From positions 62,001 through 126,000 of the forward strand of contig PXUA01000003.1 of assembly GCA_003022435.1 (NCBI GenBank): a stretch of 64,000 bases of DNA, read 5' to 3'. This stretch comes from Bacteroidetes bacterium SW_9_63_38 (GTDB lineage Bacteria > Bacteroidota > Rhodothermia > Rhodothermales > Salinibacteraceae). A program made the position numbers and the translations under genes. Below are positions 1-64,000 of this stretch, piece by piece; positions within the stretch are counted from its first letter, which is position 1, and every line of letters starts with the position of its first letter. The notes under the pieces were generated by a model that ran no database searches, was not told the DNA's origin, and saw only the letters and a program-made list of their open reading frames with translations.

Positions 1-1947
1 CCCGTCAGTGAAGTGGAGCCGGTCGAAAGCATCGTCCAGCGCTTCTTCACGTCGTCGATGTCGCTCGGCTCGCTGAGCCCGGAGGCCCACGAGACGCTCG
101 CGGTGGCCATGAACCGCCTCGGCGGAAAGGGCAGTACGGGCGAAGGGGGCGAGCAGGTCGGTCGCTTTAACACGGAGGGCGAGTGTTCGATCAAGCAGGT
201 GGCCAGCGGTCGCTTCGGGGTGACGAGCACCTACCTCAAGAACGCCGACCACATCGAGATTAAGATGGCGCAGGGGTCGAAGCCCGGCGAGGGGGGGCAC
301 CTGCCCGGCCAGAAGGTCAACTCGCTCATTGCTGAGACCCGGTACACCACGCCGGGCGTGTCGTTGATCTCACCGCCGCCGCACCACGACATCTACTCGA
401 TTGAGGACCTGGCGCAGCTGATCCACGACCTGAAAAGCGCCAACCCGGATGCCGACGTGCACGTGAAGCTCGTGGCGGCGGCCGGCATCGGCGTCATCGC
501 GGCGGGGGTGGCGAAGGCCAAGGCCGACGCGGTACTTATCAGCGGCGAGTCCGGCGGAACCGGCGCGTCCCCGAAGACCTCGATCAAGTCGGCGGGACTG
601 CCCTGGGAACTGGGGGTCACGGAGGCGCAACAGGTGTTGCTGGAGAATAACCTTCGCTCCCGCATCCGCGTCCGGGTGGACGGCGGCATGAAGACGGGGC
701 GCGACGTGGCCGTGGCGGCTCTCATGGGAGCCGAGGAGTACGGCTTCGGCACTGCGGCACTGGTGACACTCGGATGCATCATGCTCCGCAAGTGCCACTG
801 CAACACCTGCTCGGTCGGCATCGCCACGCAGGATCCGGACCTGCGGGAGAAGTTCGTGGGTGAGCCGGAGCACGTGATGAACTACATGCGCTTCATTGCT
901 CAGGAGCTGCGTGAGATCATGGCGGACCTTGGATTCCGCACGGTCGATGCAATGATTGGCCGCACTGACAAGCTGCGTCAGGTGGAGACCGAGCACAGAA
1001 AGGCGAGTCGCCTGGATCTGAGTCCACTGCTTCGTCGCCCGGACAGCGAAGACGACTCCTACAAGACGCGCGAGCAGAATCACAAGCTCGACGAGAAGCT
1101 CGACTTTACCCTGATTGAAGAGGCCCAGCCGGCCCTGGAGAACCAGACGCCGGTGCGCCTCGACCACGACATCCGCAACCGGGACCGCACCGTGGGGGCG
1201 ACCCTTAGCTCGGAGGTCACCGGCCGCTACGGTCCCGAAGGGCTGCCCGACGACACGATCCACGTTGATTTCGACGGCGTAGCGGGGCAGAGCTTCGGGG
1301 CGTTTCTCGCAACAGGCGTCACGCTCGACCTCAACGGCGAAGCCAACGACTACGTCGGTAAGGGCCTCTCCGGCGGACACATCATCGTGAAAACACCCGG
1401 GTCTGCCGGGTACGTGGCCGATGAGAACATGATTATCGGCAACGTGGCCCTGTACGGGGCGACGCGCGGCGAGGCCTACTTCAACGGCCAGGCCGGCGAG
1501 CGCTTTGCGGTTCGCAACTCCGGTGTGCACACGGTGGTCGAGGGCGTCGGCGATCACGGCTGCGAGTACATGACCGGTGGTGTGGTCGTCGTGCTCGGCG
1601 ACACCGGGCGCAACTTCGGCGCGGGCATGAGCGGCGGCGAAGCTTACGTGCTCGACGAAGAGGGCACCTTCGACGAGAAGGTGAACCGCGGCATGGTACG
1701 CGTCGAAGACCTCACCGGCGACCGGGACCGTCGCGTCGTCCGTCGCCTCGTGGAGACGCATCTCCATCACACCGGAAGCGAGAAGGCCCAGCGGGTGCTG
1801 GACCACTGGGACGAGGTCGTCGGTCAGTTCCGAAAGGTGATGCCGGAGGCGTTTGCTAAACAGATTGAGGAGCACCTGCAGCAGGGGGAGGACATTCGTC
1901 CGGATATCCTTCCGGATCCGGAAGAACGGATGCCCGTGGCGGCCTAG
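1..1947 (+). CDS. gltB: Glutamate synthase large subunit, C-terminal part (cut by window start)
   Basis: The reading frame is open from base 1, so the gene starts outside the window; the GTG at 13 is internal. The piece holds the end of the FMN-binding synthase domain ([21 protein letters not shown]), the cysteines of the 3Fe-4S cluster (CHCNTC, around 775-813) and the C-terminal GXGXG beta-helix (about 1250-1800). The enzyme makes two glutamates from glutamine and 2-oxoglutarate. The N-terminal glutaminase domain is not visible. gltD follows 75 bp downstream on the same strand, so the two subunits probably form one operon. Confidence 0.97.
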
Positions 1948-2022
1948 CGGCCTCAGCGTCCGGGCCTCCGGCCCGTTGACCCCGACACTCCTGATTTGCC
2001 CCCAACCGACCCTCGGTTTTCT

Positions 2023-3504
2023 ATGCCTCGCGAACATCATCCTGACGGCTATCTGAAGCACCAGCGCGACTCGATCGGCAAGCGTGATCCGAGTGAGCGT
2101 GCGGAAGACTACAGTGAAATCTGGAAGCCGGACTGGGACCCCGAACACCTTAAGGACCAGGGCGAGCGCTGCGTTGACTGCGGTGTCCCGACCTGCATGA
2201 GCGGGTGTCCCATCGGTAACCGCATCCCGGAGTGGAACGACCTCGTGCATAAAGAGGACTGGAAAGAAGCCCTTGAACAGTTGCACGCGACGAACAACTT
2301 TCCCGAGTTTACGGGCTACACCTGCCCGGCGCCCTGCGAGGATGCGTGCGTGCTGTCCTACAACGACGACCCGGTTACGATCAAAAGCATCGAGCGGGCC
2401 ATCGTGGACAAGGGCTGGAAGGAAGGCTGGATCAAGCCGGAGCCGCCGGCCGAACGCACCGACCACAGTGTCGCCATCATTGGGAGTGGACCGGCCGGCC
2501 TCGCCGCCGCCCAACAGCTCAACCGGGCCGGACACCACGTTACCGTTTACGAGCGGGATGATGAAATCGGGGGCCTCATGATGTACGGCATCCCCGACTT
2601 CAAATTTGCGAAGAAGCGAGTCGAGCAACGCGTCGACCAGCTCCGGAAAGAGGGCATCTCGTTTGAGACGAACGCCGAGGTTGGGGCCGACGTATCGGCG
2701 GAACAACTCCGCGAGCAGTACGACGCGTCCTGTCTTGCCATCGGGGCGCAGAAGCACCGTGAGCTGCCGGTGCCCGGAACGGATCTCGACGGGGTGATGC
2801 CGGCAATGGACTTTCTGCCGCAGGAAAACCGACGGCAGAACGGCAAGGCTGTTGATCACGGCGTGACCGCAGGGGGGAAAAATGTTGTGGTCGTTGGGGG
2901 AGGGAGCACAGGGTCGGACTGTGTGGCGACCTCCCACCGGCAGGGAGCCAAGCAGGTCGTTCAGATCGGCATCAACGAGAAGCCCCCTTCCGAACGACCG
3001 GATCACAACCCATGGCCCGAGGCAGCGCAGGTGTACAAGAAGACCTACGCGCAGGAAGAAGGGGCCGCGGAAGAGTTTGCCATTAACACCACGGAGCTCG
3101 CTGATCTCGATGGGGACGGCCACGTCGATGAGCTCCGGGCCGAGAAGGTGAACTGGACCTACGAGAACGGAAACCGGGTCGACAAGACGGTCGTCGACGA
3201 CAACTTTTGCATCCCGGCCGACCTCGTGCTGATTGCCATCGGCTTCACGGGGCCGGAGAGCAATCCCTTCGGCTCGCTCGGTGTGCAGATCGCCGACGAC
3301 GGCACGTTTGCCACGGACGATCGCCTCATGACGGACGCAGAGGGTGTATTCGCCGCGGGCGATGCGCGGATGGGGGCATCCCTCGTGGTCTGGGCCATCG
3401 GAGAGGGACGCGACGCGGCCCGGCACATCGACCGGTACCTCATGGGCGAGTCCAAGCTCCCGGCCAGTCTGCAAACGCAGAACGAGCCCCTTGCCTTCAA
3501 GTAG
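2023..3504 (+). CDS. gltD: Glutamate synthase small subunit
   Basis: 493 aa, the usual length. The N-terminal domain carries the cysteine-rich Fe-S ligands (CVDCGVPTCMSGC and CPAPCEDAC). It is followed by the FAD dinucleotide fold (GSGPAGLAAA) and the NADPH fold (GGGSTGSDC), and a C-terminal FAD contact (GVFAAGDARMG). It passes electrons from NADPH to GltB. A TTG at 1996 is in frame, but ATG 2023 gives the conserved beginning MPREHH. No Shine-Dalgarno precedes it, as for nearly all genes here. The next gene lies nearly 800 bp downstream on the other strand. Confidence 0.97.
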   Translation: MPREHHPDGYLKHQRDSIGKRDPSERAEDYSEIWKPDWDPEHLKDQGERCVDCGVPTCMSGCPIGNRIPEWNDLVHKEDWKEALEQLHATNNFPEFTGYTCPAPCEDACVLSYNDDPVTIKSIERAIVDKGWKEGWIKPEPPAERTDHSVAIIGSGPAGLAAAQQLNRAGHHVTVYERDDEIGGLMMYGIPDFKFAKKRVEQRVDQLRKEGISFETNAEVGADVSAEQLREQYDASCLAIGAQKHRELPVPGTDLDGVMPAMDFLPQENRRQNGKAVDHGVTAGGKNVVVVGGGSTGSDCVATSHRQGAKQVVQIGINEKPPSERPDHNPWPEAAQVYKKTYAQEEGAAEEFAINTTELADLDGDGHVDELRAEKVNWTYENGNRVDKTVVDDNFCIPADLVLIAIGFTGPESNPFGSLGVQIADDGTFATDDRLMTDAEGVFAAGDARMGASLVVWAIGEGRDAARHIDRYLMGESKLPASLQTQNEPLAFK

Positions 3505-3815
3505 GGAGGCATTCTGGGGGCTCCATCGGCACAAGAGCGGATGGCCGAAGCCACTTCTGGACCGGTGATCTTGCGACTTACGGCTCTCCTGGTGCCCCAA
3601 AGGATTAGCTGGGTCCCCCACCGTTCGTCTACCGGGGGCTCTTCTGTACGCGGTGTTCGGTCGGAGCGCGTTGCTCCAGCGAGCGATCCCTCTCTTTTCG
3701 ATTTGGCAGTCCGTTTCCCTCTTGCGGCCAGGAGTTCGTTTTTGTTCGAGGGATCCTTCTTCTCTTGGTCGTGGGTTCTGGTGGTGGGGGCCGGTTCGTT
3801 GTCGGATGCTGGTGC
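3505..3815. other. Gap after gltD, no convincing gene
   Basis: Between the gltD stop and the MITE. Short open frames exist on the plus strand, but they are arginine/serine-rich or hydrophobic without recognisable motifs and look like chance. No clear terminator hairpin with a T-run was found directly after gltD. Confidence 0.5.
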
Positions 3816-3943
3816 CTAGTGCAGCTTCAACTGGTCCGTTGTGCAATCGAGCTTTGGACGGACCTCGTCCGTCCATACCTCAAGCTGGAGCTTGGAGCAA
3901 TAGCAAACTGCTTTCCCCAAAAGATCGTTTGAAGCTGCACTAG
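3816..3943 (+). mobile_element. MITE-1 copy 1 (120 bp plus CTAG duplication)
   Basis: The element proper is 3820-3939. It begins TGCAGCTTCAA and ends with the exact inverted copy TTGAAGCTGCA. It is flanked by a perfect 4-bp direct repeat CTAG (3816-3819 and 3940-3943). Inside is a hairpin with 8-bp arms (GGACGGAC, 3-nt loop, GTCCGTCC; 3856-3874) and a second palindrome, CAAGCTGGAGCTTG. Three further copies occur in this window. No transposase is encoded, so it must be mobilised in trans. A 4-bp YTAR-like duplication recalls IS5-family elements, but the parent is not identified. Confidence 0.9.
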
Positions 3944-4286
3944 GTCCCGCTCGGCGACTCCGGAGGGAACCTCCGTCACCGATCTGGAGGCCGATGGTCA
4001 AACCGAGACCACGATTGCGTACGCAAAGGCCTGCGGGGCAACCAACGGTTCGCGTCCGCTGAAGGTATTGCTGATGGACGGGGGGCAAAAGTATGCGCTT
4101 TGGGGAGAGCCCCTCCCTGCTGTACCGACGAGTGCAATCTGGTTTCGGTTTGATCGAGAGGAGCGTACCGTCAATCAGGCCGAGTTGGACACTTTCATGA
4201 GGATCACCTGTACGACGGGCGCCGCAAGAACGAGAGGACTAACTTCTCAGCCCGATGGGTTTTGGGGCTGTGACATCTCCGGATGA
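3944..4286 (+). pseudogene. Possible gene remnant after MITE-1 copy 1
   Basis: A frame open from 3933 to a stop at 4286 reads sensibly between about 3950 and 4200 (for example EADGQTETTIAYAKACG, then PLKVLLMDGGQKYALWGEP). It has no start codon before 4068 and no intact partner upstream. The spacing of acidic residues and the VLLMDGG...LW stretch faintly recall transposase cores, but the family is not recognised. Removing the MITE and one CTAG keeps a frame open across the junction, so a gene could once have run through. It may also be non-coding. Confidence 0.25.
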
Positions 4287-4294
4287 CATCGAAG

Positions 4295-4747
4295 CTATCC
4301 CTCGGCGCGCTGCTCCACCCATAAGGTCACGGGCCCGTCGTTGGTGAGGTGCACGTCCATCATGGCGCCGAACTCACCGGTCGGAACTTCTTTTCCGAGT
4401 TCGGCTTCGAGCCGGTCGACGAAGTGCTCGCAGAGGCGCTCGGCAGGGCTGGGCGGGGCGGCCTCATCGAAGGAGGGGCGGTTGCCGCGGGTCACATCCC
4501 CGTAGAGGGTAAACTGCGGCACGACCAGGGCGTCGCCCCCGGTGTCGAGAAGAGACTCGTCCATCTTGCCGTCGGCGTCGGGGAAGACGCGGAGGTGGGC
4601 GCACTTCGAGGCGCACCACTCGCTCTCAGTCTCCGTGTCGTCCTCGTGGATGCCGAGCAGGACGAGCAGGCCGTCGTCGATGGCTCCGGCAGTCGTGCCG
4701 TCGATGTCAACGGAGGCCTCGGAGACGCGTTGAACCAGAGCAACCAT
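4295..4747 (-). CDS. dtd: D-aminoacyl-tRNA deacylase
   Basis: 150 aa, the family length, starting at the ATG complementary to 4745-4747 (MVALVQRVSEASV). It hydrolyses D-amino acids, and glycine from tRNA-Ala, off mischarged tRNA in the cytoplasm. The cross-subunit Gly-cisPro motif is present (NDGPVT near the C-terminus). The partner motif usually written SQ-x-x-L reads PQFTL here, a Ser-to-Pro change in an otherwise well-conserved region. It lies 85 bp from rdgB on the same strand, so the pair may be co-transcribed. Confidence 0.93.
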   Translation of the reverse strand: MVALVQRVSEASVDIDGTTAGAIDDGLLVLLGIHEDDTETESEWCASKCAHLRVFPDADGKMDESLLDTGGDALVVPQFTLYGDVTRGNRPSFDEAAPPSPAERLCEHFVDRLEAELGKEVPTGEFGAMMDVHLTNDGPVTLWVEQRAEG

Positions 4748-4832
4748 GGAAGTGCCGAGTTGCGAATTTCGAGGGTCGACTTGGAAAGAGTTCTCAGAGT
4801 GAGGCAGGCCGGAATTTAGACGTCGAAATCCG

Positions 4833-5426
4833 TCACTCCTCACTCAGAAATTGACGGAGGGTGTCGAGGGCCTTGCGGCGGTGGCTGATCTCGTTTTTGG
4901 CCTCGGGGGGCATTTCCGCAAACGTGGTGTCGTGTCCCTCCGGCTGAAAGAGCGGATCGTAGCCGAAGCCCTGATCGCCGCGGGGGCCGGTGGTGATGGT
5001 GCCGGGACAGATCCCCTCGAACGTATGTGTGCTACCGTCAGCATCGATGAGGGCCACGACGGTTCGGAAGCGGGCCCGGCGGTCGTCGACGCCGTCGAGT
5101 ACTTCCAGGAGACGTTTTTTGTTATCGTTGGGGGTGGCGCCGGGGCCGGCGAAGCGGGCCGTATGCACGCCGGGGCGCCCGTCGAGTGCGGCCACCTCCA
5201 GGCCGGTATCGTCGGCCAGGGCAGGGAGGCTGGTGTGCTCGTGGAAGGCATGGGCTTTCTTTTCGGCGTTTCCCGCGAGGGTGCTGGCATCTTCGACCAC
5301 GTCGGGGGGGACGTCCAGGTCGTGCGACGGCACGAGGTCGATCGATAGGTCGGAGAGCAGGGCCTCCAGCTCCTCGATCTTTCCGGGATTTCCGGTGCCG
5401 AGGACCAGACGGTGGAGTGAGGACAT
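4833..5426 (-). CDS. rdgB: XTP/dITP pyrophosphatase (RdgB/HAM1 family)
   Basis: 197 aa from ATG (MSSLHRLVLGTGNPGK); an in-frame TTG three codons earlier is less likely. It removes non-canonical purine triphosphates such as dITP and XTP before they enter DNA. Family signatures are TGNPGK at the N-terminus, ADDTGLEV, the ARFAGPGAT substrate loop, and the C-terminal GFGYDPLF and SHRRKAL. It sits upstream of dtd on the same strand, a natural pairing of nucleotide and tRNA quality control. The divergent rpsU starts about 270 bp away. Confidence 0.95.
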   Translation of the reverse strand: MSSLHRLVLGTGNPGKIEELEALLSDLSIDLVPSHDLDVPPDVVEDASTLAGNAEKKAHAFHEHTSLPALADDTGLEVAALDGRPGVHTARFAGPGATPNDNKKRLLEVLDGVDDRRARFRTVVALIDADGSTHTFEGICPGTITTGPRGDQGFGYDPLFQPEGHDTTFAEMPPEAKNEISHRRKALDTLRQFLSEE

Positions 5427-5679
5427 GGGGAACAAGGGTGGGTTTGCAGAGCGCGACGGATGCCAACAGGACAGTCGTACGATCCGTTTCCAGTTAGTGC
5501 CGTTTCCGGTTATGAAAAGGGGGCAGGCAGGAAAGCGGCTGTCAGAGGCGGTGCGGTGTCGAGGGACGTCCTACGGGGACACCCGTCGAAGAAACATGCC
5601 GTCCCCCACTCAGTTGCGTCCGTCCCGTCGACATCCAGTCGGCGTATTCACCCATTGTACTTCTGAAACCAGACTCCCT

Positions 5680-5686
5680 AAGGAGG
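5680..5686 (+). promoter_or_regulatory. Strong Shine-Dalgarno of rpsU
   Basis: AAGGAGG (TAAGGAGG when extended one base upstream) followed by 8 nt and a TTG start. It is a perfect match to the anti-Shine-Dalgarno. None of the other recognised genes here carries such a site, apart from a weak GGAGG four bases before 30897. It also decides the start, since the frame itself is open far upstream. Confidence 0.9.
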
Positions 5687-5694
5687 GATCCACG

Positions 5695-5907
5695 TTGGCT
5701 GTAGGTGTAAAGGTTCGAAACAACGAGTCCATTGATCGTGCACTCAAACGCTTCCGACGGCAGGTGAACCGGAGTCGCGTTCTCCGGGAGTACCGTCAGA
5801 ACATGGCGTACATGAAGCCGTCGGAGGAGAAACGGCTCAAGAAAAAGAAGGCGCGGCGGCGTCGTCACCGTGAGCGAAAGCGGGGCGATAATCGCAAGCG
5901 CCGGTAG
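5695..5907 (+). CDS. rpsU: Small ribosomal subunit protein bS21
   Basis: 70 aa, beginning at TTG 5695 behind the perfect Shine-Dalgarno. The sequence is typical bS21 (NNESIDRALKRFRRQV, then EYRQNMAYMKPSEEKR) with a basic tail very rich in Arg/Lys and no tyrosine after residue 39. bS21 binds the 30S platform beside the 3' end of 16S rRNA. In Bacteroidia it helps sequester the anti-Shine-Dalgarno, and rpsU mRNA itself keeps a strong Shine-Dalgarno, giving autoregulation. The arrangement here fits that model. It appears monocistronic, with terminator hairpins directly downstream. Confidence 0.95.
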   Translation: MAVGVKVRNNESIDRALKRFRRQVNRSRVLREYRQNMAYMKPSEEKRLKKKKARRRRHRERKRGDNRKRR

Positions 5908-5923
5908 CGCCATTGAGCCGCGC

Positions 5924-5998
5924 GGTCCGCTTCGGCGGACCCGCCACCCTTGTGCCGATCTGAGTTTGGGGCGGTCCCTCACGGGGCCGTCCTTTTTT
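5924..5998 (+). terminator. Terminator of rpsU
   Basis: There are two hairpins. The first (5924-5941) has 7-bp arms GGTCCGC/GCGGACC around a stable TTCG tetraloop. The second (5971-5990) is GCGGTCCC-tcac-GGGGCCGT with two G-U pairs, followed by CCTTTTTTG, a classic intrinsic terminator. Confidence 0.8.
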
Positions 5999-6025
5999 GT
6001 TGGGTCTTTTCCCATTGGACATCAT

Positions 6026-6464
6026 TTAGGGGAAAAGTCGATACGGCACTTCCACGAAAGACAGCTGCTCTGGATCAAAGTCGGCCGTATTGCGGGTGGA
6101 CAGCGAGAGGTTGTGATGTCGGGCAACAGCGGCCTGTAAGGCATCGGGAAGAGCTCATCCATGGTATCGACGTAGGTTTTTGCCGCCGTCAGCATCGTCT
6201 TCCGTGAGAGGGGGCACTCGTCATGCCCGAATAGCGCCTTCGCTTTCGCGCGAGTCGAGCGAGAGGACCCCCAAGCACTTCAGCTCGCGTCACGACGGGT
6301 ACAGCAACACGGTTGTGAGTAGATCGGAGATCCTCGGTCGCCCCGTCGATCCCATCGAGGTGGTCAATGAGAATCACCGAGTCCGGCAGAATGGAGGTAG
6401 CCGTAGAGGTCCACGAATCCGTGACGGTCTTTTTGGAGAGGCCCCGGACTGGGTTGGAAGACAT
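6026..6464 (-). pseudogene. Decayed VapC-like PIN-domain toxin
   Basis: On the minus strand an ATG at 6464 leads into a PIN-domain start (ILPDSVILIDHLDG, then VAVPVVTRAEVLGG, with the first acidic active-site residue). The frame is then lost. Further on, other frames restore the middle (LTEDDA; then LTAAKTYVD) and the classic C-terminus (DALQAAVARHHNLSLSTRN, then TADF), ending at TAA 6026-6028. At least two frameshifts separate the blocks, so no functional ribonuclease is expected. No vapB antitoxin was recognised next to it. It sits in the gap between rpsU and kgd. Confidence 0.75.
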
Positions 6465-6504
6465 CGCTCTGGGGAACGTCAGAAGTACGCGCGGGAGGGA
6501 CGAC

Positions 6505-9500
6505 CTACACGTCGATCGCGTCGCGCACGAGGAGCTCCTGCTCGCGGTCGTGCACCTTGGCGGAGCCGGTGGCCGGACTGGCGCTGGATGGACGGCCCAC
6601 GTACTGAATCCTGTGCTCGCAGTGGCCGTGCACATCGTCCAGCAGGCTGTCGAGGCGCGATTCGACGAAGGTCCAGGCCCCCATATTTCGAGGTTCCTCC
6701 TGTACCCACACCGTCTCGTCGACGTCGGCGTAGCGCTCCAGTTCAGCTTTGAGCTCCGCCTCCGGGAGGGGGTAGAACTGCTCCAGTCGCGTGATTGCGA
6801 TCTCGTCGCGCCGGTCGCCGTCCTCCAGCGCCGTGACGAGGTCGTAGTACACCTTGCCGCTGCAGAGAATGTGGCGCGTGGTGTCGGCCGGATCGGTCTC
6901 GGCCGGGATGACCTCCTCCACACCGCCGTCCACAAGCTCCTGCGGCGTCGACACGCACTTCGGATGCCGCAGGAGACTCTTCGGGGTCATGATGACGAGC
7001 GGCTTGTTCACGTCGCGCTTCACCTGTCGGCGCAGGGCGTGGAAGTAATTGGCCGGCGTCGAGAAGCTGGCGACAACCATGTTCCGCTCGGCGCAGAGCT
7101 GCAGGAATCGTTCCAGGCGGGCGGAGGAGTGCTCCGGGCCTTGTCCCTCGTAGGCGTGCGGCAGCAGCGCCACGAGGCTGGAGGTCTGTCCCCACTTCTG
7201 CTCGGCGGCACTCAGGAACTGGTCCCACACGATCTGCGCGCCGTTGGCGAAGTCGCCGAACTGAGCCTCCCAGCAGACCAGCGCGCTGGCGTCCATCACC
7301 GAGTAGCCGTACTCGAAGCCCGCGACGGCGTACTCTGAGAGCAGACTGTCATAGATGAGGAGCCGGGCCTGGTCGTTGGTCAGGTTGTTGAGGGGCGTGT
7401 ACTCGTCGCCGGCCTCCTGGTCGATGAGCACGGCGTGCCGCTGGCTGAAGGTGGCGCGCCGCGAGTCCTGCCCGCTGAGGCGCACCCGCGTGCCCTCCTG
7501 CAGCAACGAGCCGAACGCCATGGTCTCGGCAAAGGCCCAGTCGATTCGCTTATCTTCGTAGAAGAGGTCATCACGCTTGTCGAACTGTCGCTTCAACTTG
7601 GGATGCACGTTGAAGTCGTCCGGCAGGTCGGTGAGGACCTCGACCACACGCTCCAGGTATTCGTACTCCGTGCCGGTGTCTACGCGTGGAAGGCGCGTGT
7701 CCTCCGTTCGGTGAACACGCTTTTCGAGAGCTTCGTCGGCATCCTTTTCCTCCAGGTCCTTCGTGCGGTCGAAGGCCTCCTGCAGGCGCCCTCTATAGTC
7801 GTCGAGCATCTGCTCGGCCTCGGCCGGCTCCACGTCGCCGCGCCGAAGCAGCATCTCGGTGTAGAGCTTTCGCGGGGACCGCTTCTCCTCAATCTTTTCG
7901 TAGAGCAGCGGCTGCGTGAAGGTGGGCTCGTCGCCCTCGTTGTGACCGTGGACGCGGTAGCACATCATGTCGATGACCACGTCCTTGTTGAACCGCTGTC
8001 TGTACTCGAACGCGAGGCGCGCGATGCGCACGCAGGCCTCGGGATTGTCGCCGTTGACGTGGAGGATCGGCGCCTCGATGGCGCGGGCCAAGTCGGTGGC
8101 ATAGGTCGAACTGCGAGCGTCGCCCGGCGGCGTCGTAAAGCCGATCTGGTTATTAATGACCAGGTGGACGGTGCCGCCGGTGGTGTAGCCGCGGAGCTTA
8201 CTGAGGTTGAGGGTCTCGGCCACTACGCCCTGGCCGGAGAACGCCGCGTCGCCGTGGATGAGAAAGGGCATCACGGCGTCGTGGTAGTCGTCCTCCGTGG
8301 CGTCTGGGTGCTTGTCGCGCAGCAGGTTCTGCTTGGCGCGCGACATGCCCTCGACCACCGGGTTCACCGCCTCCAGATGGCTCGGGTTCGAGGCCAGCGA
8401 CAAGGTGATCTCATTGCCGTTGTCGGAGGTAAAGGTGCCGCTGGCCCCCAGGTGGTACTTCACGTCCCCGGAGCCCTGGGTGGTGTTCGGGTCGATGTTG
8501 CCCTCGAACTTGGAGAAGATTTCCTCATAGGGCTTGCCGATGATGTTGGCCAGCACGTTGAGGCGGCCGCGGTGGGCCATGCCCATCACCACGTCCTTCA
8601 CCCCGTCGTCGGCGGCGTCGGAGAGGAGGCGGTCGATGATCGGGATCATCGTTGCCGCCCCTTCCAGTGAGAACCGCTTGTGACCGACGTACTTGGTGTG
8701 GAGGAAGCGCTCAAACGCCTCTGCCGCGTTGAGCTTCTGCATGATGTCTCGCCGCTCCTCCTCGGAGGGGGGATCAGCATCCCGCATCGGTTCGATGCGG
8801 TCCTGAATCCAGCACTTCTCCTCCGGATCCGAGAGATGCATGAAGGCCGTGCCCACCTTGCTGGTGTAGGCCTTCCGCAGGATCGACAGGATCTCGCGGA
8901 GCGGGAGCTTGTCCTCACCGCCCAGGCCGCCGGTGATGAACTCGCGGTCGAGGTCCCACACCGTGAGGCCGTAGGAGGCCGGATCGAGTTCTTCGTGGTA
9001 CTCCCACTCGTAACCGAGCGGGTTGATGTCGGCCTGCAGGTGGCCCCGCACCCGGTAGGCCCGGATGAGTTGGAGGACGGCCGCCTGCTTCTGAGTCATG
9101 TCGAGCTCATCCTCCGAATCGTGCTGGCCGAGCTGGGGCGTTGAGTCGTGTGCCATGCGGTACGGCTGGTGCGGCACGCCCAGGCTGCCGAACAGCGTCT
9201 GGTAGAAGTCCACGCCGCCCGTCAGCAGGTCCTCGACGTGGTTGAGGAACGCCCCACTGGTTGCGCCCTGGATGACCCTGTGGTCGTAGGTGGAGGTGAG
9301 GGTCATGACCGGCGAGACGCCCGCCGTGCTGGCCACTTCGGGGTCGTAGCCGCGGTACTCGGGCGGATAGCCAATGGCGCCGGCGCCCACGATGACACCC
9401 TGGCCCGGCATCAGGCGCGCCACGCTCATCGAGGTTCCGATCATGCCGGGATTGGTAAGGGTAGCCGTCGTACCCTGGAAGTCCGACAGCTCCAGGTCGC

Positions 9501-10230
9501 CGCTCCGGGCGCGGGCGATGATGTCGTTGTAGACGCCTACGAATTCAGCGAAGCTCAGGCTGCCAGCGTTCTTTACGTTCGGCACCAGTAGCGTGCGCTC
9601 GCCGCGCCGCTCGATGTCGATGGCGAGGCCCAGGTTAACCTGGTCGGGCTTGACGTGCTGGGGCGTTCCCTCCCCATCCCGGCGGAAGGTGCTGTTCATG
9701 TCCGGGTACTTCTTGAGGCCCTGCACCAGCGCATAGCCGATGATGTGGGTGTAGGAGACCTTCTCGCCGCCGACCTGCTTCTGATAGTCGTTCAGCAGCG
9801 CCCGGTTTTCCTGGAGCAACTTCACCGGCATGGTGCGGGAGGAGGTGGCCGTCGGGATGCCGAGGCTGTCCTCCATGTTTTCTACTACCTTCGCCGACGG
9901 GCCGGTGAGGGCCTGGACCTCCACCTCATCCTCGTCGATCGAGGGGGCCGAGGCCGCCCGAATCGGGGGCGCCGCGCCGTCCCCGCGGGCCGGCTCGGAG
10001 GGAGCCTCCCGTGCGTCCGGCGGCGTCTCCGGACTCGGTTGCGTGGACGGGTCGGTCGACGGACGGGGGGGCTCTCCGTCCCCGGCAGTCTGTGATGCCG
10101 GAATGAAGGACGCGTCCGGATGGTAGTCCGCAAAGAACTCCCGCCAGCTTTCACTTACGCTGTCCGGGTCGTCCAGGTATTGCTTATAGAGTTCTTCAAT
10201 GTAGCCCGTGTTAAATCCGAGGGAGCTCAC
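6505..10230 (-). CDS. kgd: Multifunctional 2-oxoglutarate decarboxylase/dehydrogenase (fused E2-E1)
   Basis: About 1241 aa, close to mycobacterial KGD. Order: a short E1-type N-terminal helix (GFNTGYIEELYKQYLDD), a Pro/Ala-rich acidic linker, an E2-like succinyltransferase domain (NPGMIGTSMSVARLMPGQG; catalytic DHRVIQG) but no lipoyl domain, then a full thiamine-diphosphate E1 (GMAHRGRLNVLANI; GDAAFSGQGVV). It decarboxylates 2-oxoglutarate in the TCA cycle and can work with E3 and a lipoyl-bearing E2. GTG 10230 is chosen because conservation begins at VSSLGFNTGYIEELY; the longer frame to 10371 is Arg/Cys-rich and unlike the protein. No sucB or lpd is adjacent. Confidence 0.93.
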   Translation of the reverse strand: MSSLGFNTGYIEELYKQYLDDPDSVSESWREFFADYHPDASFIPASQTAGDGEPPRPSTDPSTQPSPETPPDAREAPSEPARGDGAAPPIRAASAPSIDEDEVEVQALTGPSAKVVENMEDSLGIPTATSSRTMPVKLLQENRALLNDYQKQVGGEKVSYTHIIGYALVQGLKKYPDMNSTFRRDGEGTPQHVKPDQVNLGLAIDIERRGERTLLVPNVKNAGSLSFAEFVGVYNDIIARARSGDLELSDFQGTTATLTNPGMIGTSMSVARLMPGQGVIVGAGAIGYPPEYRGYDPEVASTAGVSPVMTLTSTYDHRVIQGATSGAFLNHVEDLLTGGVDFYQTLFGSLGVPHQPYRMAHDSTPQLGQHDSEDELDMTQKQAAVLQLIRAYRVRGHLQADINPLGYEWEYHEELDPASYGLTVWDLDREFITGGLGGEDKLPLREILSILRKAYTSKVGTAFMHLSDPEEKCWIQDRIEPMRDADPPSEEERRDIMQKLNAAEAFERFLHTKYVGHKRFSLEGAATMIPIIDRLLSDAADDGVKDVVMGMAHRGRLNVLANIIGKPYEEIFSKFEGNIDPNTTQGSGDVKYHLGASGTFTSDNGNEITLSLASNPSHLEAVNPVVEGMSRAKQNLLRDKHPDATEDDYHDAVMPFLIHGDAAFSGQGVVAETLNLSKLRGYTTGGTVHLVINNQIGFTTPPGDARSSTYATDLARAIEAPILHVNGDNPEACVRIARLAFEYRQRFNKDVVIDMMCYRVHGHNEGDEPTFTQPLLYEKIEEKRSPRKLYTEMLLRRGDVEPAEAEQMLDDYRGRLQEAFDRTKDLEEKDADEALEKRVHRTEDTRLPRVDTGTEYEYLERVVEVLTDLPDDFNVHPKLKRQFDKRDDLFYEDKRIDWAFAETMAFGSLLQEGTRVRLSGQDSRRATFSQRHAVLIDQEAGDEYTPLNNLTNDQARLLIYDSLLSEYAVAGFEYGYSVMDASALVCWEAQFGDFANGAQIVWDQFLSAAEQKWGQTSSLVALLPHAYEGQGPEHSSARLERFLQLCAERNMVVASFSTPANYFHALRRQVKRDVNKPLVIMTPKSLLRHPKCVSTPQELVDGGVEEVIPAETDPADTTRHILCSGKVYYDLVTALEDGDRRDEIAITRLEQFYPLPEAELKAELERYADVDETVWVQEEPRNMGAWTFVESRLDSLLDDVHGHCEHRIQYVGRPSSASPATGSAKVHDREQELLVRDAIDV

Positions 10231-10954
10231 AGTGGACCAGAGGGATTTGGTTGGAAAAACACGCAGCTGCCGCCGCGAACACACCGGAAGCACGGCGCAG
10301 AGGACAATACAAAGGCACCTATGCGTAACGGGGCATCTGCCGCGAGGGTTCAGGACCGGCCGGACCCGCATGCTGGCGAAGGAGACTCACGACGGTGCTC
10401 TGGAAACGCGCCCGATACGGACAGACGCAAGAGACTCAAAGATTCTTGTATGCGTCAGCAAAGTCAAAGAGAAAAGGTCAGTTTGGGTGAACAGCCGGAA
10501 AAGTTTCGTTCAGGTCGGCAGTGTCCACGAGCGAGCCGACGTCAAGAGCCGGGCAGGAGGAAGGATCGGGGCTGCTCAGCGAGCGGGTCCGTCCTCGGAG
10601 GAAGACGGAGCCATGGAGAGCGCTCAAAGAGTCGGAGACGACCGTGACGGCTCTCTGAGCGGGGACCGTGCATAAATTTCCTGGACCGAGTGCGGGGCGG
10701 GGCGGAGGACAGGCCGACGGGGTCGCACAGAAAGCCGCTGATGGGCAAATGCGGCGCGGAAACAGGCGTTGATGGGAGCCGTGAAGGGATGAAACTCATT
10801 ACACGCCTCCATACATTGTCCTGACCGTTACTGCCGAAGGCTAGTTTCGGTCGAAAGGAGTGCATCCGGACACGCGCGCTGCGAGTCCCGTGCTGCATGA
10901 ACCTCGCGAGCGCGATCCGGAGACCGAACGATCCACCAACAGCTTTTGAGCTTC
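10231..10954. other. Long divergent gap between kgd and tkt
   Basis: About 720 bp separating two divergent central-carbon genes. Short frames are present on both strands but show no recognisable motif or plausible start. It presumably holds both promoters and leaders. No clear repeat or terminator was seen. Confidence 0.5.
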
Positions 10955-12979
10955 ATGCCCAGGGAGACGTTGCACGCCACTGATCTCGACACGCAGAGCA
11001 TCAACACCATCCGATTCCTGTCGGCCGATGCCGTAGAGGCCGCTCAGAGCGGTCATCCGGGTACGCCTATGGGAATGGCCCCGGTGGCCTATGTGCTCTG
11101 GACCCAGCATCTGAAGCACAGCCCGGAGTGTCCGAAGTGGCCGAACCGGGATCGGTTCGTGCTCTCGGCGGGGCACGCGTCGATGTTGCTTTACAGCCTG
11201 CTGCACCTGTCGGGGTACGACCTGTCGCTGGAAGAGATCAAAAATTTCCGGCAGTGGGACAGTAAGACGCCGGGACACCCAGAGTTCGGAATTACGCCCG
11301 GTGTCGAAACGACGACCGGTCCCCTCGGGCAGGGCTTTGCCAATGGGGTCGGGATGGCACTCGCCGAGCGCATGCTGGCCGACGAGTTCAACACCGAAGA
11401 GCACTCGGTCGTCGATCACTATGTCTACAGCATCTGCTCGGACGGGGACCTCATGGAGGGCCTTTCCCACGAGGCAGCGTCGCTGGCCGGACATCTCGGC
11501 CTCGGGAAGCTCGTCTACCTGTACGACGCCAATGACATCACGATCGACGGTTCTACGGACCTGACCTTCACCGAGGACGTGCCGGCCCGATTCCGGGCGT
11601 ACGACTGGCACGTGCAGGAGGTCGCCGACGCCAAGGATCTCGATGCCATCGACGCAGCCATTACGGCGGCCAAGGCCGAGACGAACCGCCCGTCGCTCAT
11701 CCTTGTCAAGTCGCACATCGGGTACGGAAGTCCCAACAAGCAGGGCTCGGCGGACTCGCACGGCGCCCCGCTCGGGCCGGAAGAGCTCCGACTCTCGAAA
11801 GAGAATCTCGGGTGGCCCACCGATGAGTTGTTTCACGTGCCCGACGCGGTGGAGGAGCACATGCGAAAGGCCATCGCGAGCGGAGCCGAACAGAAGCGGC
11901 AGTGGGACGCCCGGATGGAGGCCTACGAACAGGACCATCCGGAGAAGGCGGCTCGATATCGAAACTGGCAGAATCTCGATCCGGCCGACGGATGGGAAGA
12001 GGTGCTGCCATCGTTCGAGGCGGGACAGGAGATGGCTACGCGGAAAGCCAGCGGCCTCACGCTCAACGAACTTGCGCCGAAGGTGGAGTATCTCATCGGC
12101 GGCTCGGCGGATCTCAGCGGATCGAACAAGACCAATATTCCGAACCGGAGTGATTTTCAGGCCGAGGTGCCGGAAGGGCGGTACCTGCGGTTCGGGGTGC
12201 GGGAGCACGCCATGGCTGCGGCCATGAACGGCATGGCCCTGCACGGCGGCTTTCAGCCGTACTGCGGCACCTTCCTAATCTTTAGCGACTACCTGCGCCC
12301 ATCGCTTCGGCTGAGTGCCCTGATGAGTCAACCGGTCGTGTACGTGTTTACGCACGACTCGATCGGGATCGGGGAGGACGGGCCCACGCACCAGCCGGTC
12401 GAGCAACTGATGTCGGTGCGGTCGATTCCGAATCTGACGTTGCTCCGCCCGGCGGACGCCAATGAGGCCGTGGAGGCCTGGAAGGCGGCCATCGAGCGGA
12501 CGGACGGCCCGACCGTTCTGGCCCTCACGCGGCAGACGCTGCCCGTGCTGGACCGCTCGGTGCTCGCCTCGCCGGAGGGCGTGCACCGGGGGGCCTACGC
12601 GATCCGGCCCGTAGACGGGACGCCGGATGTGCTTCTCATCGGGACGGGCAGCGAGGTGCAGTGTGCGCTCGACGCGGCGGAGACGCTCGCCGACGACGGC
12701 ATTCAGGCGCAGGTGGTGAGCATGCCGTCGTGGGCGCTTTTTGCCGACCAGTCGGACGAGTACCAGCGCTCGGTCCTGCCGCCGGACGTGACGGCGCGGG
12801 TGTCGATCGAGGCCGGTGTGTCGTCCGGATGGGAGCGGTTCGTGGGCATGAACGGGGCGCGCATCGGGGTCGATCAATTTGGGTCCTCGGCGCCCGGCGA
12901 AGTCATGATGGAAAAGTACGGCTTCACGGCGGAGCGAGTTGTGGAGGCGACCCGGGATCAGGTGGAGCGGCACGGCTGA
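10955..12979 (+). CDS. tkt: Transketolase
   Basis: 674 aa, starting at ATG 10955 ([12 protein letters not shown]); a TTG three codons upstream is also in frame. It transfers C2 units between sugar phosphates in the pentose phosphate pathway, using thiamine diphosphate. Visible signatures: [11 protein letters not shown], the ThDP/metal motif [13 protein letters not shown], the pyrimidine domain ([20 protein letters not shown]) and a C-terminal domain with GTGSEV. Divergent from kgd; the epimerase gene downstream is convergent. Confidence 0.96.
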
Positions 12980-13142
12980 AGGAAGGCGCGTGGACGCAGT
13001 TTGGAGAACTGGTAGGGCGCCGCAGGATGGGGGACACGCCGGTGCGCCGAAGGACCCTGGGTGCGGACAGGTCCCGTCTCGTTCTTGGACGTGCCGCGTC
13101 ACGGGTCCGTTTTGGAAGAGCATTCAGCGGGCGTGTCGTGGT

Positions 13143-14147
13143 TCAGAGCCAGCCCTCGTCGCGATACCAGTCGATTGTCGTGGCAACGCCCTGCGCGAGC
13201 GGCACGTTGGGGGTGTAGTCGAAGTCGTGCGCGGCCTTGTTGATCGTGCAGGCCGTACAGGCGTGGCGCAGCTCGCGCGCCTTATCGCGGTTGAGCGGCG
13301 GATAGGTGCCGGTGAGGGTGCCCCATCCTCCTGCGAGTATGCCGACGGCCCCAACGAGCAACGGCGGAATGGGCAGTGAGACGGCCCAGGTGTCGAGGGC
13401 GTCGGTGGCGGCCTGTTTGATTTCGTTCCAGGCGTAGGGGCGGTCGCTGCCGAGGAGATACGTTTCGCCGTTGGCAGACGGGGCAAGACTTGCATCGACG
13501 ATGCCCGTTGCGAGGTCGTGGACGTGCACGAGACTCAGGGTGCGTTTCGAGCCGCTGCCGACGATGGGGCAGAAGTGGCGCTGGACGGCCCGGAAAAAGT
13601 CGAGGATGTCGTCGTCGCGCGGGCCGTACACGGCGGCGGGCCGGACGATCGTAATGGGAAGGGCGTTCCAGTAGGATTCCGTCATATTGTGGGCGTCGTG
13701 GAGGGCCTCCTCCATTTCGGCCTTGCTCCGTCCATATCGACTCACCGGCTGGAGCGGATGCTTCTCGGTCGCGATCGCCGCCTCGCATCGGCCCACAGCG
13801 GCCAAGCTGCTCGTGACGAGGACTCGCTCCAGATCCGGGGCTGCGTGCTTGACGGCCCCCATGAGGTTGAGCGTGCCCTGTACGTTGACCTCGTAGAACG
13901 GCTCCCAGTCCGGGGCGCGGGTGAGACCGGCGGTGTGGTAGACGTGCGTGACGCCGTCCAGGGCCGTCCACAGCGCCTCCACGTCCGACAGGTCGCCGCG
14001 TACGTACGTCACGTTGAGATCCGACAGCCACTTCGGGTCGGTGCGCACGAGGCAGCGGACCTCGCCGAACTCGCGCCGAAGCAGTTCTTCCACGAGATGG
14101 CTGCCGACGAAGCCGGTGCCGCCGGTGACGAAGGCAATTTGCTTCAC
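13143..14147 (-). CDS. NAD-dependent epimerase/dehydratase (extended SDR)
   Basis: 334 aa. The NAD motif is GGTGFVGSH (residues 9-17). The catalytic pair is Tyr138 and Lys142 in YGRSK, with TSS at 112-114 supplying the serine. The middle and C-terminal parts (RPAAVYGPRDDD; LVHVHDLATGI) match extended SDRs acting on nucleotide sugars or hydroxysteroid/flavonoid-like substrates. Residues around 250-285 are hydrophobic (LPIPPLLVGAVGILAGGWG), which recalls membrane-associated 3-beta-HSD-like members. The substrate cannot be fixed from sequence. Low-complexity repeats lie just upstream of its start. Confidence 0.85.
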   Translation of the reverse strand: MKQIAFVTGGTGFVGSHLVEELLRREFGEVRCLVRTDPKWLSDLNVTYVRGDLSDVEALWTALDGVTHVYHTAGLTRAPDWEPFYEVNVQGTLNLMGAVKHAAPDLERVLVTSSLAAVGRCEAAIATEKHPLQPVSRYGRSKAEMEEALHDAHNMTESYWNALPITIVRPAAVYGPRDDDILDFFRAVQRHFCPIVGSGSKRTLSLVHVHDLATGIVDASLAPSANGETYLLGSDRPYAWNEIKQAATDALDTWAVSLPIPPLLVGAVGILAGGWGTLTGTYPPLNRDKARELRHACTACTINKAAHDFDYTPNVPLAQGVATTIDWYRDEGWL

Positions 14148-14165
14148 GGGGGGAGGGCGTTCGGT

Positions 14166-14246
14166 GGCGAAGGGTGAGGGGCGAAGGGTGAGGGGCGAAG
14201 GGTGAGAGGCGAAGGGTGAGAGGCGAGAAGCGAGGGGCGAGCAGGG
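14166..14246 (+). repeat. 14-bp tandem repeat GGCGAAGGGTGAGG
   Basis: About 5.8 head-to-tail units of GGCGAAGGGTGAGG/A. The first four are nearly identical and the last two have drifted. An inverted single copy of the same word lies at 14731-14760, so the four-helix-bundle gene sits between opposed repeats. Confidence 0.9.
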
Positions 14247-14333
14247 AGGGGAGCGACGGATGACGTTAAGAATTATGGAGGTGATGTGTCTGTGTTTACA
14301 CGCTGGGCTCAGACACTTTCACGGGGCAACGTC

Positions 14334-14714
14334 ATGGGACAGATCAACTCATTTCGGGAGTTGAAGGTGTATCAGAAATCGACTCAGCATGCGAAGTCGA
14401 TTTACGAATGGTCTCTCCAGCTTCCAAAAGAGGAGCGGTACGGATTGTCGTCGCAGGTCCGTCGGTCGTCGCGAGCCGTCGGGGCGCTTATCGCCGAGGC
14501 GTGGGCACGTCGTCGGTACGAGGGAGCATTCACCGAGAAACTCACACAGGCACTTGCCGAAGCAAAAGAAACGCAGTCGTGGCTCGATCACGCACGTGCC
14601 TGCGGATACTTGGAAGACGAACAGTTTGCAGAGTTCGACGATGCCTGGGATCACGTGTGCGCAATGGTTCGGCGTATGATTCAGCGTGCCGACCGATTCT
14701 GCGACACCGCGTGA
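14334..14714 (+). CDS. Four-helix-bundle protein (S23 / 23S rRNA intervening-sequence family)
   Basis: 126 aa from ATG 14334 (MGQINSFRELKVYQKS). The pattern F-R-E-L-K-V-Y-Q, then LSSQVRRSSRAVGALIAEA, then TQALAEAKETQSWLDHA is typical of the small four-helix-bundle family first seen in rRNA intervening sequences and related to the bAvd protein of diversity-generating retroelements. The family's cellular function is unknown; a nucleic-acid-binding pentamer is inferred for relatives. Here it is not inside rRNA. It lies between inverted copies of a GGCGAAGGGTGAGG-type repeat, suggesting it moved in with them. Confidence 0.88.
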   Translation: MGQINSFRELKVYQKSTQHAKSIYEWSLQLPKEERYGLSSQVRRSSRAVGALIAEAWARRRYEGAFTEKLTQALAEAKETQSWLDHARACGYLEDEQFAEFDDAWDHVCAMVRRMIQRADRFCDTA

Positions 14715-14730
14715 TAGGAGGTGACGACCG

Positions 14731-14760
14731 TCTCGCCTTTCACCCTTCTCCCCTCGCCCC
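14731..14760 (-). repeat. Inverted copy of the 14-bp repeat word
   Basis: Read on the minus strand this is GGGGCGAGGGGAGAAGGGTG followed by AAAGGCGAGA, the same word family as 14166-14246 in opposite orientation. The last codons and TGA stop of rlmD lie in it (…GARGEG-stop). Confidence 0.75.
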
Positions 14761-16161
14761 GTGCGCTGTGAGTCGAACCACATTCTCCACGTGCGGGGTG
14801 TGCGGAAACATATCGACCGGCTGCACGGCGTCGACCCGGTAGACGTCGCGCAGCCGCTCCAGGTCGCGCACCTGGGTCTGCGGGTTGCAGCTGACGTACA
14901 CGAAGCGCTCGGGGGCGAGGTCCGCAATCTGGGCCACCACGTCCTTGTGCATACCAGCCCGGGGCGGATCGACGATAAGGGCGTCCGGCCGGCCGTGCGT
15001 CTCCACGAAGTCCGGCGTAAATAGCTCCTTCAGGTCGCCGCTCACGAAGGTGCAGTTGTCCACGTCGTTCATCTCGGCGTTCGTGCGGGCGTCTGCCACG
15101 GCGGCCTCCACCAGTTCGGCCCCGACGACCTCGTCGACGTGTTCGCTCATGAAGAGCGAGATGGTGCCGGTGCCACAGTACAGGTCGTACAGGCGGTCGG
15201 ACGGCTGGACATCAGCAAAATCGCGAGCCACCTCGTAGAGCTGCTCGGCCTGCAGGGTGCTGGTCTGAAAGAACGAACCCGGACTGATCTCGAAGCGGTA
15301 ATCGCCGATCTCGTCGTAGATGAGCCCGGGGCCGAAGATGACCTGCTCTTCCCCCTCCGGATTCTGCGACTTGCCGGTGTGATTGGTGTGGATGAACGTC
15401 GTGACCTCCGGGAAGTCCTCCTGAAGAAAGTCGGCAAACGCTGAGATCCGGTCCTCGGGGGCGCCGTGCGTGACGAGGTTCACCATGCAGTCGCCGGTCT
15501 GCTCACCGGTGCGGAGCACGAGGTGGCGCAGAAAGCCCTCGTGGTTGCGGATGTCCCACGGTTGCCACTCGTTCTCCTTCACGAAGTCCCGAATGCCGTT
15601 GACGAGGCGGACGCTGAGTTCGGAGTGCAGGTGGCATTCCTGCAGGTCGAGCACCTTGAAAAAGTTGCCGGGCACGTGCAGGCCGAGTGCGAAGTCCGTG
15701 TCGAAGTCCTTCTCGGTCTCAATCTCGTCGCGGGTGAGCCAGCGATCGGCGCTGAAGTCGAAGTCCATCTTGTTGCGGTAGAAGAACTGCTTGGGCGACC
15801 CGATCGTCGGCCGCACGTCCACGTCCTCGAAACCTGTATGGTGCTCAAGCGCCTCCGCCACGCTCTGCTGCTTCATCTCCAGTTGTGCCTCGTAGTCGAC
15901 GTGCTGCCATGTGCAGCCGCCGCAGGGGGCGGCGTACCGGCAGCGCGGTTCCACGCGCAGGTCGCTCGGGTCCAGCAGCGTGTCGAGCTTGGCCTCCGCG
16001 TGGCTCGACTTCGTGCGGTGCACGTACGCTTTCACGTGGTCTCCGGGAACGGCGCCCTCGACGAAGACGACGTAGCCGTCCACCCGGGCGAGGGATTTTC
16101 CTTTGTCGGCGAACTTCTCAATTTCCAGCTCAATCAGGTCGCCTTGGGAGACCGTCGCCAT
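14740..16161 (-). CDS. rlmD: 23S rRNA (uracil-C5)-methyltransferase, RlmD/RumA type
   Basis: 473 aa. An N-terminal TRAM domain (residues 1-60) is followed by the Fe-S cysteine cluster (CRYAAPCGGC), the SAM motif (LYDLYCGTGTISLF), the DPPR motif (IVDPPRAGMHKDV) and the catalytic cysteine in SCNP near the C-terminus. It methylates U1939 (E. coli numbering) or an equivalent uridine of 23S rRNA using SAM. The C-terminus GARGEG is encoded by the intergenic repeat, so the original tail may have been different. It faces the four-helix-bundle gene. Confidence 0.92.
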   Translation of the reverse strand: MATVSQGDLIELEIEKFADKGKSLARVDGYVVFVEGAVPGDHVKAYVHRTKSSHAEAKLDTLLDPSDLRVEPRCRYAAPCGGCTWQHVDYEAQLEMKQQSVAEALEHHTGFEDVDVRPTIGSPKQFFYRNKMDFDFSADRWLTRDEIETEKDFDTDFALGLHVPGNFFKVLDLQECHLHSELSVRLVNGIRDFVKENEWQPWDIRNHEGFLRHLVLRTGEQTGDCMVNLVTHGAPEDRISAFADFLQEDFPEVTTFIHTNHTGKSQNPEGEEQVIFGPGLIYDEIGDYRFEISPGSFFQTSTLQAEQLYEVARDFADVQPSDRLYDLYCGTGTISLFMSEHVDEVVGAELVEAAVADARTNAEMNDVDNCTFVSGDLKELFTPDFVETHGRPDALIVDPPRAGMHKDVVAQIADLAPERFVYVSCNPQTQVRDLERLRDVYRVDAVQPVDMFPHTPHVENVVRLTAHGARGEG

Positions 16162-16248
16162 GGTGGAGAGTGAAACGATGGGAAAATGGGGCAGATCGAC
16201 GTACGCATTCGGCAGACGAGCTCGGAATCCGCGGAGGACCGGGGCCGG

Positions 16249-16977
16249 TTACTCCACGAATTTGTAGCCGACGCCGTACACCGTCTGGATGTAGATGGGA
16301 TCATCGGGATCCGGCTCAATCTTTTTCCGCAGGGAGGCGACGTGGCGGTCGATGGTGCGAGTGGTGATATCGCCACTGATGCCCCACACGTCGCGCAGGA
16401 GTTGCTTGCGGCTTACCGTGCGTCCCCGGTGATTGATAAAGTACTCCGGGATGTCGAACTCCAGGTCAGTGAATGCAATCTCGTCGTCGTCCTTCGTCGC
16501 CGTTTCGGTCGTGAAGCCCACGGTGTAGTTGTCGAACGAGTAGACATCTCCCACCTCTTCTGGGTCGTCCTGGTCGTGACTGCGCTGGAGGGCAGCGCGC
16601 ACGCGGGCATCTAGCTCTTCGGCGTTGAACGGTTTGGTGACGTAATCGTCCACCCCGAGGTCGAAGCCGCGGAGCTTGTGCTTGGATTCGGACTTGGCCG
16701 TGAGCATGATGACCGGCGAGTCGACGCCGGACTTGCGCACCTCACGCAGCACCTCGAATCCGTCCTTGTCCGGGAGCATGATGTCGAGGAGAATGACATC
16801 GTAGGGGGGGAGCGCCGTCATTTCATGAACGGTCCCCTCGCCGTCAGTGACCCGTTTTACACTGTACCCCTTGACTGAGAAAAAGTCTTCGAGGCCCGTG
16901 CCCACGTCCGGATCGTCCTCCACGATGAGGAGGCGGGCGGTTTCGGGGCCGGAGGGGGAGAGATCGGGAGACGACAT
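16249..16977 (-). CDS. OmpR/PhoB-type response regulator
   Basis: 242 aa from ATG (MSSPDLSPSG). Receiver domain: acidic pocket Asp21-Asp22, phosphoacceptor Asp65 (LLDIMLPD), Thr93 and Lys115. The C-terminal winged helix carries TTRTIDRHVASLRKKIEPD and ends in YGVGYKF. It has an eight-residue N-terminal extension. No histidine kinase is adjacent, so it is an orphan here. The DNA target is unknown. Confidence 0.93.
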   Translation of the reverse strand: MSSPDLSPSGPETARLLIVEDDPDVGTGLEDFFSVKGYSVKRVTDGEGTVHEMTALPPYDVILLDIMLPDKDGFEVLREVRKSGVDSPVIMLTAKSESKHKLRGFDLGVDDYVTKPFNAEELDARVRAALQRSHDQDDPEEVGDVYSFDNYTVGFTTETATKDDDEIAFTDLEFDIPEYFINHRGRTVSRKQLLRDVWGISGDITTRTIDRHVASLRKKIEPDPDDPIYIQTVYGVGYKFVE

Positions 16978-17447
16978 GGGATGAGACACGGCGGCGAAGA
17001 AGGAAAGAATCTCCATCAAGGGGGACCGTACGGATCACGAAATATGTGTTTCCGAGTCAAAGAAAGGCATTGGGTGTGTTCAGGGTCCTTCGCTCAGAGA
17101 AATACAGCGGAAAGGACTCCACATCGGGGCGAAAGCGGATTCTCTTTGAAGAGGAGCGAGGGCCGTGCGTCGCAGAGCGTGCACGGGGAAAATCATTGCG
17201 TTTGCGGGTGACAGTGCCAACATTTAAAAAGGATTCGGCACAATAGAATCCTCACAACGAAGCGCTGAGGGCGAACATCCACTGCGCCGTTGGGTTCGGA
17301 GCGGCCGGGGCGAAGGCTGATCGCCGTTTCAACTGATCCCCGTTTCAATTGGAGCGGATATTGTGGGGGCTTTGGAACGGGCGAAGGGCGTCCGCACAGC
17401 ACGCACGAAGCATCGATTACGCACTTCCATTTTTCGCATCTGTTGTC
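16978..17447. other. Divergent gap between response regulator and ugd
   Basis: About 470 bp with no convincing gene. Two near-identical short stretches, GTTTCAACTGATCCCC and GTTTCAATTGGAGC (around 17326-17355), stand close together just upstream of ugd. The divergent promoters must lie here, but no consensus was confidently recognised. Confidence 0.5.
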
Positions 17448-18836
17448 ATGAATATCGCCATTGTTGGAACCGGCTACGTCGGACTGGTCAGCGGTACCTG
17501 TTTTGCCGAGATGGGCAATCAGGTCACCTGCGTCGACATTGACCAGGAGAAGGTGAACAGGCTCCGCGACGGGGAGCTCCCGATCTATGAGCCGGATCTT
17601 GATCACTATTTTGCCCGGAATCGGAAGGAGGAGCGGCTACGCTTTACGACGGAGCTGGAGGAGGCCGTTCCGGACGCCGAGGTGATTTTTATGGCGCTGC
17701 CTACGCCGCCGGGCGAAGACGGCTCGGCCGACCTCTCGCACGTGATGGAGGCGGTCGGCGACGTGGCCGACCTGTTGGCCGCGGAGGACGATGGGGAGTA
17801 CCGCGTCATCGTGAACAAGAGCACCGTGCCGGTGGGCACGACCGACGAGGTGCGCGCCCTCGTTGAGGACCGAGGACTTACGCCGGGCGAGGACTTCGAC
17901 GTGGTCTCCAATCCCGAATTTCTGCGCGAGGGGGCTGCGGTCGACGACTTTATGAAGCCGGATCGCGTTGTGATCGGGACCTCCAGCGACCGGGCCGCCG
18001 AGCGGCTGAAGCGGCTCTACGAGCCGTTCGTGCGGCAGGGGAATCCGATCCTCGTCGTCGACGAGCGCTCGTCCGAGATGATCAAGTACACGGCCAACTC
18101 GCTGCTGGCGACGCGCATCTCGTTCATGAATGAAATCGCCAACGTCTGCGAGCGGGTCGGCGCCAACGTCGACAAGGTGCGCTTGGGGATCAGCAAGGAC
18201 CACCGCATTGGGCAGCACTTCCTCTACGCCGGCATCGGCTTCGGCGGCAGCTGCTTCCCGAAGGACGTGCAGGCGCTCCACCGGAAGGGACAGGAGCACG
18301 ACTACGACTTCAAGATTCTCGACTCGGTGCTGGAGGTCAACGACCAGCAGCGGGAACTGCTCGCCCACCGGCTCGACGACTACTTCGACGGGAACCTGGC
18401 CGGAAAGAAGATTGCGATGTGGGGACTCTCGTTTAAGCCCAATACGGACGACACCCGCGAAGCGCCGTCGCACATTGTTATTCAGATGCTGCGCGAGAAG
18501 GGAGCCGAGGTCGCTGCGTTCGATCCGGAGGCTATTGAGACCACCCGCCGCGCGTTTGGAGACACGATCGACTACGGCGACAACATGTACGAGATTCTCG
18601 ACGACGCCGACGCGCTGGTGATCTGCACCGAGTGGCACGAGTTCCGGCGGCCCGATCTGGCGAGGGTTCGGGATCGGCTGGCCCGACCGCTCATCTTCGA
18701 CGGCCGGAACCTGTACGAGCCGGCGCGGATGGCGGAAATGGGCTTCGACTACTACAGCATCGGCCGGCCGCACCACGAGCCGGAAGACGACACAGAGGCC
18801 ATTCGCGAGGCCATTGTTGAGAACGGCCAGTCGTAG
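17448..18836 (+). CDS. ugd: UDP-glucose 6-dehydrogenase
   Basis: 462 aa. ATG 17448 is preferred to the long upstream frame because it begins MNIAIVGTGYVGLVSG, the NAD-binding fold. The catalytic cysteine is Cys269 in FGGSCFPKD, and Lys213 (MIKYTANS) and the NPEFLREG loop are present. It oxidises UDP-glucose to UDP-glucuronate with two NAD. The next gene, 45 bp downstream, makes UDP-xylose from that product, so the two form a two-step pathway, probably an operon feeding polysaccharide synthesis. Confidence 0.95.
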   Translation: MNIAIVGTGYVGLVSGTCFAEMGNQVTCVDIDQEKVNRLRDGELPIYEPDLDHYFARNRKEERLRFTTELEEAVPDAEVIFMALPTPPGEDGSADLSHVMEAVGDVADLLAAEDDGEYRVIVNKSTVPVGTTDEVRALVEDRGLTPGEDFDVVSNPEFLREGAAVDDFMKPDRVVIGTSSDRAAERLKRLYEPFVRQGNPILVVDERSSEMIKYTANSLLATRISFMNEIANVCERVGANVDKVRLGISKDHRIGQHFLYAGIGFGGSCFPKDVQALHRKGQEHDYDFKILDSVLEVNDQQRELLAHRLDDYFDGNLAGKKIAMWGLSFKPNTDDTREAPSHIVIQMLREKGAEVAAFDPEAIETTRRAFGDTIDYGDNMYEILDDADALVICTEWHEFRRPDLARVRDRLARPLIFDGRNLYEPARMAEMGFDYYSIGRPHHEPEDDTEAIREAIVENGQS

Positions 18837-18881
18837 CCGGACGGGACCCGTTTGCTTTTCTGCAATTCTACTTCGATTCCC

Positions 18882-19844
18882 ATGCCACGAACACTCATCA
18901 CTGGGGGCGCCGGATTCCTCGGGTCCCATCTTTGTGATCGCCTGATTGAGGAAGGTCATGAGGTGATTTGCATGGACAACCTCATTACCGGGAACACCGA
19001 GAACATCGAGCACCTCTTTGAACTCGGTCAGGATCAGTTTCGCTTTGTCGAGTACGACGTGACCGACTACATTCACGTCAGCGGCGATCTCGACTACGTC
19101 CTGCACTTCGCCAGCCCGGCGGCGCCGGACGATTACCTACGCCTGCCCATTCAGACGCTCAAGGTGGGCGCGCTGGGCACCCACAAGGCCCTTGGCCTGG
19201 CCAAGGCCAAAGACGCGCGGCTTCTGCTCGCCTCGACGAGCGAGGTCTACGGGGATCCGCTGGTGCACCCCCAGCCGGAGGACTACTGGGGCAACGTCAA
19301 TCCCATCGGCAAGCGCGGTGTCTACGACGAGGCCAAGCGGTTTGCGGAGGCTATCGCAATGGCGTACAACCGGCATCACGGCGCTGAGACACGCATCGTC
19401 CGCATCTTCAACACCTACGGGCCCCGAATGCGGACCGACGACGGGCGGGCGCTTCCGACCTTTATGTCGCAGGCCCTGCGCGGCGATCCCCTGACCGTCT
19501 ACGGCGACGGCAGCCAGACGCGGGCCTTCTGCTACGTCGATGACCTTGTGGAGGGCATCTACCGGCTCCTGATGAGTGACGAGTCCGACCCGGTGAACAT
19601 CGGCAATCCCGACGAGGTCACGATCAAAGAGTTCGCCGAGGAGATTATTGAGATCACCGGCACGAACAGCTCCATCACCTACGAGGAGCTGCCGGAAGAC
19701 GACCCGCAGGTGCGACAGCCGGACATTTCGCGGGCGAAAGAAATTCTGGACTGGACGCCGAACGTAGATCGGAAGGAGGGTCTGCGCCGCACGCTCGACT
19801 ATTTCGAAGACGAGGTGGACGCCGTCCCGGCGGAGACCTCTTAA
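18882..19844 (+). CDS. UDP-glucuronate decarboxylase (UDP-xylose synthase)
   Basis: 320 aa. NAD motif GGAGFLGSH (8-16); catalytic Tyr148/Lys152 in YDEAKR; the family signatures [11 protein letters not shown] and [14 protein letters not shown] are those of UXS enzymes. ATG 18882 begins [14 protein letters not shown]; the in-frame upstream codon gives an unrelated leader. It decarboxylates UDP-glucuronate to UDP-xylose in the cytosol. Directly downstream of ugd. Confidence 0.93.
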
Positions 19845-20098
19845 CCCAATACATTCAATGTTGAAATGCGCGCTGCTTCTCATACGTCACGATGGTTCCC
19901 GGAGGAAACGATGGTTCCCGGAGGAATATATCTGTTAATACATGTTGTATGAGGTGATAAGAGGCGTGCATTTTCGCGCTGATGATTCATAATAGTTCAG
20001 TTTTGTAGGATCCCTACGCCCGAAACGTTCACCGTGATGCCGCTTACATGGCCGTCACGGATTGCTCCGGCGGTTTTCTGAATTAGTTTTGTGACACC
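19845..20098 (+). promoter_or_regulatory. cysD upstream region: direct repeat and candidate Bacteroidota-type promoter
   Basis: Two copies of an 18-bp word, CGATGGTTCCCGGAGGAA, stand at 19890-19907 and 19909-19926. Just before cysD, TTG (20062-20064), 19 nt, then TAGTTTTG (20084-20091) matches the Bacteroidota primary-sigma consensus TTG-N19-TAnnTTTG. Only 7 nt separate it from the ATG, so the transcript could be leaderless or nearly so. Confidence 0.5.
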
Positions 20099-21010
20099 AT
20101 GGCGATTTCAGCGGACACCTCGAAGCACCTGGACTGGCTGGAGTCCGAGGCCATTCACGTGATCCGAGAGGCAGAGGCCCAGTTCGACAACCCCGTTCTT
20201 ATGTTTAGCGGGGGAAAGGACTCGCTCACCCTCATTCATCTGGCGCGGAAGGCGTTCTATCCGGGCGAGGTGCCGTTTCCCATCCTCCACGTCGATACGG
20301 GGCACAACTTCCCCGAGGCCATCGAATTCCGGGACAACCTGATGGAGGAGCACGACCTCGACCTGATTGTCGGGAGCGTGGAGGAGACCATTCAGTCGGG
20401 CCGTGCGAAGGAGGAGCAGGGGCCCGATGCCAGCCGCAACAAGCTCCAGATCGTGACGCTGCTGGACACGATTGAGGAGTACGGGTTCGACGTGGCGCTC
20501 GGTGGGGCCCGCCGCGACGAGGAGAAGGCCCGCGCTAAAGAGCGCTTCTTCTCGCATCGCGACCGGTTCGGGCAGTGGGATCCGAAGAACCAGCGCCCGG
20601 AGCTCTGGAATCTCTACAACGGCCGGACCACCCAGGGCGAGCACTTCCGGTCCTTTCCGATCAGCAACTGGACGGAGCTGGACGTGTGGCAGTACATCCG
20701 CCAGGAAGACCTCGACATCCCGGGCCTGTACCTCGCCCACGAGCGCACCATGTTTGAGCGCGACGGCGTGTTGCTGCCGAAGTCGCCCTACAATGAGCTC
20801 CGGGAAGACGAGGAGTACATCAACAAGATGGTCCGCTTCCGCACGATCGGCGACATGACCTGCACGGGGGCAGTCGAATCGACCGCGGCCACCGTGGAGG
20901 AGGTCATCGAGGAGGTGGCCACGACCCAGAAGGGCGAACGAAGCGCCCGGGCCGACGACAAGCGTGCCGAGGCCGCTATGGAGGATCGCAAGCGCGAAGG
21001 CTACTTTTAG
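20099..21010 (+). CDS. cysD: Sulfate adenylyltransferase subunit 2 (ATP sulfurylase, CysD)
   Basis: 303 aa, the normal length. The PP-loop SGGKDSLTL (residues 38-46) binds ATP. Further signatures are LHVDTGHNFPE, GGARRDEEKARAKER and FPISNWTELDVWQYI. With the CysN GTPase it activates sulfate to APS. cysNC follows 104 bp downstream, and an SLC13-type transporter lies further on, making a sulfate uptake and activation block. No cysH or cysI is seen in the window. Confidence 0.97.
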   Translation: MAISADTSKHLDWLESEAIHVIREAEAQFDNPVLMFSGGKDSLTLIHLARKAFYPGEVPFPILHVDTGHNFPEAIEFRDNLMEEHDLDLIVGSVEETIQSGRAKEEQGPDASRNKLQIVTLLDTIEEYGFDVALGGARRDEEKARAKERFFSHRDRFGQWDPKNQRPELWNLYNGRTTQGEHFRSFPISNWTELDVWQYIRQEDLDIPGLYLAHERTMFERDGVLLPKSPYNELREDEEYINKMVRFRTIGDMTCTGAVESTAATVEEVIEEVATTQKGERSARADDKRAEAAMEDRKREGYF

Positions 21011-21012
21011 CA

Positions 21013-21112
21013 CTGGCGAATTGCGAATGTCGAGTTTCGAGTGATTCGTCGCTCGGCATCTCGCCTCGTTGGTCGTAATCCGAACTTCGAAACTCGCAAT
21101 TCGACACTGACC
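21013..21112. repeat. Inverted word repeat between cysD and cysNC
   Basis: The left part GCGAATTGCGAATGTCGAG (plus TTTCGAGT) and the right part, read backwards as GTGTCGAATTGCGAGTTTCG, share the same 6-8-base words. The gap can therefore fold into an imperfect hairpin of about 25 bp arms. Similar 'GAATTGCGAGTTTCG' words appear near 4755. Confidence 0.6.
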
Positions 21113-21114
21113 AG

Positions 21115-22998
21115 ATGGACGTACTTCGATTCACCACGGCGGGCAGCGTTGACGACGGGAAAAGCACGCTCATCGGCCGCCTGTTTTACGACACGCAGCA
21201 GATCTTCGAGGAGAAGCTCGAAGAGATCGAGCGCAATACCCAGCGGACGGACGACGAGATGGAGCTCGCGCTGTTCACCGATGGGCTGAAGGCCGAGCGG
21301 GAGCAGGGCATCACGATCGACGTGGCCTACCGGTACTTCTCCAGTCCGAATCGCAAGTTCATCATTGCGGACACGCCGGGCCACGAGCAGTACACCCGCA
21401 ACATGGTAACGGGCGCTTCGACAGCGGAGTTGGCCGTGGAGCTCATCGATGCCCGGAACGGGGTGCTCGAGCAGACGCGGCGGCACGCCTTCATCTCGTC
21501 GCTGCTGCAGATCCCGTACATGATCGTGGCGGTCAACAAGATGGACCTCGTGGACTACAGCGAGGAGCGGTTCCGCACGATCGTGGACCAGTTCCAGGAG
21601 TTTTCCGACGACCTGGACATCAAGGACATCACCTTCGTGCCCATCTCGGCCCTGAAGGGCGACAACGTCGTCCATGAGTCGGACAACATGCCGTGGTACA
21701 GGGGCTCGACGCTGCTGCACCGGCTGGAGAACGTGCGGCCGGAAGCGACCCGCAACCTGGTCGATTTTCGGTATCCGGTCCAGAGCGTGATTCGGCCTCA
21801 TCAGGACTTCCGCGGCTTTGCCGGGAAGGTGGAGTCCGGAAAGATTCGGCCGGGGGAAGAGATTGTCGTGCTACCGTCGGAGAAGTCCTCGGAGGTCGAG
21901 TCGATTACGACGCTCGACGGAGAGGTGGAAGAGGCCGGGCCGGGCGATTCGGGGGTCCTCTCCCTGACCGACGAGATTGATGTCAGCCGCGGTTCGATGA
22001 TTGTACGGAGCCGCAACCGGCCCGACGTGACGCGTCAGCTCGATGCGGATCTGTGCTGGATGAATGAGGAGAAGATGCGGCGGGACCGGCCCTACATCAT
22101 CCAGCACACCACCCGCCGGACGAAGGCCAACATCTCGAAGGTGGTGTACCGCACCAACGTGGAAACCTTCCACCGGGAAGAGGCGGAGGCCTTTGGGCTC
22201 AATGACATTGGCCGCGTGGAAATTGAGACGGCCGATCCGCTCTTCATCGACCCCTACAAGATCAACCGGTCGACGGGCAACTTCATCCTGATCGACCCGG
22301 ACACCAACGAGACCGTGGCCGCCGGGATGATTCGCGGCGTGGCGGAAGACGTGACGCCCTTCGGTGCAGATAAGGCACAGACGAAGACGGAGCAGGAGAC
22401 GTCGCCGAACGTCGTGTGGGAGGGCCTCAACGTGCCCCGCGAGGATCGCGAGGAGAAAAACGACCACAAGGCGTCGGTCGTGTGGCTTACGGGCCTCTCC
22501 GGCTCCGGCAAGTCGACGATTGCCAAGGAGGTGGAGCAGCGCCTCTTCGACCGCGACATCCAGACGATGATGCTTGACGGCGACAACGTGCGCCACGGGC
22601 TCTGCGGCGACCTCGGCTTCAGTCCCAACGACCGCAAAGAAAACGTCCGGCGCGTGGGCGAGGTGGCCCGGCTCTTCTTCGAGCAGGGCAGCGTGACGCT
22701 TTGCACCTTCATCTCGCCGTACCAGGAAGACCGCGACCGCGTCCGCGATCTGCTGCCGGAGGGGCGCTTCTTCGAGGTACACGTCGACTGTCCGCTCGAG
22801 GTCTGCAAGGAGCGGGATACGAAGGGCCTCTACGAGAAGGCTGAGCAGGGAGAGATTGCCAACTTTACCGGCGTCTCGGCCCCGTACGAGGAGCCGGAGA
22901 GCCCCGAACTCGTGGTCGATTCGGATCAGGACGACGTGGAGGCGTGCGTGGATCAGATCATCGAGGCGCTTGAAGAGAACGGCATCATTGACGTGTGA
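21115..22998 (+). CDS. cysNC: Bifunctional sulfate adenylyltransferase subunit 1 / APS kinase
   Basis: 627 aa, a CysN GTPase fused to CysC. Residues 1-430: EF-Tu-like GTPase (G1 GSVDDGKSTL, G3 DTPGHEQ, G4 NKMD) plus beta-barrel domains. Residues about 455-627: APS kinase with P-loop GLSGSGKST, DGDNVRHGL and FISPYQEDRDRVR. It drives CysD with GTP and then phosphorylates APS to PAPS. The start ATG 21115 gives MDVLRFTTAGSVDDGK, the expected N-terminus. The short repeat-bearing gap upstream suggests co-transcription with cysD. Confidence 0.97.
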   Translation: MDVLRFTTAGSVDDGKSTLIGRLFYDTQQIFEEKLEEIERNTQRTDDEMELALFTDGLKAEREQGITIDVAYRYFSSPNRKFIIADTPGHEQYTRNMVTGASTAELAVELIDARNGVLEQTRRHAFISSLLQIPYMIVAVNKMDLVDYSEERFRTIVDQFQEFSDDLDIKDITFVPISALKGDNVVHESDNMPWYRGSTLLHRLENVRPEATRNLVDFRYPVQSVIRPHQDFRGFAGKVESGKIRPGEEIVVLPSEKSSEVESITTLDGEVEEAGPGDSGVLSLTDEIDVSRGSMIVRSRNRPDVTRQLDADLCWMNEEKMRRDRPYIIQHTTRRTKANISKVVYRTNVETFHREEAEAFGLNDIGRVEIETADPLFIDPYKINRSTGNFILIDPDTNETVAAGMIRGVAEDVTPFGADKAQTKTEQETSPNVVWEGLNVPREDREEKNDHKASVVWLTGLSGSGKSTIAKEVEQRLFDRDIQTMMLDGDNVRHGLCGDLGFSPNDRKENVRRVGEVARLFFEQGSVTLCTFISPYQEDRDRVRDLLPEGRFFEVHVDCPLEVCKERDTKGLYEKAEQGEIANFTGVSAPYEEPESPELVVDSDQDDVEACVDQIIEALEENGIIDV

Positions 22999-23090
22999 TG
23001 CGTGAGGCGCAATGCGTAACTCGTGAGGCGCGGGGCGGCACGGGGAGTTTGAGGGGGGAGAGAACCAGAGTCTCATAGCGGTGTTTTGCC

Positions 23091-23510
23091 ATGCTGTCCG
23101 ACGAGGTCGCCGACCGGCTCCGGGCGGTGTTTGCGGCGCATTCCGCCGTCCGGGCTGCCTACGTGTTCGGCTCCGTCGCGGCGGGGGGCGAATGGAACGA
23201 AAGCGACCTCGATCTTGCCGTTGTTGTGGACGGGGAGAAGTGGAGCTCGTCCTCGAAAGTCCCCTTGATCGGGGATTGCATGGAGGCGGCCCGACGCGAT
23301 TGGATCGACCTCGTTGTGCTCAACGATGCGCCGCTCGTACTTCAATTTGAGGCCGTCCGGCCCAACGTACTATTATACCAGCACGAGGAGTTTAAGCACG
23401 GAACCTTCTACTCGACCGTGCTGCGAAAATACTGGGACTTCAAATCGCATTTGCGGCGTCAGCGCAAGGCGTACAAACGTCGACTCATGGAAGAAAACCG
23501 AGATGGTTAA
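23091..23510 (+). CDS. mntA: MNT-type minimal nucleotidyltransferase (antitoxin)
   Basis: 139 aa. The polymerase-beta motif is GS-x9-SD-x-D (Gly27-Ser28 … Asp39, Asp41), followed by a third acidic residue in DWIDLVVL. This matches MntA antitoxins, which block HEPN toxins by adding AMP to them. Its stop overlaps the next gene's ATG by 8 bp, typical of MntA-HepT pairs. Both genes look intact. The preceding gap carries 'GCGTGAGGCGCAATGCG' words. Confidence 0.9.
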   Translation: MLSDEVADRLRAVFAAHSAVRAAYVFGSVAAGGEWNESDLDLAVVVDGEKWSSSSKVPLIGDCMEAARRDWIDLVVLNDAPLVLQFEAVRPNVLLYQHEEFKHGTFYSTVLRKYWDFKSHLRRQRKAYKRRLMEENRDG

Positions 23511-23916
23511 TCCGGACGTTCTCCATCGTCGTCTGAAGAAGCTGGATGAATATCTCAGCTACCTGGACGATGCTCAGCGGTATTCGTACCGCGAGTTTGC
23601 GGACGATCCAGAGCATCGCGGAAGTGTCGAGCGGTTCTTGCACCTGGCGATTGAGGCGCTGACCGACATGGCCAGCCACGTCGTTGCGGACGACGATCTT
23701 GGAGATGTGGACCGTGCGAGTGATCTTCCTGCTGTGTTTGCAGAGCACGGATACGTGGATGAGGAACTTGAGGACACGTGGGTCAACATGATTGGATTTC
23801 GGAACGTGCTGGTGCACGAGTACACGGACATCGATTCAGAGCGTGTGTACGACGTTTTACAGCACGAGCTTGATGATCTTCGGCGCCTCCGTCGGGTATT
23901 CGGACAGTTTCTATAG
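23503..23916 (+). CDS. hepT: HEPN-domain ribonuclease toxin (HepT, DUF86)
   Basis: 137 aa from ATG 23503 (MVNPDVLHRRLKKLDEYL). The HEPN catalytic motif R-x4-H-x-Y is complete: Arg100, His105, Tyr107 in RNVLVHEY. It is all-helical and acidic. HepT-type toxins cut tRNA or mRNA and are silenced by the partner nucleotidyltransferase. The pair sits between cysNC and the transporter and probably functions in defence or as an addiction module; the trigger is unknown. Confidence 0.92.
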   Translation: MVNPDVLHRRLKKLDEYLSYLDDAQRYSYREFADDPEHRGSVERFLHLAIEALTDMASHVVADDDLGDVDRASDLPAVFAEHGYVDEELEDTWVNMIGFRNVLVHEYTDIDSERVYDVLQHELDDLRRLRRVFGQFL

Positions 23917-23972
23917 GGGGGAGCTCACGTCCTACATGAGGTACCGATCGCGGCTCAATCCAGCTCATCTTC

Positions 23973-25811
23973 ATGGCGTCCCTTGCTTCGCTTCCCGTTG
24001 ACGCCTTGGTGACGGTGGGCGTCGTGCTGGGGGTGGTAGGGGCGCTGGTGTCGGATTGGGGACGCCCCGATCTCGTCCTTCTAGGGGGGCTAGCCGTCTT
24101 GCTCGTCACGGGGGTCGTGCCCCCCTCACAGGCCTTTGCGGGCTTCTCCAACTCGGCGGTGCTCACCGTCGGTGCCCTGTACATCGTCGCGGGGGGCGTG
24201 CAGCACACCGACGCGCTTGCCCAGCTCGACCGGGTCCTGTTTGCGAAGAGCTCTCGGCTGGAACTGCTCCTGGCCCGCTTCATGGTGCCGACCTCGCTGC
24301 TGTCGGGCCTGCTCAACAACACGCCCATCGTGGCGATGCTCACGCCGCGCCTACAGACCTGGGCCGACAAACAGGGCATCCCGGCCTCCAAGCTCATGAT
24401 CCCGCTTTCCTACGCGGCCATCACGGGGGGCATGACGACGCTCGTGGGCACGTCCACCAACCTGATCGTGGCGGGCCTTATGGAGGCGGAGGGCTACGAG
24501 CCGCTGCACCTGTTCGACGTGACGTGGATCGGCGTCCCGGCGGCCGGGGCCGTGATCGCGTACTTCGTGCTCGGGGGGCACCGTCTGCTGCCGGACCGCG
24601 GCACGTCCGCACCGCCCGTGGAGACAGAACTGGACACCAATATGTTCGAGGTGAAGGTGACCGAGCAGGCGTCCCGACGACTGTCGGGGCAGACGGTGGC
24701 GGAGGCAGGTCTCCGCGATTTGGGCGACGCCTATCTGACCCACGTTCGCCGCAACGGGAGGGTGCAGCAGGCCACGCCCCGCCTCACGCTCGAACAGGGC
24801 GACGTACTGGCCTTCAACGGCAGCCTCGCTGCCCGCGAGCGACTTCTGGAGCGCTCCGGGCTGAAGCGAACCCTCCCCAGCCCGGACGGTCGGACCGACG
24901 ACCCGGCGCGCTACGAGACGCTGCCCCTGTACGAGGCCGTCATTGCCGAATCGTCCAATCTCGTGGGGGCGACCCTCGAGGACGTTAACTTTCGGGAGGA
25001 GTACCAGGGCGTTGTTCTCGGCATCCAGCGCCAGAACGAGCCGATGACCGGCCCGGTGGGCGACACGCGCCTCCAGGCGGGGGACTTGCTTATCGTTGAG
25101 GCGCCGACTGACTTCGAGAAGCGCTGGAGCAGCGGCAGCCGCGACGAGTTTTACCTCGTGGCGCCCCGCGACGGACGGGCGCGTACAGCGGCCCGAGACG
25201 AGGAGGACGAGGACGACGACCGATCGGCCCGCGCCCCCCTTGCCCTGGCCCTGACCGGTGGCATGGTCCTCGCCGCCGCCACGGGTGTTGTTCCCATCGT
25301 GACCGCCGCGTTCATCGCTGCCCTGCTCATGATCCTGACTGGGTGTGTGACGACCGCCGAGGCCCAGCGCGCGCTCAACGTGCAGGTGCTGGTCGTCATC
25401 GCCGCGGCGCTCGGGGTGGGCAAGGCCATCGAGACGACGGGCATCGCTCGGGAGGTGGCGGGGGCCGTGATCGGCGCCACGGAGGCGTGGGGGCCCGTCG
25501 CGACGCTGGCGGCGATCTATCTGCTCACAAACCTCCTCACTGAGATTATCACCAACAACGCGGCGGCGGTGCTCATGCTGCCCATTTCGATGGCGGCCGC
25601 GTCGAGCCTCGGGGCGCCGCCCATCGCGTTTGGCCTGATTGTGGCCATCGGGGCGTCGGCGAGCTTCCTCACGCCCATCGGGTACCAGACCAACCTCATG
25701 GTGATGTCGCCCGGCGGCTACCGCTTCAGCGACTACGCAAAGGTGGGGTGGCCGGTCACGATTCTCGTGATGACCATTTCGGTGACGGTCATTTCGCTGC
25801 TGTGGCTGTAG
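23973..25811 (+). CDS. SLC13/DASS-family permease with RCK_C domains, probable sulfate transporter
   Basis: 612 aa. N-terminal membrane half (residues about 5-205, including the NNTPIVAML and GTSTNLIVAGLM signatures), then two cytosolic TrkA-C/RCK_C domains (about 225-300 and 305-385), an acidic linker with EDEDDD, and a C-terminal membrane half with ITNNAAAVLMLP and LTPIGYQTNLMV. This layout fits the CysP/SLC13-like sulfate permeases, and the nearby cysD-cysNC supports sulfate. The exact substrate is inferred. ATG 23973 follows hepT by 56 bp. Confidence 0.88.
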   Translation: MASLASLPVDALVTVGVVLGVVGALVSDWGRPDLVLLGGLAVLLVTGVVPPSQAFAGFSNSAVLTVGALYIVAGGVQHTDALAQLDRVLFAKSSRLELLLARFMVPTSLLSGLLNNTPIVAMLTPRLQTWADKQGIPASKLMIPLSYAAITGGMTTLVGTSTNLIVAGLMEAEGYEPLHLFDVTWIGVPAAGAVIAYFVLGGHRLLPDRGTSAPPVETELDTNMFEVKVTEQASRRLSGQTVAEAGLRDLGDAYLTHVRRNGRVQQATPRLTLEQGDVLAFNGSLAARERLLERSGLKRTLPSPDGRTDDPARYETLPLYEAVIAESSNLVGATLEDVNFREEYQGVVLGIQRQNEPMTGPVGDTRLQAGDLLIVEAPTDFEKRWSSGSRDEFYLVAPRDGRARTAARDEEDEDDDRSARAPLALALTGGMVLAAATGVVPIVTAAFIAALLMILTGCVTTAEAQRALNVQVLVVIAAALGVGKAIETTGIAREVAGAVIGATEAWGPVATLAAIYLLTNLLTEIITNNAAAVLMLPISMAAASSLGAPPIAFGLIVAIGASASFLTPIGYQTNLMVMSPGGYRFSDYAKVGWPVTILVMTISVTVISLLWL

Positions 25812-26112
25812 CAAGTAGTCCCTCGGACCCATTCACTGTTCGAATGGAATCGTGTTCGTCGTCCCTTCGCGAACGAGTGCAGCAGGAGGGGGGCGCTATG
25901 ACGGAATCGTATCTGGCCGGTGCCGGTCGCATTCGCCGGGAGCTGGAACAGGTTGAGGCGGTGTCGAATCGTGCACATGCTTGAAGAAATCGGGCAGTCG
26001 GAGCGGTAGAGGACGCCGCCACAACCGATTCGATGACTCGACGGGGACCATAGAGCGCGGATTCAGAAGATATACAGGGGGGCAGTCCAACACCAACGAA
26101 CCGCAGATCTGT
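25812..26112 (+). other. Gap with a possible 46-aa ORF or HEPN remnant
   Basis: A small frame from ATG 25844 to 25984 reads as an acidic helical peptide ([20 protein letters not shown]). The '[11 protein letters not shown]' helix resembles the first helix of HEPN/DUF86 proteins, so it may be a broken fragment. It stops abruptly and no partner gene follows. It could also be chance. Confidence 0.3.
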
Positions 26113-27129
26113 ATGTACGACACTCTCTTCGTCACCGGCGGCGCCGGCTTCATCGGCTCCGCGCTGGTGCGTCACCTCATTCGAGAGACCGACGCCACGG
26201 TTGTGACCGTCGACGCCTTGACGTACGCTGGGCACCGCGAGAATCTGGCCCCGATGGCCGACGATTCCCGCCATTACTTCGAGCACGCGGACATTACCGA
26301 CGCCCCGGCCATGCACCGACTCTTTCGCGAGTGCGAGCCGGACGGGGTGTTGCACCTGGCGGCCGAGTCGCACGTGGACCGCTCCATCGACGGACCCGCG
26401 GCCTTTGTGCAGACGAACGTCGTGGGCACGCAGGTACTCCTGGAGGCGGCCCGCACCTACTGGGAGAATCAGGGGCAGCCCGAGGACTTTCGGTTTCTGC
26501 ACGTATCGACCGACGAGGTGTACGGCGAGCTCGGCGACACCGGAGCCTTCACCGAGGAGACGCCCTACGATCCCAGTTCGCCGTACTCGGCCAGCAAGGC
26601 CGGGGCCGACCATCTGGTACGGGCCTGGCATCGGACCTACGACCTGCCGGTGCTTCTTACAAACTGCTCCAACAACTACGGCCCGTACCAGCACCCGGAG
26701 AAGCTGATTCCGGTGGTGATTCGAAACGCGCTCGACGGCGAGCCGATCCCGGTGTACGGCGACGGGAAAAACGTGCGCGACTGGCTGTTCGTGGAGGATC
26801 ACGTTCGTGCCCTGTTGCACGTGCTTCAGGAGGGCCGTGTGGGCGAGACCTACAACGTGGGGGGACGGTGCGAGAAGGAAAATCTTTCGGTCGTCCGTAT
26901 GATTTGCGATATTCTCGACGAGCTGCGCCCCGAGGGTCGGAGTGGGCACCGGGACCTCATCACGTTTGTGGACGATCGACCGGGGCACGACTGGCGCTAC
27001 GCCATCGATCCGAGCAAAATCGAAGACGATCTCGGCTGGCGCCCGCAGGTTGATTTCGAAGAGGGACTGCGCCGCACGGTGCGGTGGTATACGCAGCATC
27101 GCGACTGGGTGGAGGCCGTTCAGGGGTGA
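26113..27129 (+). CDS. rfbB: dTDP-glucose 4,6-dehydratase
   Basis: 338 aa from ATG 26113 ([16 protein letters not shown]). Catalytic residues of the family are visible: Thr133-Asp134-Glu135 (STDEVYGE), Tyr158 and Lys162 (YSASK). It also has [14 protein letters not shown] and [15 protein letters not shown]. It converts dTDP-glucose to dTDP-4-keto-6-deoxyglucose. First gene of an rfbB-A-C-D set making dTDP-L-rhamnose; a MITE and a word-repeat stretch separate it from rfbA. Confidence 0.96.
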
Positions 27130-27199
27130 GCGTTCAGGGTTCGGAGTTGAGTGTTGGGCGCTATGCGTTTGGCGTTCCGCGTTGGGGGTGCGACGAATT

Positions 27200-27302
27200 T
27201 ACTGATTCGTGCACAGGTAGGTAAACAAAATTCTTCGTTCAAGGAGGACCGTGTTTTGCTTTCAGCGACAATCGTCTTTGTCAATCCATTCACGTATCAG
27301 TA
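27200..27302 (+). mobile_element. MITE-2 copy A (99 bp plus TA duplication)
   Basis: The element 27202-27300 begins CTGATTCGTG and ends CACGTATCAG (inverted termini, 9 of 10 matching) and is flanked by TA on both sides. It is homologous to 54680-54813, sharing GTGCAC-x-GG-x-AGGTAAACAA, ACCGTGTTTTGCT and ATCGTCTTT, but lacks a central segment. The TA duplication suggests an IS630/Tc1-mariner-type mobiliser. It ends 20 bp before rfbA. Confidence 0.8.
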
Positions 27303-27320
27303 GATCAGACACATGGTGGC

Positions 27321-28232
27321 ATGAGTGACAGCGACACGTCTCGAACACGAAAGGGCATTCTTCTGGCCGGAGGAGCGGGGACGCGTTTGTATCCGGCCAC
27401 GCAGGCCGTGAGCAAGCAACTCCTGCCCGTCTACGACAAGCCGATGGTGTATTATCCATTGTCGACGCTCATGCTGGCGGGCATTCAAGACGTGCTGGTC
27501 ATCTCGACGCCCAGGGATCTACCGCGCTTCGAAGAGCTTCTGGGCGACGGGGCGCAGTGGGGCCTCAACTTGCGCTACGCCGAGCAGCCCGAGCCGAAGG
27601 GCATCGCACAGGCATTCACGATTGGGGCCGACTTTATCGGGGACGACGACGTGTGTCTCATCCTCGGGGATAACATTTTCTACGGGCAGGACCTGTCCAA
27701 GCGCCTGCAGCGGGCGGCTCGACAGCCGTCCGGGGGAACAGTGTTTGCATACTATGTCAATGACCCGAAACGCTACGGCGTCGTCGACTTCGACGACGAC
27801 GGACGGGCGTCGTCCATTGAGGAGAAGCCCGAGACGCCGGCTTCCAACTACGCCGTCACGGGGCTCTACTTCTACGACTCGACGGTGGCCGACATTGCCC
27901 GGGAGCTGGAGCCGTCGGCCCGCGGCGAGCTGGAAATTACGGATGTGAACCGCCGCTACCTGGCCCAGGAGGCGCTTCAGGTCGAGACGCTGGGGCGGGG
28001 CATGGCGTGGCTGGACACCGGGACGCACGGGTCGCTCTTGCAGGCCGCCAACTTCGTTCAGACCATTGAGGACCGTCAGGGCCTCAAAATTTGCTGTCCG
28101 GAAGAGATTGCGTGGCGGCAGGGATGGATTTCAGGTGATGATGTGCGCCGTATCGGGCAGTCGATGGACAGCAATACCTACGGACAGTATCTTCTAGATC
28201 TGATTCGACGGACCGAGGGAACGCCCTCGTAA
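27321..28232 (+). CDS. rfbA: Glucose-1-phosphate thymidylyltransferase
   Basis: 303 aa. Nucleotide-binding loop [20 protein letters not shown], catalytic-site [10 protein letters not shown], and the dTDP-sugar regulatory-site sequence typical of the short RmlA type. It makes dTDP-glucose from dTTP and glucose-1-phosphate, the first step of dTDP-rhamnose synthesis. The start ATG lies 20 bp after a MITE, so the element may influence its expression. Confidence 0.96.
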
Positions 28233-28253
28233 TATCGAACGAACCGATCCGAT

Positions 28254-28826
28254 ATGGATGTCTTTGATGCTGATCTTCCCGGCGCGCGCATCATCGAGCC
28301 GGACGTGTATACCGACGATCGCGGATCTTTTTTGGAAACCTGGAACGCCCGGGACTATGGGAAGAAGGGACTGAACGTATCGTTCGTGCAGGACAATCTC
28401 TCCCGATCTCGTCGGCACGTGCTTCGGGGACTGCACTTCCAGAACCCGCGTCCCCAGGGCAAGCTCATCTCGGTGCTCAAGGGGGAGGTGTTCGATGTGA
28501 TCGTGGACATCCGGGCCGATTCGGAGACCTTTGGGGAATGGGAGAGCATAGTGCTGTCTGCGGACGACGCCCGTCAACTGTACGTCCCGGAAGGATTTGC
28601 GCACGGCTTTCTCGTGATGAGCGACGAGGCCTTATTCCACTACAAGTGTACGGACTTCTATCATCCCGACACGGAAGGAGTCATTCGGTGGAACGACCCG
28701 ACCCTGAATATCGACTGGCCCGTTGACAGCCCAATTCTGTCGGAGCGCGATCAGAATGCCCCGCTTCTGGAGGAGTTGCCGTCGGAGCGGTGTGAGTTCG
28801 GGGCGTCGCAGTCCGTCGTGCTGTAG
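28254..28826 (+). CDS. rfbC: dTDP-4-dehydrorhamnose 3,5-epimerase
   Basis: 190 aa cupin. RGLHFQ carries the catalytic His61. SVLKGEVFDVIVDIR and YVPEGFAHGFLVMSD supply the rest of the active site. Family length is 180-190 aa. It lies 21 bp after rfbA, so one operon is likely. Confidence 0.96.
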   Translation: MDVFDADLPGARIIEPDVYTDDRGSFLETWNARDYGKKGLNVSFVQDNLSRSRRHVLRGLHFQNPRPQGKLISVLKGEVFDVIVDIRADSETFGEWESIVLSADDARQLYVPEGFAHGFLVMSDEALFHYKCTDFYHPDTEGVIRWNDPTLNIDWPVDSPILSERDQNAPLLEELPSERCEFGASQSVVL

Positions 28827-28864
28827 GAGGATCGCGTTTCCCTTCACAATGCGACTCGGGATAG

Positions 28865-29755
28865 ATGGCACCTCTCGCGAATCCCGACATTTTGCTGATC
28901 GGGGCCACGGGACAAGTTGGCCATGAATTGCGGGCACCGCTCGCAGAGATCGGAGACGTGACGGCGCCGCGCCGTGATGGTCTCGACCTGACGGCGCCGG
29001 AGACGATTCAATCGGCGGTCCGGGCGGCAGCGCCGGACGTGATCGTCAACGCGGCGGCATACACGGCTGTGGACGACGCCGAAAGCGAGCCGGACCGGGC
29101 TGAGGCCATCAATGCGAAGGCTCCGGCTGTGCTGGCAGAGACGGCCGCGGAGGTGGGGGCCTGGCTGGTACACTACTCGACCGACTACGTCTTCGACGGC
29201 ACGGCGACGGCGCCGTATGTGGAGCGCGACGCGACGAATCCCATCAACGTCTACGGTCGGACGAAGCGGGCGGGAGAGCGTGCCGTACAGGCGGCCGGCG
29301 GCCCGCATCTGATTCTGCGCACGAGCTGGGTGTACAGTGCTCGCCGCTCGAACTTTCTTCTGTCGATGCTCGGGCTGGCCGACGAGCACGACACGTTGAC
29401 CATCGTTGACGACCAGACCGGTACGCCCACCTCCGCGGCCTGGATTGCAGAGGCGACCGCCGCGATCCTGGGCCGCCTGCTGGACATGGACACGCCGACC
29501 GAGGCGGGCGGCCTCTACCACCTCGCCGCGTCGGGGCAGACCAGCTGGTACGGGTTCGCGCGCGCCATCTTTGCGCAGTTCGGACGCGACGATGTGACCG
29601 TCAAGCCGATTCCGACGGAAGAGTATCCGACGCCCGCCGCCCGCCCCGCCTACACGGTGCTCGATTCGAGCGAAGTGCGCACGACGTTCGACCTCGACAT
29701 TTCGACGTGGAGCGAGCAGCTGGACGGGCTCCGGGCTCGGATGAGGCAGGCATAA
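28865..29755 (+). CDS. rfbD: dTDP-4-dehydrorhamnose reductase
   Basis: 296 aa. NAD(P) motif GATGQVG (13-19); catalytic Tyr130 and Lys134 in YGRTKRAGE; STDYVFDG and RTSWVYS are RmlD signatures. It completes dTDP-L-rhamnose. ATG 28865 overlaps the end of a short leader after rfbC (38 bp gap). Last gene of the rhamnose set. Confidence 0.96.
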   Translation: MAPLANPDILLIGATGQVGHELRAPLAEIGDVTAPRRDGLDLTAPETIQSAVRAAAPDVIVNAAAYTAVDDAESEPDRAEAINAKAPAVLAETAAEVGAWLVHYSTDYVFDGTATAPYVERDATNPINVYGRTKRAGERAVQAAGGPHLILRTSWVYSARRSNFLLSMLGLADEHDTLTIVDDQTGTPTSAAWIAEATAAILGRLLDMDTPTEAGGLYHLAASGQTSWYGFARAIFAQFGRDDVTVKPIPTEEYPTPAARPAYTVLDSSEVRTTFDLDISTWSEQLDGLRARMRQA

Positions 29756-29812
29756 AACAAACGACCGCCGTCCCTCGGAGGCGGCTCAGCATTCGAGGTT
29801 GCGTCCAATTCT

Positions 29813-30080
29813 TCACCCGAGTCCGCCGAGTCCTAGTGCAGCTTCAACTGGTCCGTTATGCAATCCAGCTTTGGACGGACCTCGTCCGTCCATACCTCAA
29901 GCTGGAGCTTGGAGCAATAGCAAACTGCTTTCCCCAAAAGATCGTTTGAAGCTGCACTAGGACGACCAGTCCCAGACCAACGAGGCCCGGAACGGAGCTG
30001 GATGCGGAAAGCGTGTAGAGCCAGAGGCCGGCCAGGAGGGTCAGCCCGCCTGCGACAATCGCCTGCACGAACGATTCCAT
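29813..30080 (-). pseudogene. Small two-helix membrane protein interrupted by MITE-1 copy 2
   Basis: From an ATG at 30080 the minus strand encodes MESFVQAIVAGGLTLLAGLW followed by a second hydrophobic segment VPGLVGLGLVVL, then runs into the MITE. If the element and one CTAG are removed, the frame continues as GLGGLG and stops at TGA (29813-29815), giving a coherent 47-aa membrane peptide. With the MITE in place it gains about 27 unrelated residues. It lies just downstream of the truncated lipase-maturation-factor gene. Function unknown. Confidence 0.5.
29833..29960 (+). mobile_element. MITE-1 copy 2 (120 bp plus CTAG duplication)
   Basis: The element 29837-29956 differs from copy 1 at only about two positions and is flanked by CTAG on both sides. 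It has the same terminal TGCAGCTTCAA/TTGAAGCTGCA and internal GGACGGAC hairpin. It is inserted in a small membrane-protein frame on the minus strand. Confidence 0.9.
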
Positions 30081-30128
30081 GAGTTGGGAGAAGCGGGGTG
30101 TGCGACACAGTTCTCAGAGACAGGTGCC

Positions 30129-30785
30129 TCAGACGTAGCGGCCGCGGGAAGGGACGGTGCCCTGACGCAACTCCTCCCGAGAGAGAAGCGGGAAGTAGAC
30201 ACCCACTCGCTCGCGCACCCACCAGTCGCCGGTATCGGCTCGCTCTTCGGGGGCGGTGTACCGATAGCGGTACCGGACCACACGGACCTGCTCCGGCGGC
30301 TCGTCGGAAAAGGGCGTGTGCCGGAGGAGGCCGAGGGTCGCGTCGTCCCCCTTCATCAGGTGGACGAGAAAGGGGAGCAACCACTTCTGGCGAGTTTTGG
30401 GACGGGGCTGCATCGCCGCGAACCACAGCTGCCAGTCGAGCCGCAGGTGGTAGGGGGCCCACTGGGGCGGGCGCTCGTTGGGGCGGACGGGCTGGCCCTT
30501 GAACCGGTATTCCCGCCAGTCGTCCTCGTCGGGATGGGAGGCCTGCGTGCCCTCCACGACCAGCTGGTAACGCGTCTTGGTGATGGAGCCGAAGGCGCCG
30601 TAGGTGTTGACGAGATGGAGGCGGTCGAACGAGGTGTTCATCACCTGCTGCTGCGAGAGCATGTTCGAGACCGGTCGGACACTCCTCAGGCCCACGAGGC
30701 CCGCGACGGCGAGGGCTGCGACCGTCAGGTACGGTGGAGGCGCTGCGGTCGCCCCGACCGATATGGGAAGGACCGACGCGAGCAC
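30129..30785 (-). pseudogene. C-terminal fragment of a lipase maturation factor family protein
   Basis: About 219 aa in the best frame (GTG at 30785). It matches the soluble C-terminal half of bacterial LMF1-like proteins: SFDRLHLVNTYGAFGSITK, WREYRFKG, WAPYHLRLDWQLWFAAM, then RYRYRYTAPEER and WWVRERVG. Full proteins are near 480-560 aa with several membrane helices; only one helix remains and an in-frame stop lies just upstream. The missing half is not found nearby, so this is probably a truncated remnant, although a shortened product is possible. Confidence 0.75.
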
Positions 30786-30896
30786 GGTGACCGCGGGCGA
30801 CGTGTTTGACGCCGTCGTGCGCTATGCCGACACTGAGGGACGCGTCGTGCGCCTGTAAGGGGGCTCTCTTCTGATTTCTGATTGGCTGGAGGCTCC

Positions 30897-32003
30897 ATGA
30901 GCCGCCTTTTCGTTTGTGTAGTTGTGGCCGCGGTTCTGGGAGCGGGTCCTGCATGGGGCCAGTCGCACCGGGCGACGGCCCCCCCGGTCGCGGACACATC
31001 GATCGTGGATCGGGTGCTCGGGGGCAACTGGCTGGTCCTCCCGTTTGCCTCCTACGCCCCGAACACGGGCGTGGCCGGCGGGCTGCTGGCAGGCTACTAC
31101 CAGACGGAGCAGCCCGGACGCCCGGCGTCCAGCGTGCAGAGTACCGCCACGGTGACCCAGAAACGGCAACTCATCGTGCAGGTGGCGCCCGAGTGGTATC
31201 TGGAGGAGGGGCGGTGGCGAGTGCTCGGCGACGGACAGGCGGCGCACTTTCCCAACACGTTCTACGGGATTGGCGGGGAGACCCCGGAGTCGGCCGCCGA
31301 GGACTATACGGCGCGCTATGTGCTATTTGACCTGACAGTTCAGCGGCGCCTTCGTCCGAATCTGCGGGTGGGACCTCGTGTGTTCGTTCGGGCGGGGACC
31401 GTCACGGAGCCCGAGAGGGGAGGGACGATTGCGCGGGAGGGGGTGCCGGGGGCCGACGGGGGGCTGACGGCTGGCATCGGGAGTGCCCTCCAGTGGGACG
31501 CGCGGGATCGCCGGTATTACCCGACCACCGGGACGTACGCCACGGTCGATGCCCTGCTTCATTCGGCGGCGTGGGGCAGCGACTACACGTTCGGTCGGGG
31601 TCGGACGGATCTCCGGGCCTATCGCCCGCTCGGCATCGGGGTGCTCGCCGGGCAGGTGTACGCTGAGGCGGTGACGGGGACCGCTCCGTTTCAACTGCTG
31701 CCGTTGCTCGGCGGGCCGGATCGGCTGCGCGGGTACCAGGAGGGTCGGTTTCGGGACAACGTGTACTGGACGGCGCAGGCGGAATATCGATTTCCACTTT
31801 TTTGGCGGTTCAAGGCCACGACCTTCGCGGCGCTCGGGGAGGCGGGGCCGCGCGTTGGAGTACCGCTTGTGCAGGATGTCGAAGTGGCCGTCGGGATCGG
31901 GGGGCGCTTGCAACTCAATGAGGACGGCGTGCACGGTCGGGTCGATGTCGCGTACGGCCGGGAAGGGCTGGAATTCTACCTGTCGCTGGGCGAGGCCTTT
32001 TAG
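30897..32003 (+). CDS. Omp85/BamA-like outer-membrane beta-barrel protein
   Basis: 368 aa from ATG 30897, with a signal peptide (MSRLFVCVVVAAVLGAGPAWG). The rest alternates as in a 16-strand barrel, with the Omp85 loop signature LGGPDRLRGYQEGRFRDN about 290 residues in and a terminal phenylalanine (LGEAF). No POTRA domains are present, so it is a short 'surface antigen'-type barrel and not BamA itself. Its cargo or role is unknown. A GGAGG lies four bases before the ATG, an exception in this window, but the spacing is poor. Confidence 0.85.
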   Translation: MSRLFVCVVVAAVLGAGPAWGQSHRATAPPVADTSIVDRVLGGNWLVLPFASYAPNTGVAGGLLAGYYQTEQPGRPASSVQSTATVTQKRQLIVQVAPEWYLEEGRWRVLGDGQAAHFPNTFYGIGGETPESAAEDYTARYVLFDLTVQRRLRPNLRVGPRVFVRAGTVTEPERGGTIAREGVPGADGGLTAGIGSALQWDARDRRYYPTTGTYATVDALLHSAAWGSDYTFGRGRTDLRAYRPLGIGVLAGQVYAEAVTGTAPFQLLPLLGGPDRLRGYQEGRFRDNVYWTAQAEYRFPLFWRFKATTFAALGEAGPRVGVPLVQDVEVAVGIGGRLQLNEDGVHGRVDVAYGREGLEFYLSLGEAF

Positions 32004-32260
32004 CAACTGAACCGTCGTCCGGGAGGACAGTTGATGGAAAGCATGGTCTGGAGGGAAGGGCCATTGCATCTTGTCATGAGCACAGGAGAGTGGGCAGGCA
32101 CAGCCTCCGTGCGTTCATGTCACCAGGCGTTCGTTCAGACCGGGCCGACTGGTGGATGAACGGCACAAGCGCCTCCTGCTCTTCCGACGCCGTCCAACAT
32201 GCGATGGCCTTGGGGCGAGGGCAACACGATTCGTTTGCACGACTTCCTTTCAAGTTCTAC

Positions 32261-35020
32261 ATGCGATACGTTCTGGCCGGTGCGCTGTGCGCACTTCTGC
32301 TGACCTCCTGCACGCTGTTCAAGGGCTCGACGGAGTCGGCGGGCGGAGACACGTCGGCGACGACGCAGAAGGAGGACGATCCCTTCAAGCCGTGGGAGAA
32401 AACCCTGGCCGACACCGACACGATTGACGGCTACATTTCGCTGTACCAGAAAGAGGACCGGACGCTGTACGCCGAGCTGCCGCCCGAGCGGCTGGGGCAG
32501 AATTTTGGGCTCGTGCTGCACGTGAGCAAGGGCGTGGGGGCGTACAACCTCCACGACGGGCTCAAGCTCACGGATACGCGCCTGATGCGCTTCCGGCGGG
32601 TGGGGCACAAGGTGCACCTCGTGCACCGCAACACGCGCTTCCGGGCCGACAAGGGCGGGCTGCGCCGGTCGTTGCGGGACAACCAGGCGCACTCGGTCGT
32701 CCACACCTTCGACATCGTGAGCCGGAACGATTCCACCGACGCCCTGCTCATCAAGCTGTCCGATTTCCTGGTGTCGGACTACGTGGAGCTCGGGGAGAAG
32801 ATCAAAACGCACTTTGGGGGGACGTCGCTCAGCTTCCAGGACGGAAAGAGCTACGTCGACACGGTCCGCGCCTTCGAGAAGAACGTCGAGATCGACGCGA
32901 GGCTGGACTACGCCGGGTCGGACCTTTCCGGAAAGGGCAAGGCCGCCATTCCCGACGACCGGTCGATCCCAGTGGGGGTACGCTACTCGTTCTTTGCGTT
33001 GCCGGACGATCCCATGCAGGCCCGGCGTGCCGATGACCGGGTCGGCTATTTCACGGAGGCGATCAAGGACTTTTCGCGGGACCGACAGGCCGACCCGTAC
33101 CTGCGGTACGTGCGTCGGTGGCGCCTGACGCCTTCGGACACGGCGGCCTATCAAGAGGGGGAGCGGGGGCCGCCGGAGGAGCCGATTGTGTTTTACGTGG
33201 ACCCGACGGTCCCGGATGAATACCGGCCGTACGTGAAGGAGGGCATCGAGGCCTGGAATGAGGCCTTCCGCGCCGCCGGCTACAAGAACGCGATCGCGGC
33301 GAAGGATGCGCCGGCCGACTCCGCCTGGAGTGCCGAGGACATTCGCTACTCGACCGTGCAGTGGACGGCGTCGCACCAGATGGGGTACGCCATCGGGCCG
33401 TCGCAAGCCGATCCGCGGACCGGCGAAATTCTGAACGCCGACATCCTGATTTCTTCCGAGTTCGTGCGGTCGTGGGCGGAGGACTACGGCAATCTGACGC
33501 CGGGAGCGAGCGCGCAGGGTCCGGATGCGCAGGGAGCGACTTCCATGCGGAGCACAGTGCGGTCGCTCCGACGCATGCTGCCGGATCGCCTCGCCCGGCA
33601 CGCCTGCGGGGCGGAGCGCGGGATGGCGCAGCAGCTGGGCCTGCAGCGGGCGGCGATGTTAGCGCGCGGGCAGCTATCGCCGGGCGCGCCGATGCCGGAG
33701 AAATACCTGGGCCAGTCCATCAAGAACCTCGTAATGCACGAGATCGGCCACACGCTCGGTCTCCGGCACAACTTCAAGGCGTCGTCGGGCGTTCCGAATG
33801 CCAGGCTCCACGATGAGGCCTTTACCGAGACGTACGGTGTCAGCCTCTCGGTGATGGACTACACGCCGGTCAACGTGGCCCTCGACGCGGACGAGCAGGG
33901 GGACTACTGGAATCCGACTGTGGGGGCCTACGACGAGTGGGCGATCAAGTACGGGTACATGCCGATTGCGGAGCAGGACGACGAGGGGACGTTGACGCGA
34001 AACGGGCCGCTGGCCGACACGACGACGGCCGCCCTCCCTGGACTCGACAAGATTGCGGCGCAGTCCAGCGACTCGCTGCACACCTACGGTACCGACGAGG
34101 ACGCCTTCCTCGGCCCGTACGCCGTGGATCCGCTTACCAACGCCTGGGAGCTCGGCAGCAGTCCGCTCGCCTTCGCCGAGACGCGGACCGAGCTGATCCG
34201 AATGGTGACGCCCATGCTCGACGACCGCCTCGTGGCGGACGGGGAGCGCTACCATCGGCTCCGAACGGCCACCACCGCACTGCTGAAGGAGCGCCTTCGC
34301 AGTCTGATGCCGGTCACGAAGGCCGTGGGGGGCATGTACGTGACGCGGGACCACAAGGGCACGCCGGATGCGCGACTCCCCTTCCGCCCGGTGTCGGATA
34401 GTCTGCAGCAGGCGGCAGTAGATCTCATCGTAGACGCCGCCTTCGCGCCGGATGCGTTTCAGTTCGGCGCCGAGCGGCTCAACAAACTGGCGCCCGACTG
34501 GCACAAGCACTGGGGCACCGAGTCGTCTCTACAGATCGATTACCCAGTTCATGAGAACGTGGCGGCCCTTCAGTCGCAGCTTCTCGGCACGCTGCTCCAC
34601 CCGGCCCGGCTGCAACGCATGATCGACGTTCAGGCGCGGCGCTCCGGCGACGCGTACGCGCCCGCCGATCTGCTGGAGCGACTCACAGCGTCTATCTGGG
34701 CCGAGCTCGACGCCCCGCCGCCGCAGACCGTCTCTATCAACTCGTTCCGCCGTCCCCTGCAGCGGATGTACGTTGAGCGTCTCATCGACTTTCTGCTGGA
34801 GACGACGACCTGGATCACGATCAGTTCCGAAGGGGGCGATCTCGCTTCGGTGCCGGAGGATGTGCGTTCGCTGGCGCGGCTGGAGCTGCGCACGCTGTCC
34901 GAGCGCCTCGGTGACGTGTTGGCGCGCGACGATCTCGACCGGACGGAGCGCGCGCACCTGGCCGAAACGAAGACCCGCATCGATCGGGCGCTGGAGGCGT
35001 CGGTGCGCGTGTCCCCGTAG
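32261..35020 (+). CDS. Zinc-dependent metalloprotease lipoprotein (DUF5117/DUF4953 type)
   Basis: 919 aa from ATG 32261. A lipoprotein signal MRYVLAGALCALLLTSC puts Cys17 as the lipidated residue. After an N-terminal beta-rich domain, the extended zincin motif HEIGHTLGLRH (493-503) marks the active site, preceded by ILNADILIS and followed by SVMDYTPVN, the Met-turn region. This layout matches large envelope metalloproteases common in Bacteroidota and relatives. Substrate unknown. The upstream in-frame region (32090-32260) lacks protein-like character. It stands alone, with 240-400 bp gaps either side. Confidence 0.9.
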   Translation: MRYVLAGALCALLLTSCTLFKGSTESAGGDTSATTQKEDDPFKPWEKTLADTDTIDGYISLYQKEDRTLYAELPPERLGQNFGLVLHVSKGVGAYNLHDGLKLTDTRLMRFRRVGHKVHLVHRNTRFRADKGGLRRSLRDNQAHSVVHTFDIVSRNDSTDALLIKLSDFLVSDYVELGEKIKTHFGGTSLSFQDGKSYVDTVRAFEKNVEIDARLDYAGSDLSGKGKAAIPDDRSIPVGVRYSFFALPDDPMQARRADDRVGYFTEAIKDFSRDRQADPYLRYVRRWRLTPSDTAAYQEGERGPPEEPIVFYVDPTVPDEYRPYVKEGIEAWNEAFRAAGYKNAIAAKDAPADSAWSAEDIRYSTVQWTASHQMGYAIGPSQADPRTGEILNADILISSEFVRSWAEDYGNLTPGASAQGPDAQGATSMRSTVRSLRRMLPDRLARHACGAERGMAQQLGLQRAAMLARGQLSPGAPMPEKYLGQSIKNLVMHEIGHTLGLRHNFKASSGVPNARLHDEAFTETYGVSLSVMDYTPVNVALDADEQGDYWNPTVGAYDEWAIKYGYMPIAEQDDEGTLTRNGPLADTTTAALPGLDKIAAQSSDSLHTYGTDEDAFLGPYAVDPLTNAWELGSSPLAFAETRTELIRMVTPMLDDRLVADGERYHRLRTATTALLKERLRSLMPVTKAVGGMYVTRDHKGTPDARLPFRPVSDSLQQAAVDLIVDAAFAPDAFQFGAERLNKLAPDWHKHWGTESSLQIDYPVHENVAALQSQLLGTLLHPARLQRMIDVQARRSGDAYAPADLLERLTASIWAELDAPPPQTVSINSFRRPLQRMYVERLIDFLLETTTWITISSEGGDLASVPEDVRSLARLELRTLSERLGDVLARDDLDRTERAHLAETKTRIDRALEASVRVSP

Positions 35021-35418
35021 CGGGGCAAGGCAATCGTATGTTCGGCTTCTATCAAAAGCGAATCCGCTTATCTGCTTTTTCCAGACGGTATTTTCGAGAT
35101 CGTGTGGGCGTTTGTGAGCAATGTCCCGACTACTGTCGGGGTGTGGGAGTGGGAGAAGTTGCCTTCAACCTCCACGTTTGCTCGTCAATCGAGGCAAGAT
35201 GCGATTGCCGTGCGTAGCGGGGGCGAGGAACGATGTGTTTGCGGGGTTCGTCACATCTTCGAACTCTCGGAATGGAGTCGCTGTCACGGAGCCCGTCTTG
35301 TTCGGTGCTGCGCGACGGCGGAGCGACAGTGGGCTCTACGCTCGGGCTCCATTCTATGGTCGCGTCCGTCGGCGGATCGGGAGTCTGCCGGTGTGCTTTC
35401 GGTTAATTGCGTTCCAGT
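35021..35418. other. Gap before pncB, nothing recognised
   Basis: About 400 bp without a supported gene. A short GTGGGAGTGGGAGAAG word (around 35141) belongs to the same word class as 59890 and 62761. No terminator with T-run is clear after the protease gene. Confidence 0.45.
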
Positions 35419-36798
35419 ATGTCCTTCGACGATCACTTCCGTGCCGAAACGGCCGCGCTCTACACGGACCTCTACCAGTTGACCATGCTCCAGGCCTACC
35501 GGCGGGAGGGCATGGACGAGACGGCGGTTTTCGATCTCTTTGCGCGCCGCCTGCGCGACCGCAGCTACCTAGTGGCCTGTGGGATCGAGCAGGCGCTCGA
35601 ATATTTGAAGGAACTGTCCTTTTCGGAAGAGGCGATCGACTATCTGACCGAGCAGCCGCAGTTCGACGACGCCTTTCTGGAGTGGCTGGCCGACTTTGAG
35701 TTCACCGGCGATGTGTACGCCGTGCCTGAGGGCACACCGGTCTTTCCGGACGAGCCGATCGTCGAGGTGGTGGCACCGATCGGGGAGGCGCAGCTCGTCG
35801 AAACCTTTTTGCTCAACCAGATCACCGTCCAGACGACCATCGCCTCGAAGGCGGCCCGCGTGGTGCAGGCGGCGCGGGACGACGGCACCGACCGGGTCGT
35901 GGCCGACTTCGGCATGCGCCGCGTGCACGGCACCGACGCGGCCATGAAGGCGTCCCGGGCGGCGTACATCGCAGGGGTGGACGCTACCTCTAACGTCGCG
36001 GCCGGACAGGCCTACGACATTCCCATCACCGGCACGATGGCTCACAGCTACGTGGAGGCGCACGACTCGGAGATGGAGGCCTTTCGGGAGTTTGAGGCGC
36101 TGTACCCGGAGACGATTCTCCTTGTCGATACCTACGATACGCTCGACGGGGTGCGCAAGGTGATCGCCCTGGCGGAGGAATTGGGTGACGACTTTCGGGT
36201 GCAGGGCATCCGCCTGGACTCGGGCGACCTGGCGGCTCTGGCGTCGGAGGCGCGCCGGTTGCTGGACGCGGCGGGGCTCGACGACGTGCAGATTTTGGCC
36301 AGCAGCGGGCTCGACGAGCACAAAATCACGGACCTGCTGTCGCAGGGGGCGCTCATCGATGGGTTCGGGGTGGGGACGAAGATGGGCGCCTCGGCCGACC
36401 AGCCGACCCTCGACACCGCGTATAAGCTGTGTGGCTACGCCGGACAGCCGCGCATGAAGCTCGCGGCGGAGAAGTCAAACCTGCCAGGACGGAAGCAGGT
36501 GATTCGGCAGTACGAGGACGGCGTGGCCGTGCGGGACGTGATTGCCACGGAGCAGGACGACAGTCATGCAGGGGCGCCCCTCCTCGACCAGGTGATGCGG
36601 AACGGAGACCGGACCGATGCCGGGACGGAACGGCCCCTGGAGGCCCACCGTGAACACGCGGCGGTCCGCCGCGCGGAGCTTCCGGAGGCTCTGCGCCGCC
36701 TGGATGCAGACGAGGAGTACGAGGTTGTGCTCAGTGATCACCTGCAGGATCGGCTCGACGAGACGCGGGCGGCGTTGCAGGAGGCCATGACTGTGTAG
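35419..36798 (+). CDS. pncB: Nicotinate phosphoribosyltransferase
   Basis: 459 aa from ATG 35419 (MSFDDHFRAETAALYTDLYQ). Family signatures: TDLYQLTMLQAY, the RRVHGTDAAMKASRAAYIAG region, GTMAHSYVEAH, IRLDSGDL and FGVGTKMGAS. It converts nicotinate and PRPP to nicotinate mononucleotide with ATP, salvaging NAD. Length and motifs match the bacterial class. Stand-alone gene. Confidence 0.95.
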   Translation: MSFDDHFRAETAALYTDLYQLTMLQAYRREGMDETAVFDLFARRLRDRSYLVACGIEQALEYLKELSFSEEAIDYLTEQPQFDDAFLEWLADFEFTGDVYAVPEGTPVFPDEPIVEVVAPIGEAQLVETFLLNQITVQTTIASKAARVVQAARDDGTDRVVADFGMRRVHGTDAAMKASRAAYIAGVDATSNVAAGQAYDIPITGTMAHSYVEAHDSEMEAFREFEALYPETILLVDTYDTLDGVRKVIALAEELGDDFRVQGIRLDSGDLAALASEARRLLDAAGLDDVQILASSGLDEHKITDLLSQGALIDGFGVGTKMGASADQPTLDTAYKLCGYAGQPRMKLAAEKSNLPGRKQVIRQYEDGVAVRDVIATEQDDSHAGAPLLDQVMRNGDRTDAGTERPLEAHREHAAVRRAELPEALRRLDADEEYEVVLSDHLQDRLDETRAALQEAMTV

Positions 36799-37084
36799 TG
36801 GGCTCAGGGCGATCGGATGTTGGAATGCATTCGGAAAAGCAGGAGGCACTTTTGCCATTCATTGACTCATCTGCCCGAAATGAATGGATGCCTGGAGGCA
36901 AGAACGCTGTGCCCTACTGCTCTCCTGCATTCATCATAGAGCAAGATGTGATTGCCGTGGTCCGAGGCCGCGGCATCTGGACATCCGTCCACGCGGGCGT
37001 TACTTTCAGTACAATCGCTCAGCATACACTGGATGCCGCGCGTGGATGTCGGCATTGCCTCTGTAGACGCACTCACTCCTCTAT

Positions 37085-39070
37085 ATGAAGGCTCCGGAGT
37101 CCTTTCCTGCCGGCACGGCGACGCGTCCGGATACCGATCGCGAACAGCGTCGGCTCCACACGCTCGACCAGTACGACGTGCTTGAAAAGCCACCGCAGGA
37201 GGCGTTCGACCGCGTGACGCGAATTGCCACGCGTCTCTTTGAGGTGCCCGTGGCGATGGTCAACTTCATCGATCAGGAGAACCAGTGGTGCCTGTCGACC
37301 TGCGGAATGGACCTGGAGAAAACCTCCCTGGAGGCGTCGTTCTGCGTCCACACGGTTGACCAGAACGAGGTCATGGTCGTGGAGAATACGGCTGCCGACA
37401 GCCGGTTCGGCGACAATCCGCTCGTCACGGGGACGTCGCACATTCGGTTCTATGCGGGAGCGCCGTTGGTGGCGCCCAACGGCCATTCGCTCGGGGCCCT
37501 CTGTCTATTGGACGACGAGCCTCGCTCGTTTTCGGCGGCGGATCGGGCGATGCTCGTCGATTTGGCGGGCGTGGTCATGGACGAGCTTAACCTGCGGCAC
37601 TACGCCTCGGACCTCGACGCCTCCCGGCGGGTCCACCGGGCGGTGAGTGAACAGCGCCGGCGGATTCTGGAGAGCATTACCGACGCGTTCATCGCACTCG
37701 ACGACGACTGGACCTTCACCTATGTGAATGCACAGGCGGAGGCCTTTCTAGACCGATCCCGGGATGAGCTGCTCGGCAACATCTTTTGGGAAGAGTTCCC
37801 GGAGACGAGGGGGTCGACCTTTCAGGAAAGGTTCGAAGCCGCGAGCCGCGAGCAGGAAACCGTCGAGTTTATCGAGCACTACCCGCCGCTGGACCGCTGG
37901 TTCGAGGTCAAGGCCTTTCCGTTTGAGGGCGGGCTGTCGATTTACTTCGACGATGTTACCGACCGGCTGGAGACGGAGGAGGACCTGCGTCGGGAGCAGG
38001 ACCTCACGGAAGCGATCATGGACACGAGCGTGACGGCGCTTATAATCGTTGAGGCGGACGGGACCATTTCTTTTGCGAATGATCCCGCCGTCGACATCCT
38101 CGGGGACGACGAGGGGCAGCTGGGAGATACCGTGTATGATGGGAGCCTCAAAACCCTCGACGGAACGCCGGTGTCGGACGGAGAGCGGCCCTTCAACCGC
38201 ATTCTGGAGACCGGGACTCCGATTTCGGACGAGCGCTATCTGTTTGAAGGAATCGGGGGCGACGAGCGCTACATTGCTGTGAGCGGAGCGCCGCTTCGGG
38301 ATCCCGACGGGACGATCCGGCAGGTCGTGTTCTCCATTGAGGACATTACCGATCAAGTCGAGTATGAGCGGGAGCTGAAGGCGGCCAAGGAGGAAGCCGA
38401 GCAGGCCAACCAGCTCAAGTCGGCGTTCCTCGCCAACATGAGCCACGACATTCAAACGCCGTTGTCCTCCATCATGAACCACGCGGATTTGCTGCGCCGC
38501 GAGGTGGAGGCCGAGCACGAGGACCGGATCAACCTCATCAAGCGCAGCAGCAACCGGCTGCTCGATACCCTGGAGTCGGTGCTCGATCTGTCGAAGCTGG
38601 AGGCCGGGGCCGTGGAGCCGACGCTGGAATCCCTCAATCTGGCCGACGAGCTGATCGGGACCGCGGAGATTTTCCAGCCCCAGGCGGAGGGGGGCGACAT
38701 TGAGTTGACGGCGGAGGTCGAAGAGCCGCTGCACGCTAAACTCGACCCCACGATGCTGCACCGCATCACGGACAACCTGCTCAGCAATGCGCTGAAGTTC
38801 ACCGGGGCAGGGGGGACGGTGACGCTTCGCGCCTATCGAAAAGAGGAGCACGTGGTCATTGAGGTCGCCGATACGGGAGAGGGGATTGACGAATCGTTTC
38901 TGCCCAATCTCTTTGAGCCGTTTGTGCGCGAGGACGAGCAGATGAGCGCGGAGGGGACGGGCCTCGGCCTTGCCATTACCAAAAACCTGACGGATGTGAT
39001 GGACGGAGACATCGACGTGGAGAGCGAGAAGGACGTGGGGACCACCTTCACAGTGCGGCTGCCGCAGTAG
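37085..39070 (+). CDS. GAF-PAS-PAS sensor histidine kinase (cytoplasmic)
   Basis: 661 aa without membrane segments. GAF domain about residues 20-175, two PAS domains about 195-315 and 320-430, a coiled segment, then HisKA with His454 in NMSHDIQTPLSS (most kinases have SHEIRTPL), and HATPase_c with N-box DNLLSNALKFT, G1 DTGEGID and G2 GTGLGLAI. A soluble sensor of small molecules or redox/light is likely. No receiver domain or response-regulator gene is adjacent, so its partner is unknown. Confidence 0.93.
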   Translation: MKAPESFPAGTATRPDTDREQRRLHTLDQYDVLEKPPQEAFDRVTRIATRLFEVPVAMVNFIDQENQWCLSTCGMDLEKTSLEASFCVHTVDQNEVMVVENTAADSRFGDNPLVTGTSHIRFYAGAPLVAPNGHSLGALCLLDDEPRSFSAADRAMLVDLAGVVMDELNLRHYASDLDASRRVHRAVSEQRRRILESITDAFIALDDDWTFTYVNAQAEAFLDRSRDELLGNIFWEEFPETRGSTFQERFEAASREQETVEFIEHYPPLDRWFEVKAFPFEGGLSIYFDDVTDRLETEEDLRREQDLTEAIMDTSVTALIIVEADGTISFANDPAVDILGDDEGQLGDTVYDGSLKTLDGTPVSDGERPFNRILETGTPISDERYLFEGIGGDERYIAVSGAPLRDPDGTIRQVVFSIEDITDQVEYERELKAAKEEAEQANQLKSAFLANMSHDIQTPLSSIMNHADLLRREVEAEHEDRINLIKRSSNRLLDTLESVLDLSKLEAGAVEPTLESLNLADELIGTAEIFQPQAEGGDIELTAEVEEPLHAKLDPTMLHRITDNLLSNALKFTGAGGTVTLRAYRKEEHVVIEVADTGEGIDESFLPNLFEPFVREDEQMSAEGTGLGLAITKNLTDVMDGDIDVESEKDVGTTFTVRLPQ

Positions 39071-39159
39071 GCTGGTATCATCCCCTTTCTAAGCGAAGAC
39101 GGTATAGGACCGTGCGGCATTGCGGGGTGTTCACACTTCCACCCGGCCCCCGGACGAGA

Positions 39160-39179
39160 AATCACCTCTTTGGGTGATT
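39160..39179. promoter_or_regulatory. Palindrome AATCACC-N6-GGTGATT upstream of flavoprotein gene
   Basis: Perfect 7-bp arms with a 6-nt spacer, 135 bp before the start at 39315. The core TCACC-N6-GGTGA recurs upstream of the Sll0783-family gene at 41964-41979. A second inverted repeat, AATACGC-N11-GCGTATT, lies at 39227-39251. Candidate operators of the Nit1C locus. Confidence 0.5.
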
Positions 39180-39314
39180 GTGGTCAAACGTGGTCTTGGG
39201 TTTCGTAACTGGTGCGTCCGGGGAAGAATACGCGAAACATTCGGGCGTATTGGTATCTTGCAGCGGATGTTGCGGTGCCGGTCGTGTCCCACTCACACCA
39301 GATGACGAGACCCT

Positions 39315-40583
39315 ATGGATGCACACTACCCGGTGATCATCGTCGGCGGCGGACAGGCCGGCCTTTCGACCAGTTACTGCCTCACACAGCGCGGCATTGA
39401 GCACGTCGTCCTCGAAAAGAACCGGACCGCAGAGGCGTGGCGGTCCCAGCGCTGGGACACGTTCTGCCTCGTGACGCCGAACTGGCAATGCCGACTGCCC
39501 GGCTTCTCGTACGTGGACGAGTACGGGGGGGACGACCCGCACGGGTTCATGCCCCGCGAAGAGATTGTGGAGTACGTGGAGGCGTATGCCGAGTCGTTCG
39601 ATCTGCCGGTGGAGACGGGCGTGACCGTGGAGGCAGTGACGCAGGATGAGACGAGCGATGGCTACGTGGTGGATACCGACACCGGCACGTACCGCGCCGA
39701 TCAGGTGGTGATTGCCGTGGGCACGTACCACGAGCCCAACGTGCCGCCGATGGCGGCCGATTTGCCCGACGACATACACCAGTTGCACTCGTCGGAATAC
39801 CAGAATCCGGAGTCGCTGCCGGAGGGAGAGATCATGGTTGTTGGATCTGGGCAGTCCGGGACCCAGATTGCGGAGGATCTGCATTGGGACGGCCGGCAGG
39901 TGCATCTGTGTGTGGGGGAGGCCCCGCGGGCGCCGCGCCGGTATCGGGGGCGCGACGTGGTAGCGTGGCTCGACGACATGGGGCATTACGACCGGCCCAT
40001 CTACGACCACCCGGAGGGGGAAGACATGCGCCACAAGACCAATCACTACCTCTCGGGGCGCGGCGACGGGGGGCACACCATCGACCTCCGCGAGCTGTAC
40101 CTGGAGGGAATGGAGCTCTACGGACGGCTGGAGGACGCGGACGGCACCGACCTTACGTTCCGTCCCAACCTGACGGAGAATCTGGAGGCCGCCGACGCAT
40201 CCGCCGCCGACATCAAGCGGCGCATCGACGAGTATATTGCCGAGCACGACATCGACGCGCCAACTGAACAGCCGTACCAACCGTCCTGGACGCCGGACGA
40301 GGATCCCACCGGCCTCGATCTGGGCAGTACCGACATCAGTACGGTGTTGTGGGCGACCGGGTACGGCTATGACTTCAGCTGGGTCGATGTGCCGGTCTTT
40401 GACGACACCGGCTATCCCGAGTACTACCGCGGGGTCACCGACGCCGATGGGCTCTACTTCGTCGGGCTCGCGTGGCTCTACACCTGGGGCTCCGGACGCT
40501 TTGCGGGTGTGGGCCGCGACGCCGAGTATCTGGCCGAGCAGATTGAGGAGCAGCAGGCCGTGGTCGAACCGGTGAAGGCGTAG
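39315..40583 (+). CDS. MSMEG_0569-family flavin-dependent oxidoreductase (Nit1C cluster)
   Basis: 422 aa. N-terminal FAD motif IVGGGQAGLSTSY, flavoprotein-monooxygenase-type region FLVTPNWQ-like (FCLVTPNWQCRLPGF), then the NADPH motif VVGSGQSGTQIAEDL near residue 180 and a C-terminal FVGLAWLYTWGSGRFAGVG. This matches the flavoprotein of the Nit1C/nitrogen-starvation cluster. It probably oxidises a small nitrogenous substrate; the reaction is not established here. It is separated from the main operon by the divergent regulator, but both have the same upstream palindrome. Confidence 0.88.
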   Translation: MDAHYPVIIVGGGQAGLSTSYCLTQRGIEHVVLEKNRTAEAWRSQRWDTFCLVTPNWQCRLPGFSYVDEYGGDDPHGFMPREEIVEYVEAYAESFDLPVETGVTVEAVTQDETSDGYVVDTDTGTYRADQVVIAVGTYHEPNVPPMAADLPDDIHQLHSSEYQNPESLPEGEIMVVGSGQSGTQIAEDLHWDGRQVHLCVGEAPRAPRRYRGRDVVAWLDDMGHYDRPIYDHPEGEDMRHKTNHYLSGRGDGGHTIDLRELYLEGMELYGRLEDADGTDLTFRPNLTENLEAADASAADIKRRIDEYIAEHDIDAPTEQPYQPSWTPDEDPTGLDLGSTDISTVLWATGYGYDFSWVDVPVFDDTGYPEYYRGVTDADGLYFVGLAWLYTWGSGRFAGVGRDAEYLAEQIEEQQAVVEPVKA

Positions 40584-40659
40584 TGGCAACTTTCCGATTC
40601 CGCTTCGTTCATCGGGGAATGGCGCGTTCGCCTTCGCTCGCCCAGCGTGCCGCTATCGC

Positions 40660-40755
40660 GTGGAGGCACGGGAGCGTGGAGGCATGGAAGCGTGGAGGCA
40701 TGGAAGCGTGGAGGCATGGAAGCGTGGAGGCATGGAAGCGTGGAGGCATGGATGC
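40660..40755 (+). repeat. 16-bp tandem repeat, six units
   Basis: Unit GTGGAGGCATGGAAGC repeated six times exactly end to end; the first unit has two substitutions and the last one, and the four middle units are identical. A short inverted counterpart (CCATGCGTCCAGAGCCTCCA) follows at about 40770. It lies between the 3' ends of the flavoprotein and regulator genes, which converge here. Confidence 0.95.
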
Positions 40756-40859
40756 AATACGTCGTTGCGTCCATGCGTCCAGAGCCTCCACGCATTCATT
40801 TAGAAGCCGAAGGCACCGCTGGAGACAGGCGTGACCTACGGGCGCCGCTTCGACGGACG

Positions 40860-41663
40860 TTACAGGTATCCATGCTCCTGGGCGAAGAAGAGGAGCTCCA
40901 CGGTGTTGTCCACCTCGGCCTTGCGCATCAGGCTCTTGCGGTGCGTGTTCACCGTGTTGACGCTGATGTAGAGCTCGTCGGCAATCTCGGCGCTCGTGTG
41001 GCCGGTCCGGAGCAGGCGCAGCACGTCCATCTCCCGCTCCGTGAACAGGGTCGTATCCGAGCGCTCACTGCCGTCCCCGTCCAGGAATTCTTCGAAGCGA
41101 TCACTGCGGGGCCCGAACACCTCCCAGGTCACGGTCTGGTCGCCGGTCACATGGCTGATGTCCGTGCACCGGCTGATGTAGGCCTCCACGTGGCCGTCGT
41201 CGTCTTTCAGGAAGGGCGTACTCTTGCGCAGCACCGATACGTAGTGCCCGTCGTCCGTGCGCATCCGATAGGTCACGTGGCAGGACGACTCGAAGGGCAC
41301 GAGGTCCTGGGAGTACTCCATCACGAACGACAGGAGCGCCTGCGAGACCTCGAAGTACTGGGGGAGATCGCCCGGATGGATGTGTTCGACGAAGAAGTCG
41401 GGGGTGAGCCGGGTCAGGTCGTACCCGAGCGCCTGCTCAAACCCAGCGTGGTGGTACCGTCCCGTATCCACGTCGTGAATGTAGAGGAACTGGTTGGGCC
41501 ACAGCTGCACGTCCTGCAGGTACGTGCGAATCTTCTGCTCACGCTGGCTCAGGTTCCCCCGGTGGTCCTGCTTCAGGTCGTGCAGGAAGGTTTTGAATCG
41601 GTCGGACGAGAGTTCGAGCTGCTGCTCGAGCGTGGAGGGCACGTTCGTGAACGAAGAAGCCAT
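40860..41663 (-). CDS. PAS-LuxR transcriptional regulator of the Nit1C locus
   Basis: 267 aa from ATG (MASSFTNVPSTLEQQ). A PAS-like sensor (about residues 55-175: YIHDVDTGRYHHAGFEQALG, then RKSTPFLKDDDGHVEAYISR) precedes a GerE/LuxR helix-turn-helix at the C-terminus (LFTEREMDVLRLLRTGHTSA, then EIADELYISVNTVNTHRKSL). There is no receiver Asp, so it senses a ligand or partner directly. It is divergent from the Sll0783-nitrilase operon and convergent with the flavoprotein gene, the position expected of a local regulator. That it binds the TCACC-N6-GGTGA sites is inference. Confidence 0.88.
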   Translation of the reverse strand: MASSFTNVPSTLEQQLELSSDRFKTFLHDLKQDHRGNLSQREQKIRTYLQDVQLWPNQFLYIHDVDTGRYHHAGFEQALGYDLTRLTPDFFVEHIHPGDLPQYFEVSQALLSFVMEYSQDLVPFESSCHVTYRMRTDDGHYVSVLRKSTPFLKDDDGHVEAYISRCTDISHVTGDQTVTWEVFGPRSDRFEEFLDGDGSERSDTTLFTEREMDVLRLLRTGHTSAEIADELYISVNTVNTHRKSLMRKAEVDNTVELLFFAQEHGYL

Positions 41664-42085
41664 TGGTGGGGAGAAACGACACACAGGAACAGGGCGAACG
41701 GAGACACGGCACCCCCCCTGCCGGCATAACTGGAAGAGGGTGCTATAAGGCGGGCCGTCAGACGACGGATGGGGGGACTACGGGGCGGAGAAAGGCCGAC
41801 CTCATACGACGATTCCGGAACGTGTTGCAAGGGCACGGGAATCCTTTTCTTTCAACACGGGGCCTCCTATTCTTCTAGCAAATATGGGTTCCCAGAAGAT
41901 TTATCTGTGCATTTAGTACTTTTTGCGAAAAAAGATAAATCAATATCGGGAATATGCCTCAATTCACCAGAATTGGTGATTTACATCCTCAGGGGGAGCC
42001 ATTAGGCTAGAATTGACGCTCGAAAAGGAGCGCTCAGTGAGGACCTGCACCTGCTTTTCCCTTCCATTAGTCCAGACTTGACTTT
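41664..42085. promoter_or_regulatory. Divergent control region of the Nit1C operon, with palindrome
   Basis: 422 bp between the regulator and the Sll0783-family gene. The part 41870-41990 is markedly AT-rich against the GC-rich surroundings. Within it, 41964-41979 is TCACCA-gaat-TGGTGA, sharing TCACC-N6-GGTGA with 39160-39179. It lies 106 bp before the operon start. It is presumed to hold both promoters; exact -33/-7 boxes were not fixed. Confidence 0.55.
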
Positions 42086-42568
42086 ATGCCAGCAGTTGAC
42101 ATTGAGCCGCACGAAGACGGCGACTACTTCGTTGATTACGACGACAAGAAATTCGAGGACGTGCAGGCGGAAGAGGGCGAGAAGGCCCTCGTCACGTTCC
42201 ATACCGTTGCCTTCGAGGGGTCGATTGCCCTCGTGAACATGATGTCCGCCAACCGGCTGATCCGAAAAGGCTTCGACACGTCGGTGCTGCTGTACGGGCC
42301 GGGTGTGACGCTCGGGATCCAGCGTGGGTATCCGACGCTCGGCGACGCGGCGTTCAACGGGCATCAGAACTACGCGGAGCGTCTCGAGAAAATCATGGAC
42401 GAGGGCGGGGACGTGTACGCCTGCCGGTTTGCGCTCCAGGCCCTGTACGGCCACGGCGAGGCCGCCCTCCTGCCCGGCATCGAGCCGATTGACCCGACGG
42501 ATGTGCTCGACATCATTCTTCTGCATGACCGTGAGGATGCCTTCGTGATGGACACGTGGATGATGTAG
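42086..42568 (+). CDS. MSMEG_0572/Sll0783-family nitrogen-starvation response protein (Nit1C cluster)
   Basis: 160 aa, acidic. The block [20 protein letters not shown], then [29 protein letters not shown] and [15 protein letters not shown] identify the family first noted as Sll0783 in Synechocystis, where it is induced by nitrogen starvation and needed for normal PHB accumulation. The biochemical role is unknown. First gene of the operon; the nitrilase follows after 271 bp. Confidence 0.88.
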
Positions 42569-42839
42569 GTCCGTGCGTGAGGACAGTGACCCTGCACAAC
42601 GACTCCGACGAGTGCGAGCCTCGGTACTCGATGACACAGTCGTCAGCGTTTGCCGGCGACGGTCAACCCCGAGCGTTTCCACACACGAGATGTGGAGGGA
42701 AACAGCGTAGCAGGCGCTGCGATGTCTCTCGCGTCAATTGGAGCACAACTGCGTTGTGGACGCTCACTGGGCGGGGCCGAGAGGCCTCGCCGGGGTGTCC
42801 TCGATTGGGGTGGACTCACCATGGTTTCCATAATTCAGC

Positions 42840-43955
42840 ATGTCAACGATGACTGATTCGACAGAGGCGAGCACGGTCAAGGCGGCTGCCGTTCAACTGA
42901 CGCCCGTGCTGGAGGACCGGCAGGCTACCACCGAGAAGGTATGCGACAAGATTCGAGAGGCGGGCACGGAGGGGGCGGAGATTGCCGTCTTCCCGGAGAC
43001 GTTTATTCCAAATTATCCGTACTTCGCGTTTGTGAAGCCGCCGGCGGCCACCGGAAGCGCGCACTTAACGCTGTACGAACAGGCCGTCGAGGTGCCGGGG
43101 CCGGTGACCGAGCAGGTGGGCACCGCTGCGCGCGAGTGGGGGATGGTGGTCGTGCTCGGCGTCAACGAGCGGGCGCACGGTACCATCTACAACACGCAGG
43201 TGATCTTCGACGCCACCGGCGAGATTTTGATGACGCGGCGCAAGATTACACCCACCTTCCACGAGCGCATGATTTGGGGCCAGGGCGACGGCAGCGGGCT
43301 CCGAGCCGTGGATACGGAGGTCGGGCGCGTCGGGGCGCTGGCGTGCTGGGAGCACTACAACCCGCTGGCCCGCTACGCGCTGATGGCCGACCACGAGGCG
43401 ATTCACTGCAGCCAGTTCCCCGGCTCGATGGTCGGTTCGACCTTCACCGACCAGATGGAGGTGACGATCCGCCATCATGCCCTGGAGTCGGGATGCTTCG
43501 TGATTAACTCGACCGGCTGGCTGCGCGAGGAGCAAATCGAGGAGATTGCCCCGAACAACCTGCAGAAGGCGCTCACGGAGGGATGTATGACGGCGATCAT
43601 TTCGCCGGAGGGGAAGCACCTGGCGGAGCCGATCACGGAGGGGGAGGGTATTCTGTACGCCGACCTTGACCTCCAGCTCATCGAGAAGCGCAAGCGCATG
43701 ATGGACTCGGTGGGGCACTACGCCCGGCCCGAGCTTCTGTCGCTGCGCATCGACAACACGGATCACAAACCCGCAGTGTACAAACATGCCGACCGAGACG
43801 ACGACCTCGTCGCCGACGCGCCGTCCGGACCGGACGGAGAATCGAACGGCGTCTCCTCCCCCAGCCGCGTCCGAGACAGCGGAAACATCCGAGACGGAGA
43901 CGACGGAAATTCCCCTGCCGGTGCTCCAGACGGAGGACGAGACGCCCTTCTCTAG
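42840..43955 (+). CDS. Nit6803-family nitrilase (Nit1C cluster)
   Basis: 371 aa. The catalytic residues Glu53 (FPETF), Lys135 (RRKITPTF), Glu142 and Cys169 ([11 protein letters not shown]) fall at the same numbers as in the Synechocystis nitrilase Nit6803 when counted from ATG 42840. It hydrolyses nitriles to acids and ammonia. The last 40 or so residues, after KPAVYKHA, are a low-complexity Ser/Gly/Asp tail that overlaps the next gene's frame by up to 170 bp, longer than in the family. Confidence 0.93.
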
Positions 43956-45099
43956 CGGTCCGGATAGCACCGCGCCGTCCAGCAGCACGGCGCCCCCCTC
44001 CGAGCGGCTCCAGGTCGAGCTCCAGTCGCACGGCCTGCGACTGGCGACGCACGAGGCCGGCGCGGCGAGTCGACAGGGTGGGGCGGGCCCGAGCGACCAC
44101 AAGGCAGTGAGTGTGGACGGATCCACCATCATGGTGCCCGTGCACACCGCGCAGTCCGATGAGTCGCCCTACTACGCCACCGCCCCAAATAGTCAGGGCG
44201 CCGCTACGCTCTACCGCGACGACGAGCAGGTGGGTACGGTCTCGTTTCCGGATCCGCCCCAGTTCTATCGCCACGAGACCTCCGACGGCGTGCCGATGTG
44301 GAAGGTGGCGAAGCTGCACAGCCACAACGTGCTGGCCACCACGGTGCTGCAGCGCTGCATCCGGTACGACGATCGGGAGACCGCGTGCCAGTTCTGTGCG
44401 ATTGGGCAGTCGCTAGAGGCCGAGCGCACCATCGCTTACAAGAAGCCGCATCACCTCGCGGAAGTGGCGGAGGTAGCTGTCGAGCACGACGGCGTCGATC
44501 AGTTTGTGATGACGACGGGCACGCCCAACACGGAGGACCGCGGCTGCAAGCTGCTTCATGAGAGCGCCGCTGCCGTACAGGACGCCGTGGATCTGGGCAT
44601 TCAGGTGCAGTGCGAGCCGCCCAGCGACTTCGGCTGGTTTCCCAAACTCCGAGAGGCTGGGGCCGATGCCATCGGCATGCATCTGGAGGCCGTCCAGCCC
44701 GAAGTGCGGAAGGAGATCATGCCCGGCAAGGCCCAGGTCCCGGTCGACTACTACATGGATGCCTTTGAGGCCGCGGTGGAGGTCTTCGGCACCGGCAACG
44801 TGAGTACCTACATTCTAGCCGGCCTCGGGGACTCGAAGGAGGCGCTGATTTCGAGAAGTCAGGCCCTGATCGACATCGGGGTTTACCCTTTCATCGTGCC
44901 GTTTGTGCCTATTACCGGCACGCCGCTGGAGGACCACGATCCGCCCGGCGACGCCTTCATGGAAGCGGTGCTCGCTCCGGTGGGGCAAATGCTGGTAGAG
45001 GCCGGTATGACCTCCGACACCCTCGATGCGGGCTGCGCCAAGTGCGGGGCCTGCTCGACCCTTCGTTCCTTCGAAGAAAAAGCCCGACAGAACCAGTGA
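43786..45099 (+). CDS. MSMEG_0568/Sll0785-family radical SAM protein (Nit1C cluster)
   Basis: Up to 437 aa from ATG 43786; GTG 43921 would give 392 aa and a 35-bp overlap with the nitrilase gene. The first 70 residues are Thr/Ser/Pro/Glu-rich and poorly conserved in character. Putative 4Fe-4S ligands are Cys191, Cys201 and Cys204 (C-x9-C-x2-C; not the usual C-x3-C-x2-C). A second triad, CAKCGAC (417, 420, 423), near the C-terminus may hold another cluster. Reaction unknown; in Nit1C loci it is thought to supply or process the nitrile substrate. The stop overlaps the next start (GTGA). Confidence 0.88.
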
Positions 45100-45677
45100 T
45101 TCTTGATCCGCCGAGCACCCCGAAATGCCGACACCTCCACTTTCGTTTTGCGCGTGAGCCGTGGGAGCGACAGGGCTACTGCGACCTCCGGCGCGAGATT
45201 TTCTGCGAGGAGCAAAGCATCTTTGAGGGCACGGACCGGGACGAGCACGATGCCGACGCGCTCCCGATCGTGGCCGTGCGCAACCGCATGGGGGTTGGCG
45301 ACGAGGTGGTCGGCGTCGTCCGCATTGACGAGCGCGTGCCCGGCGTCTGGTGGGGCAGCCGGCTCGGGGTGGCGGAGCCGTACCGCAAGCTGACCGACTT
45401 CACGGCGCACAACGTGTTCGAGGATGAGGCACCGCTTCGCTTCTCGTCGGTCGGGGCGACGCTCATCTACAAGGCCGTGAGCTCGGCCCACGCGTTCGGG
45501 GCGCAGCGCTTCTTCGCGCACGTCCAGCGCCAGAACGTGCCGCTCTTCCGGCGCCTCCACTGGGATTCGATCGAAGAGGTCACCCTGCACGGGCGGCTCC
45601 ACCACAAGATGGAGGCGGATTTGTTGTGCTATCCGGCCTCGACCCTCCTGCAGGAGCGTGCCCTCCAGCCTGCGTGA
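45096..45677 (+). CDS. MSMEG_0567/Sll0786-family GNAT acetyltransferase (Nit1C cluster)
   Basis: 193 aa from GTG 45096, which shares bases with the radical SAM stop (GTGA), a sign of translational coupling. The GNAT core is visible: LRREIFCEEQSIFEG, VVGVVRIDE (beta-4), WGSRLGVAEPYRK (a variant of the acetyl-CoA loop), AHVQRQNVPLFRRLHW. The family is known as nitrogen-starvation N-acetyltransferase of the Nit1C cluster. The acceptor is unknown. Confidence 0.87.
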   Translation: MILDPPSTPKCRHLHFRFAREPWERQGYCDLRREIFCEEQSIFEGTDRDEHDADALPIVAVRNRMGVGDEVVGVVRIDERVPGVWWGSRLGVAEPYRKLTDFTAHNVFEDEAPLRFSSVGATLIYKAVSSAHAFGAQRFFAHVQRQNVPLFRRLHWDSIEEVTLHGRLHHKMEADLLCYPASTLLQERALQPA

Positions 45678-45760
45678 AGCGTGAGCCGTGACGCGTGCGG
45701 GAGCCTGGACCGGTCCTTCACGCATCACGAAATCACGCATCACGAAATCACGTCTCACGG
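45671..45760. repeat. Inverted 'CACGCATCACGAAAT' word repeat
   Basis: Right side: CACGCATCACGAAAT occurs twice in tandem at 45720-45750, then CACGTCTCACGG. Left side: GCGTGAAGCGTGAGCCGTGA, the same words in reverse orientation (45673-45695). They can pair across a short loop in the gap between the GNAT and AIR-synthase-like genes. Confidence 0.65.
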
Positions 45761-45827
45761 TTCCTGCGTCTCCGAAATCGGCGGAGCCTGGCGTGACGAG
45801 CGACGCTTCAGAATCGACCCAATCCTC

Positions 45828-46808
45828 GTGTCCAACTCGACGAGCACCCCGACCGCCTCAGATGTCAACGCCCTAGTTGAGCGTGTCCGCGAGCACCCGA
45901 ATGTGCAGGACAAGCTCACCATCAACCGCGCCTACGAGGAGCCGGTCGGGCGTACTGTGCCGTTCGACCACCCGCTCGTGCCGGATGTCAACGAAGAGGT
46001 GCGGATTGGCGACGACTGCGCCGCGCTCCCGACCGGAACAGACTATCTACTCTTCGCCGCGGAGGGCATCCTGCCGGCCTTCGTGAAGGAGTATCCCTGG
46101 TTCGCCGGGTACTCGGCCGTGATGGTCAACCTGAGCGACATCTGCGCGATGGGGGGACGCCCGCTGGCCCTGACCGACATGCTCTGGATTGACGATCAGG
46201 CCGACGGCGAGGAGGTGTGGGCCGGGATGCAGGCGGCGGCGGAGGACTACGGCGTGCCGGTGGTGGGCGGCCACACCTCGTACCGGTGCGGGCCCAAGCA
46301 TCTGGGCGTGGCGGTGCTCGGGCAGGCCCGTCAGCTTTTGACCAGCTACGATGCTGCTGCCGGCGAGACCCTTGTGATGGCCGTCGATCTGGATGGGGAG
46401 TATTTCGAAGAGTACCCGTTCTGGAACGCGTCCGTTGACGACTCTCCGGAGCGTCTGCAGAGCCTGCTGCCCCTCATGCAAGGAGCGGCGGAAGAGGGGT
46501 GGTCCCAGGCGGCGAAAGACATCAGCATGGGGGGCATCGCCGGGACGCTCGCGATGCTGCTGCACACCTCGGACGTGGGGGCCGAGTTGCGGCTGGACGA
46601 CGTGCCCAAACCGCCGTCGGTAGGCTGGGAGAAGTGGCTGGTGAGCTTTCCGAGCTTCGGTTATCTCATGACGACGACCGCCGACGACGTGGCGGCGATC
46701 CAGCGGCATTTTCACGCACACGACATCGCCTGCGCGGCCGTCGGGGAGATCCAGGCGGAGGTAGGTCTCCGCATCACGCATGACGGCGCCACGGCGGCCC
46801 TGTTCTGA
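45828..46808 (+). CDS. Sll0787-family AIR synthase-like protein (Nit1C cluster)
   Basis: 326 aa from GTG 45828 (VSNSTSTPTASDVNALVER); the in-frame region before it is repeat-derived. PurM/ThiL fold: VRIGDDCAALPTG binds ATP-Mg, then YSAVMVNLSDICAMGGRPLA, VVGGHTSYR, and KDISMGGIAGTLAMLLH in the C-terminal domain. Members of this fold phosphorylate carbonyl or acid groups to drive amide or nitrile-type chemistry; the actual substrate is unknown. Fifth gene of the operon. Confidence 0.88.
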   Translation: MSNSTSTPTASDVNALVERVREHPNVQDKLTINRAYEEPVGRTVPFDHPLVPDVNEEVRIGDDCAALPTGTDYLLFAAEGILPAFVKEYPWFAGYSAVMVNLSDICAMGGRPLALTDMLWIDDQADGEEVWAGMQAAAEDYGVPVVGGHTSYRCGPKHLGVAVLGQARQLLTSYDAAAGETLVMAVDLDGEYFEEYPFWNASVDDSPERLQSLLPLMQGAAEEGWSQAAKDISMGGIAGTLAMLLHTSDVGAELRLDDVPKPPSVGWEKWLVSFPSFGYLMTTTADDVAAIQRHFHAHDIACAAVGEIQAEVGLRITHDGATAALF

Positions 46809-47081
46809 TACGGATTTCGAGCGGTGAGGCCGGGCTTCCGTTGCAGCCCGCGTCTGTCAACGTGGGCAGCTCCCCCAATCGAATAAGCGTAAAAACGTTG
46901 GACGTAAAAACGTCATAGGGACCAGCAATCTTGATCATCGTGGGGACTCGATTCGACGCAAGCAGATATTTTCATCTGGGAACGGAATGAGGGGAGAGGC
47001 GACCCGATCGAAAGGGAGATTCCACACCTCCTTACGCATTACACTCTCACGCGTCACATACTCACGCATCCACGCAGCGTC

Positions 47082-47357
47082 ATGCCCGAGGTCTACATGC
47101 GCATTCAGTGGTCGGACGACACCACGGATCGCGTCTATTCGCCGTCCTCCGTCATCCGCGACTTCTTCGAGGAGGACGAAGAGATGTCGGTCGACGCCTT
47201 TGAGGAGCGCATTACCGACGCGCTGTCGCGGGCGAGCGAGCGGGTTCGCGAGGTGTACGGCATGGAGTGCGCCTCGGCCAAGCAGGAGCTTCGGCGCCTG
47301 CAGAGCGCCACGGACGAGCGGGCCGACGACGAGCGGGTGACGATTCTCAATGTATAG
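47082..47357 (+). CDS. MSMEG_0570-family nitrogen-starvation response protein (Nit1C cluster)
   Basis: 91 aa, acidic. Begins MPEVYMRIQWSDDTTDRVYS, the family's conserved N-terminus, then PSSVIRDFFEEDEEMSVDAF and a helical middle. It is a fixed but uncharacterised partner in Nit1C loci. A 273-bp gap with CACGCATCC-type words (47040-47078) precedes it, so it may have its own promoter. Confidence 0.85.
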   Translation: MPEVYMRIQWSDDTTDRVYSPSSVIRDFFEEDEEMSVDAFEERITDALSRASERVREVYGMECASAKQELRRLQSATDERADDERVTILNV

Positions 47358-47503
47358 AGGGGACCCTGCGGGGATAGAACATCCATTTCCGATGAGGTCT
47401 CGTGTTGCAGTTGCTCCCCACCGGACGTGCGTGCTACGTTGAAGGTGTCATGGAGATGCAGATCTCGGTCTCCGTTTTTCCGAACAACACGCACGATCAC
47501 GGT

Positions 47504-47890
47504 ATGAGCGATCCAGGACTCGAAGCACTGAGTGAACAGGCCAACGCGAACGAAGAGGCGGCCTGTCCCGTCACGCTCGTCGTCAACGGCAATCTCGTCA
47601 CCGGACACATCGTGGGGAAGTCGGTGTTTGAGACCGACACCACGAAGATGGTGGAGATGGCGCGCGAGCAGGCCGGCGCGGAGAACGGGGCGGTCGATGC
47701 GATGGACGACCTCATCTCGGGCATGATGGGAGAAATCGAGGATGACGACTCGGGCCGACACGTGCACGTCTCGGTGCAGGAGGTTATGACCGGGGCCGAG
47801 GCCATTCATCTCGGCGGATCGGTGTTTCGCTTTCAGGCCGATGAGGTGGAGGGCTTCACGATCGGCACCGTCGAGACGAAAGAGGGGTGA
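47504..47890 (+). CDS. GvpU-like acidic protein
   Basis: 128 aa from ATG 47504 (MSDPGLEALSEQANANEEAA); another in-frame ATG lies at 47450. The pattern CPVTLVVNGNLVTGHIVG … AIHLGGSVFRFQADEVEGFT resembles the gas-vesicle accessory protein GvpU, including the VEGFTIG end. No other gvp gene is nearby, so gas vesicles are unlikely. It follows MSMEG_0570 by 146 bp and may be co-expressed with the Nit1C genes. Assignment is by pattern only. Confidence 0.6.
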   Translation: MSDPGLEALSEQANANEEAACPVTLVVNGNLVTGHIVGKSVFETDTTKMVEMAREQAGAENGAVDAMDDLISGMMGEIEDDDSGRHVHVSVQEVMTGAEAIHLGGSVFRFQADEVEGFTIGTVETKEG

Positions 47891-47962
47891 TTGTCAACTC
47901 CGCAGTAGAGTTCCGCTCCAGCCTTACTGGTGAAGCTGCCTCATACCAACTCCGCGGGCTTC

Positions 47963-48079
47963 ATTCGGGTATGTAGGTTTGTAAGTAAGTACGTGGTACA
48001 CACGTAGATACTTTCACACCCACACCCCGATTCGGAACGAGTTCCGATTAGTCGGGACTACGCACCTACATACCCGAAT
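47963..48079. repeat. Cruciform-like structured repeat
   Basis: A perfect 16-bp inverted repeat, ATTCGGGTATGTAGGT (47963-47978) and ACCTACATACCCGAAT (48064-48079), encloses two smaller hairpins: TACGTG-gtaca-CACGTA (47990-48006) and CCCGATTCGGAAC-ga-GTTCCGATTAGTCGGG (48026-48056). Folded, it gives a stem with two side arms. It lies 73 bp after the GvpU-like gene. It could be a structured RNA, a bidirectional terminator or an element end; there is no clear T-run. Confidence 0.7.
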
Positions 48080-48501
48080 CCTTCAACTGGGTTCGGTATC
48101 ACTGGGGGGCGCTCCATCAGGGAAGAGTGGCGGAAGCGCACGGGCGAGAGGGCGCTTGGGAGAGGGGAGGCGAGCTGCCGAAGTCGGACGGAGGTTGGTC
48201 CAGGCTGAGATACGATCGCCGTACTTGGAGCGGCAGCGAGGAGGCCCGTCCGGACAGGCGCCGCTGATTCTCGCGGGAGGGCACCGATGGACCGGTGTCT
48301 CTCGCTTTTGAAGAAGTGGTTGGAGGTACATCAGCGGAGTGATCGGCGGCTTTGTACCGAATCCGCTTACAGAGTTTGGGAACGTGGCTGAGACGCCCGG
48401 AATAAGCGCGTAGATCCGCTGCACACCCCGCCACACTCAACGGTGCCGCATGATCTTCGATTATGCTGCGTGATCTCTCGGTTCTGCCTGCGGAGTTGGT
48501 A
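48080..48501. other. Gap between the structured repeat and msrA
   Basis: About 420 bp without a supported gene. Frames on the minus strand read Arg/Ser/Pro-rich and lack motifs. Confidence 0.4.
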
Positions 48502-49173
48502 TTATTCGGGCAGAGAGGCGTCGTGGCGACGGGCCGCGACGGTACGAAGCCGTTGAGCAGCTTCCCTCGGAAGAGAGAGTCGAGGAAGGTCGCCGTCCAG
48601 GTGACGGGGCGCTCGATGTCCGCCGACGTACCCATTCACGAGAGTGGCGGCCGGGGCGCTGATGAAGGCCTCGTCCGTCGGGTAGTTCTGCCGGACGGCG
48701 TCGAAGAGTACGGGATGGCGCCGCAACTTGTAGTTCTGGTGATAGGACTCGGCTCGGTGAAACGACGCCTCCGCAATGATCTCGGTGGTGAGCGCCCCCG
48801 TCTCCTGTTTGCGGGCCGTTCGGGAGGCTCGGGCCTGCTCGGCCTGGCGGTCCGTCTGGGGAAACAGGGCGGGCTGGTATTGTCGCTTGAAGGGGGCGCA
48901 CGTAGGGTCGTGACTCGCCCAGAAGAGCAAAAGCAGACCGGCGTAGTCCACCTGAGCCGGGTCGTACTCGATCCACACCGTCTCGATGTGGTCCCCAATG
49001 TCGTCGTAGGTCGGGGCCGCCGTCGTGCCCCCAGCGTACCCCACCCGCGTACGGATCACGCCCTCCACGGCCCCGAACCGGGCGTCGGGCCCCCAGAAAC
49101 AGCCCAGGGCAACGGCCGTCCTGGCCGCGTCGGTTGGGGCGGCGGCATCCAGAGGGGGAGGGGCGGGAGACAT
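48502..49173 (-). CDS. msrA: Peptide methionine sulfoxide reductase MsrA
   Basis: 223 aa. Catalytic Cys25 in GCFWG, followed by VEGVIRTRVGYAGG, the family signature, then HIETVWIEYDP and FWASHDPT. It reduces methionine-S-sulfoxide in proteins. The C-terminal tail after ATLVNGYVGGH is Arg-rich and has no obvious recycling cysteine. A small acidic gene follows upstream on the same strand at 23 bp (49197-49478), so they may be one transcript. Confidence 0.92.
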   Translation of the reverse strand: MSPAPPPLDAAAPTDAARTAVALGCFWGPDARFGAVEGVIRTRVGYAGGTTAAPTYDDIGDHIETVWIEYDPAQVDYAGLLLLFWASHDPTCAPFKRQYQPALFPQTDRQAEQARASRTARKQETGALTTEIIAEASFHRAESYHQNYKLRRHPVLFDAVRQNYPTDEAFISAPAATLVNGYVGGHRAPRHLDGDLPRLSLPREAAQRLRTVAARRHDASLPE

Positions 49174-49196
49174 GGCGGATGTGTTGCAGCGGGCAG

Positions 49197-49478
49197 CTAG
49201 TTTTCGTCGTTAAACGAGAGCGTGGCGGTGCGGCCCTGGTATTCAATCTCGATCCCGTCGTCCACTTTCTGGACGGTCGCGATGGTCCGCTCCACGTCGA
49301 AGTTTTGCCGTTTAATGTGCGCGGTCACCGTCTCCTCGGCCACGGCCACGTGCTGAGGATCGTCGCCGATTTCTCGGGCCTGGTCGGCCACGTCGAAGAG
49401 GAGCGGGGCAATCTGTGCCACGTAGGTAGCCGCCATGAATTCGGGGCTGGGCTCGTCCATTTCGTCGAGTTCGTCCAT
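49197..49478 (-). CDS. Small acidic hypothetical protein
   Basis: 93 aa from ATG 49478 (MDELDEMDEPSPEFMAAT). The N-terminus is helical and acidic; the C-terminal half (ERTIATVQKVDDGIEIEYQG) is beta-like. No family recognised. Codon use and acidity match the neighbours. It lies upstream of msrA on the same strand, 23 bp apart, suggesting co-transcription. Confidence 0.65.
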   Translation of the reverse strand: MDELDEMDEPSPEFMAATYVAQIAPLLFDVADQAREIGDDPQHVAVAEETVTAHIKRQNFDVERTIATVQKVDDGIEIEYQGRTATLSFNDEN

Positions 49479-50102
49479 GAGAGCGTAAGTGAATGGGTGA
49501 AAAGGAACGCATCGTTCGGTGAGGGAAGGCGGGCACTGCCAATGAGAGGGGGCGGCGGGCGTTCCCTCGGGAATCGGGTCTTTCCTCCGGGGCCGTTGAG
49601 GCGGATCGGGTGCGGGGGGACGGCGCGGCGTTCCGCTCGTAGGACGCTGGAATTCGGAAACTTCTGGGAGGAGGTGGGAGCGGCCGCTGCGCCCTCAATG
49701 ACGGAGAAGTGTGTGCAGCAGGGCCGGGAGGCGTGATCCCATTTGCACGTTCTTGCTGATCGGTGCACGGGTAGGGAAAGGTTCTCCGTATGAGGAGGGG
49801 ATCTCAGATCTCCAGAACCGTGCTTTGGGCTGCGCGGAAATCGTCTTTGCCAATCTCAGATTGCCTCGATCTGAAATCGGCGGCCCCCACTCACGGATCC
49901 GTACATCGGACCGTTGACCGAAGGCCGGACCAAAATGCAAAATGGACGCGCTGTGTTCATTTGACCGTTGACAGTTGATGACCAATCGTTTAATATGCGT
50001 TTATCCAAGTAGTCCCCAGCACCGCTCGTCCGTTGGAGGAGCGACCGTGGCAGTTCTTCACGTGCTGGGTCCCAATGCCTGTGTGTGGATCTCCGGATTC
50101 GT
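49479..50102. other. Gap with a decayed MITE-2-like copy
   Basis: About 620 bp with no supported gene. The part 49756-49900 is related to MITE-2. It may contain the promoter of the gene at 50103; TTGACCGTTGACAGTTGATG words near 49960 are AT-richer than the surroundings. Confidence 0.45.
49756..49900 (+). mobile_element. MITE-2 copy C (diverged)
   Basis: It begins CTGATCGGTGCACGGGTAGG and, after GATCTCAGATCTCC, continues ACCGTGCTTTG and AATCGTCTTTGCCAAT, in the same order as MITE-2 copies A and B. The right end has drifted (CACTCACGGATCC) and carries an extra internal stretch with its own TCAGATTGCCTCGATCTGA palindrome. No TA duplication remains. Confidence 0.55.
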
Positions 50103-50876
50103 ATGTTGTCCGATCTGAGCGACGAGGCCCGGCAGTACGCCGAGCAGGAAGCATGGGGACAGTACCGAAACGTCCGGTATGACACCGCCGAGTACGTACG
50201 TCAGAACGGGCAGTGGAAGCGGGCGGGATTGCTGTACATGGAAGTTTTGATTTTTGACCTGCAGGGCGTCACGAGCATGCCCGGCATCAACGGCTTTCAT
50301 GTGACGCACCAGAGCAGCTCGCCTGCCGTCGTTCGAGAAATTGCACGTCTGTCGCTGAAAGCGGATCTGGAAGAGGGGGAGATGAAGGTCCTCTACGATC
50401 GGGTCGCCGATCAAACGTGGATGGAGGCGTTCCCGCGCTCGAAGGACGACATCTGGGCGGAGGCCAGCGATGAGGTGGCGACGCAGCGGGATATCCTGCT
50501 GCTGGATCGGAAGGTCGAGTCACTCGGGTCCGACCAGCTGCTCTCAGCGGCAGAGGCCGAAGCGTACATCAAGCACAAGAGTGAATATGAGATCATCCGC
50601 CGCGTCGAGCGACTGCTGGAGGTGGAGCGCGCGGCATGCATTCCTCCGGAAAAGCGAGACCGCGTCGAGCGGTACCTCGCGTCTCTTGATCCGGAAGCGC
50701 TCGCGAACCGCTGGAAGGCGAAGGTCTACCGGCGAGGGGGAGAGGTTATGCTGTCGAAGAACGGATACCGGAAGGCGCTCGAATATTTTGAGTGCGCTCT
50801 CGAAGCAGTGGATCGAGACGAGTTTGTGGAGGTGGAACGGCTCGTGGAGCAACTGCGTGAACGGCTCAACCGGTGA
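50103..50876 (+). CDS. Hypothetical protein, helical
   Basis: 257 aa from ATG 50103; an in-frame GTG at 50085 is possible. The first third (WKRAGLLYMEVLIFDLQGVT, SMPGINGFHVTH) is compact. The rest is helical with heptad-like acidic/basic runs (EYEIIRRVERLLEVERAACI), and the C-terminus resembles a TPR-like pair (SKNGYRKALEYFECALEAVD). No family recognised. Frame, length and base use support a real gene. It is alone on its strand with large gaps either side. Confidence 0.7.
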   Translation: MLSDLSDEARQYAEQEAWGQYRNVRYDTAEYVRQNGQWKRAGLLYMEVLIFDLQGVTSMPGINGFHVTHQSSSPAVVREIARLSLKADLEEGEMKVLYDRVADQTWMEAFPRSKDDIWAEASDEVATQRDILLLDRKVESLGSDQLLSAAEAEAYIKHKSEYEIIRRVERLLEVERAACIPPEKRDRVERYLASLDPEALANRWKAKVYRRGGEVMLSKNGYRKALEYFECALEAVDRDEFVEVERLVEQLRERLNR

Positions 50877-51853
50877 GGAGCGGCGGTGAGAGGGGCGGAC
50901 GCGGATTCACCGCACAGTCGGTCGGCAACTGCATCTCTTCTTCAGGAGAGTGGCGTCCCCCAGCGAGGGGCCGCACGTCCAGACCGCTAGGCATTTTCGC
51001 CCACTCGGGATTGAAATTCTCTCGTCCGCTCGGTATACACACCGGCAACCTGTTTTACGAGCGGATACGTCGCCGAGACACAGTGGGCGAAGTTGCAAAA
51101 TGGTGCCCGAATGATCCTGGCAAGCGTGCTTGCCTTTAGGGGCACCACCAGGGAGGGGATCTCAGATCTCCAATGCAGAAGCCGTTTTGCGCTGAGAACG
51201 AGTCCATCTAGACGGCCATGACCGAGTATCCCGACGGCCGTCGTGGATGCACGAGATCCACGAAGTCGCAGCGCTGGGAGCAAGGTCATCCAGATGGCCG
51301 CGACCGAGTACTCGCCGGAGTGGCCGTAAACGTCTCGCCAAACAGGTTCTGAAGGTTATTTTCAAGCAACAATTGAAAAAGGCGCTTTTTAGTCGTCCGG
51401 ACCTGAGAGGGCGAGAATGGAAAGAACAGTGAGCCCCGTCGCAGCAGCCCCCCACCCCCAGTTGTGAGAGAACCGCGCTTGGAGACGAGCTGAAGTTCCA
51501 ATCCGGCATCGGACTTCGGCAATAGCGTCTCTTCCGCTGGAAGCGGTCCCAAGACCAACGAACCGCGCGAGGAGACGCTCCCGGACGCCGATGTCGCTCG
51601 AATTTGGCGCTGGCTGTCCCTGCAAGCAACCAACGCGCAACTCACCCTCAACGGGCCTTATCTAAAAGAAAAGTGAACATAGTAGTAATCTTTCCATAAT
51701 CCGTAAAGAAACGAAACGACTGTTCGCAGCACGCTTCGTCCCAGTGGGCTGAGAGGCGCGAGTTCGGACGAGAGAAACCTGGAATGTTCTTTGACGAATT
51801 AGACAAGCGGTTACAGCGACGACATTTTGCCCCACACCGCTTTCGCTCTCACC
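50877..51853. other. Long gene-poor gap with degenerate repeats
   Basis: Nearly 1 kb without a supported gene. It contains a MITE-2-like core (GAGGGGATCTCAGATCTCCA, 51153-51172), and a degenerate direct repeat of about 52 bp: 51190-51241 and 51272-51327, both with CGCTGRGARC … GACCGAGTA … GGCCGT. An AT-rich stretch at 51661-51720 precedes the next gene. It looks like a place where elements accumulate. Confidence 0.5.
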
Positions 51854-52207
51854 ATGTCTCTTGCATACCTCGTTGCATCAATTCTCGCGATCGGTTGGAA
51901 CGTGGCGATTGTCGCCCTCATCGTACTCAGCCGCACGGATCCGTTTGGAAGCGATTCCGACTCGGGTCGGGCCGCGCGCCACTGTGTGCGGCGCGTTCAG
52001 GCGGAGGTTGGGACGCTGGAGTTCGACGCCCGGTCGGGGCGCTCCGGACGGCGGGACGACGGCACGGTTGCAACCAATGAGGTCCGCCGTCACGTGGAGG
52101 AAACGTCGTGCGAAGTGGAGGTCGACGTGCCGTACGTCGAGGCCTCCGTCCCCGTCACGACGAACGAGGGCGACCAGCAGCGGCGCTGCTCCGTGTGTAT
52201 GAACTAG
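51854..52207 (+). CDS. Small membrane-anchored hypothetical protein
   Basis: 117 aa from ATG 51854. One N-terminal membrane helix (LAYLVASILAIGWNVAIVAL) is followed by an acidic/polar tail with three cysteines, including a CSVCMN end. No family recognised. Its TAG stop overlaps the stop of the convergent methyltransferase gene in a shared CTAG (52204-52207). Confidence 0.6.
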   Translation: MSLAYLVASILAIGWNVAIVALIVLSRTDPFGSDSDSGRAARHCVRRVQAEVGTLEFDARSGRSGRRDDGTVATNEVRRHVEETSCEVEVDVPYVEASVPVTTNEGDQQRRCSVCMN

Positions 52208-53358
52208 TCCGTATCGGAGGCGGTCCGTTCCAGGATGAAGACGCGAGGATAGAGCCCGCCGATCTCGATGACGCGCACATGGCGCACGTCGAACAACGGG
52301 GCGTCCGCGAGGGCTTCGTTGAAGGGCTGCTGTCGAAGCACGAGCATGGCGGCGCGGCCGCCGGGGCGGAGGACCTCGTGAAATTGCTGGAGTACTCGCC
52401 GGTAAAACGGGTGAAAGTCCATGCTGCTGGCGAGGCGGACGCCGAAGGGGGGATTGGTGACGATAAGGTCGGCTTGCCAGCCGTCCAGTGCGTCGGCGAG
52501 GGTCCAGACGTCGGATTCGGTAAACGTAACCCGGTCGGTCATTGATTGAGCCTCAGCGTTGTCGCGGGCCCCGTCCAGGGTGTCGGCGTTCCAGTCATTG
52601 CCGTGGAGGGCGGCGTCCGGCCACAGAGCCCCGGCCTCCCAGAGAATGGTGCCGGAACCACAGAAGGGATCGAGGAGCCGTGCGGGAGTTGCCGTCTCCG
52701 AGTCGGACGATGCGGACGCGCCGAGATGCGAAAGCCTGAGGAGCGCGTAGGCCACGTTCGGTTTGAGCGCAGCACGCGGCTGGAAGAGGCGCGCCTGTCG
52801 TCGGCTGAGCGCTTCCCGTGTGTGCTGTACGCTTACGAGGCACTGGTCGTCGTGCACATCCACCCGTACCTCGGTGTCGTAGTCTTCGAGGTCGACAGTG
52901 GTGCCGTAGTGGGCTTCCAGGGCGGCGCCAGCCTCCCGCTGCACGTCGATGCTCGTGAAGTCGTGGTCGCCCTGCCGGACGGTGGTGACCCGGAACGCAT
53001 CCGCGGTTTCCATCGCCTCTACGTCGAGCGTCTCGACGGTGGTGCGAATCGTGGCGAGGGCGGCCTCGGCGTCGTCGGGAAGAGAAAAGGCGCAAAGCGG
53101 AGCGAGGACGTGGTGGACTGATTTCATCCGATGGGCCAGGTCGAGGGCCGCGTCGGGGGGCGCCGCCACCTCCACCCGGGCGTAGCTCCGCAGGTCGAGC
53201 GGGGCGTCGTCGGTGTCCGGCACGTCGATTCCGGCGGCTTCCGCACGTGCCCGATACTCATCAATCACCACGTCCTCCAGTCCCATATTGGTGGTGAACA
53301 GAAGTGGGGTCCGCTTGGCGGAGCGGAGCAACGTCACGGAGGCGGGGGCGGACGACAT
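52204..53358 (-). CDS. THUMP-domain RNA methyltransferase (RlmL/Trm11-like)
   Basis: 384 aa from ATG (MSSAPASVTLL); longer upstream frames are unconvincing. An N-terminal THUMP-type RNA-binding domain (about 30-175) is followed by a Rossmann methylase with RLLDPFCGSGTILWEAG and the TNPPFG motif, which points to N-methylation of guanosine in rRNA or tRNA. It is shorter than RlmL/RlmKL and lacks the RlmK half. Exact target unknown. Confidence 0.85.
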   Translation of the reverse strand: MSSAPASVTLLRSAKRTPLLFTTNMGLEDVVIDEYRARAEAAGIDVPDTDDAPLDLRSYARVEVAAPPDAALDLAHRMKSVHHVLAPLCAFSLPDDAEAALATIRTTVETLDVEAMETADAFRVTTVRQGDHDFTSIDVQREAGAALEAHYGTTVDLEDYDTEVRVDVHDDQCLVSVQHTREALSRRQARLFQPRAALKPNVAYALLRLSHLGASASSDSETATPARLLDPFCGSGTILWEAGALWPDAALHGNDWNADTLDGARDNAEAQSMTDRVTFTESDVWTLADALDGWQADLIVTNPPFGVRLASSMDFHPFYRRVLQQFHEVLRPGGRAAMLVLRQQPFNEALADAPLFDVRHVRVIEIGGLYPRVFILERTASDTD

Positions 53359-53502
53359 GTGTACAGACGAGACCCGAGGAAAACACCGAGCGGCCCTTCC
53401 TACAGAGCAGCGTCCTGCGGGTTCGGACTGGGCTAAACGCAGGAACCCGGGATTGCGTCGGCCGGTTTGGGCAAGCGTCTTTCCCCAAGGGATGAACGCA
53501 CG

Positions 53503-53907
53503 ATGATCTCCCGTCAATCACGACATATCGGGGCACTGGGCACCCTCTTGCTCGGAATCGTGCTCGTCGTGAGTCCCGTGCTGAAGGTGTTTGCTGGATC
53601 GTGCCCTCGTCAGGGACGAAAAGCGACCGAAACCGGCCCTGTGGCCGGGAGCGTGATCCCATCTGCGTCCGCGTTCCTTCACATTTCCTCCCCCGAATGC
53701 CCCTGTCCGAACGTCTCGGACGCCCACATTGGGAATGCCGTCTCGGTGGAAATGGGCCGCTGGACCATTGAGGTTGGGCCGACTCCGTCGGGCGTCGAGG
53801 GGCAACGACCGCCTCCCCTCGTGCGTGCGAGGACAATGCTGGAGAGGACGCCGCCCGACCCTGTCATCGGGACATGTCCGGGACGGACCGTGGCGCTTCA
53901 GATGTAG
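53503..53907 (+). CDS. Hypothetical secreted or anchored small protein
   Basis: 134 aa from ATG 53503. An N-terminal hydrophobic segment (IGALGTLLLGIVLVVSPVLK) acts as signal or anchor, followed by several cysteines (GSCPRQG; SPECPCPNV; IGTCPG). No family recognised; Cys-Pro spacing could suit metal or disulfide chemistry. It precedes the disrupted thioredoxin gene on the same strand by 91 bp, so the two may have formed one operon. Confidence 0.5.
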   Translation: MISRQSRHIGALGTLLLGIVLVVSPVLKVFAGSCPRQGRKATETGPVAGSVIPSASAFLHISSPECPCPNVSDAHIGNAVSVEMGRWTIEVGPTPSGVEGQRPPPLVRARTMLERTPPDPVIGTCPGRTVALQM

Positions 53908-53998
53908 GCGTCTCCCCTGCCCGTCGGCAGGCGCCTGCAGTACACGATCGGACCCGACCGGCCCTCCTCATCTCTCTTCGACTGGAGACGAATGCCTT

Positions 53999-54683
53999 AT
54001 GTCGATTTTTCGCTCGATATCCCGCGCACAGTGGGTCTGGTGCAGCTTCAAACGATCTTTTGGGGAAAGCAGTTTGCTATTGCTCCAAGCTCCAGCTTGA
54101 GGTATAGACGGACGAGGTCCGTCCAAAGCTCGATTGCACAACGGACCAGTTGAAGCTGCACTGGGCCGCCGTCGGGGCGGCCGGGGTGCTCGTTGGTGCC
54201 CTCGTGACGGGCGCGGTGCCCCTCCCCGGCCCGTTCGCCGACGAGACTGCGTCCCTCCAGACGGCCCCCGACTTTCGCCTGAACACGCTGAGCGGCGATG
54301 TCTTTCGCCTCAGCGATCACCGCGGCGAGGTCGTTGTCGTGAACGTATGGGCCACTTGGTGCGCTCCGTGCCGGGTGGAGATGCCCGGGTTCGTGGACCT
54401 GCAGCGCGAGTATCGGGACGAAGGTGTGCAGTTTGTCGGCATTGCCGTGGACTAGAACGGGACAAGCGTGGTGCGGCGCTTCGTGGAGCCGGAGGGCATC
54501 AACGTCCCGCAGATTGCGAATCCGTCCCTGGCGACCCGTCATTTTCCGGGCACGGCCGTGCCCCGCACCTACCTGATTGGCAAGCAGGGGCGCGTCCGGT
54601 ACACCCCCAGCGGCGTCATTTTGAAGTGGGTGCTCGACGATGCCCTGGAGCAGTTGGTAGAAGAGGCACCCTCGGGCTACTGA
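53999..54683 (+). pseudogene. TlpA/ResA-like thioredoxin interrupted by MITE-1 and an amber codon
   Basis: ATG 53999 starts MSIFRSISRAQWV and runs into MITE-1 copy 3. Removing the element and one CTGG joins it in frame to AAVGAAGVLVGALVTGAV, a membrane anchor, then a thioredoxin fold with the WCAPC active site and VPRTYLIG cis-proline loop. A TAG at 54453-54455 (GIAVD-stop-NGTSVV) breaks the frame again; one base change would give Gln. The last codon and TGA are supplied by MITE-2. The element end offers a TTG start (54150) for the downstream part. Confidence 0.85.
54037..54164 (-). mobile_element. MITE-1 copy 3 (120 bp plus CTGG duplication)
   Basis: The element 54041-54160 is in the opposite orientation to copies 1, 2 and 4, nearly identical in sequence and flanked by CTGG on both sides. 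It is inserted in the anchor segment of a thioredoxin-like gene. The intact reading frame across the repaired junction confirms the element boundaries and the 4-bp duplication. Confidence 0.92.
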
Positions 54684-54815
54684 TACGTGAATGGGTTGTT
54701 AAAGACGATCGTCGCTGATAGCAAAACACGGTGTAGGGAATCTAGGATTCCCAGGATCTCGGATCTCCTTCCTCACACGGAAAATATTGTTTACCTCCCC
54801 GTGCACGGATCAGTA
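54678..54815 (-). mobile_element. MITE-2 copy B (134 bp plus TA duplication)
   Basis: The element 54680-54813 begins CTGATACGTG and ends CACGGATCAG, with TA on both sides. It holds an inner palindrome GGAATCTAGGATTCC and GATCTCGGATCTCC. It is inserted at the end of the thioredoxin-like gene: without it the sequence reads GGC TAA, so the original stop was TAA; now TAC TGA closes the frame. Confidence 0.85.
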
Positions 54816-54897
54816 AAAAGGCCTCCTGCGGTGAACGGACGCCCGCTGCGGGCGTGCAATACCGTCCTTCGTGATGTGCCGATGGCAATCCCCACGC

Positions 54898-55854
54898 ATG
54901 CGCGCACTGATTCGATCGGTCCTTGCGGCGCTGCTCGTAGCGGGAGGACTGTGGATGGGCTACCGGGCGTGGTCGGGGTCCGCCGCTGGGGGGCGCGGCA
55001 CGCTCCACACGCACCGCATTGGCGCGTCGGAGGGGGACAGAGGGCATTCGGTGTCGGTGTGGATGCCGCCCGGCTACGACACGACCCGGACCGAGGAGTA
55101 TCCGGTGCTGTACGTGCAGGACGGTGAGCACCTCTTCGAGCCCGACGACGTTCCGGACTGGCGCGTTGACGAGCGGCTCTCGCGCCTTATCGCGGAGAAT
55201 CGTCTTCCCCCCCTCCTCGTGGTCGGGGTACACAGCTCGGAGCAGCGCCTGCGCGAGTACGTACCCACGGTGCCGTTTTACCTGCAGCCCGATTCCCTGC
55301 GGCGCCCCACCCAGCGCCAAATCGGACGCCCCCGTTCCAACGCGTACCTCCAGTATCTCTATGAGGACGTGACGATGTTCGTGCGTCGGCAGTATCACGT
55401 CGACCCCGCTGCGTCGCGTACGTTCATTGCCGGAAAGGGACTGGGTGGGCTGGCGGCGCTGTACGCCGCGGCGAAGATGCCGTTTGCGTTTGGGGGCGCA
55501 GCGGTCTTCTCGCCGGACTGGACCCCCGGCCGCACGGGAGCGGACACGGCCTTCGCGACGGCGTATCGGGATTACCTCGCCGGGCAGCGGGAAGCCCTTC
55601 GGTCCAGTCGCCTCTACTTCGACTACACGACCGCGTCGGCCGAGCGGGGCTTTACCCCGCACCGCAACATTCTCACCGCGTTCCTGCGGAACCCTCTGTT
55701 CTCGCGGGATCGATGGACCGTCCGTCGCCTCGACGCTGCGTCGTCCGAGGCAGAATGGCCGGATCGGGTCGAAGCGGCCGTTCGGTTTCTCATGGACGCG
55801 CCCGCCCCGGAGCCGTCTTCCTTCTTCCAGCCGCCCGCTCCCCGCCGTGAATGA
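54898..55854 (+). CDS. Esterase-D-like alpha/beta hydrolase, probably catalytically dead
   Basis: 318 aa from ATG 54898, with a signal/anchor (LIRSVLAALLVAGGLWMGYRAW). The fold matches the putative esterase (Fes/EstD) family: SVWMPPGYDTTRTEEYPVLY, VQDGEHLF and AALYAAAKMPFAFGGAAVFS. The nucleophile elbow reads GKGLG where the family has G-x-S-x-G, so the serine is a glycine. The usual histidine near the C-terminal W-x-x-R appears to be serine (SSEAEWPDR). It looks like an exported pseudo-enzyme; a binding role is possible. Its stop overlaps the start of the amidohydrolase remnant. Confidence 0.75.
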   Translation: MRALIRSVLAALLVAGGLWMGYRAWSGSAAGGRGTLHTHRIGASEGDRGHSVSVWMPPGYDTTRTEEYPVLYVQDGEHLFEPDDVPDWRVDERLSRLIAENRLPPLLVVGVHSSEQRLREYVPTVPFYLQPDSLRRPTQRQIGRPRSNAYLQYLYEDVTMFVRRQYHVDPAASRTFIAGKGLGGLAALYAAAKMPFAFGGAAVFSPDWTPGRTGADTAFATAYRDYLAGQREALRSSRLYFDYTTASAERGFTPHRNILTAFLRNPLFSRDRWTVRRLDAASSEAEWPDRVEAAVRFLMDAPAPEPSSFFQPPAPRRE

Positions 55855-56235
55855 CATCCCGTCCACGTCCAGTCGTCGCTGGGACGAGGCCCCGCTGCGA
55901 CGCGGAGTGCTGATTACGCTTGTGGTTGCGCTCACGACGATGGCGGGACGCGCTCCGGCGCAGCCGATGACTGCGCTGGTTGGCCGACGGCCCTGAATCC
56001 GGTTGACTCGACGGTCGTCGACAACGCCATAATTCTTGTGGAGGAGGGGCGCATCGCAGCGGTGGGGCCGTCGGCGACGGTCGATGTGCTGTCGGACGCA
56101 ACGGTTCACGACATGCCCGGTGCGTACGTGATGCCCGGCCTCATTGACGGTCACGTTCATTTTTTTCAGAGCGGCGGCCTCTATACGCGGCCCGATGCGC
56201 TCGACCTGCGGGCTGTGCGGCCGTACGCGGAAGAG
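55847..56235 (+). pseudogene. Amidohydrolase N-terminal fragment, frameshifted
   Basis: GTG 55847 starts a signal peptide (GVLITLVVALTTMAGRAPAQ) and ALVG, then TGA. One lost base near 55983 explains it; in the next frame the text continues TALNPVDSTVVDNAIILVEE, IAAVGPSATVD, and the metal-site GLIDGHVHFF with LYTRPDALDLRAVRPY. It then breaks off near GAATTC 56235. The remaining two thirds of the enzyme are absent. Confidence 0.75.
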
Positions 56236-56276
56236 AATTCCTATCGTCGTGGACGGGTCCGACGCGGGGAGCTGAC

Positions 56277-56411
56277 CTCGATCCCGGCGGCTTCGATCAC
56301 ATCCTCACGAATCTGCCTGTGAACGCCATCAAGTTCACGGAGGAGGGACGCATCGACCTGCGGGTTCGGGCGGCCGCAGAGGGGAATGAGGACGCCGACC
56401 CGGCTGTGTAG
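56277..56411 (+). pseudogene. Histidine-kinase ATPase fragment
   Basis: Reads DPGGFDHILTNLPVNAIKFT then EEGRIDLRVRAAA and stops at TAG 56409-56411. This is the N-box of HATPase_c without the rest of the domain. It abuts the amidohydrolase fragment and probably marks a deletion or rearrangement junction. Confidence 0.7.
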
Positions 56412-56764
56412 TGCGGACGCCTCCGATACCGTCAGAATTCGGAGGACGGAGGGCTCCCACGAGCGGCGTTTTTCCGGACCGTCGGGGGCACTGTGCGGCA
56501 TTCGGAGCGAGACGAGGAGTGGTCCGTTAGTAAAATCCATGCTTGTCGATGACTCCCCGCAACCAGTTCGGAATGATGACACTTCTTGCAGGATTAAGCA
56601 CGTTTCCACAGCGAATTGCCGCCTTTGGCGTCGATGCCCCTTTGGGAACGGGCCTGGAGTGGATGACGGTTGCCGCCGTTGTTCTCCCGGCCCTCGTTCT
56701 CGTCATTCTCGTATACCTGGGGCCCAGCAACACGGCGTAGGGCCGTCGAACGGGGGCAGAAGGA
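56412..56764 (+). other. Gap with small membrane ORF
   Basis: The only plausible frame is ATG 56549-56740: 63 aa with one C-terminal membrane helix (WMTVAAVVLPALVLVILVYL). No family recognised. It may be a real small membrane protein or chance; the helix is the main support. Confidence 0.4.
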
Positions 56765-57655
56765 TTACTTGCACTCGTTTTCGAGGTAGTGCTCCGAGCG
56801 GGCCTTGTGGTCGCCGAAGGCCGCCTTTCCGAACGTCTCGCAGGCCGACGTCTTGTTGCCGAGCTTCATCTGCGACTCCGCCACGATGAAGTGGTACTTC
56901 GCCCGGTCGGTGCGGCTGCCCTCTTGAAGCCGCTCCAGTCCCTGTTGGGCGGTCGCAATGGCCGATTTGTACTGCTCTTTCTCGTAAAGGGCCGTGGCGC
57001 GGTAGAACAGCGACTTGGCACTGGGATCGACGTACTGCTTCATCTCATCGAGGTGGGAGAGCGCCTCTTCGACATCGGCCGCGGTCGGGGTCTCCGCACT
57101 GAGCGCCTTCGAGGCCTTTGCGATGAACTCCTGACGGATGCGGTCGGTGGCGAGGCTGGCCGTGCGCACGTCGCCGTTCTCGTTGCCGATCTCGATGGCC
57201 TTCGTCATTGCCTCCATGGCCGCCGCGGTGCTGTCCATGTTCACGAGGGCCAGGCCCTTGCCGTAGTAGACGTACGTGTCGTCCGGCGACCATTCGATCC
57301 CCTTTTCGAAGTGGGTCCGGGCCTGCTCATAGCGTTCCGCCTTCAGTGCCTTGTTTCCCCACTTGGTCGGGAGCTTTTGCTGGAAGTTGCGGAGCTTGCT
57401 GAGGGCGTTGCTCTGGTCGGTCGCCTCCGCGAGGCGGACGGCATCCGCGAGGGAGCTGTACGCCGTCTCATAGTTGTTCTGCTTGCCCGCCTTCTGAAAG
57501 GTGGCGTAGTTTTTCTTTAGCTGTTCGAGCTTCTGCTTCGTATCTTCGGCCGAGCTTCCGCCGCTGCTCTGGGCGAGGATCGGTGCAGTCCCGATTCCCC
57601 AAACGACGATGCAGACAAGCAGGGCGACGACCCAGTGACGGATATTCGTGTACAT
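56765..57655 (-). CDS. Secreted TPR-repeat protein
   Basis: 296 aa with a signal peptide (HWVVALLVCIVVWGIGTAPI, then LAQSSG). The mature part is a chain of TPR-like helices: LKAERYEQARTHFEKGIEWS, then PDDTYVYYGKGLALVNMDST, and YEKEQYKSAIATAQQGLERL. It is probably a periplasmic scaffold; partner unknown. It is followed upstream on the same strand by an OmpA-like lipoprotein gene 61 bp away, so both may be envelope proteins of one operon. Confidence 0.85.
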   Translation of the reverse strand: MYTNIRHWVVALLVCIVVWGIGTAPILAQSSGGSSAEDTKQKLEQLKKNYATFQKAGKQNNYETAYSSLADAVRLAEATDQSNALSKLRNFQQKLPTKWGNKALKAERYEQARTHFEKGIEWSPDDTYVYYGKGLALVNMDSTAAAMEAMTKAIEIGNENGDVRTASLATDRIRQEFIAKASKALSAETPTAADVEEALSHLDEMKQYVDPSAKSLFYRATALYEKEQYKSAIATAQQGLERLQEGSRTDRAKYHFIVAESQMKLGNKTSACETFGKAAFGDHKARSEHYLENECK

Positions 57656-57716
57656 GGCAGTCTGGACAGTTGCGGTGAACGAAGAAGGATTGGAGCCTCA
57701 GCGCCCCCCGATGATG

Positions 57717-58403
57717 CTACCGGCCTTCAGCTTGTGCCCGGGCCCGTTCGCGGTATTCCTCATTGGCGTAAACGGCGACCTCAACGCGTCGGTTTTGCTG
57801 GCGGCCCGCCTCCGTTTCGTTAGAGGCGACGGGCTCCGATTCGCCTTTGCCCTCGGTGATGAGGCGCGCCGAGGCGATGCCGCGTTGTTGCAGGAAGTCG
57901 GCGGCCGATCCCGCCCGCCGTCCGGACAACTCCCGGTTGTAGGAGGCAGAGCCCTTCGCGTCCGTGTGGCCCACGATCAGAATCTTGGTGTCCTCGAAGT
58001 CTTTCATGCTGTTGGCGAACTCGCGGAGGTTGGCCTCGGCATTGGATCGCAGCCGGGCGGAGTCGAAGTCGAAGAGCAGGCCGCTGTCGAAGGTCACCTT
58101 GATGCCCTCGCCGACGCGTTCGACATCGGCGTTGTCGAGCTCGCGGTCCAGCTCCCTGGCCTTCCGGTCCATCTGTCGGCCGATGAGGGCCCCGGCGGTG
58201 CCGCCGATGACGGCCCCCAAGATGGCGCCTTCGGCCGTGTTGTCGCCGGTGGCCTTTCCGACGGCGCCGCCGCCCGCAGCCCCGGCGCCGGCACCGATCA
58301 CAGCGCCCTTTTCGGTATTGCTGAGATTCGAGCATCCGCCGAGGAGCAGGGTCGCGGCGAGGAGGGGGACGAGAAGAGAGCGAAGTCGAGAATGCACGTG
58401 CAT
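57717..58403 (-). CDS. OmpA-family lipoprotein with glycine zipper
   Basis: 228 aa from ATG (MHVHSRLRSLL). Lipobox LLLGGC gives Cys24. A glycine-zipper segment (residues 32-75) is followed by an OmpA_C peptidoglycan-binding domain with FDFDSARL, ILIVGHTDAKGSASYNRELS and the NRRVEV end. It ties the outer membrane to peptidoglycan. Longer upstream frames have no signal and are rejected. Confidence 0.92.
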   Translation of the reverse strand: MHVHSRLRSLLVPLLAATLLLGGCSNLSNTEKGAVIGAGAGAAGGGAVGKATGDNTAEGAILGAVIGGTAGALIGRQMDRKARELDRELDNADVERVGEGIKVTFDSGLLFDFDSARLRSNAEANLREFANSMKDFEDTKILIVGHTDAKGSASYNRELSGRRAGSAADFLQQRGIASARLITEGKGESEPVASNETEAGRQQNRRVEVAVYANEEYRERARAQAEGR

Positions 58404-58828
58404 GGGTAGAGAACAAAAGGCTGCAAATTCATCAACGAGATGAGAGACGTCCTGTGCCGGTTTCGCAGAACACGAAACCATTAAGCTTCGGCCGGGACCG
58501 ACGCCGGCGGCAGAGATCCTACGGGGTTGCAAACGAGATGAGACGAAGCGATGCGGGAGCGGGTTCCGGGTGGATGGGGCGACGGAAAAAGCCGCGCTCC
58601 GGGAGATCGTTCGACTCCGGGGGGCGGTTGGCGTTGGCCCGGGGGCCACGCATGCCTCTGCGTTCCGATGATCGTTGGAGATTTCAACGGAGGATCGCGC
58701 GACGATCCAGAGGGAGGACTGGCATTCGCCCGGCAGGCTCGTTATTGTAACGGTGGATCGGTCTCCACTGTGGTCTGGGTGGGGGCGTCCCTTCGTTTCC
58801 CGATTTTCAGAAAAGCCCTTCCGTTGTT
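58404..58828. other. Divergent gap between OmpA gene and nucleotidyltransferase
   Basis: 425 bp, no supported gene. Presumed divergent promoters. No repeat or terminator recognised. Confidence 0.45.
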
Positions 58829-59845
58829 ATGAAACTCATTGTCCCGATGGCCGGGCGCGGCACGCGCGTCCGCCCGCACTCTCACGTGACGCCGAAGCCG
58901 CTGCTCAAGGTCAAAGGCCGGAGCATCGTCGAGCGCATCGTGGATACGTTTTCGCGGGTGCTTCCGGAAACGCCTGACGAAGGGGTGTTCGTCCTCGGGG
59001 ATGATTTTGGCCAGGGCATTCGCGATCAGCTGACGGCCATCTGTGAAGAACGGGAGATGGATGCGCACTTCCCCATTCAGAAGGAGGCCAAGGGCACGGC
59101 CCACGCCGTTGGCTGTGCCGAGGAGCATCTGCAGGGCGACGGCGTCATCGTGTTTGCCGACACGCTGTTTCGCATCGAAGAGGCAATCGAGATTGACGAC
59201 GAGGCCGACGTGGTGGCGTTCGTCCGCGAGGTGGACGACCCGAGTCGCTTCGGCGTGGCGGTGCGCGACGGCGAGCAGGTGACGAAGCTCGTGGAGAAGC
59301 CCGATGAACCGATTTCCAACGAGGCCTTGATCGGCATTTACTACGTGCGCGATCTGGCCGATCTGAAGACGGAGATCGACTATCTGATTCAAAACGATGT
59401 CATCGGTAAGGGCGGCGAGTATCAACTCACCGACGCCTTTGACCGGCGCCTGCAGAAGGACGACACCTTTACGACTGCCTCGGTCGACGCCTGGATGGAC
59501 TGCGGCACGATCCCGGCCCTTCTGGAGACGACGGGGCGCGTGCTGGAGCAGGAGTCCGACGATCTGCATCGGGGCGACGTGCTGGACAGTGTGATCCACG
59601 ACCCGGTGTACATGGGGCCGGGCGCGACGATCGAGAACGCCGTCGTGGGACCGCACGTGTCCGTCGAGGCGGGGGCGACCATCGAGAATGCCGTCGTCCG
59701 CGACAGTATCGTCTTTCAGGACGGCACCATCGAGAATGCGGTGCTGGCCGACTCCGTCGTGGGCCGCCACACGGTGGTCAACCAGGGCATTGACAGTATC
59801 AACGTGGGCGACCACTCGCAGATGAATGTGGAGCTGCGTAGCTAA
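58829..59845 (+). CDS. Sugar-1-phosphate nucleotidyltransferase with hexapeptide tail
   Basis: 338 aa. N-terminal nucleotidyltransferase (MAGRGTRVRPHSHVTPKPLL; FADTLFRI; VEKPDEPISN). From residue about 250 a left-handed beta-helix is evident in near-repeats of the type I-E-N-A-V-V-x-x-x-V-S-V-E-A-G-A-T. It is a glucose-1-phosphate thymidylyl- or uridylyltransferase-like enzyme; the sugar is uncertain. It is separate from the rfb set 29 kb upstream. Confidence 0.85.
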   Translation: MKLIVPMAGRGTRVRPHSHVTPKPLLKVKGRSIVERIVDTFSRVLPETPDEGVFVLGDDFGQGIRDQLTAICEEREMDAHFPIQKEAKGTAHAVGCAEEHLQGDGVIVFADTLFRIEEAIEIDDEADVVAFVREVDDPSRFGVAVRDGEQVTKLVEKPDEPISNEALIGIYYVRDLADLKTEIDYLIQNDVIGKGGEYQLTDAFDRRLQKDDTFTTASVDAWMDCGTIPALLETTGRVLEQESDDLHRGDVLDSVIHDPVYMGPGATIENAVVGPHVSVEAGATIENAVVRDSIVFQDGTIENAVLADSVVGRHTVVNQGIDSINVGDHSQMNVELRS

Positions 59846-60172
59846 CGGGGTCGCCCGTGGCCGTCGAGACCGACGCGACTGCTGCTCCCGTGTGGGATGT
59901 CTGAAGCGTGTGTGGGTATGTGCGTGTTTTATACAAGGCGTGTGGGAGTATGGGAGTGTGTGAGTTTGGGAGAGGGTTGACTTCTGCTTGGATTGCTTCG
60001 TTCACGCGTCACGCTGTCACGCATCACTGGTCGTCGGGCCGAATGTCCCCGCTGTTTGAATGGAGAATGGGGGAGGCCGTGCCTGTGGAGCAAGTCTTGA
60101 TGCCGCTCGTTTTCGGGGACGGGCGGCTTTATTGTTGTACCCTACTCGCAATTCGATACTCGGATCTCGCCA
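59846..60172. repeat. Gap with GTGTGGGAGTATGGGAG words
   Basis: About 327 bp before mutS2. The part 59890-59977 is made of irregular GTGTGGGAGT/ATGGGAGTGT words; 'CACGCGTCACGCTGTCACGC' follows near 60003. The same GTGGGAGTATGGGA word recurs at 62761 just after mutS2, so the gene lies between two copies. No gene seen. Confidence 0.6.
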
Positions 60173-62659
60173 ATGGACACGTATCCGGACGCGCTCGAAG
60201 AGAAGCTCGGGTTCGATGTTATTCGGGACCGGCTGGAGGGCAAGATCAAGACGCCGATGGGGCAGGAACGCCTTGACGGCATGCAGCCGGCGCGCACGCT
60301 CGATTGGCTCAACACCGAGCTCACGCGGGTCGAAGAACTGCAGGGGGCCTTTCAGTACGGCGACGCGGTGCCGCTGAGCAACCTCTACGATCTGCGCGAC
60401 GTGCTGCGGCGGGCCGCGCCGGAGGAGGCGTTCGTGGACCCGGCGGACCTGAAGGCGGTGCGTCTCACGACCATAACCCTGCGGCGCCTGAAGACCTATT
60501 TCGAGCAGCGTAGCCACGACCATCCGACGCTGGCCGCGGCGGTAGACCGCATCACGCCGCTGCCGGACCTGGAGGATCACATCGAGTCCATCATCGACGA
60601 GGATGCATCGATCCGCGATGACGCCTCGCCGGAGCTCCATCGCCTGCGGCAGCAGATTCGTGCCGAAGAAAGCCGGCTCCGCGATACGCTCGACGAGGCG
60701 CTGCGCACCGCCATCAATCAGGGCTACGCGACGGAGGACCAGGCCACGATCCGGGGCGGACGCATGGTGATTCCGGTGCGGGCGGAGGCGAAGGGCAAGG
60801 TGGAGGGCTTCGTCCACGACACCTCCGCCAGCGGCCAGACGGTCTACATCGAGCCCGCGGCCTGCCTGGAGCTCAACAACGAGGTTCGCGAGCTCAAGAG
60901 CGCCGAGCAGACCGAGATCGAGCGCATCCTGCGGGAAGTCACGACCCACATCCGCCGCGAGACAGAGGCGATGGAAGCCAATCTAAAATCGGTGGGCCAG
61001 TTTGACCTGTTGCAGGCGAAGGCACGTCTTGCCAACCGGCTTGACGCCGTGGTGCCGAAGCTCAACGAGGAGGGGCGGATCGAGCTGCACGAGGGCCGCA
61101 ACCCGGTGCTGCAACTGCACTTCCAGTCGCTGACCGAGGAGGAGGATACGACGGGGCGGTCCACAGGCGATCCCGACAGCCGTTGGGACCGCGAGGTGGT
61201 GCCGCTTGATCTGGAGCTTGGAGCCGACTTTCGGACGCTCGTGATCACCGGCCCGAACGCGGGCGGCAAGACGGTGTCGATGAAGTCGGTCGGTCTCTTT
61301 TCGCTGATGCTGAGCTACGGCCTGCCGATTCCGGTGGCGCCGCACTCGTCGTTTCCGCTGTTCGACCGGATCATGGCGGACATCGGCGACGAGCAGTCGA
61401 TCGAGGAGGACCTGTCAACGTTCAGCTCGCACGTGTCGAACCTCCGGCACATGCTGGACGAGGCGGGCGAGAACACGCTTATCCTCATCGACGAGGCGGG
61501 GACGGGCACGGATCCGGACGAGGGGGGCGCGCTGGCGCAGGCGGTGTTGGAGCGTTTGAATCAGGCGGGGGCCCGGACGATTGCCACCACTCACCACGGT
61601 ACCCTCAAGGTGTACGCCCACGAGACGGACGGGGTGGAGAACGGGTCGATGGAGTTCGATCAGAGCACCCTGCGTCCCACCTACCGGTATCAGGAGGGCG
61701 TGCCGGGCTCGTCGTACGCCTTCGAGATCGCCCAGCGCATGGGCCTGGACGACGACCTGCTGGACCGTGCCCGTACGCTGGCGGGCGAGCAGAAGACGGC
61801 GATGGAGAATCTCATTTCCGACTTTGAGAAGCAGACACAGGAGCTGGAGGACGAGCTCTACGAGGCCCGCAAGGCCCGCGAGAAGGCTGAGGAGGAGCAG
61901 CAGCGCCACGAGGAAAAGCGGCGCAAGCTGGAGAAAGAGCGGGAGGAGTTTCGGCAGCAGGCGCTGGAGGAGGCCGAACGCATCGTGGAGGACGCCAATG
62001 CGCGGGTCGAACAGACGATCCAGGAGATTAAGGAGGCGCAGGCGGAGACGGAGGCCACGAAGGAGGCCCGGGAGAAGCTGGATGCGTACAAAGAGAATCT
62101 GGCCGAGAATCGCGAAGAGACGGCCGCCGCGGCGTCGGCGCCCGTGGAGGAGGATGAGCCGGAGGCCCCGGAGCCGTCCAATGGGCAGTTGGAGGGCGAC
62201 CCGGACGCGCCGATTCACGAGGGCGATCGGGTGCTGGTGGACGACGGCTCGACGGAGATGGAGGTGCAGGAGGTTGACAACGGGGAGGCGGTCGTCATCA
62301 TGGGCTCGATGCACATGCGCGTCGAGCTGGATCGGCTCACGAAGGTCGGTGGGCCGGAGCGGGCGGAGGAGCCGCAGCCGACGACGAGCGGCGAGTCGAC
62401 GATGGCGGCCTTAAAGGCGAGCCCGTCGATCGACGTGCGGGGCCAGCGCGTGGACGAGGCGCGGCAGAACGTCCAGTACTTTCTCGACGATGCCATCGCG
62501 GCGGGGCTCGACACAGTCGAGATCCTGCACGGAAAGGGAACCGGAGCGCTCCGCGAGTCTCTCCACGACTTGCTTCGGGAGCGGTCGGATATTTCCGACT
62601 ACGGCAAGGCCCCGATCGAGGAGGGCGGGGCCGGGGTGACGAAGGTGAGGCTTTCTTAG
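60173..62659 (+). CDS. mutS2: MutS2-family ATPase/endonuclease
   Basis: 828 aa. No mismatch-binding domain I; clamp/core region (130-330), ATPase with Walker A GPNAGGKT (360-367) and LIDEAGTGTDP, a coiled coil rich in Glu/Lys (about 520-660), a KOW-like linker, and a C-terminal Smr domain (IDVRGQRVDEARQNV; LHGKGTGALRESL). It acts on branched DNA and, in some bacteria, on collided ribosomes. The TAG stop is inside the TTAG target duplication of MITE-1 copy 4. Confidence 0.95.
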   Translation: MDTYPDALEEKLGFDVIRDRLEGKIKTPMGQERLDGMQPARTLDWLNTELTRVEELQGAFQYGDAVPLSNLYDLRDVLRRAAPEEAFVDPADLKAVRLTTITLRRLKTYFEQRSHDHPTLAAAVDRITPLPDLEDHIESIIDEDASIRDDASPELHRLRQQIRAEESRLRDTLDEALRTAINQGYATEDQATIRGGRMVIPVRAEAKGKVEGFVHDTSASGQTVYIEPAACLELNNEVRELKSAEQTEIERILREVTTHIRRETEAMEANLKSVGQFDLLQAKARLANRLDAVVPKLNEEGRIELHEGRNPVLQLHFQSLTEEEDTTGRSTGDPDSRWDREVVPLDLELGADFRTLVITGPNAGGKTVSMKSVGLFSLMLSYGLPIPVAPHSSFPLFDRIMADIGDEQSIEEDLSTFSSHVSNLRHMLDEAGENTLILIDEAGTGTDPDEGGALAQAVLERLNQAGARTIATTHHGTLKVYAHETDGVENGSMEFDQSTLRPTYRYQEGVPGSSYAFEIAQRMGLDDDLLDRARTLAGEQKTAMENLISDFEKQTQELEDELYEARKAREKAEEEQQRHEEKRRKLEKEREEFRQQALEEAERIVEDANARVEQTIQEIKEAQAETEATKEAREKLDAYKENLAENREETAAAASAPVEEDEPEAPEPSNGQLEGDPDAPIHEGDRVLVDDGSTEMEVQEVDNGEAVVIMGSMHMRVELDRLTKVGGPERAEEPQPTTSGESTMAALKASPSIDVRGQRVDEARQNVQYFLDDAIAAGLDTVEILHGKGTGALRESLHDLLRERSDISDYGKAPIEEGGAGVTKVRLS

Positions 62660-62760
62660 TGCAGCTTCAACTGGTCCGTTGTGCAATCGAGATCCCTCAA
62701 GCTGGAGCGTGGAGCAATAGCAAACTGCCTTCCCCAAAAGATCGTTTGAAGCTACATTAG
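62656..62760 (+). mobile_element. MITE-1 copy 4 (97 bp, internally deleted, TTAG duplication)
   Basis: The element 62660-62756 has the left end TGCAGCTTCAA and right end TTGAAGCTACA (one mismatch), flanked by TTAG. Compared with the other copies it lacks about 23 bp covering the GGACGGAC hairpin. The left TTAG contains the mutS2 stop codon. Confidence 0.88.
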
Positions 62761-62830
62761 TGTGGGAGTATGGGACTTTGGGAGCAGAACTGTCATGCTC
62801 CCATACCCCCACACGCCCAAACTCCCATAC
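62761..62830. repeat. Inverted GTGGGAGTATGGGA words
   Basis: Left: TGTGGGAGTATGGGACTTTG with GGAGCA. Right: TGCTCCCATACCCCCACACG and CCCAAACTCCCATAC, the same words in reverse. They can fold into a hairpin of roughly 20-bp imperfect arms in the gap between MITE-1 copy 4 and the dehydrogenase gene. Confidence 0.65.
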
Positions 62831-62919
62831 GCAGCAGTTGGAGGAACCGCGGCGTAGTTTGTAGCTTCGGCACGGCTTGCACGACTGCATTTTCTCAGAC
62901 AGAACACGCTGCACGACTC

Positions 62920-63906
62920 ATGGCGCACGTCGTTGTTACACGTCCTCTCATTGAGAATGGTCTTAAGGAGCTTCAGGACGCGCACACGGTCACGGTTTGT
63001 GATCCGCCTGAGGGGGCGGCCCGGTCGGAGGACGAGCTTATCAAGCTGGCGTCGGACGCCGACGTGCTCTTGACGGTACTTGCCGATCCGGTGACGGAGC
63101 GCGTTTTTGAGGCGTGCCCGAATCTGCAGATGGTGGCCCAGTACGCGGTGGGCATCGACAACATCGACCTGGACGCCGCGGCGGCGCACAACGTGGTGGT
63201 CACGCATACGCCCGGCGTGCTTACCGACGCAACGGCCGACATGGCGTGGGCGCTGCTGCTGGGGGCGGCCCGCCACGTGACGGCGGCGGATCAGTACGTC
63301 CGCGATGGGACGTTTGAACGCTGGGAGACGACGCTCCTGCTGGGCACGGAGCTGGCGGACAAGACGCTCGGCATTGTGGGGCTGGGACGCATCGGGGCGG
63401 CCACGGCGCGGCGGGGGCTCGGCTTCGGCATGGACGTGGTGTACCACAACCGCCACCGGGCCAACCCGACGGTCGAACGGCAGACGAATGCCGAGTACGT
63501 GGCACTCGACGAACTGCTGGCCACAAGCGATGTGGTGTCGCTGCACTGCCCGCTTAACGAAGACAGCCACTACCTCATCGACGCCGACGCCCTGGCGACA
63601 ATGAAGGACACCGCCATTCTTGTGAATACGGCACGCGGGGCCGTTGTGGATGAGAACGCGTTGGTGGAGGCGATCGGCGACGGCACGATTGCGGCAGCGG
63701 GCCTCGACGTCTTTGAGGACGAGCCGGACGTGCATCCGGGTCTCATTGAGCAGGAGCGGGCGGTGCTCGCGCCGCACCTGGGAAGTGCTACGACGGAGGC
63801 CCGGACCAAAATGGCACACATGTGCGTGGCGTCGATCACCGCTGTGCTCGAGGAGCACGACGACGTGCCGCACCGGGCTGTGGAGAACGGGTCGCAATGG
63901 AAGTGA
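62920..63906 (+). CDS. D-2-hydroxyacid dehydrogenase (glyoxylate/hydroxypyruvate reductase type)
   Basis: 328 aa from ATG 62920 (MAHVVVTRPLIENGL); the frame before it is repeat-derived. Signatures: NAD loop GIVGLGRIGAATAR, catalytic arginine in VNTARGAVVDE, Glu in FEDEPDVHPGL, and His in APHLGSATTEAR. The sequence is closest in pattern to D-glycerate dehydrogenase/GhrB enzymes and lacks the ACT tail of SerA. The physiological substrate is inferred. It is preceded by a MITE and word repeats. Confidence 0.92.
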   Translation: MAHVVVTRPLIENGLKELQDAHTVTVCDPPEGAARSEDELIKLASDADVLLTVLADPVTERVFEACPNLQMVAQYAVGIDNIDLDAAAAHNVVVTHTPGVLTDATADMAWALLLGAARHVTAADQYVRDGTFERWETTLLLGTELADKTLGIVGLGRIGAATARRGLGFGMDVVYHNRHRANPTVERQTNAEYVALDELLATSDVVSLHCPLNEDSHYLIDADALATMKDTAILVNTARGAVVDENALVEAIGDGTIAAAGLDVFEDEPDVHPGLIEQERAVLAPHLGSATTEARTKMAHMCVASITAVLEEHDDVPHRAVENGSQWK

Positions 63907-64000
63907 GGGGCGCGATGGACGGTGGCGTGGCAAATTCCGGACACGTCTGGAGGCGAGAGGAGAGCGGAGGGGACGTTGCGCCCGACGGTGCACTTTTTGC

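Follow-up and report, generated by a model that had tools for sequence, protein, structure and literature searches.

Does the small gene between an epimerase gene and rlmD form a mobile unit with the mirror-image repeats on either side of it, as the original prediction proposed? The window, meaning the whole stretch of DNA that was analysed, comprises 64,000 nt of contig PXUA01000003.1 from Bacteroidetes bacterium SW_9_63_38. The gene belongs to the IVP/S23 ("23S intervening sequence") family, a very common bacterial gene family whose function is unexplained and for which structures have been solved since 2006.

The gene occupies 14334..14714 on the plus strand and encodes 126 aa, counted from ATG 14334, where orthologs start (GTG 14286 is not the conserved start). 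Its predicted membership in the four-helix/S23 family was confirmed by profile matches to PF05635 (E-value 2.4e-28, 98.9 bits against a curated cut-off of 33.8) and TIGR02436 (E-value 4.9e-26, 91.1 bits against a curated cut-off of 24). The AF2 model (pLDDT 96) was matched by Foldseek to the four-helix bundle of 2gsc and 2rld (TM 0.74-0.85; five chains in each entry) and also to Avd (4dwl, TM about 0.77), to which sequence similarity is weak. Apart from PF05635, the profile search of the window protein returned only a weak bAvd match and no Y1/HUH tyrosine transposase. Residues L10, Q41, R44, N52, A54, E55 and E79 are almost invariant in the family; to our knowledge they form no known nuclease site, and we know of no catalytic site in IVP/S23 proteins.

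Upstream of the gene, at 14166..14249 on the plus strand, lies the 5' arm, a C-poor heptad array (GGCGAAG GGTGAGG) with four good 14-mers followed by degenerate ones: GGCGAAGGGTGAGG stands in tandem at 14166-14221, in two exact copies and two with one mismatch, and decays as far as 14249. TRF also reads the array with period 7 (10.9 copies), and the match count of the 14-mer was equalled in none of 100 shuffles of the window. The 3' arm (14731..14759, minus strand) starts 16 nt beyond the IVP stop codon (14712-14714) and is an imperfect inverted copy of 14200-14228, complementary at 86-89% over 27-29 nt; a minus-strand search of the window found no copy with two or fewer mismatches to the 14-mer. 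The two arms score 39 against each other, a value reached by none of 2000 shuffles (maximum 33), and no other piece of the rest of the window scores above 29 against the array. RNA folding predicts that 90% of the bases in the 3' arm are paired with the 5' array. The predicted array upstream and inverted copy downstream are thus both present, with two corrections: the array ends 84 nt from the gene instead of 88, because the conserved start is ATG 14334, and the copy is imperfect. The downstream copy does, as proposed, supply the end of rlmD: the C-terminal codons and stop (14740..14760, minus strand), reading GARGEG* with the stop TGA at 14740-14742, fall within the 3' arm. The ten window genes scanned around the unit include transketolase, NAD-dependent epimerase, rlmD, response regulator and UDP-sugar enzyme genes; no transposase was found among these ten, nor did the genes scanned near the unit include a reverse transcriptase.

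The same bracket recurs throughout the window genome, where ten IVP matches at nine loci were found and eight or all nine of these loci lie within inverted, mostly C-poor repeats (two were read by eye, their arms lying outside the automatic search window). Two features go beyond the original prediction: the basic repeat unit is 7 bp, and the word differs at nearly every locus (GTGTGGGAG, GGAAGCATGGAGGCG, GGCGAAGGGTGAGG, GCGTTGAGCGTTATG, GCGTATTTCGTATTG, TTCGAGT and others in the window genome). Bracketed IVP genes were also found across the genus and the class, in 80 named contigs from Bacteroidota, Acidobacteria, Nitrospirota, Desulfobacterota, Gemmataceae and a Clostridia bin, and in further multi-copy genomes and cyanobacterial plasmids.

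To put numbers on this, we assembled a survey set of 187 non-identical IVP genes from many phyla and called flanks complementary at an inverted score of at least 30. This score was reached by 54% of the genes, compared with 1.6% when the downstream flank was taken from another IVP gene and 12.8% for the same genes in direct orientation, which bears out the prediction that IVP genes are generally flanked by inverted repeats; about a third have no clear arms within 350 nt. On the same contigs, 58% of 74 IVP genes and 2.1% of 722 non-IVP ORFs were bracketed, and 7 of the eleven IVP genes that had entered the control ORFs by accident scored above 30. Flank swaps, shuffles and control genes together rule out a chance origin of the bracket.

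Among the best-scoring remaining controls were three further genes with inverted arms or repeats. One is a RAYT/Y1 transposase gene flanked by inverted, REP-like arms (L102:15179-15754), a known system that served as an unplanned positive control. Another is a GxxExxY/PDDEXK_3 nuclease gene (PF13366; L169:1091-1471) whose inverted arms, ACCACAGAGACACAGAGGGCACAGAGA, are of the same kind as those of IVP genes, and this family may be a second gene-plus-repeat unit. The third is a DUF559 (VSR-like) nuclease gene inside 90-nt inverted repeats, CTCCCCTTGAGGGGAG (L122:2702-3079). On two cyanobacterial plasmids (L175 and L367), IVP genes lie within CRISPR-Cas operons, inserted between cas6 and cas4 (type I-D) and between cas10/cmr2 and cmr3 (type III-B). 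Searches for phage carriage among 50,697 phage records and for defence systems with PADLOC gave no match.

The arms share a common anatomy. Identity along an arm is about 0.55 at lags 7 and 14 and about 0.26 at most other lags, and the best lag is 7 in 63 of 89 cases and 8 in 18. C makes up 8.7% of the 5' arm, against 21.6% in the distal flank taken as background, and the 5' arm holds more G than C in 105 units and more C than G in 6. The 3' arm follows the stop codon at a median distance of 15 nt. Avoidance of C by the 5' arm and of G by the 3' arm leaves each with a weak self-fold and lets it pair with the other arm. Of the 5' arm bases, 78% are paired with the 3' arm in predicted transcripts, and 17% once the 3' arm has been shuffled. 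A minority of units carry direct arrays or two-sided hairpin arrays instead, and the IVP unit upstream of pheT (L007, G000:C2:24397) has a second, nested repeat, GGATTCCCAGGATTCAGAATCTCC, between the gene and the outer arm.

We then compared word and protein among 113 units with clear arms, after removing pairs that share related flanking DNA. Word similarity rises with protein identity (Mantel r, Spearman, 0.197; permutation standard deviation 0.049; none of 500 permutations as high). Nearly the same word was shared by 62% of non-syntenic pairs at 70-80% protein identity (a bin of only 8 pairs), 15% at 60-70%, 2.5% at 50-60% and less than 1% below 50% (0.3% at 30-40%), a monotonic trend, and by none of 19 pairs from the same genome but different clades. 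Since similarity rises with identity and same-genome units of different clades do not share words, the word follows the protein rather than the genome. This strongly supports the original proposal that the protein and the repeats belong together. The idea that the arms are a genome-wide compositional habit was rejected, as the word varies from locus to locus within a genome and goes with the protein. One word is common to different phyla: GGCACAGAGG flanks IVP genes in a Desulfobacteraceae contig (L153) and a Nitrospirae contig (L168), and also the nuclease gene of L169.

Arrays also occur without a gene, and many of the gene-less hairpins dispersed in the genome have words of resident IVP units. 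We searched 0.85 Mb of the window genome (G000) and 0.70 Mb of a second genome (G006), both sampled as stretches, and found 143 gene-less arrays in the former against 23 in block-shuffled DNA. When 250 nt on each side of every gene-less array were searched, a complementary arm was found 3' of 18 arrays (15 in G000 and 3 in G006, some hairpins being counted twice, once per arm) and 5' of none, the polarity seen in the units. Four such hairpins lie inside the window, and three of them carry words of resident IVP units: 62760..62832 has the word GTGTGGGAGTATGGG of the trpS-trpG unit L002 (RNA fold z -5.75), 40658..40796 the word GGAAGCGTGGAGGCAT of unit L003 (RNA fold z -6.66) and 21012..21108 the word TTCGAGT/TTGCGAA of unit L007; the fourth, at 47963..48079, has a perfect outer stem of 16 bp (ATTCGGGTATGTAGGT/ACCTACATACCCGAAT). 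A solo array of the GTGTGGGAG word lies upstream of mutS2 at 59905..59977 on the plus strand. The prediction that the repeats are specific to the gene therefore stood in part: ordinary genes are unbracketed, but the same word recurs in gene-less arrays elsewhere, a recurrence that fits REPIN-like dispersal.

How closely these gene-less copies follow their units was assessed in two ways. A comparison of the gene-less arrays of G000 and G006 with resident units or those of the other species gave a Fisher p of 0.058, which is suggestive only. GTGTGGGMGTRTGGG, the word of L002, was counted 9 times in G000, 16 in G010, 3 in G007 and 3 in G008, whereas nine further genomes have no copy. The L002 protein was compared with Salinibacter IVP proteins covering part of the IVP genes of all the genomes; relatives with an identity of 60% or more come from exactly G000, G007, G008 and G010, a match of word and genome to which shared ancestry may contribute. 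The gap that holds the hairpin at 62760-62832 is hairpin-free in most species, and G008 has a different hairpin of the same word there. Another repeat, about 100 bp long (CCGGAATGAACGGACGCGTGGAGGCATGGAGGCA..GCTGTGC..AGAGCAAGATGCAATTG), is dispersed in G000, with about 20 copies in 0.85 Mb (e.g. L306, L304, L311 and L320); it contains an octad word resembling that of unit L003. The 55 copies of GACGCGTGGAGGCATGGAGGCA in G000 were not used as evidence because many belong to this separate repeat.

Fixed gaps between conserved genes were then compared between species. Among the Salinibacter genomes, rlmD was found in five, and each of these has the unit in the rlmD-epimerase gap; in one of them (G003:C123, L090), a transposon-associated gene, TnpB-like by eye, lies between the IVP gene and rlmD. 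In the trpS-trpG gap, G000 and G010 have an intact unit, G007 one with stops, and G003, G004 and G012 a decayed one; G001, G005 and G006 lack it. At leuC-leuD the word is GCGTATT in G000 and GTGATGC in G006, and the arms score 28 and 33 with their own partners against 18 and 16 when crossed. A solo array at 45718-45752 of the window, tandem TCACGCATCACGAAA, is the complement of this GTGATGC word. In the rlmD and trpG gaps, own arms outscore crossed arms for G000 but not in every species, so that only some cases clearly show the two arms changing together. As for the predicted mobility, presence, absence and decay at fixed gaps and the dispersed hairpins speak for it; no transposition event was found, and neither a target-site duplication nor an exact border was placed in the trpS-trpG and mutS2 gaps, where filled and empty species are too diverged to align. 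Units such as that in the rlmD gap, found in five species, are sometimes old and stationary, which also fits a fixed, maintained locus.

Because the mirror-image arrays match the type of protein between them, the gene and its repeats have the look of a single small mobile element, one that would also scatter gene-less hairpins through the genome. The reading we favour, with a probability of about 0.6, is that of a REPIN/RAYT-like unit of gene and cognate repeat, built on an Avd-fold protein and not on a tyrosine transposase. The window unit would then be one of a large class, each with a C-poor heptad array, a single IVP gene and a complementary array, in which IVP protein and heptad word form a cognate pair, like RAYT transposases and REP sequences. 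Such units and their gene-less hairpins of the same word would have spread into many intergenic sites, with a characteristic kind of word retained in each protein clade. The likeliest mechanism would be that an Avd-like oligomer binds its word as a single strand or hairpin, either in DNA or in the RNA of a read-through transcript, and helps host enzymes to copy or insert the unit with its hairpin ends. Since the nearly invariant residues include no recognised nuclease site, we propose that the protein would be a specificity and chaperone factor for the heptad hairpin, with the chemistry left to the host. In transcripts the arms could form a long stem around the gene, as in RNase III-excised 23S rRNA intervening sequences, and excision of this stem could make insertion among operon genes tolerable.

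Pairing of the arms in predicted RNA is also what would be expected of an immobile RNA-processing device, in which selection keeps the arms complementary because RNase III cleavage of the stem releases the IVP mRNA or insulates neighbouring genes, and spread reflects ordinary horizontal transfer and duplication. The matching arms that orthologous units keep despite a change of word, as at leuC-leuD, agree with such a device, as does the S23-ORF intervening sequence of 23S rRNA, which has a 28-bp terminal stem that RNase III cuts (PMC4990558). It leaves unexplained the gene-less hairpins with words of resident units and the match of word to clade at unrelated sites, and we consider it unlikely.

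A passive origin, with heptad minisatellites arising by replication slippage and inversion and IVP genes as passengers that prefer arrays or hairpins, would suit the slippage-made appearance of the arrays, the excess of gene-less arrays over shuffled DNA and the location of the Coxiella IVP element in a 23S rRNA helix (PMC4990558). Insertion into pre-existing arrays, however, predicts neither that word and protein clade go together in different genomes nor that the C-poor arm strictly comes first, and this origin seems rather improbable. Least probable of all, in our judgement, is that another resident enzyme (e.g. RAYT/Y1 or a GxxExxY PDDEXK nuclease) moves the hairpins and the IVP gene is cargo or a regulator: RAYT and GxxExxY genes with inverted arms did turn up among the controls, but the diversity of words tracks the IVP clade, and no transposase was found in the units examined or among the ten window genes scanned.

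If the REPIN/RAYT-like reading is true, it would give the IVP/S23 family of unknown function its first functional frame, connect it with the heptad repeats that are widespread in intergenic DNA, supply many natural pairs of protein and word for testing how an Avd-fold protein reads nucleic acid and help explain the related ORFs within 23S rRNA stems. More tentatively, and at somewhat less than even odds, IVP/S23 genes may lie at the centre of a new class of selfish elements with hairpin ends. Here a protein resembling Avd would recognise a heptad word that evolves fast and would spread both the unit and gene-less hairpins without a transposase of its own, perhaps via an RNA or single-stranded DNA intermediate; this class would be one source of the heptameric intergenic repeats long known in cyanobacteria, Xanthomonas and other bacteria. 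Such heptamers, GGGAATC in Xanthomonas and GGGGA(C/T)T in Nostoc, have been described as G-quadruplex repeats (PMC4692102). Like the IVP arms, they form C-poor arrays of period 7 and convergent inverted pairs, about 70 of the latter for GGGAATC in X. campestris (PMC4692102), a species that also carries the IVP gene XCC0516 (PDB 2gsc). The main text of that paper mentions no S23 and draws no link between the heptads and an IVP gene; in open-access full texts we found no report tying IVP/S23 genes to heptad arms, and an earlier description may exist elsewhere.

Among known systems, the 23S rRNA intervening sequences of Coxiella and Leptospira place an ORF of the same family inside a long inverted-repeat stem, and such elements have earlier been hypothesised to be mobile (PMC4990558). 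Units of the window type differ in lying between protein genes (here the epimerase gene and rlmD, and not an rRNA gene), in their tandem heptad arms and in having gene-less copies; by analogy, they look like the intervening-sequence principle at work outside rRNA. With Avd of the diversity-generating retroelements (4dwl, 8ub7), IVP proteins have the fold in common. Avd, going by the title of entry 8ub7, works within a reverse-transcriptase ribonucleoprotein, and those retroelements carry a reverse transcriptase beside avd, in contrast to the scanned neighbours of the window unit. The closest parallel in organisation is REPIN/RAYT (Bertels and Rainey 2011, PMC3116915). Both have a resident gene flanked by its own repeat type, hairpin-forming inverted doublets dispersed in intergenic space and several gene/repeat types per genome; in the IVP case gene-less doublets are likewise dispersed, and their match to a cognate gene is suggestive by one comparison and exact, though confounded by ancestry, by the other. 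The two differ in their parts (PMC3116915): RAYT is a tyrosine transposase of the Y1 type and the REP words are short palindromes, whereas the IVP protein is a four-helix bundle without known catalysis and its arms are degenerate, non-palindromic heptads with a weak self-fold and a fast-changing word.
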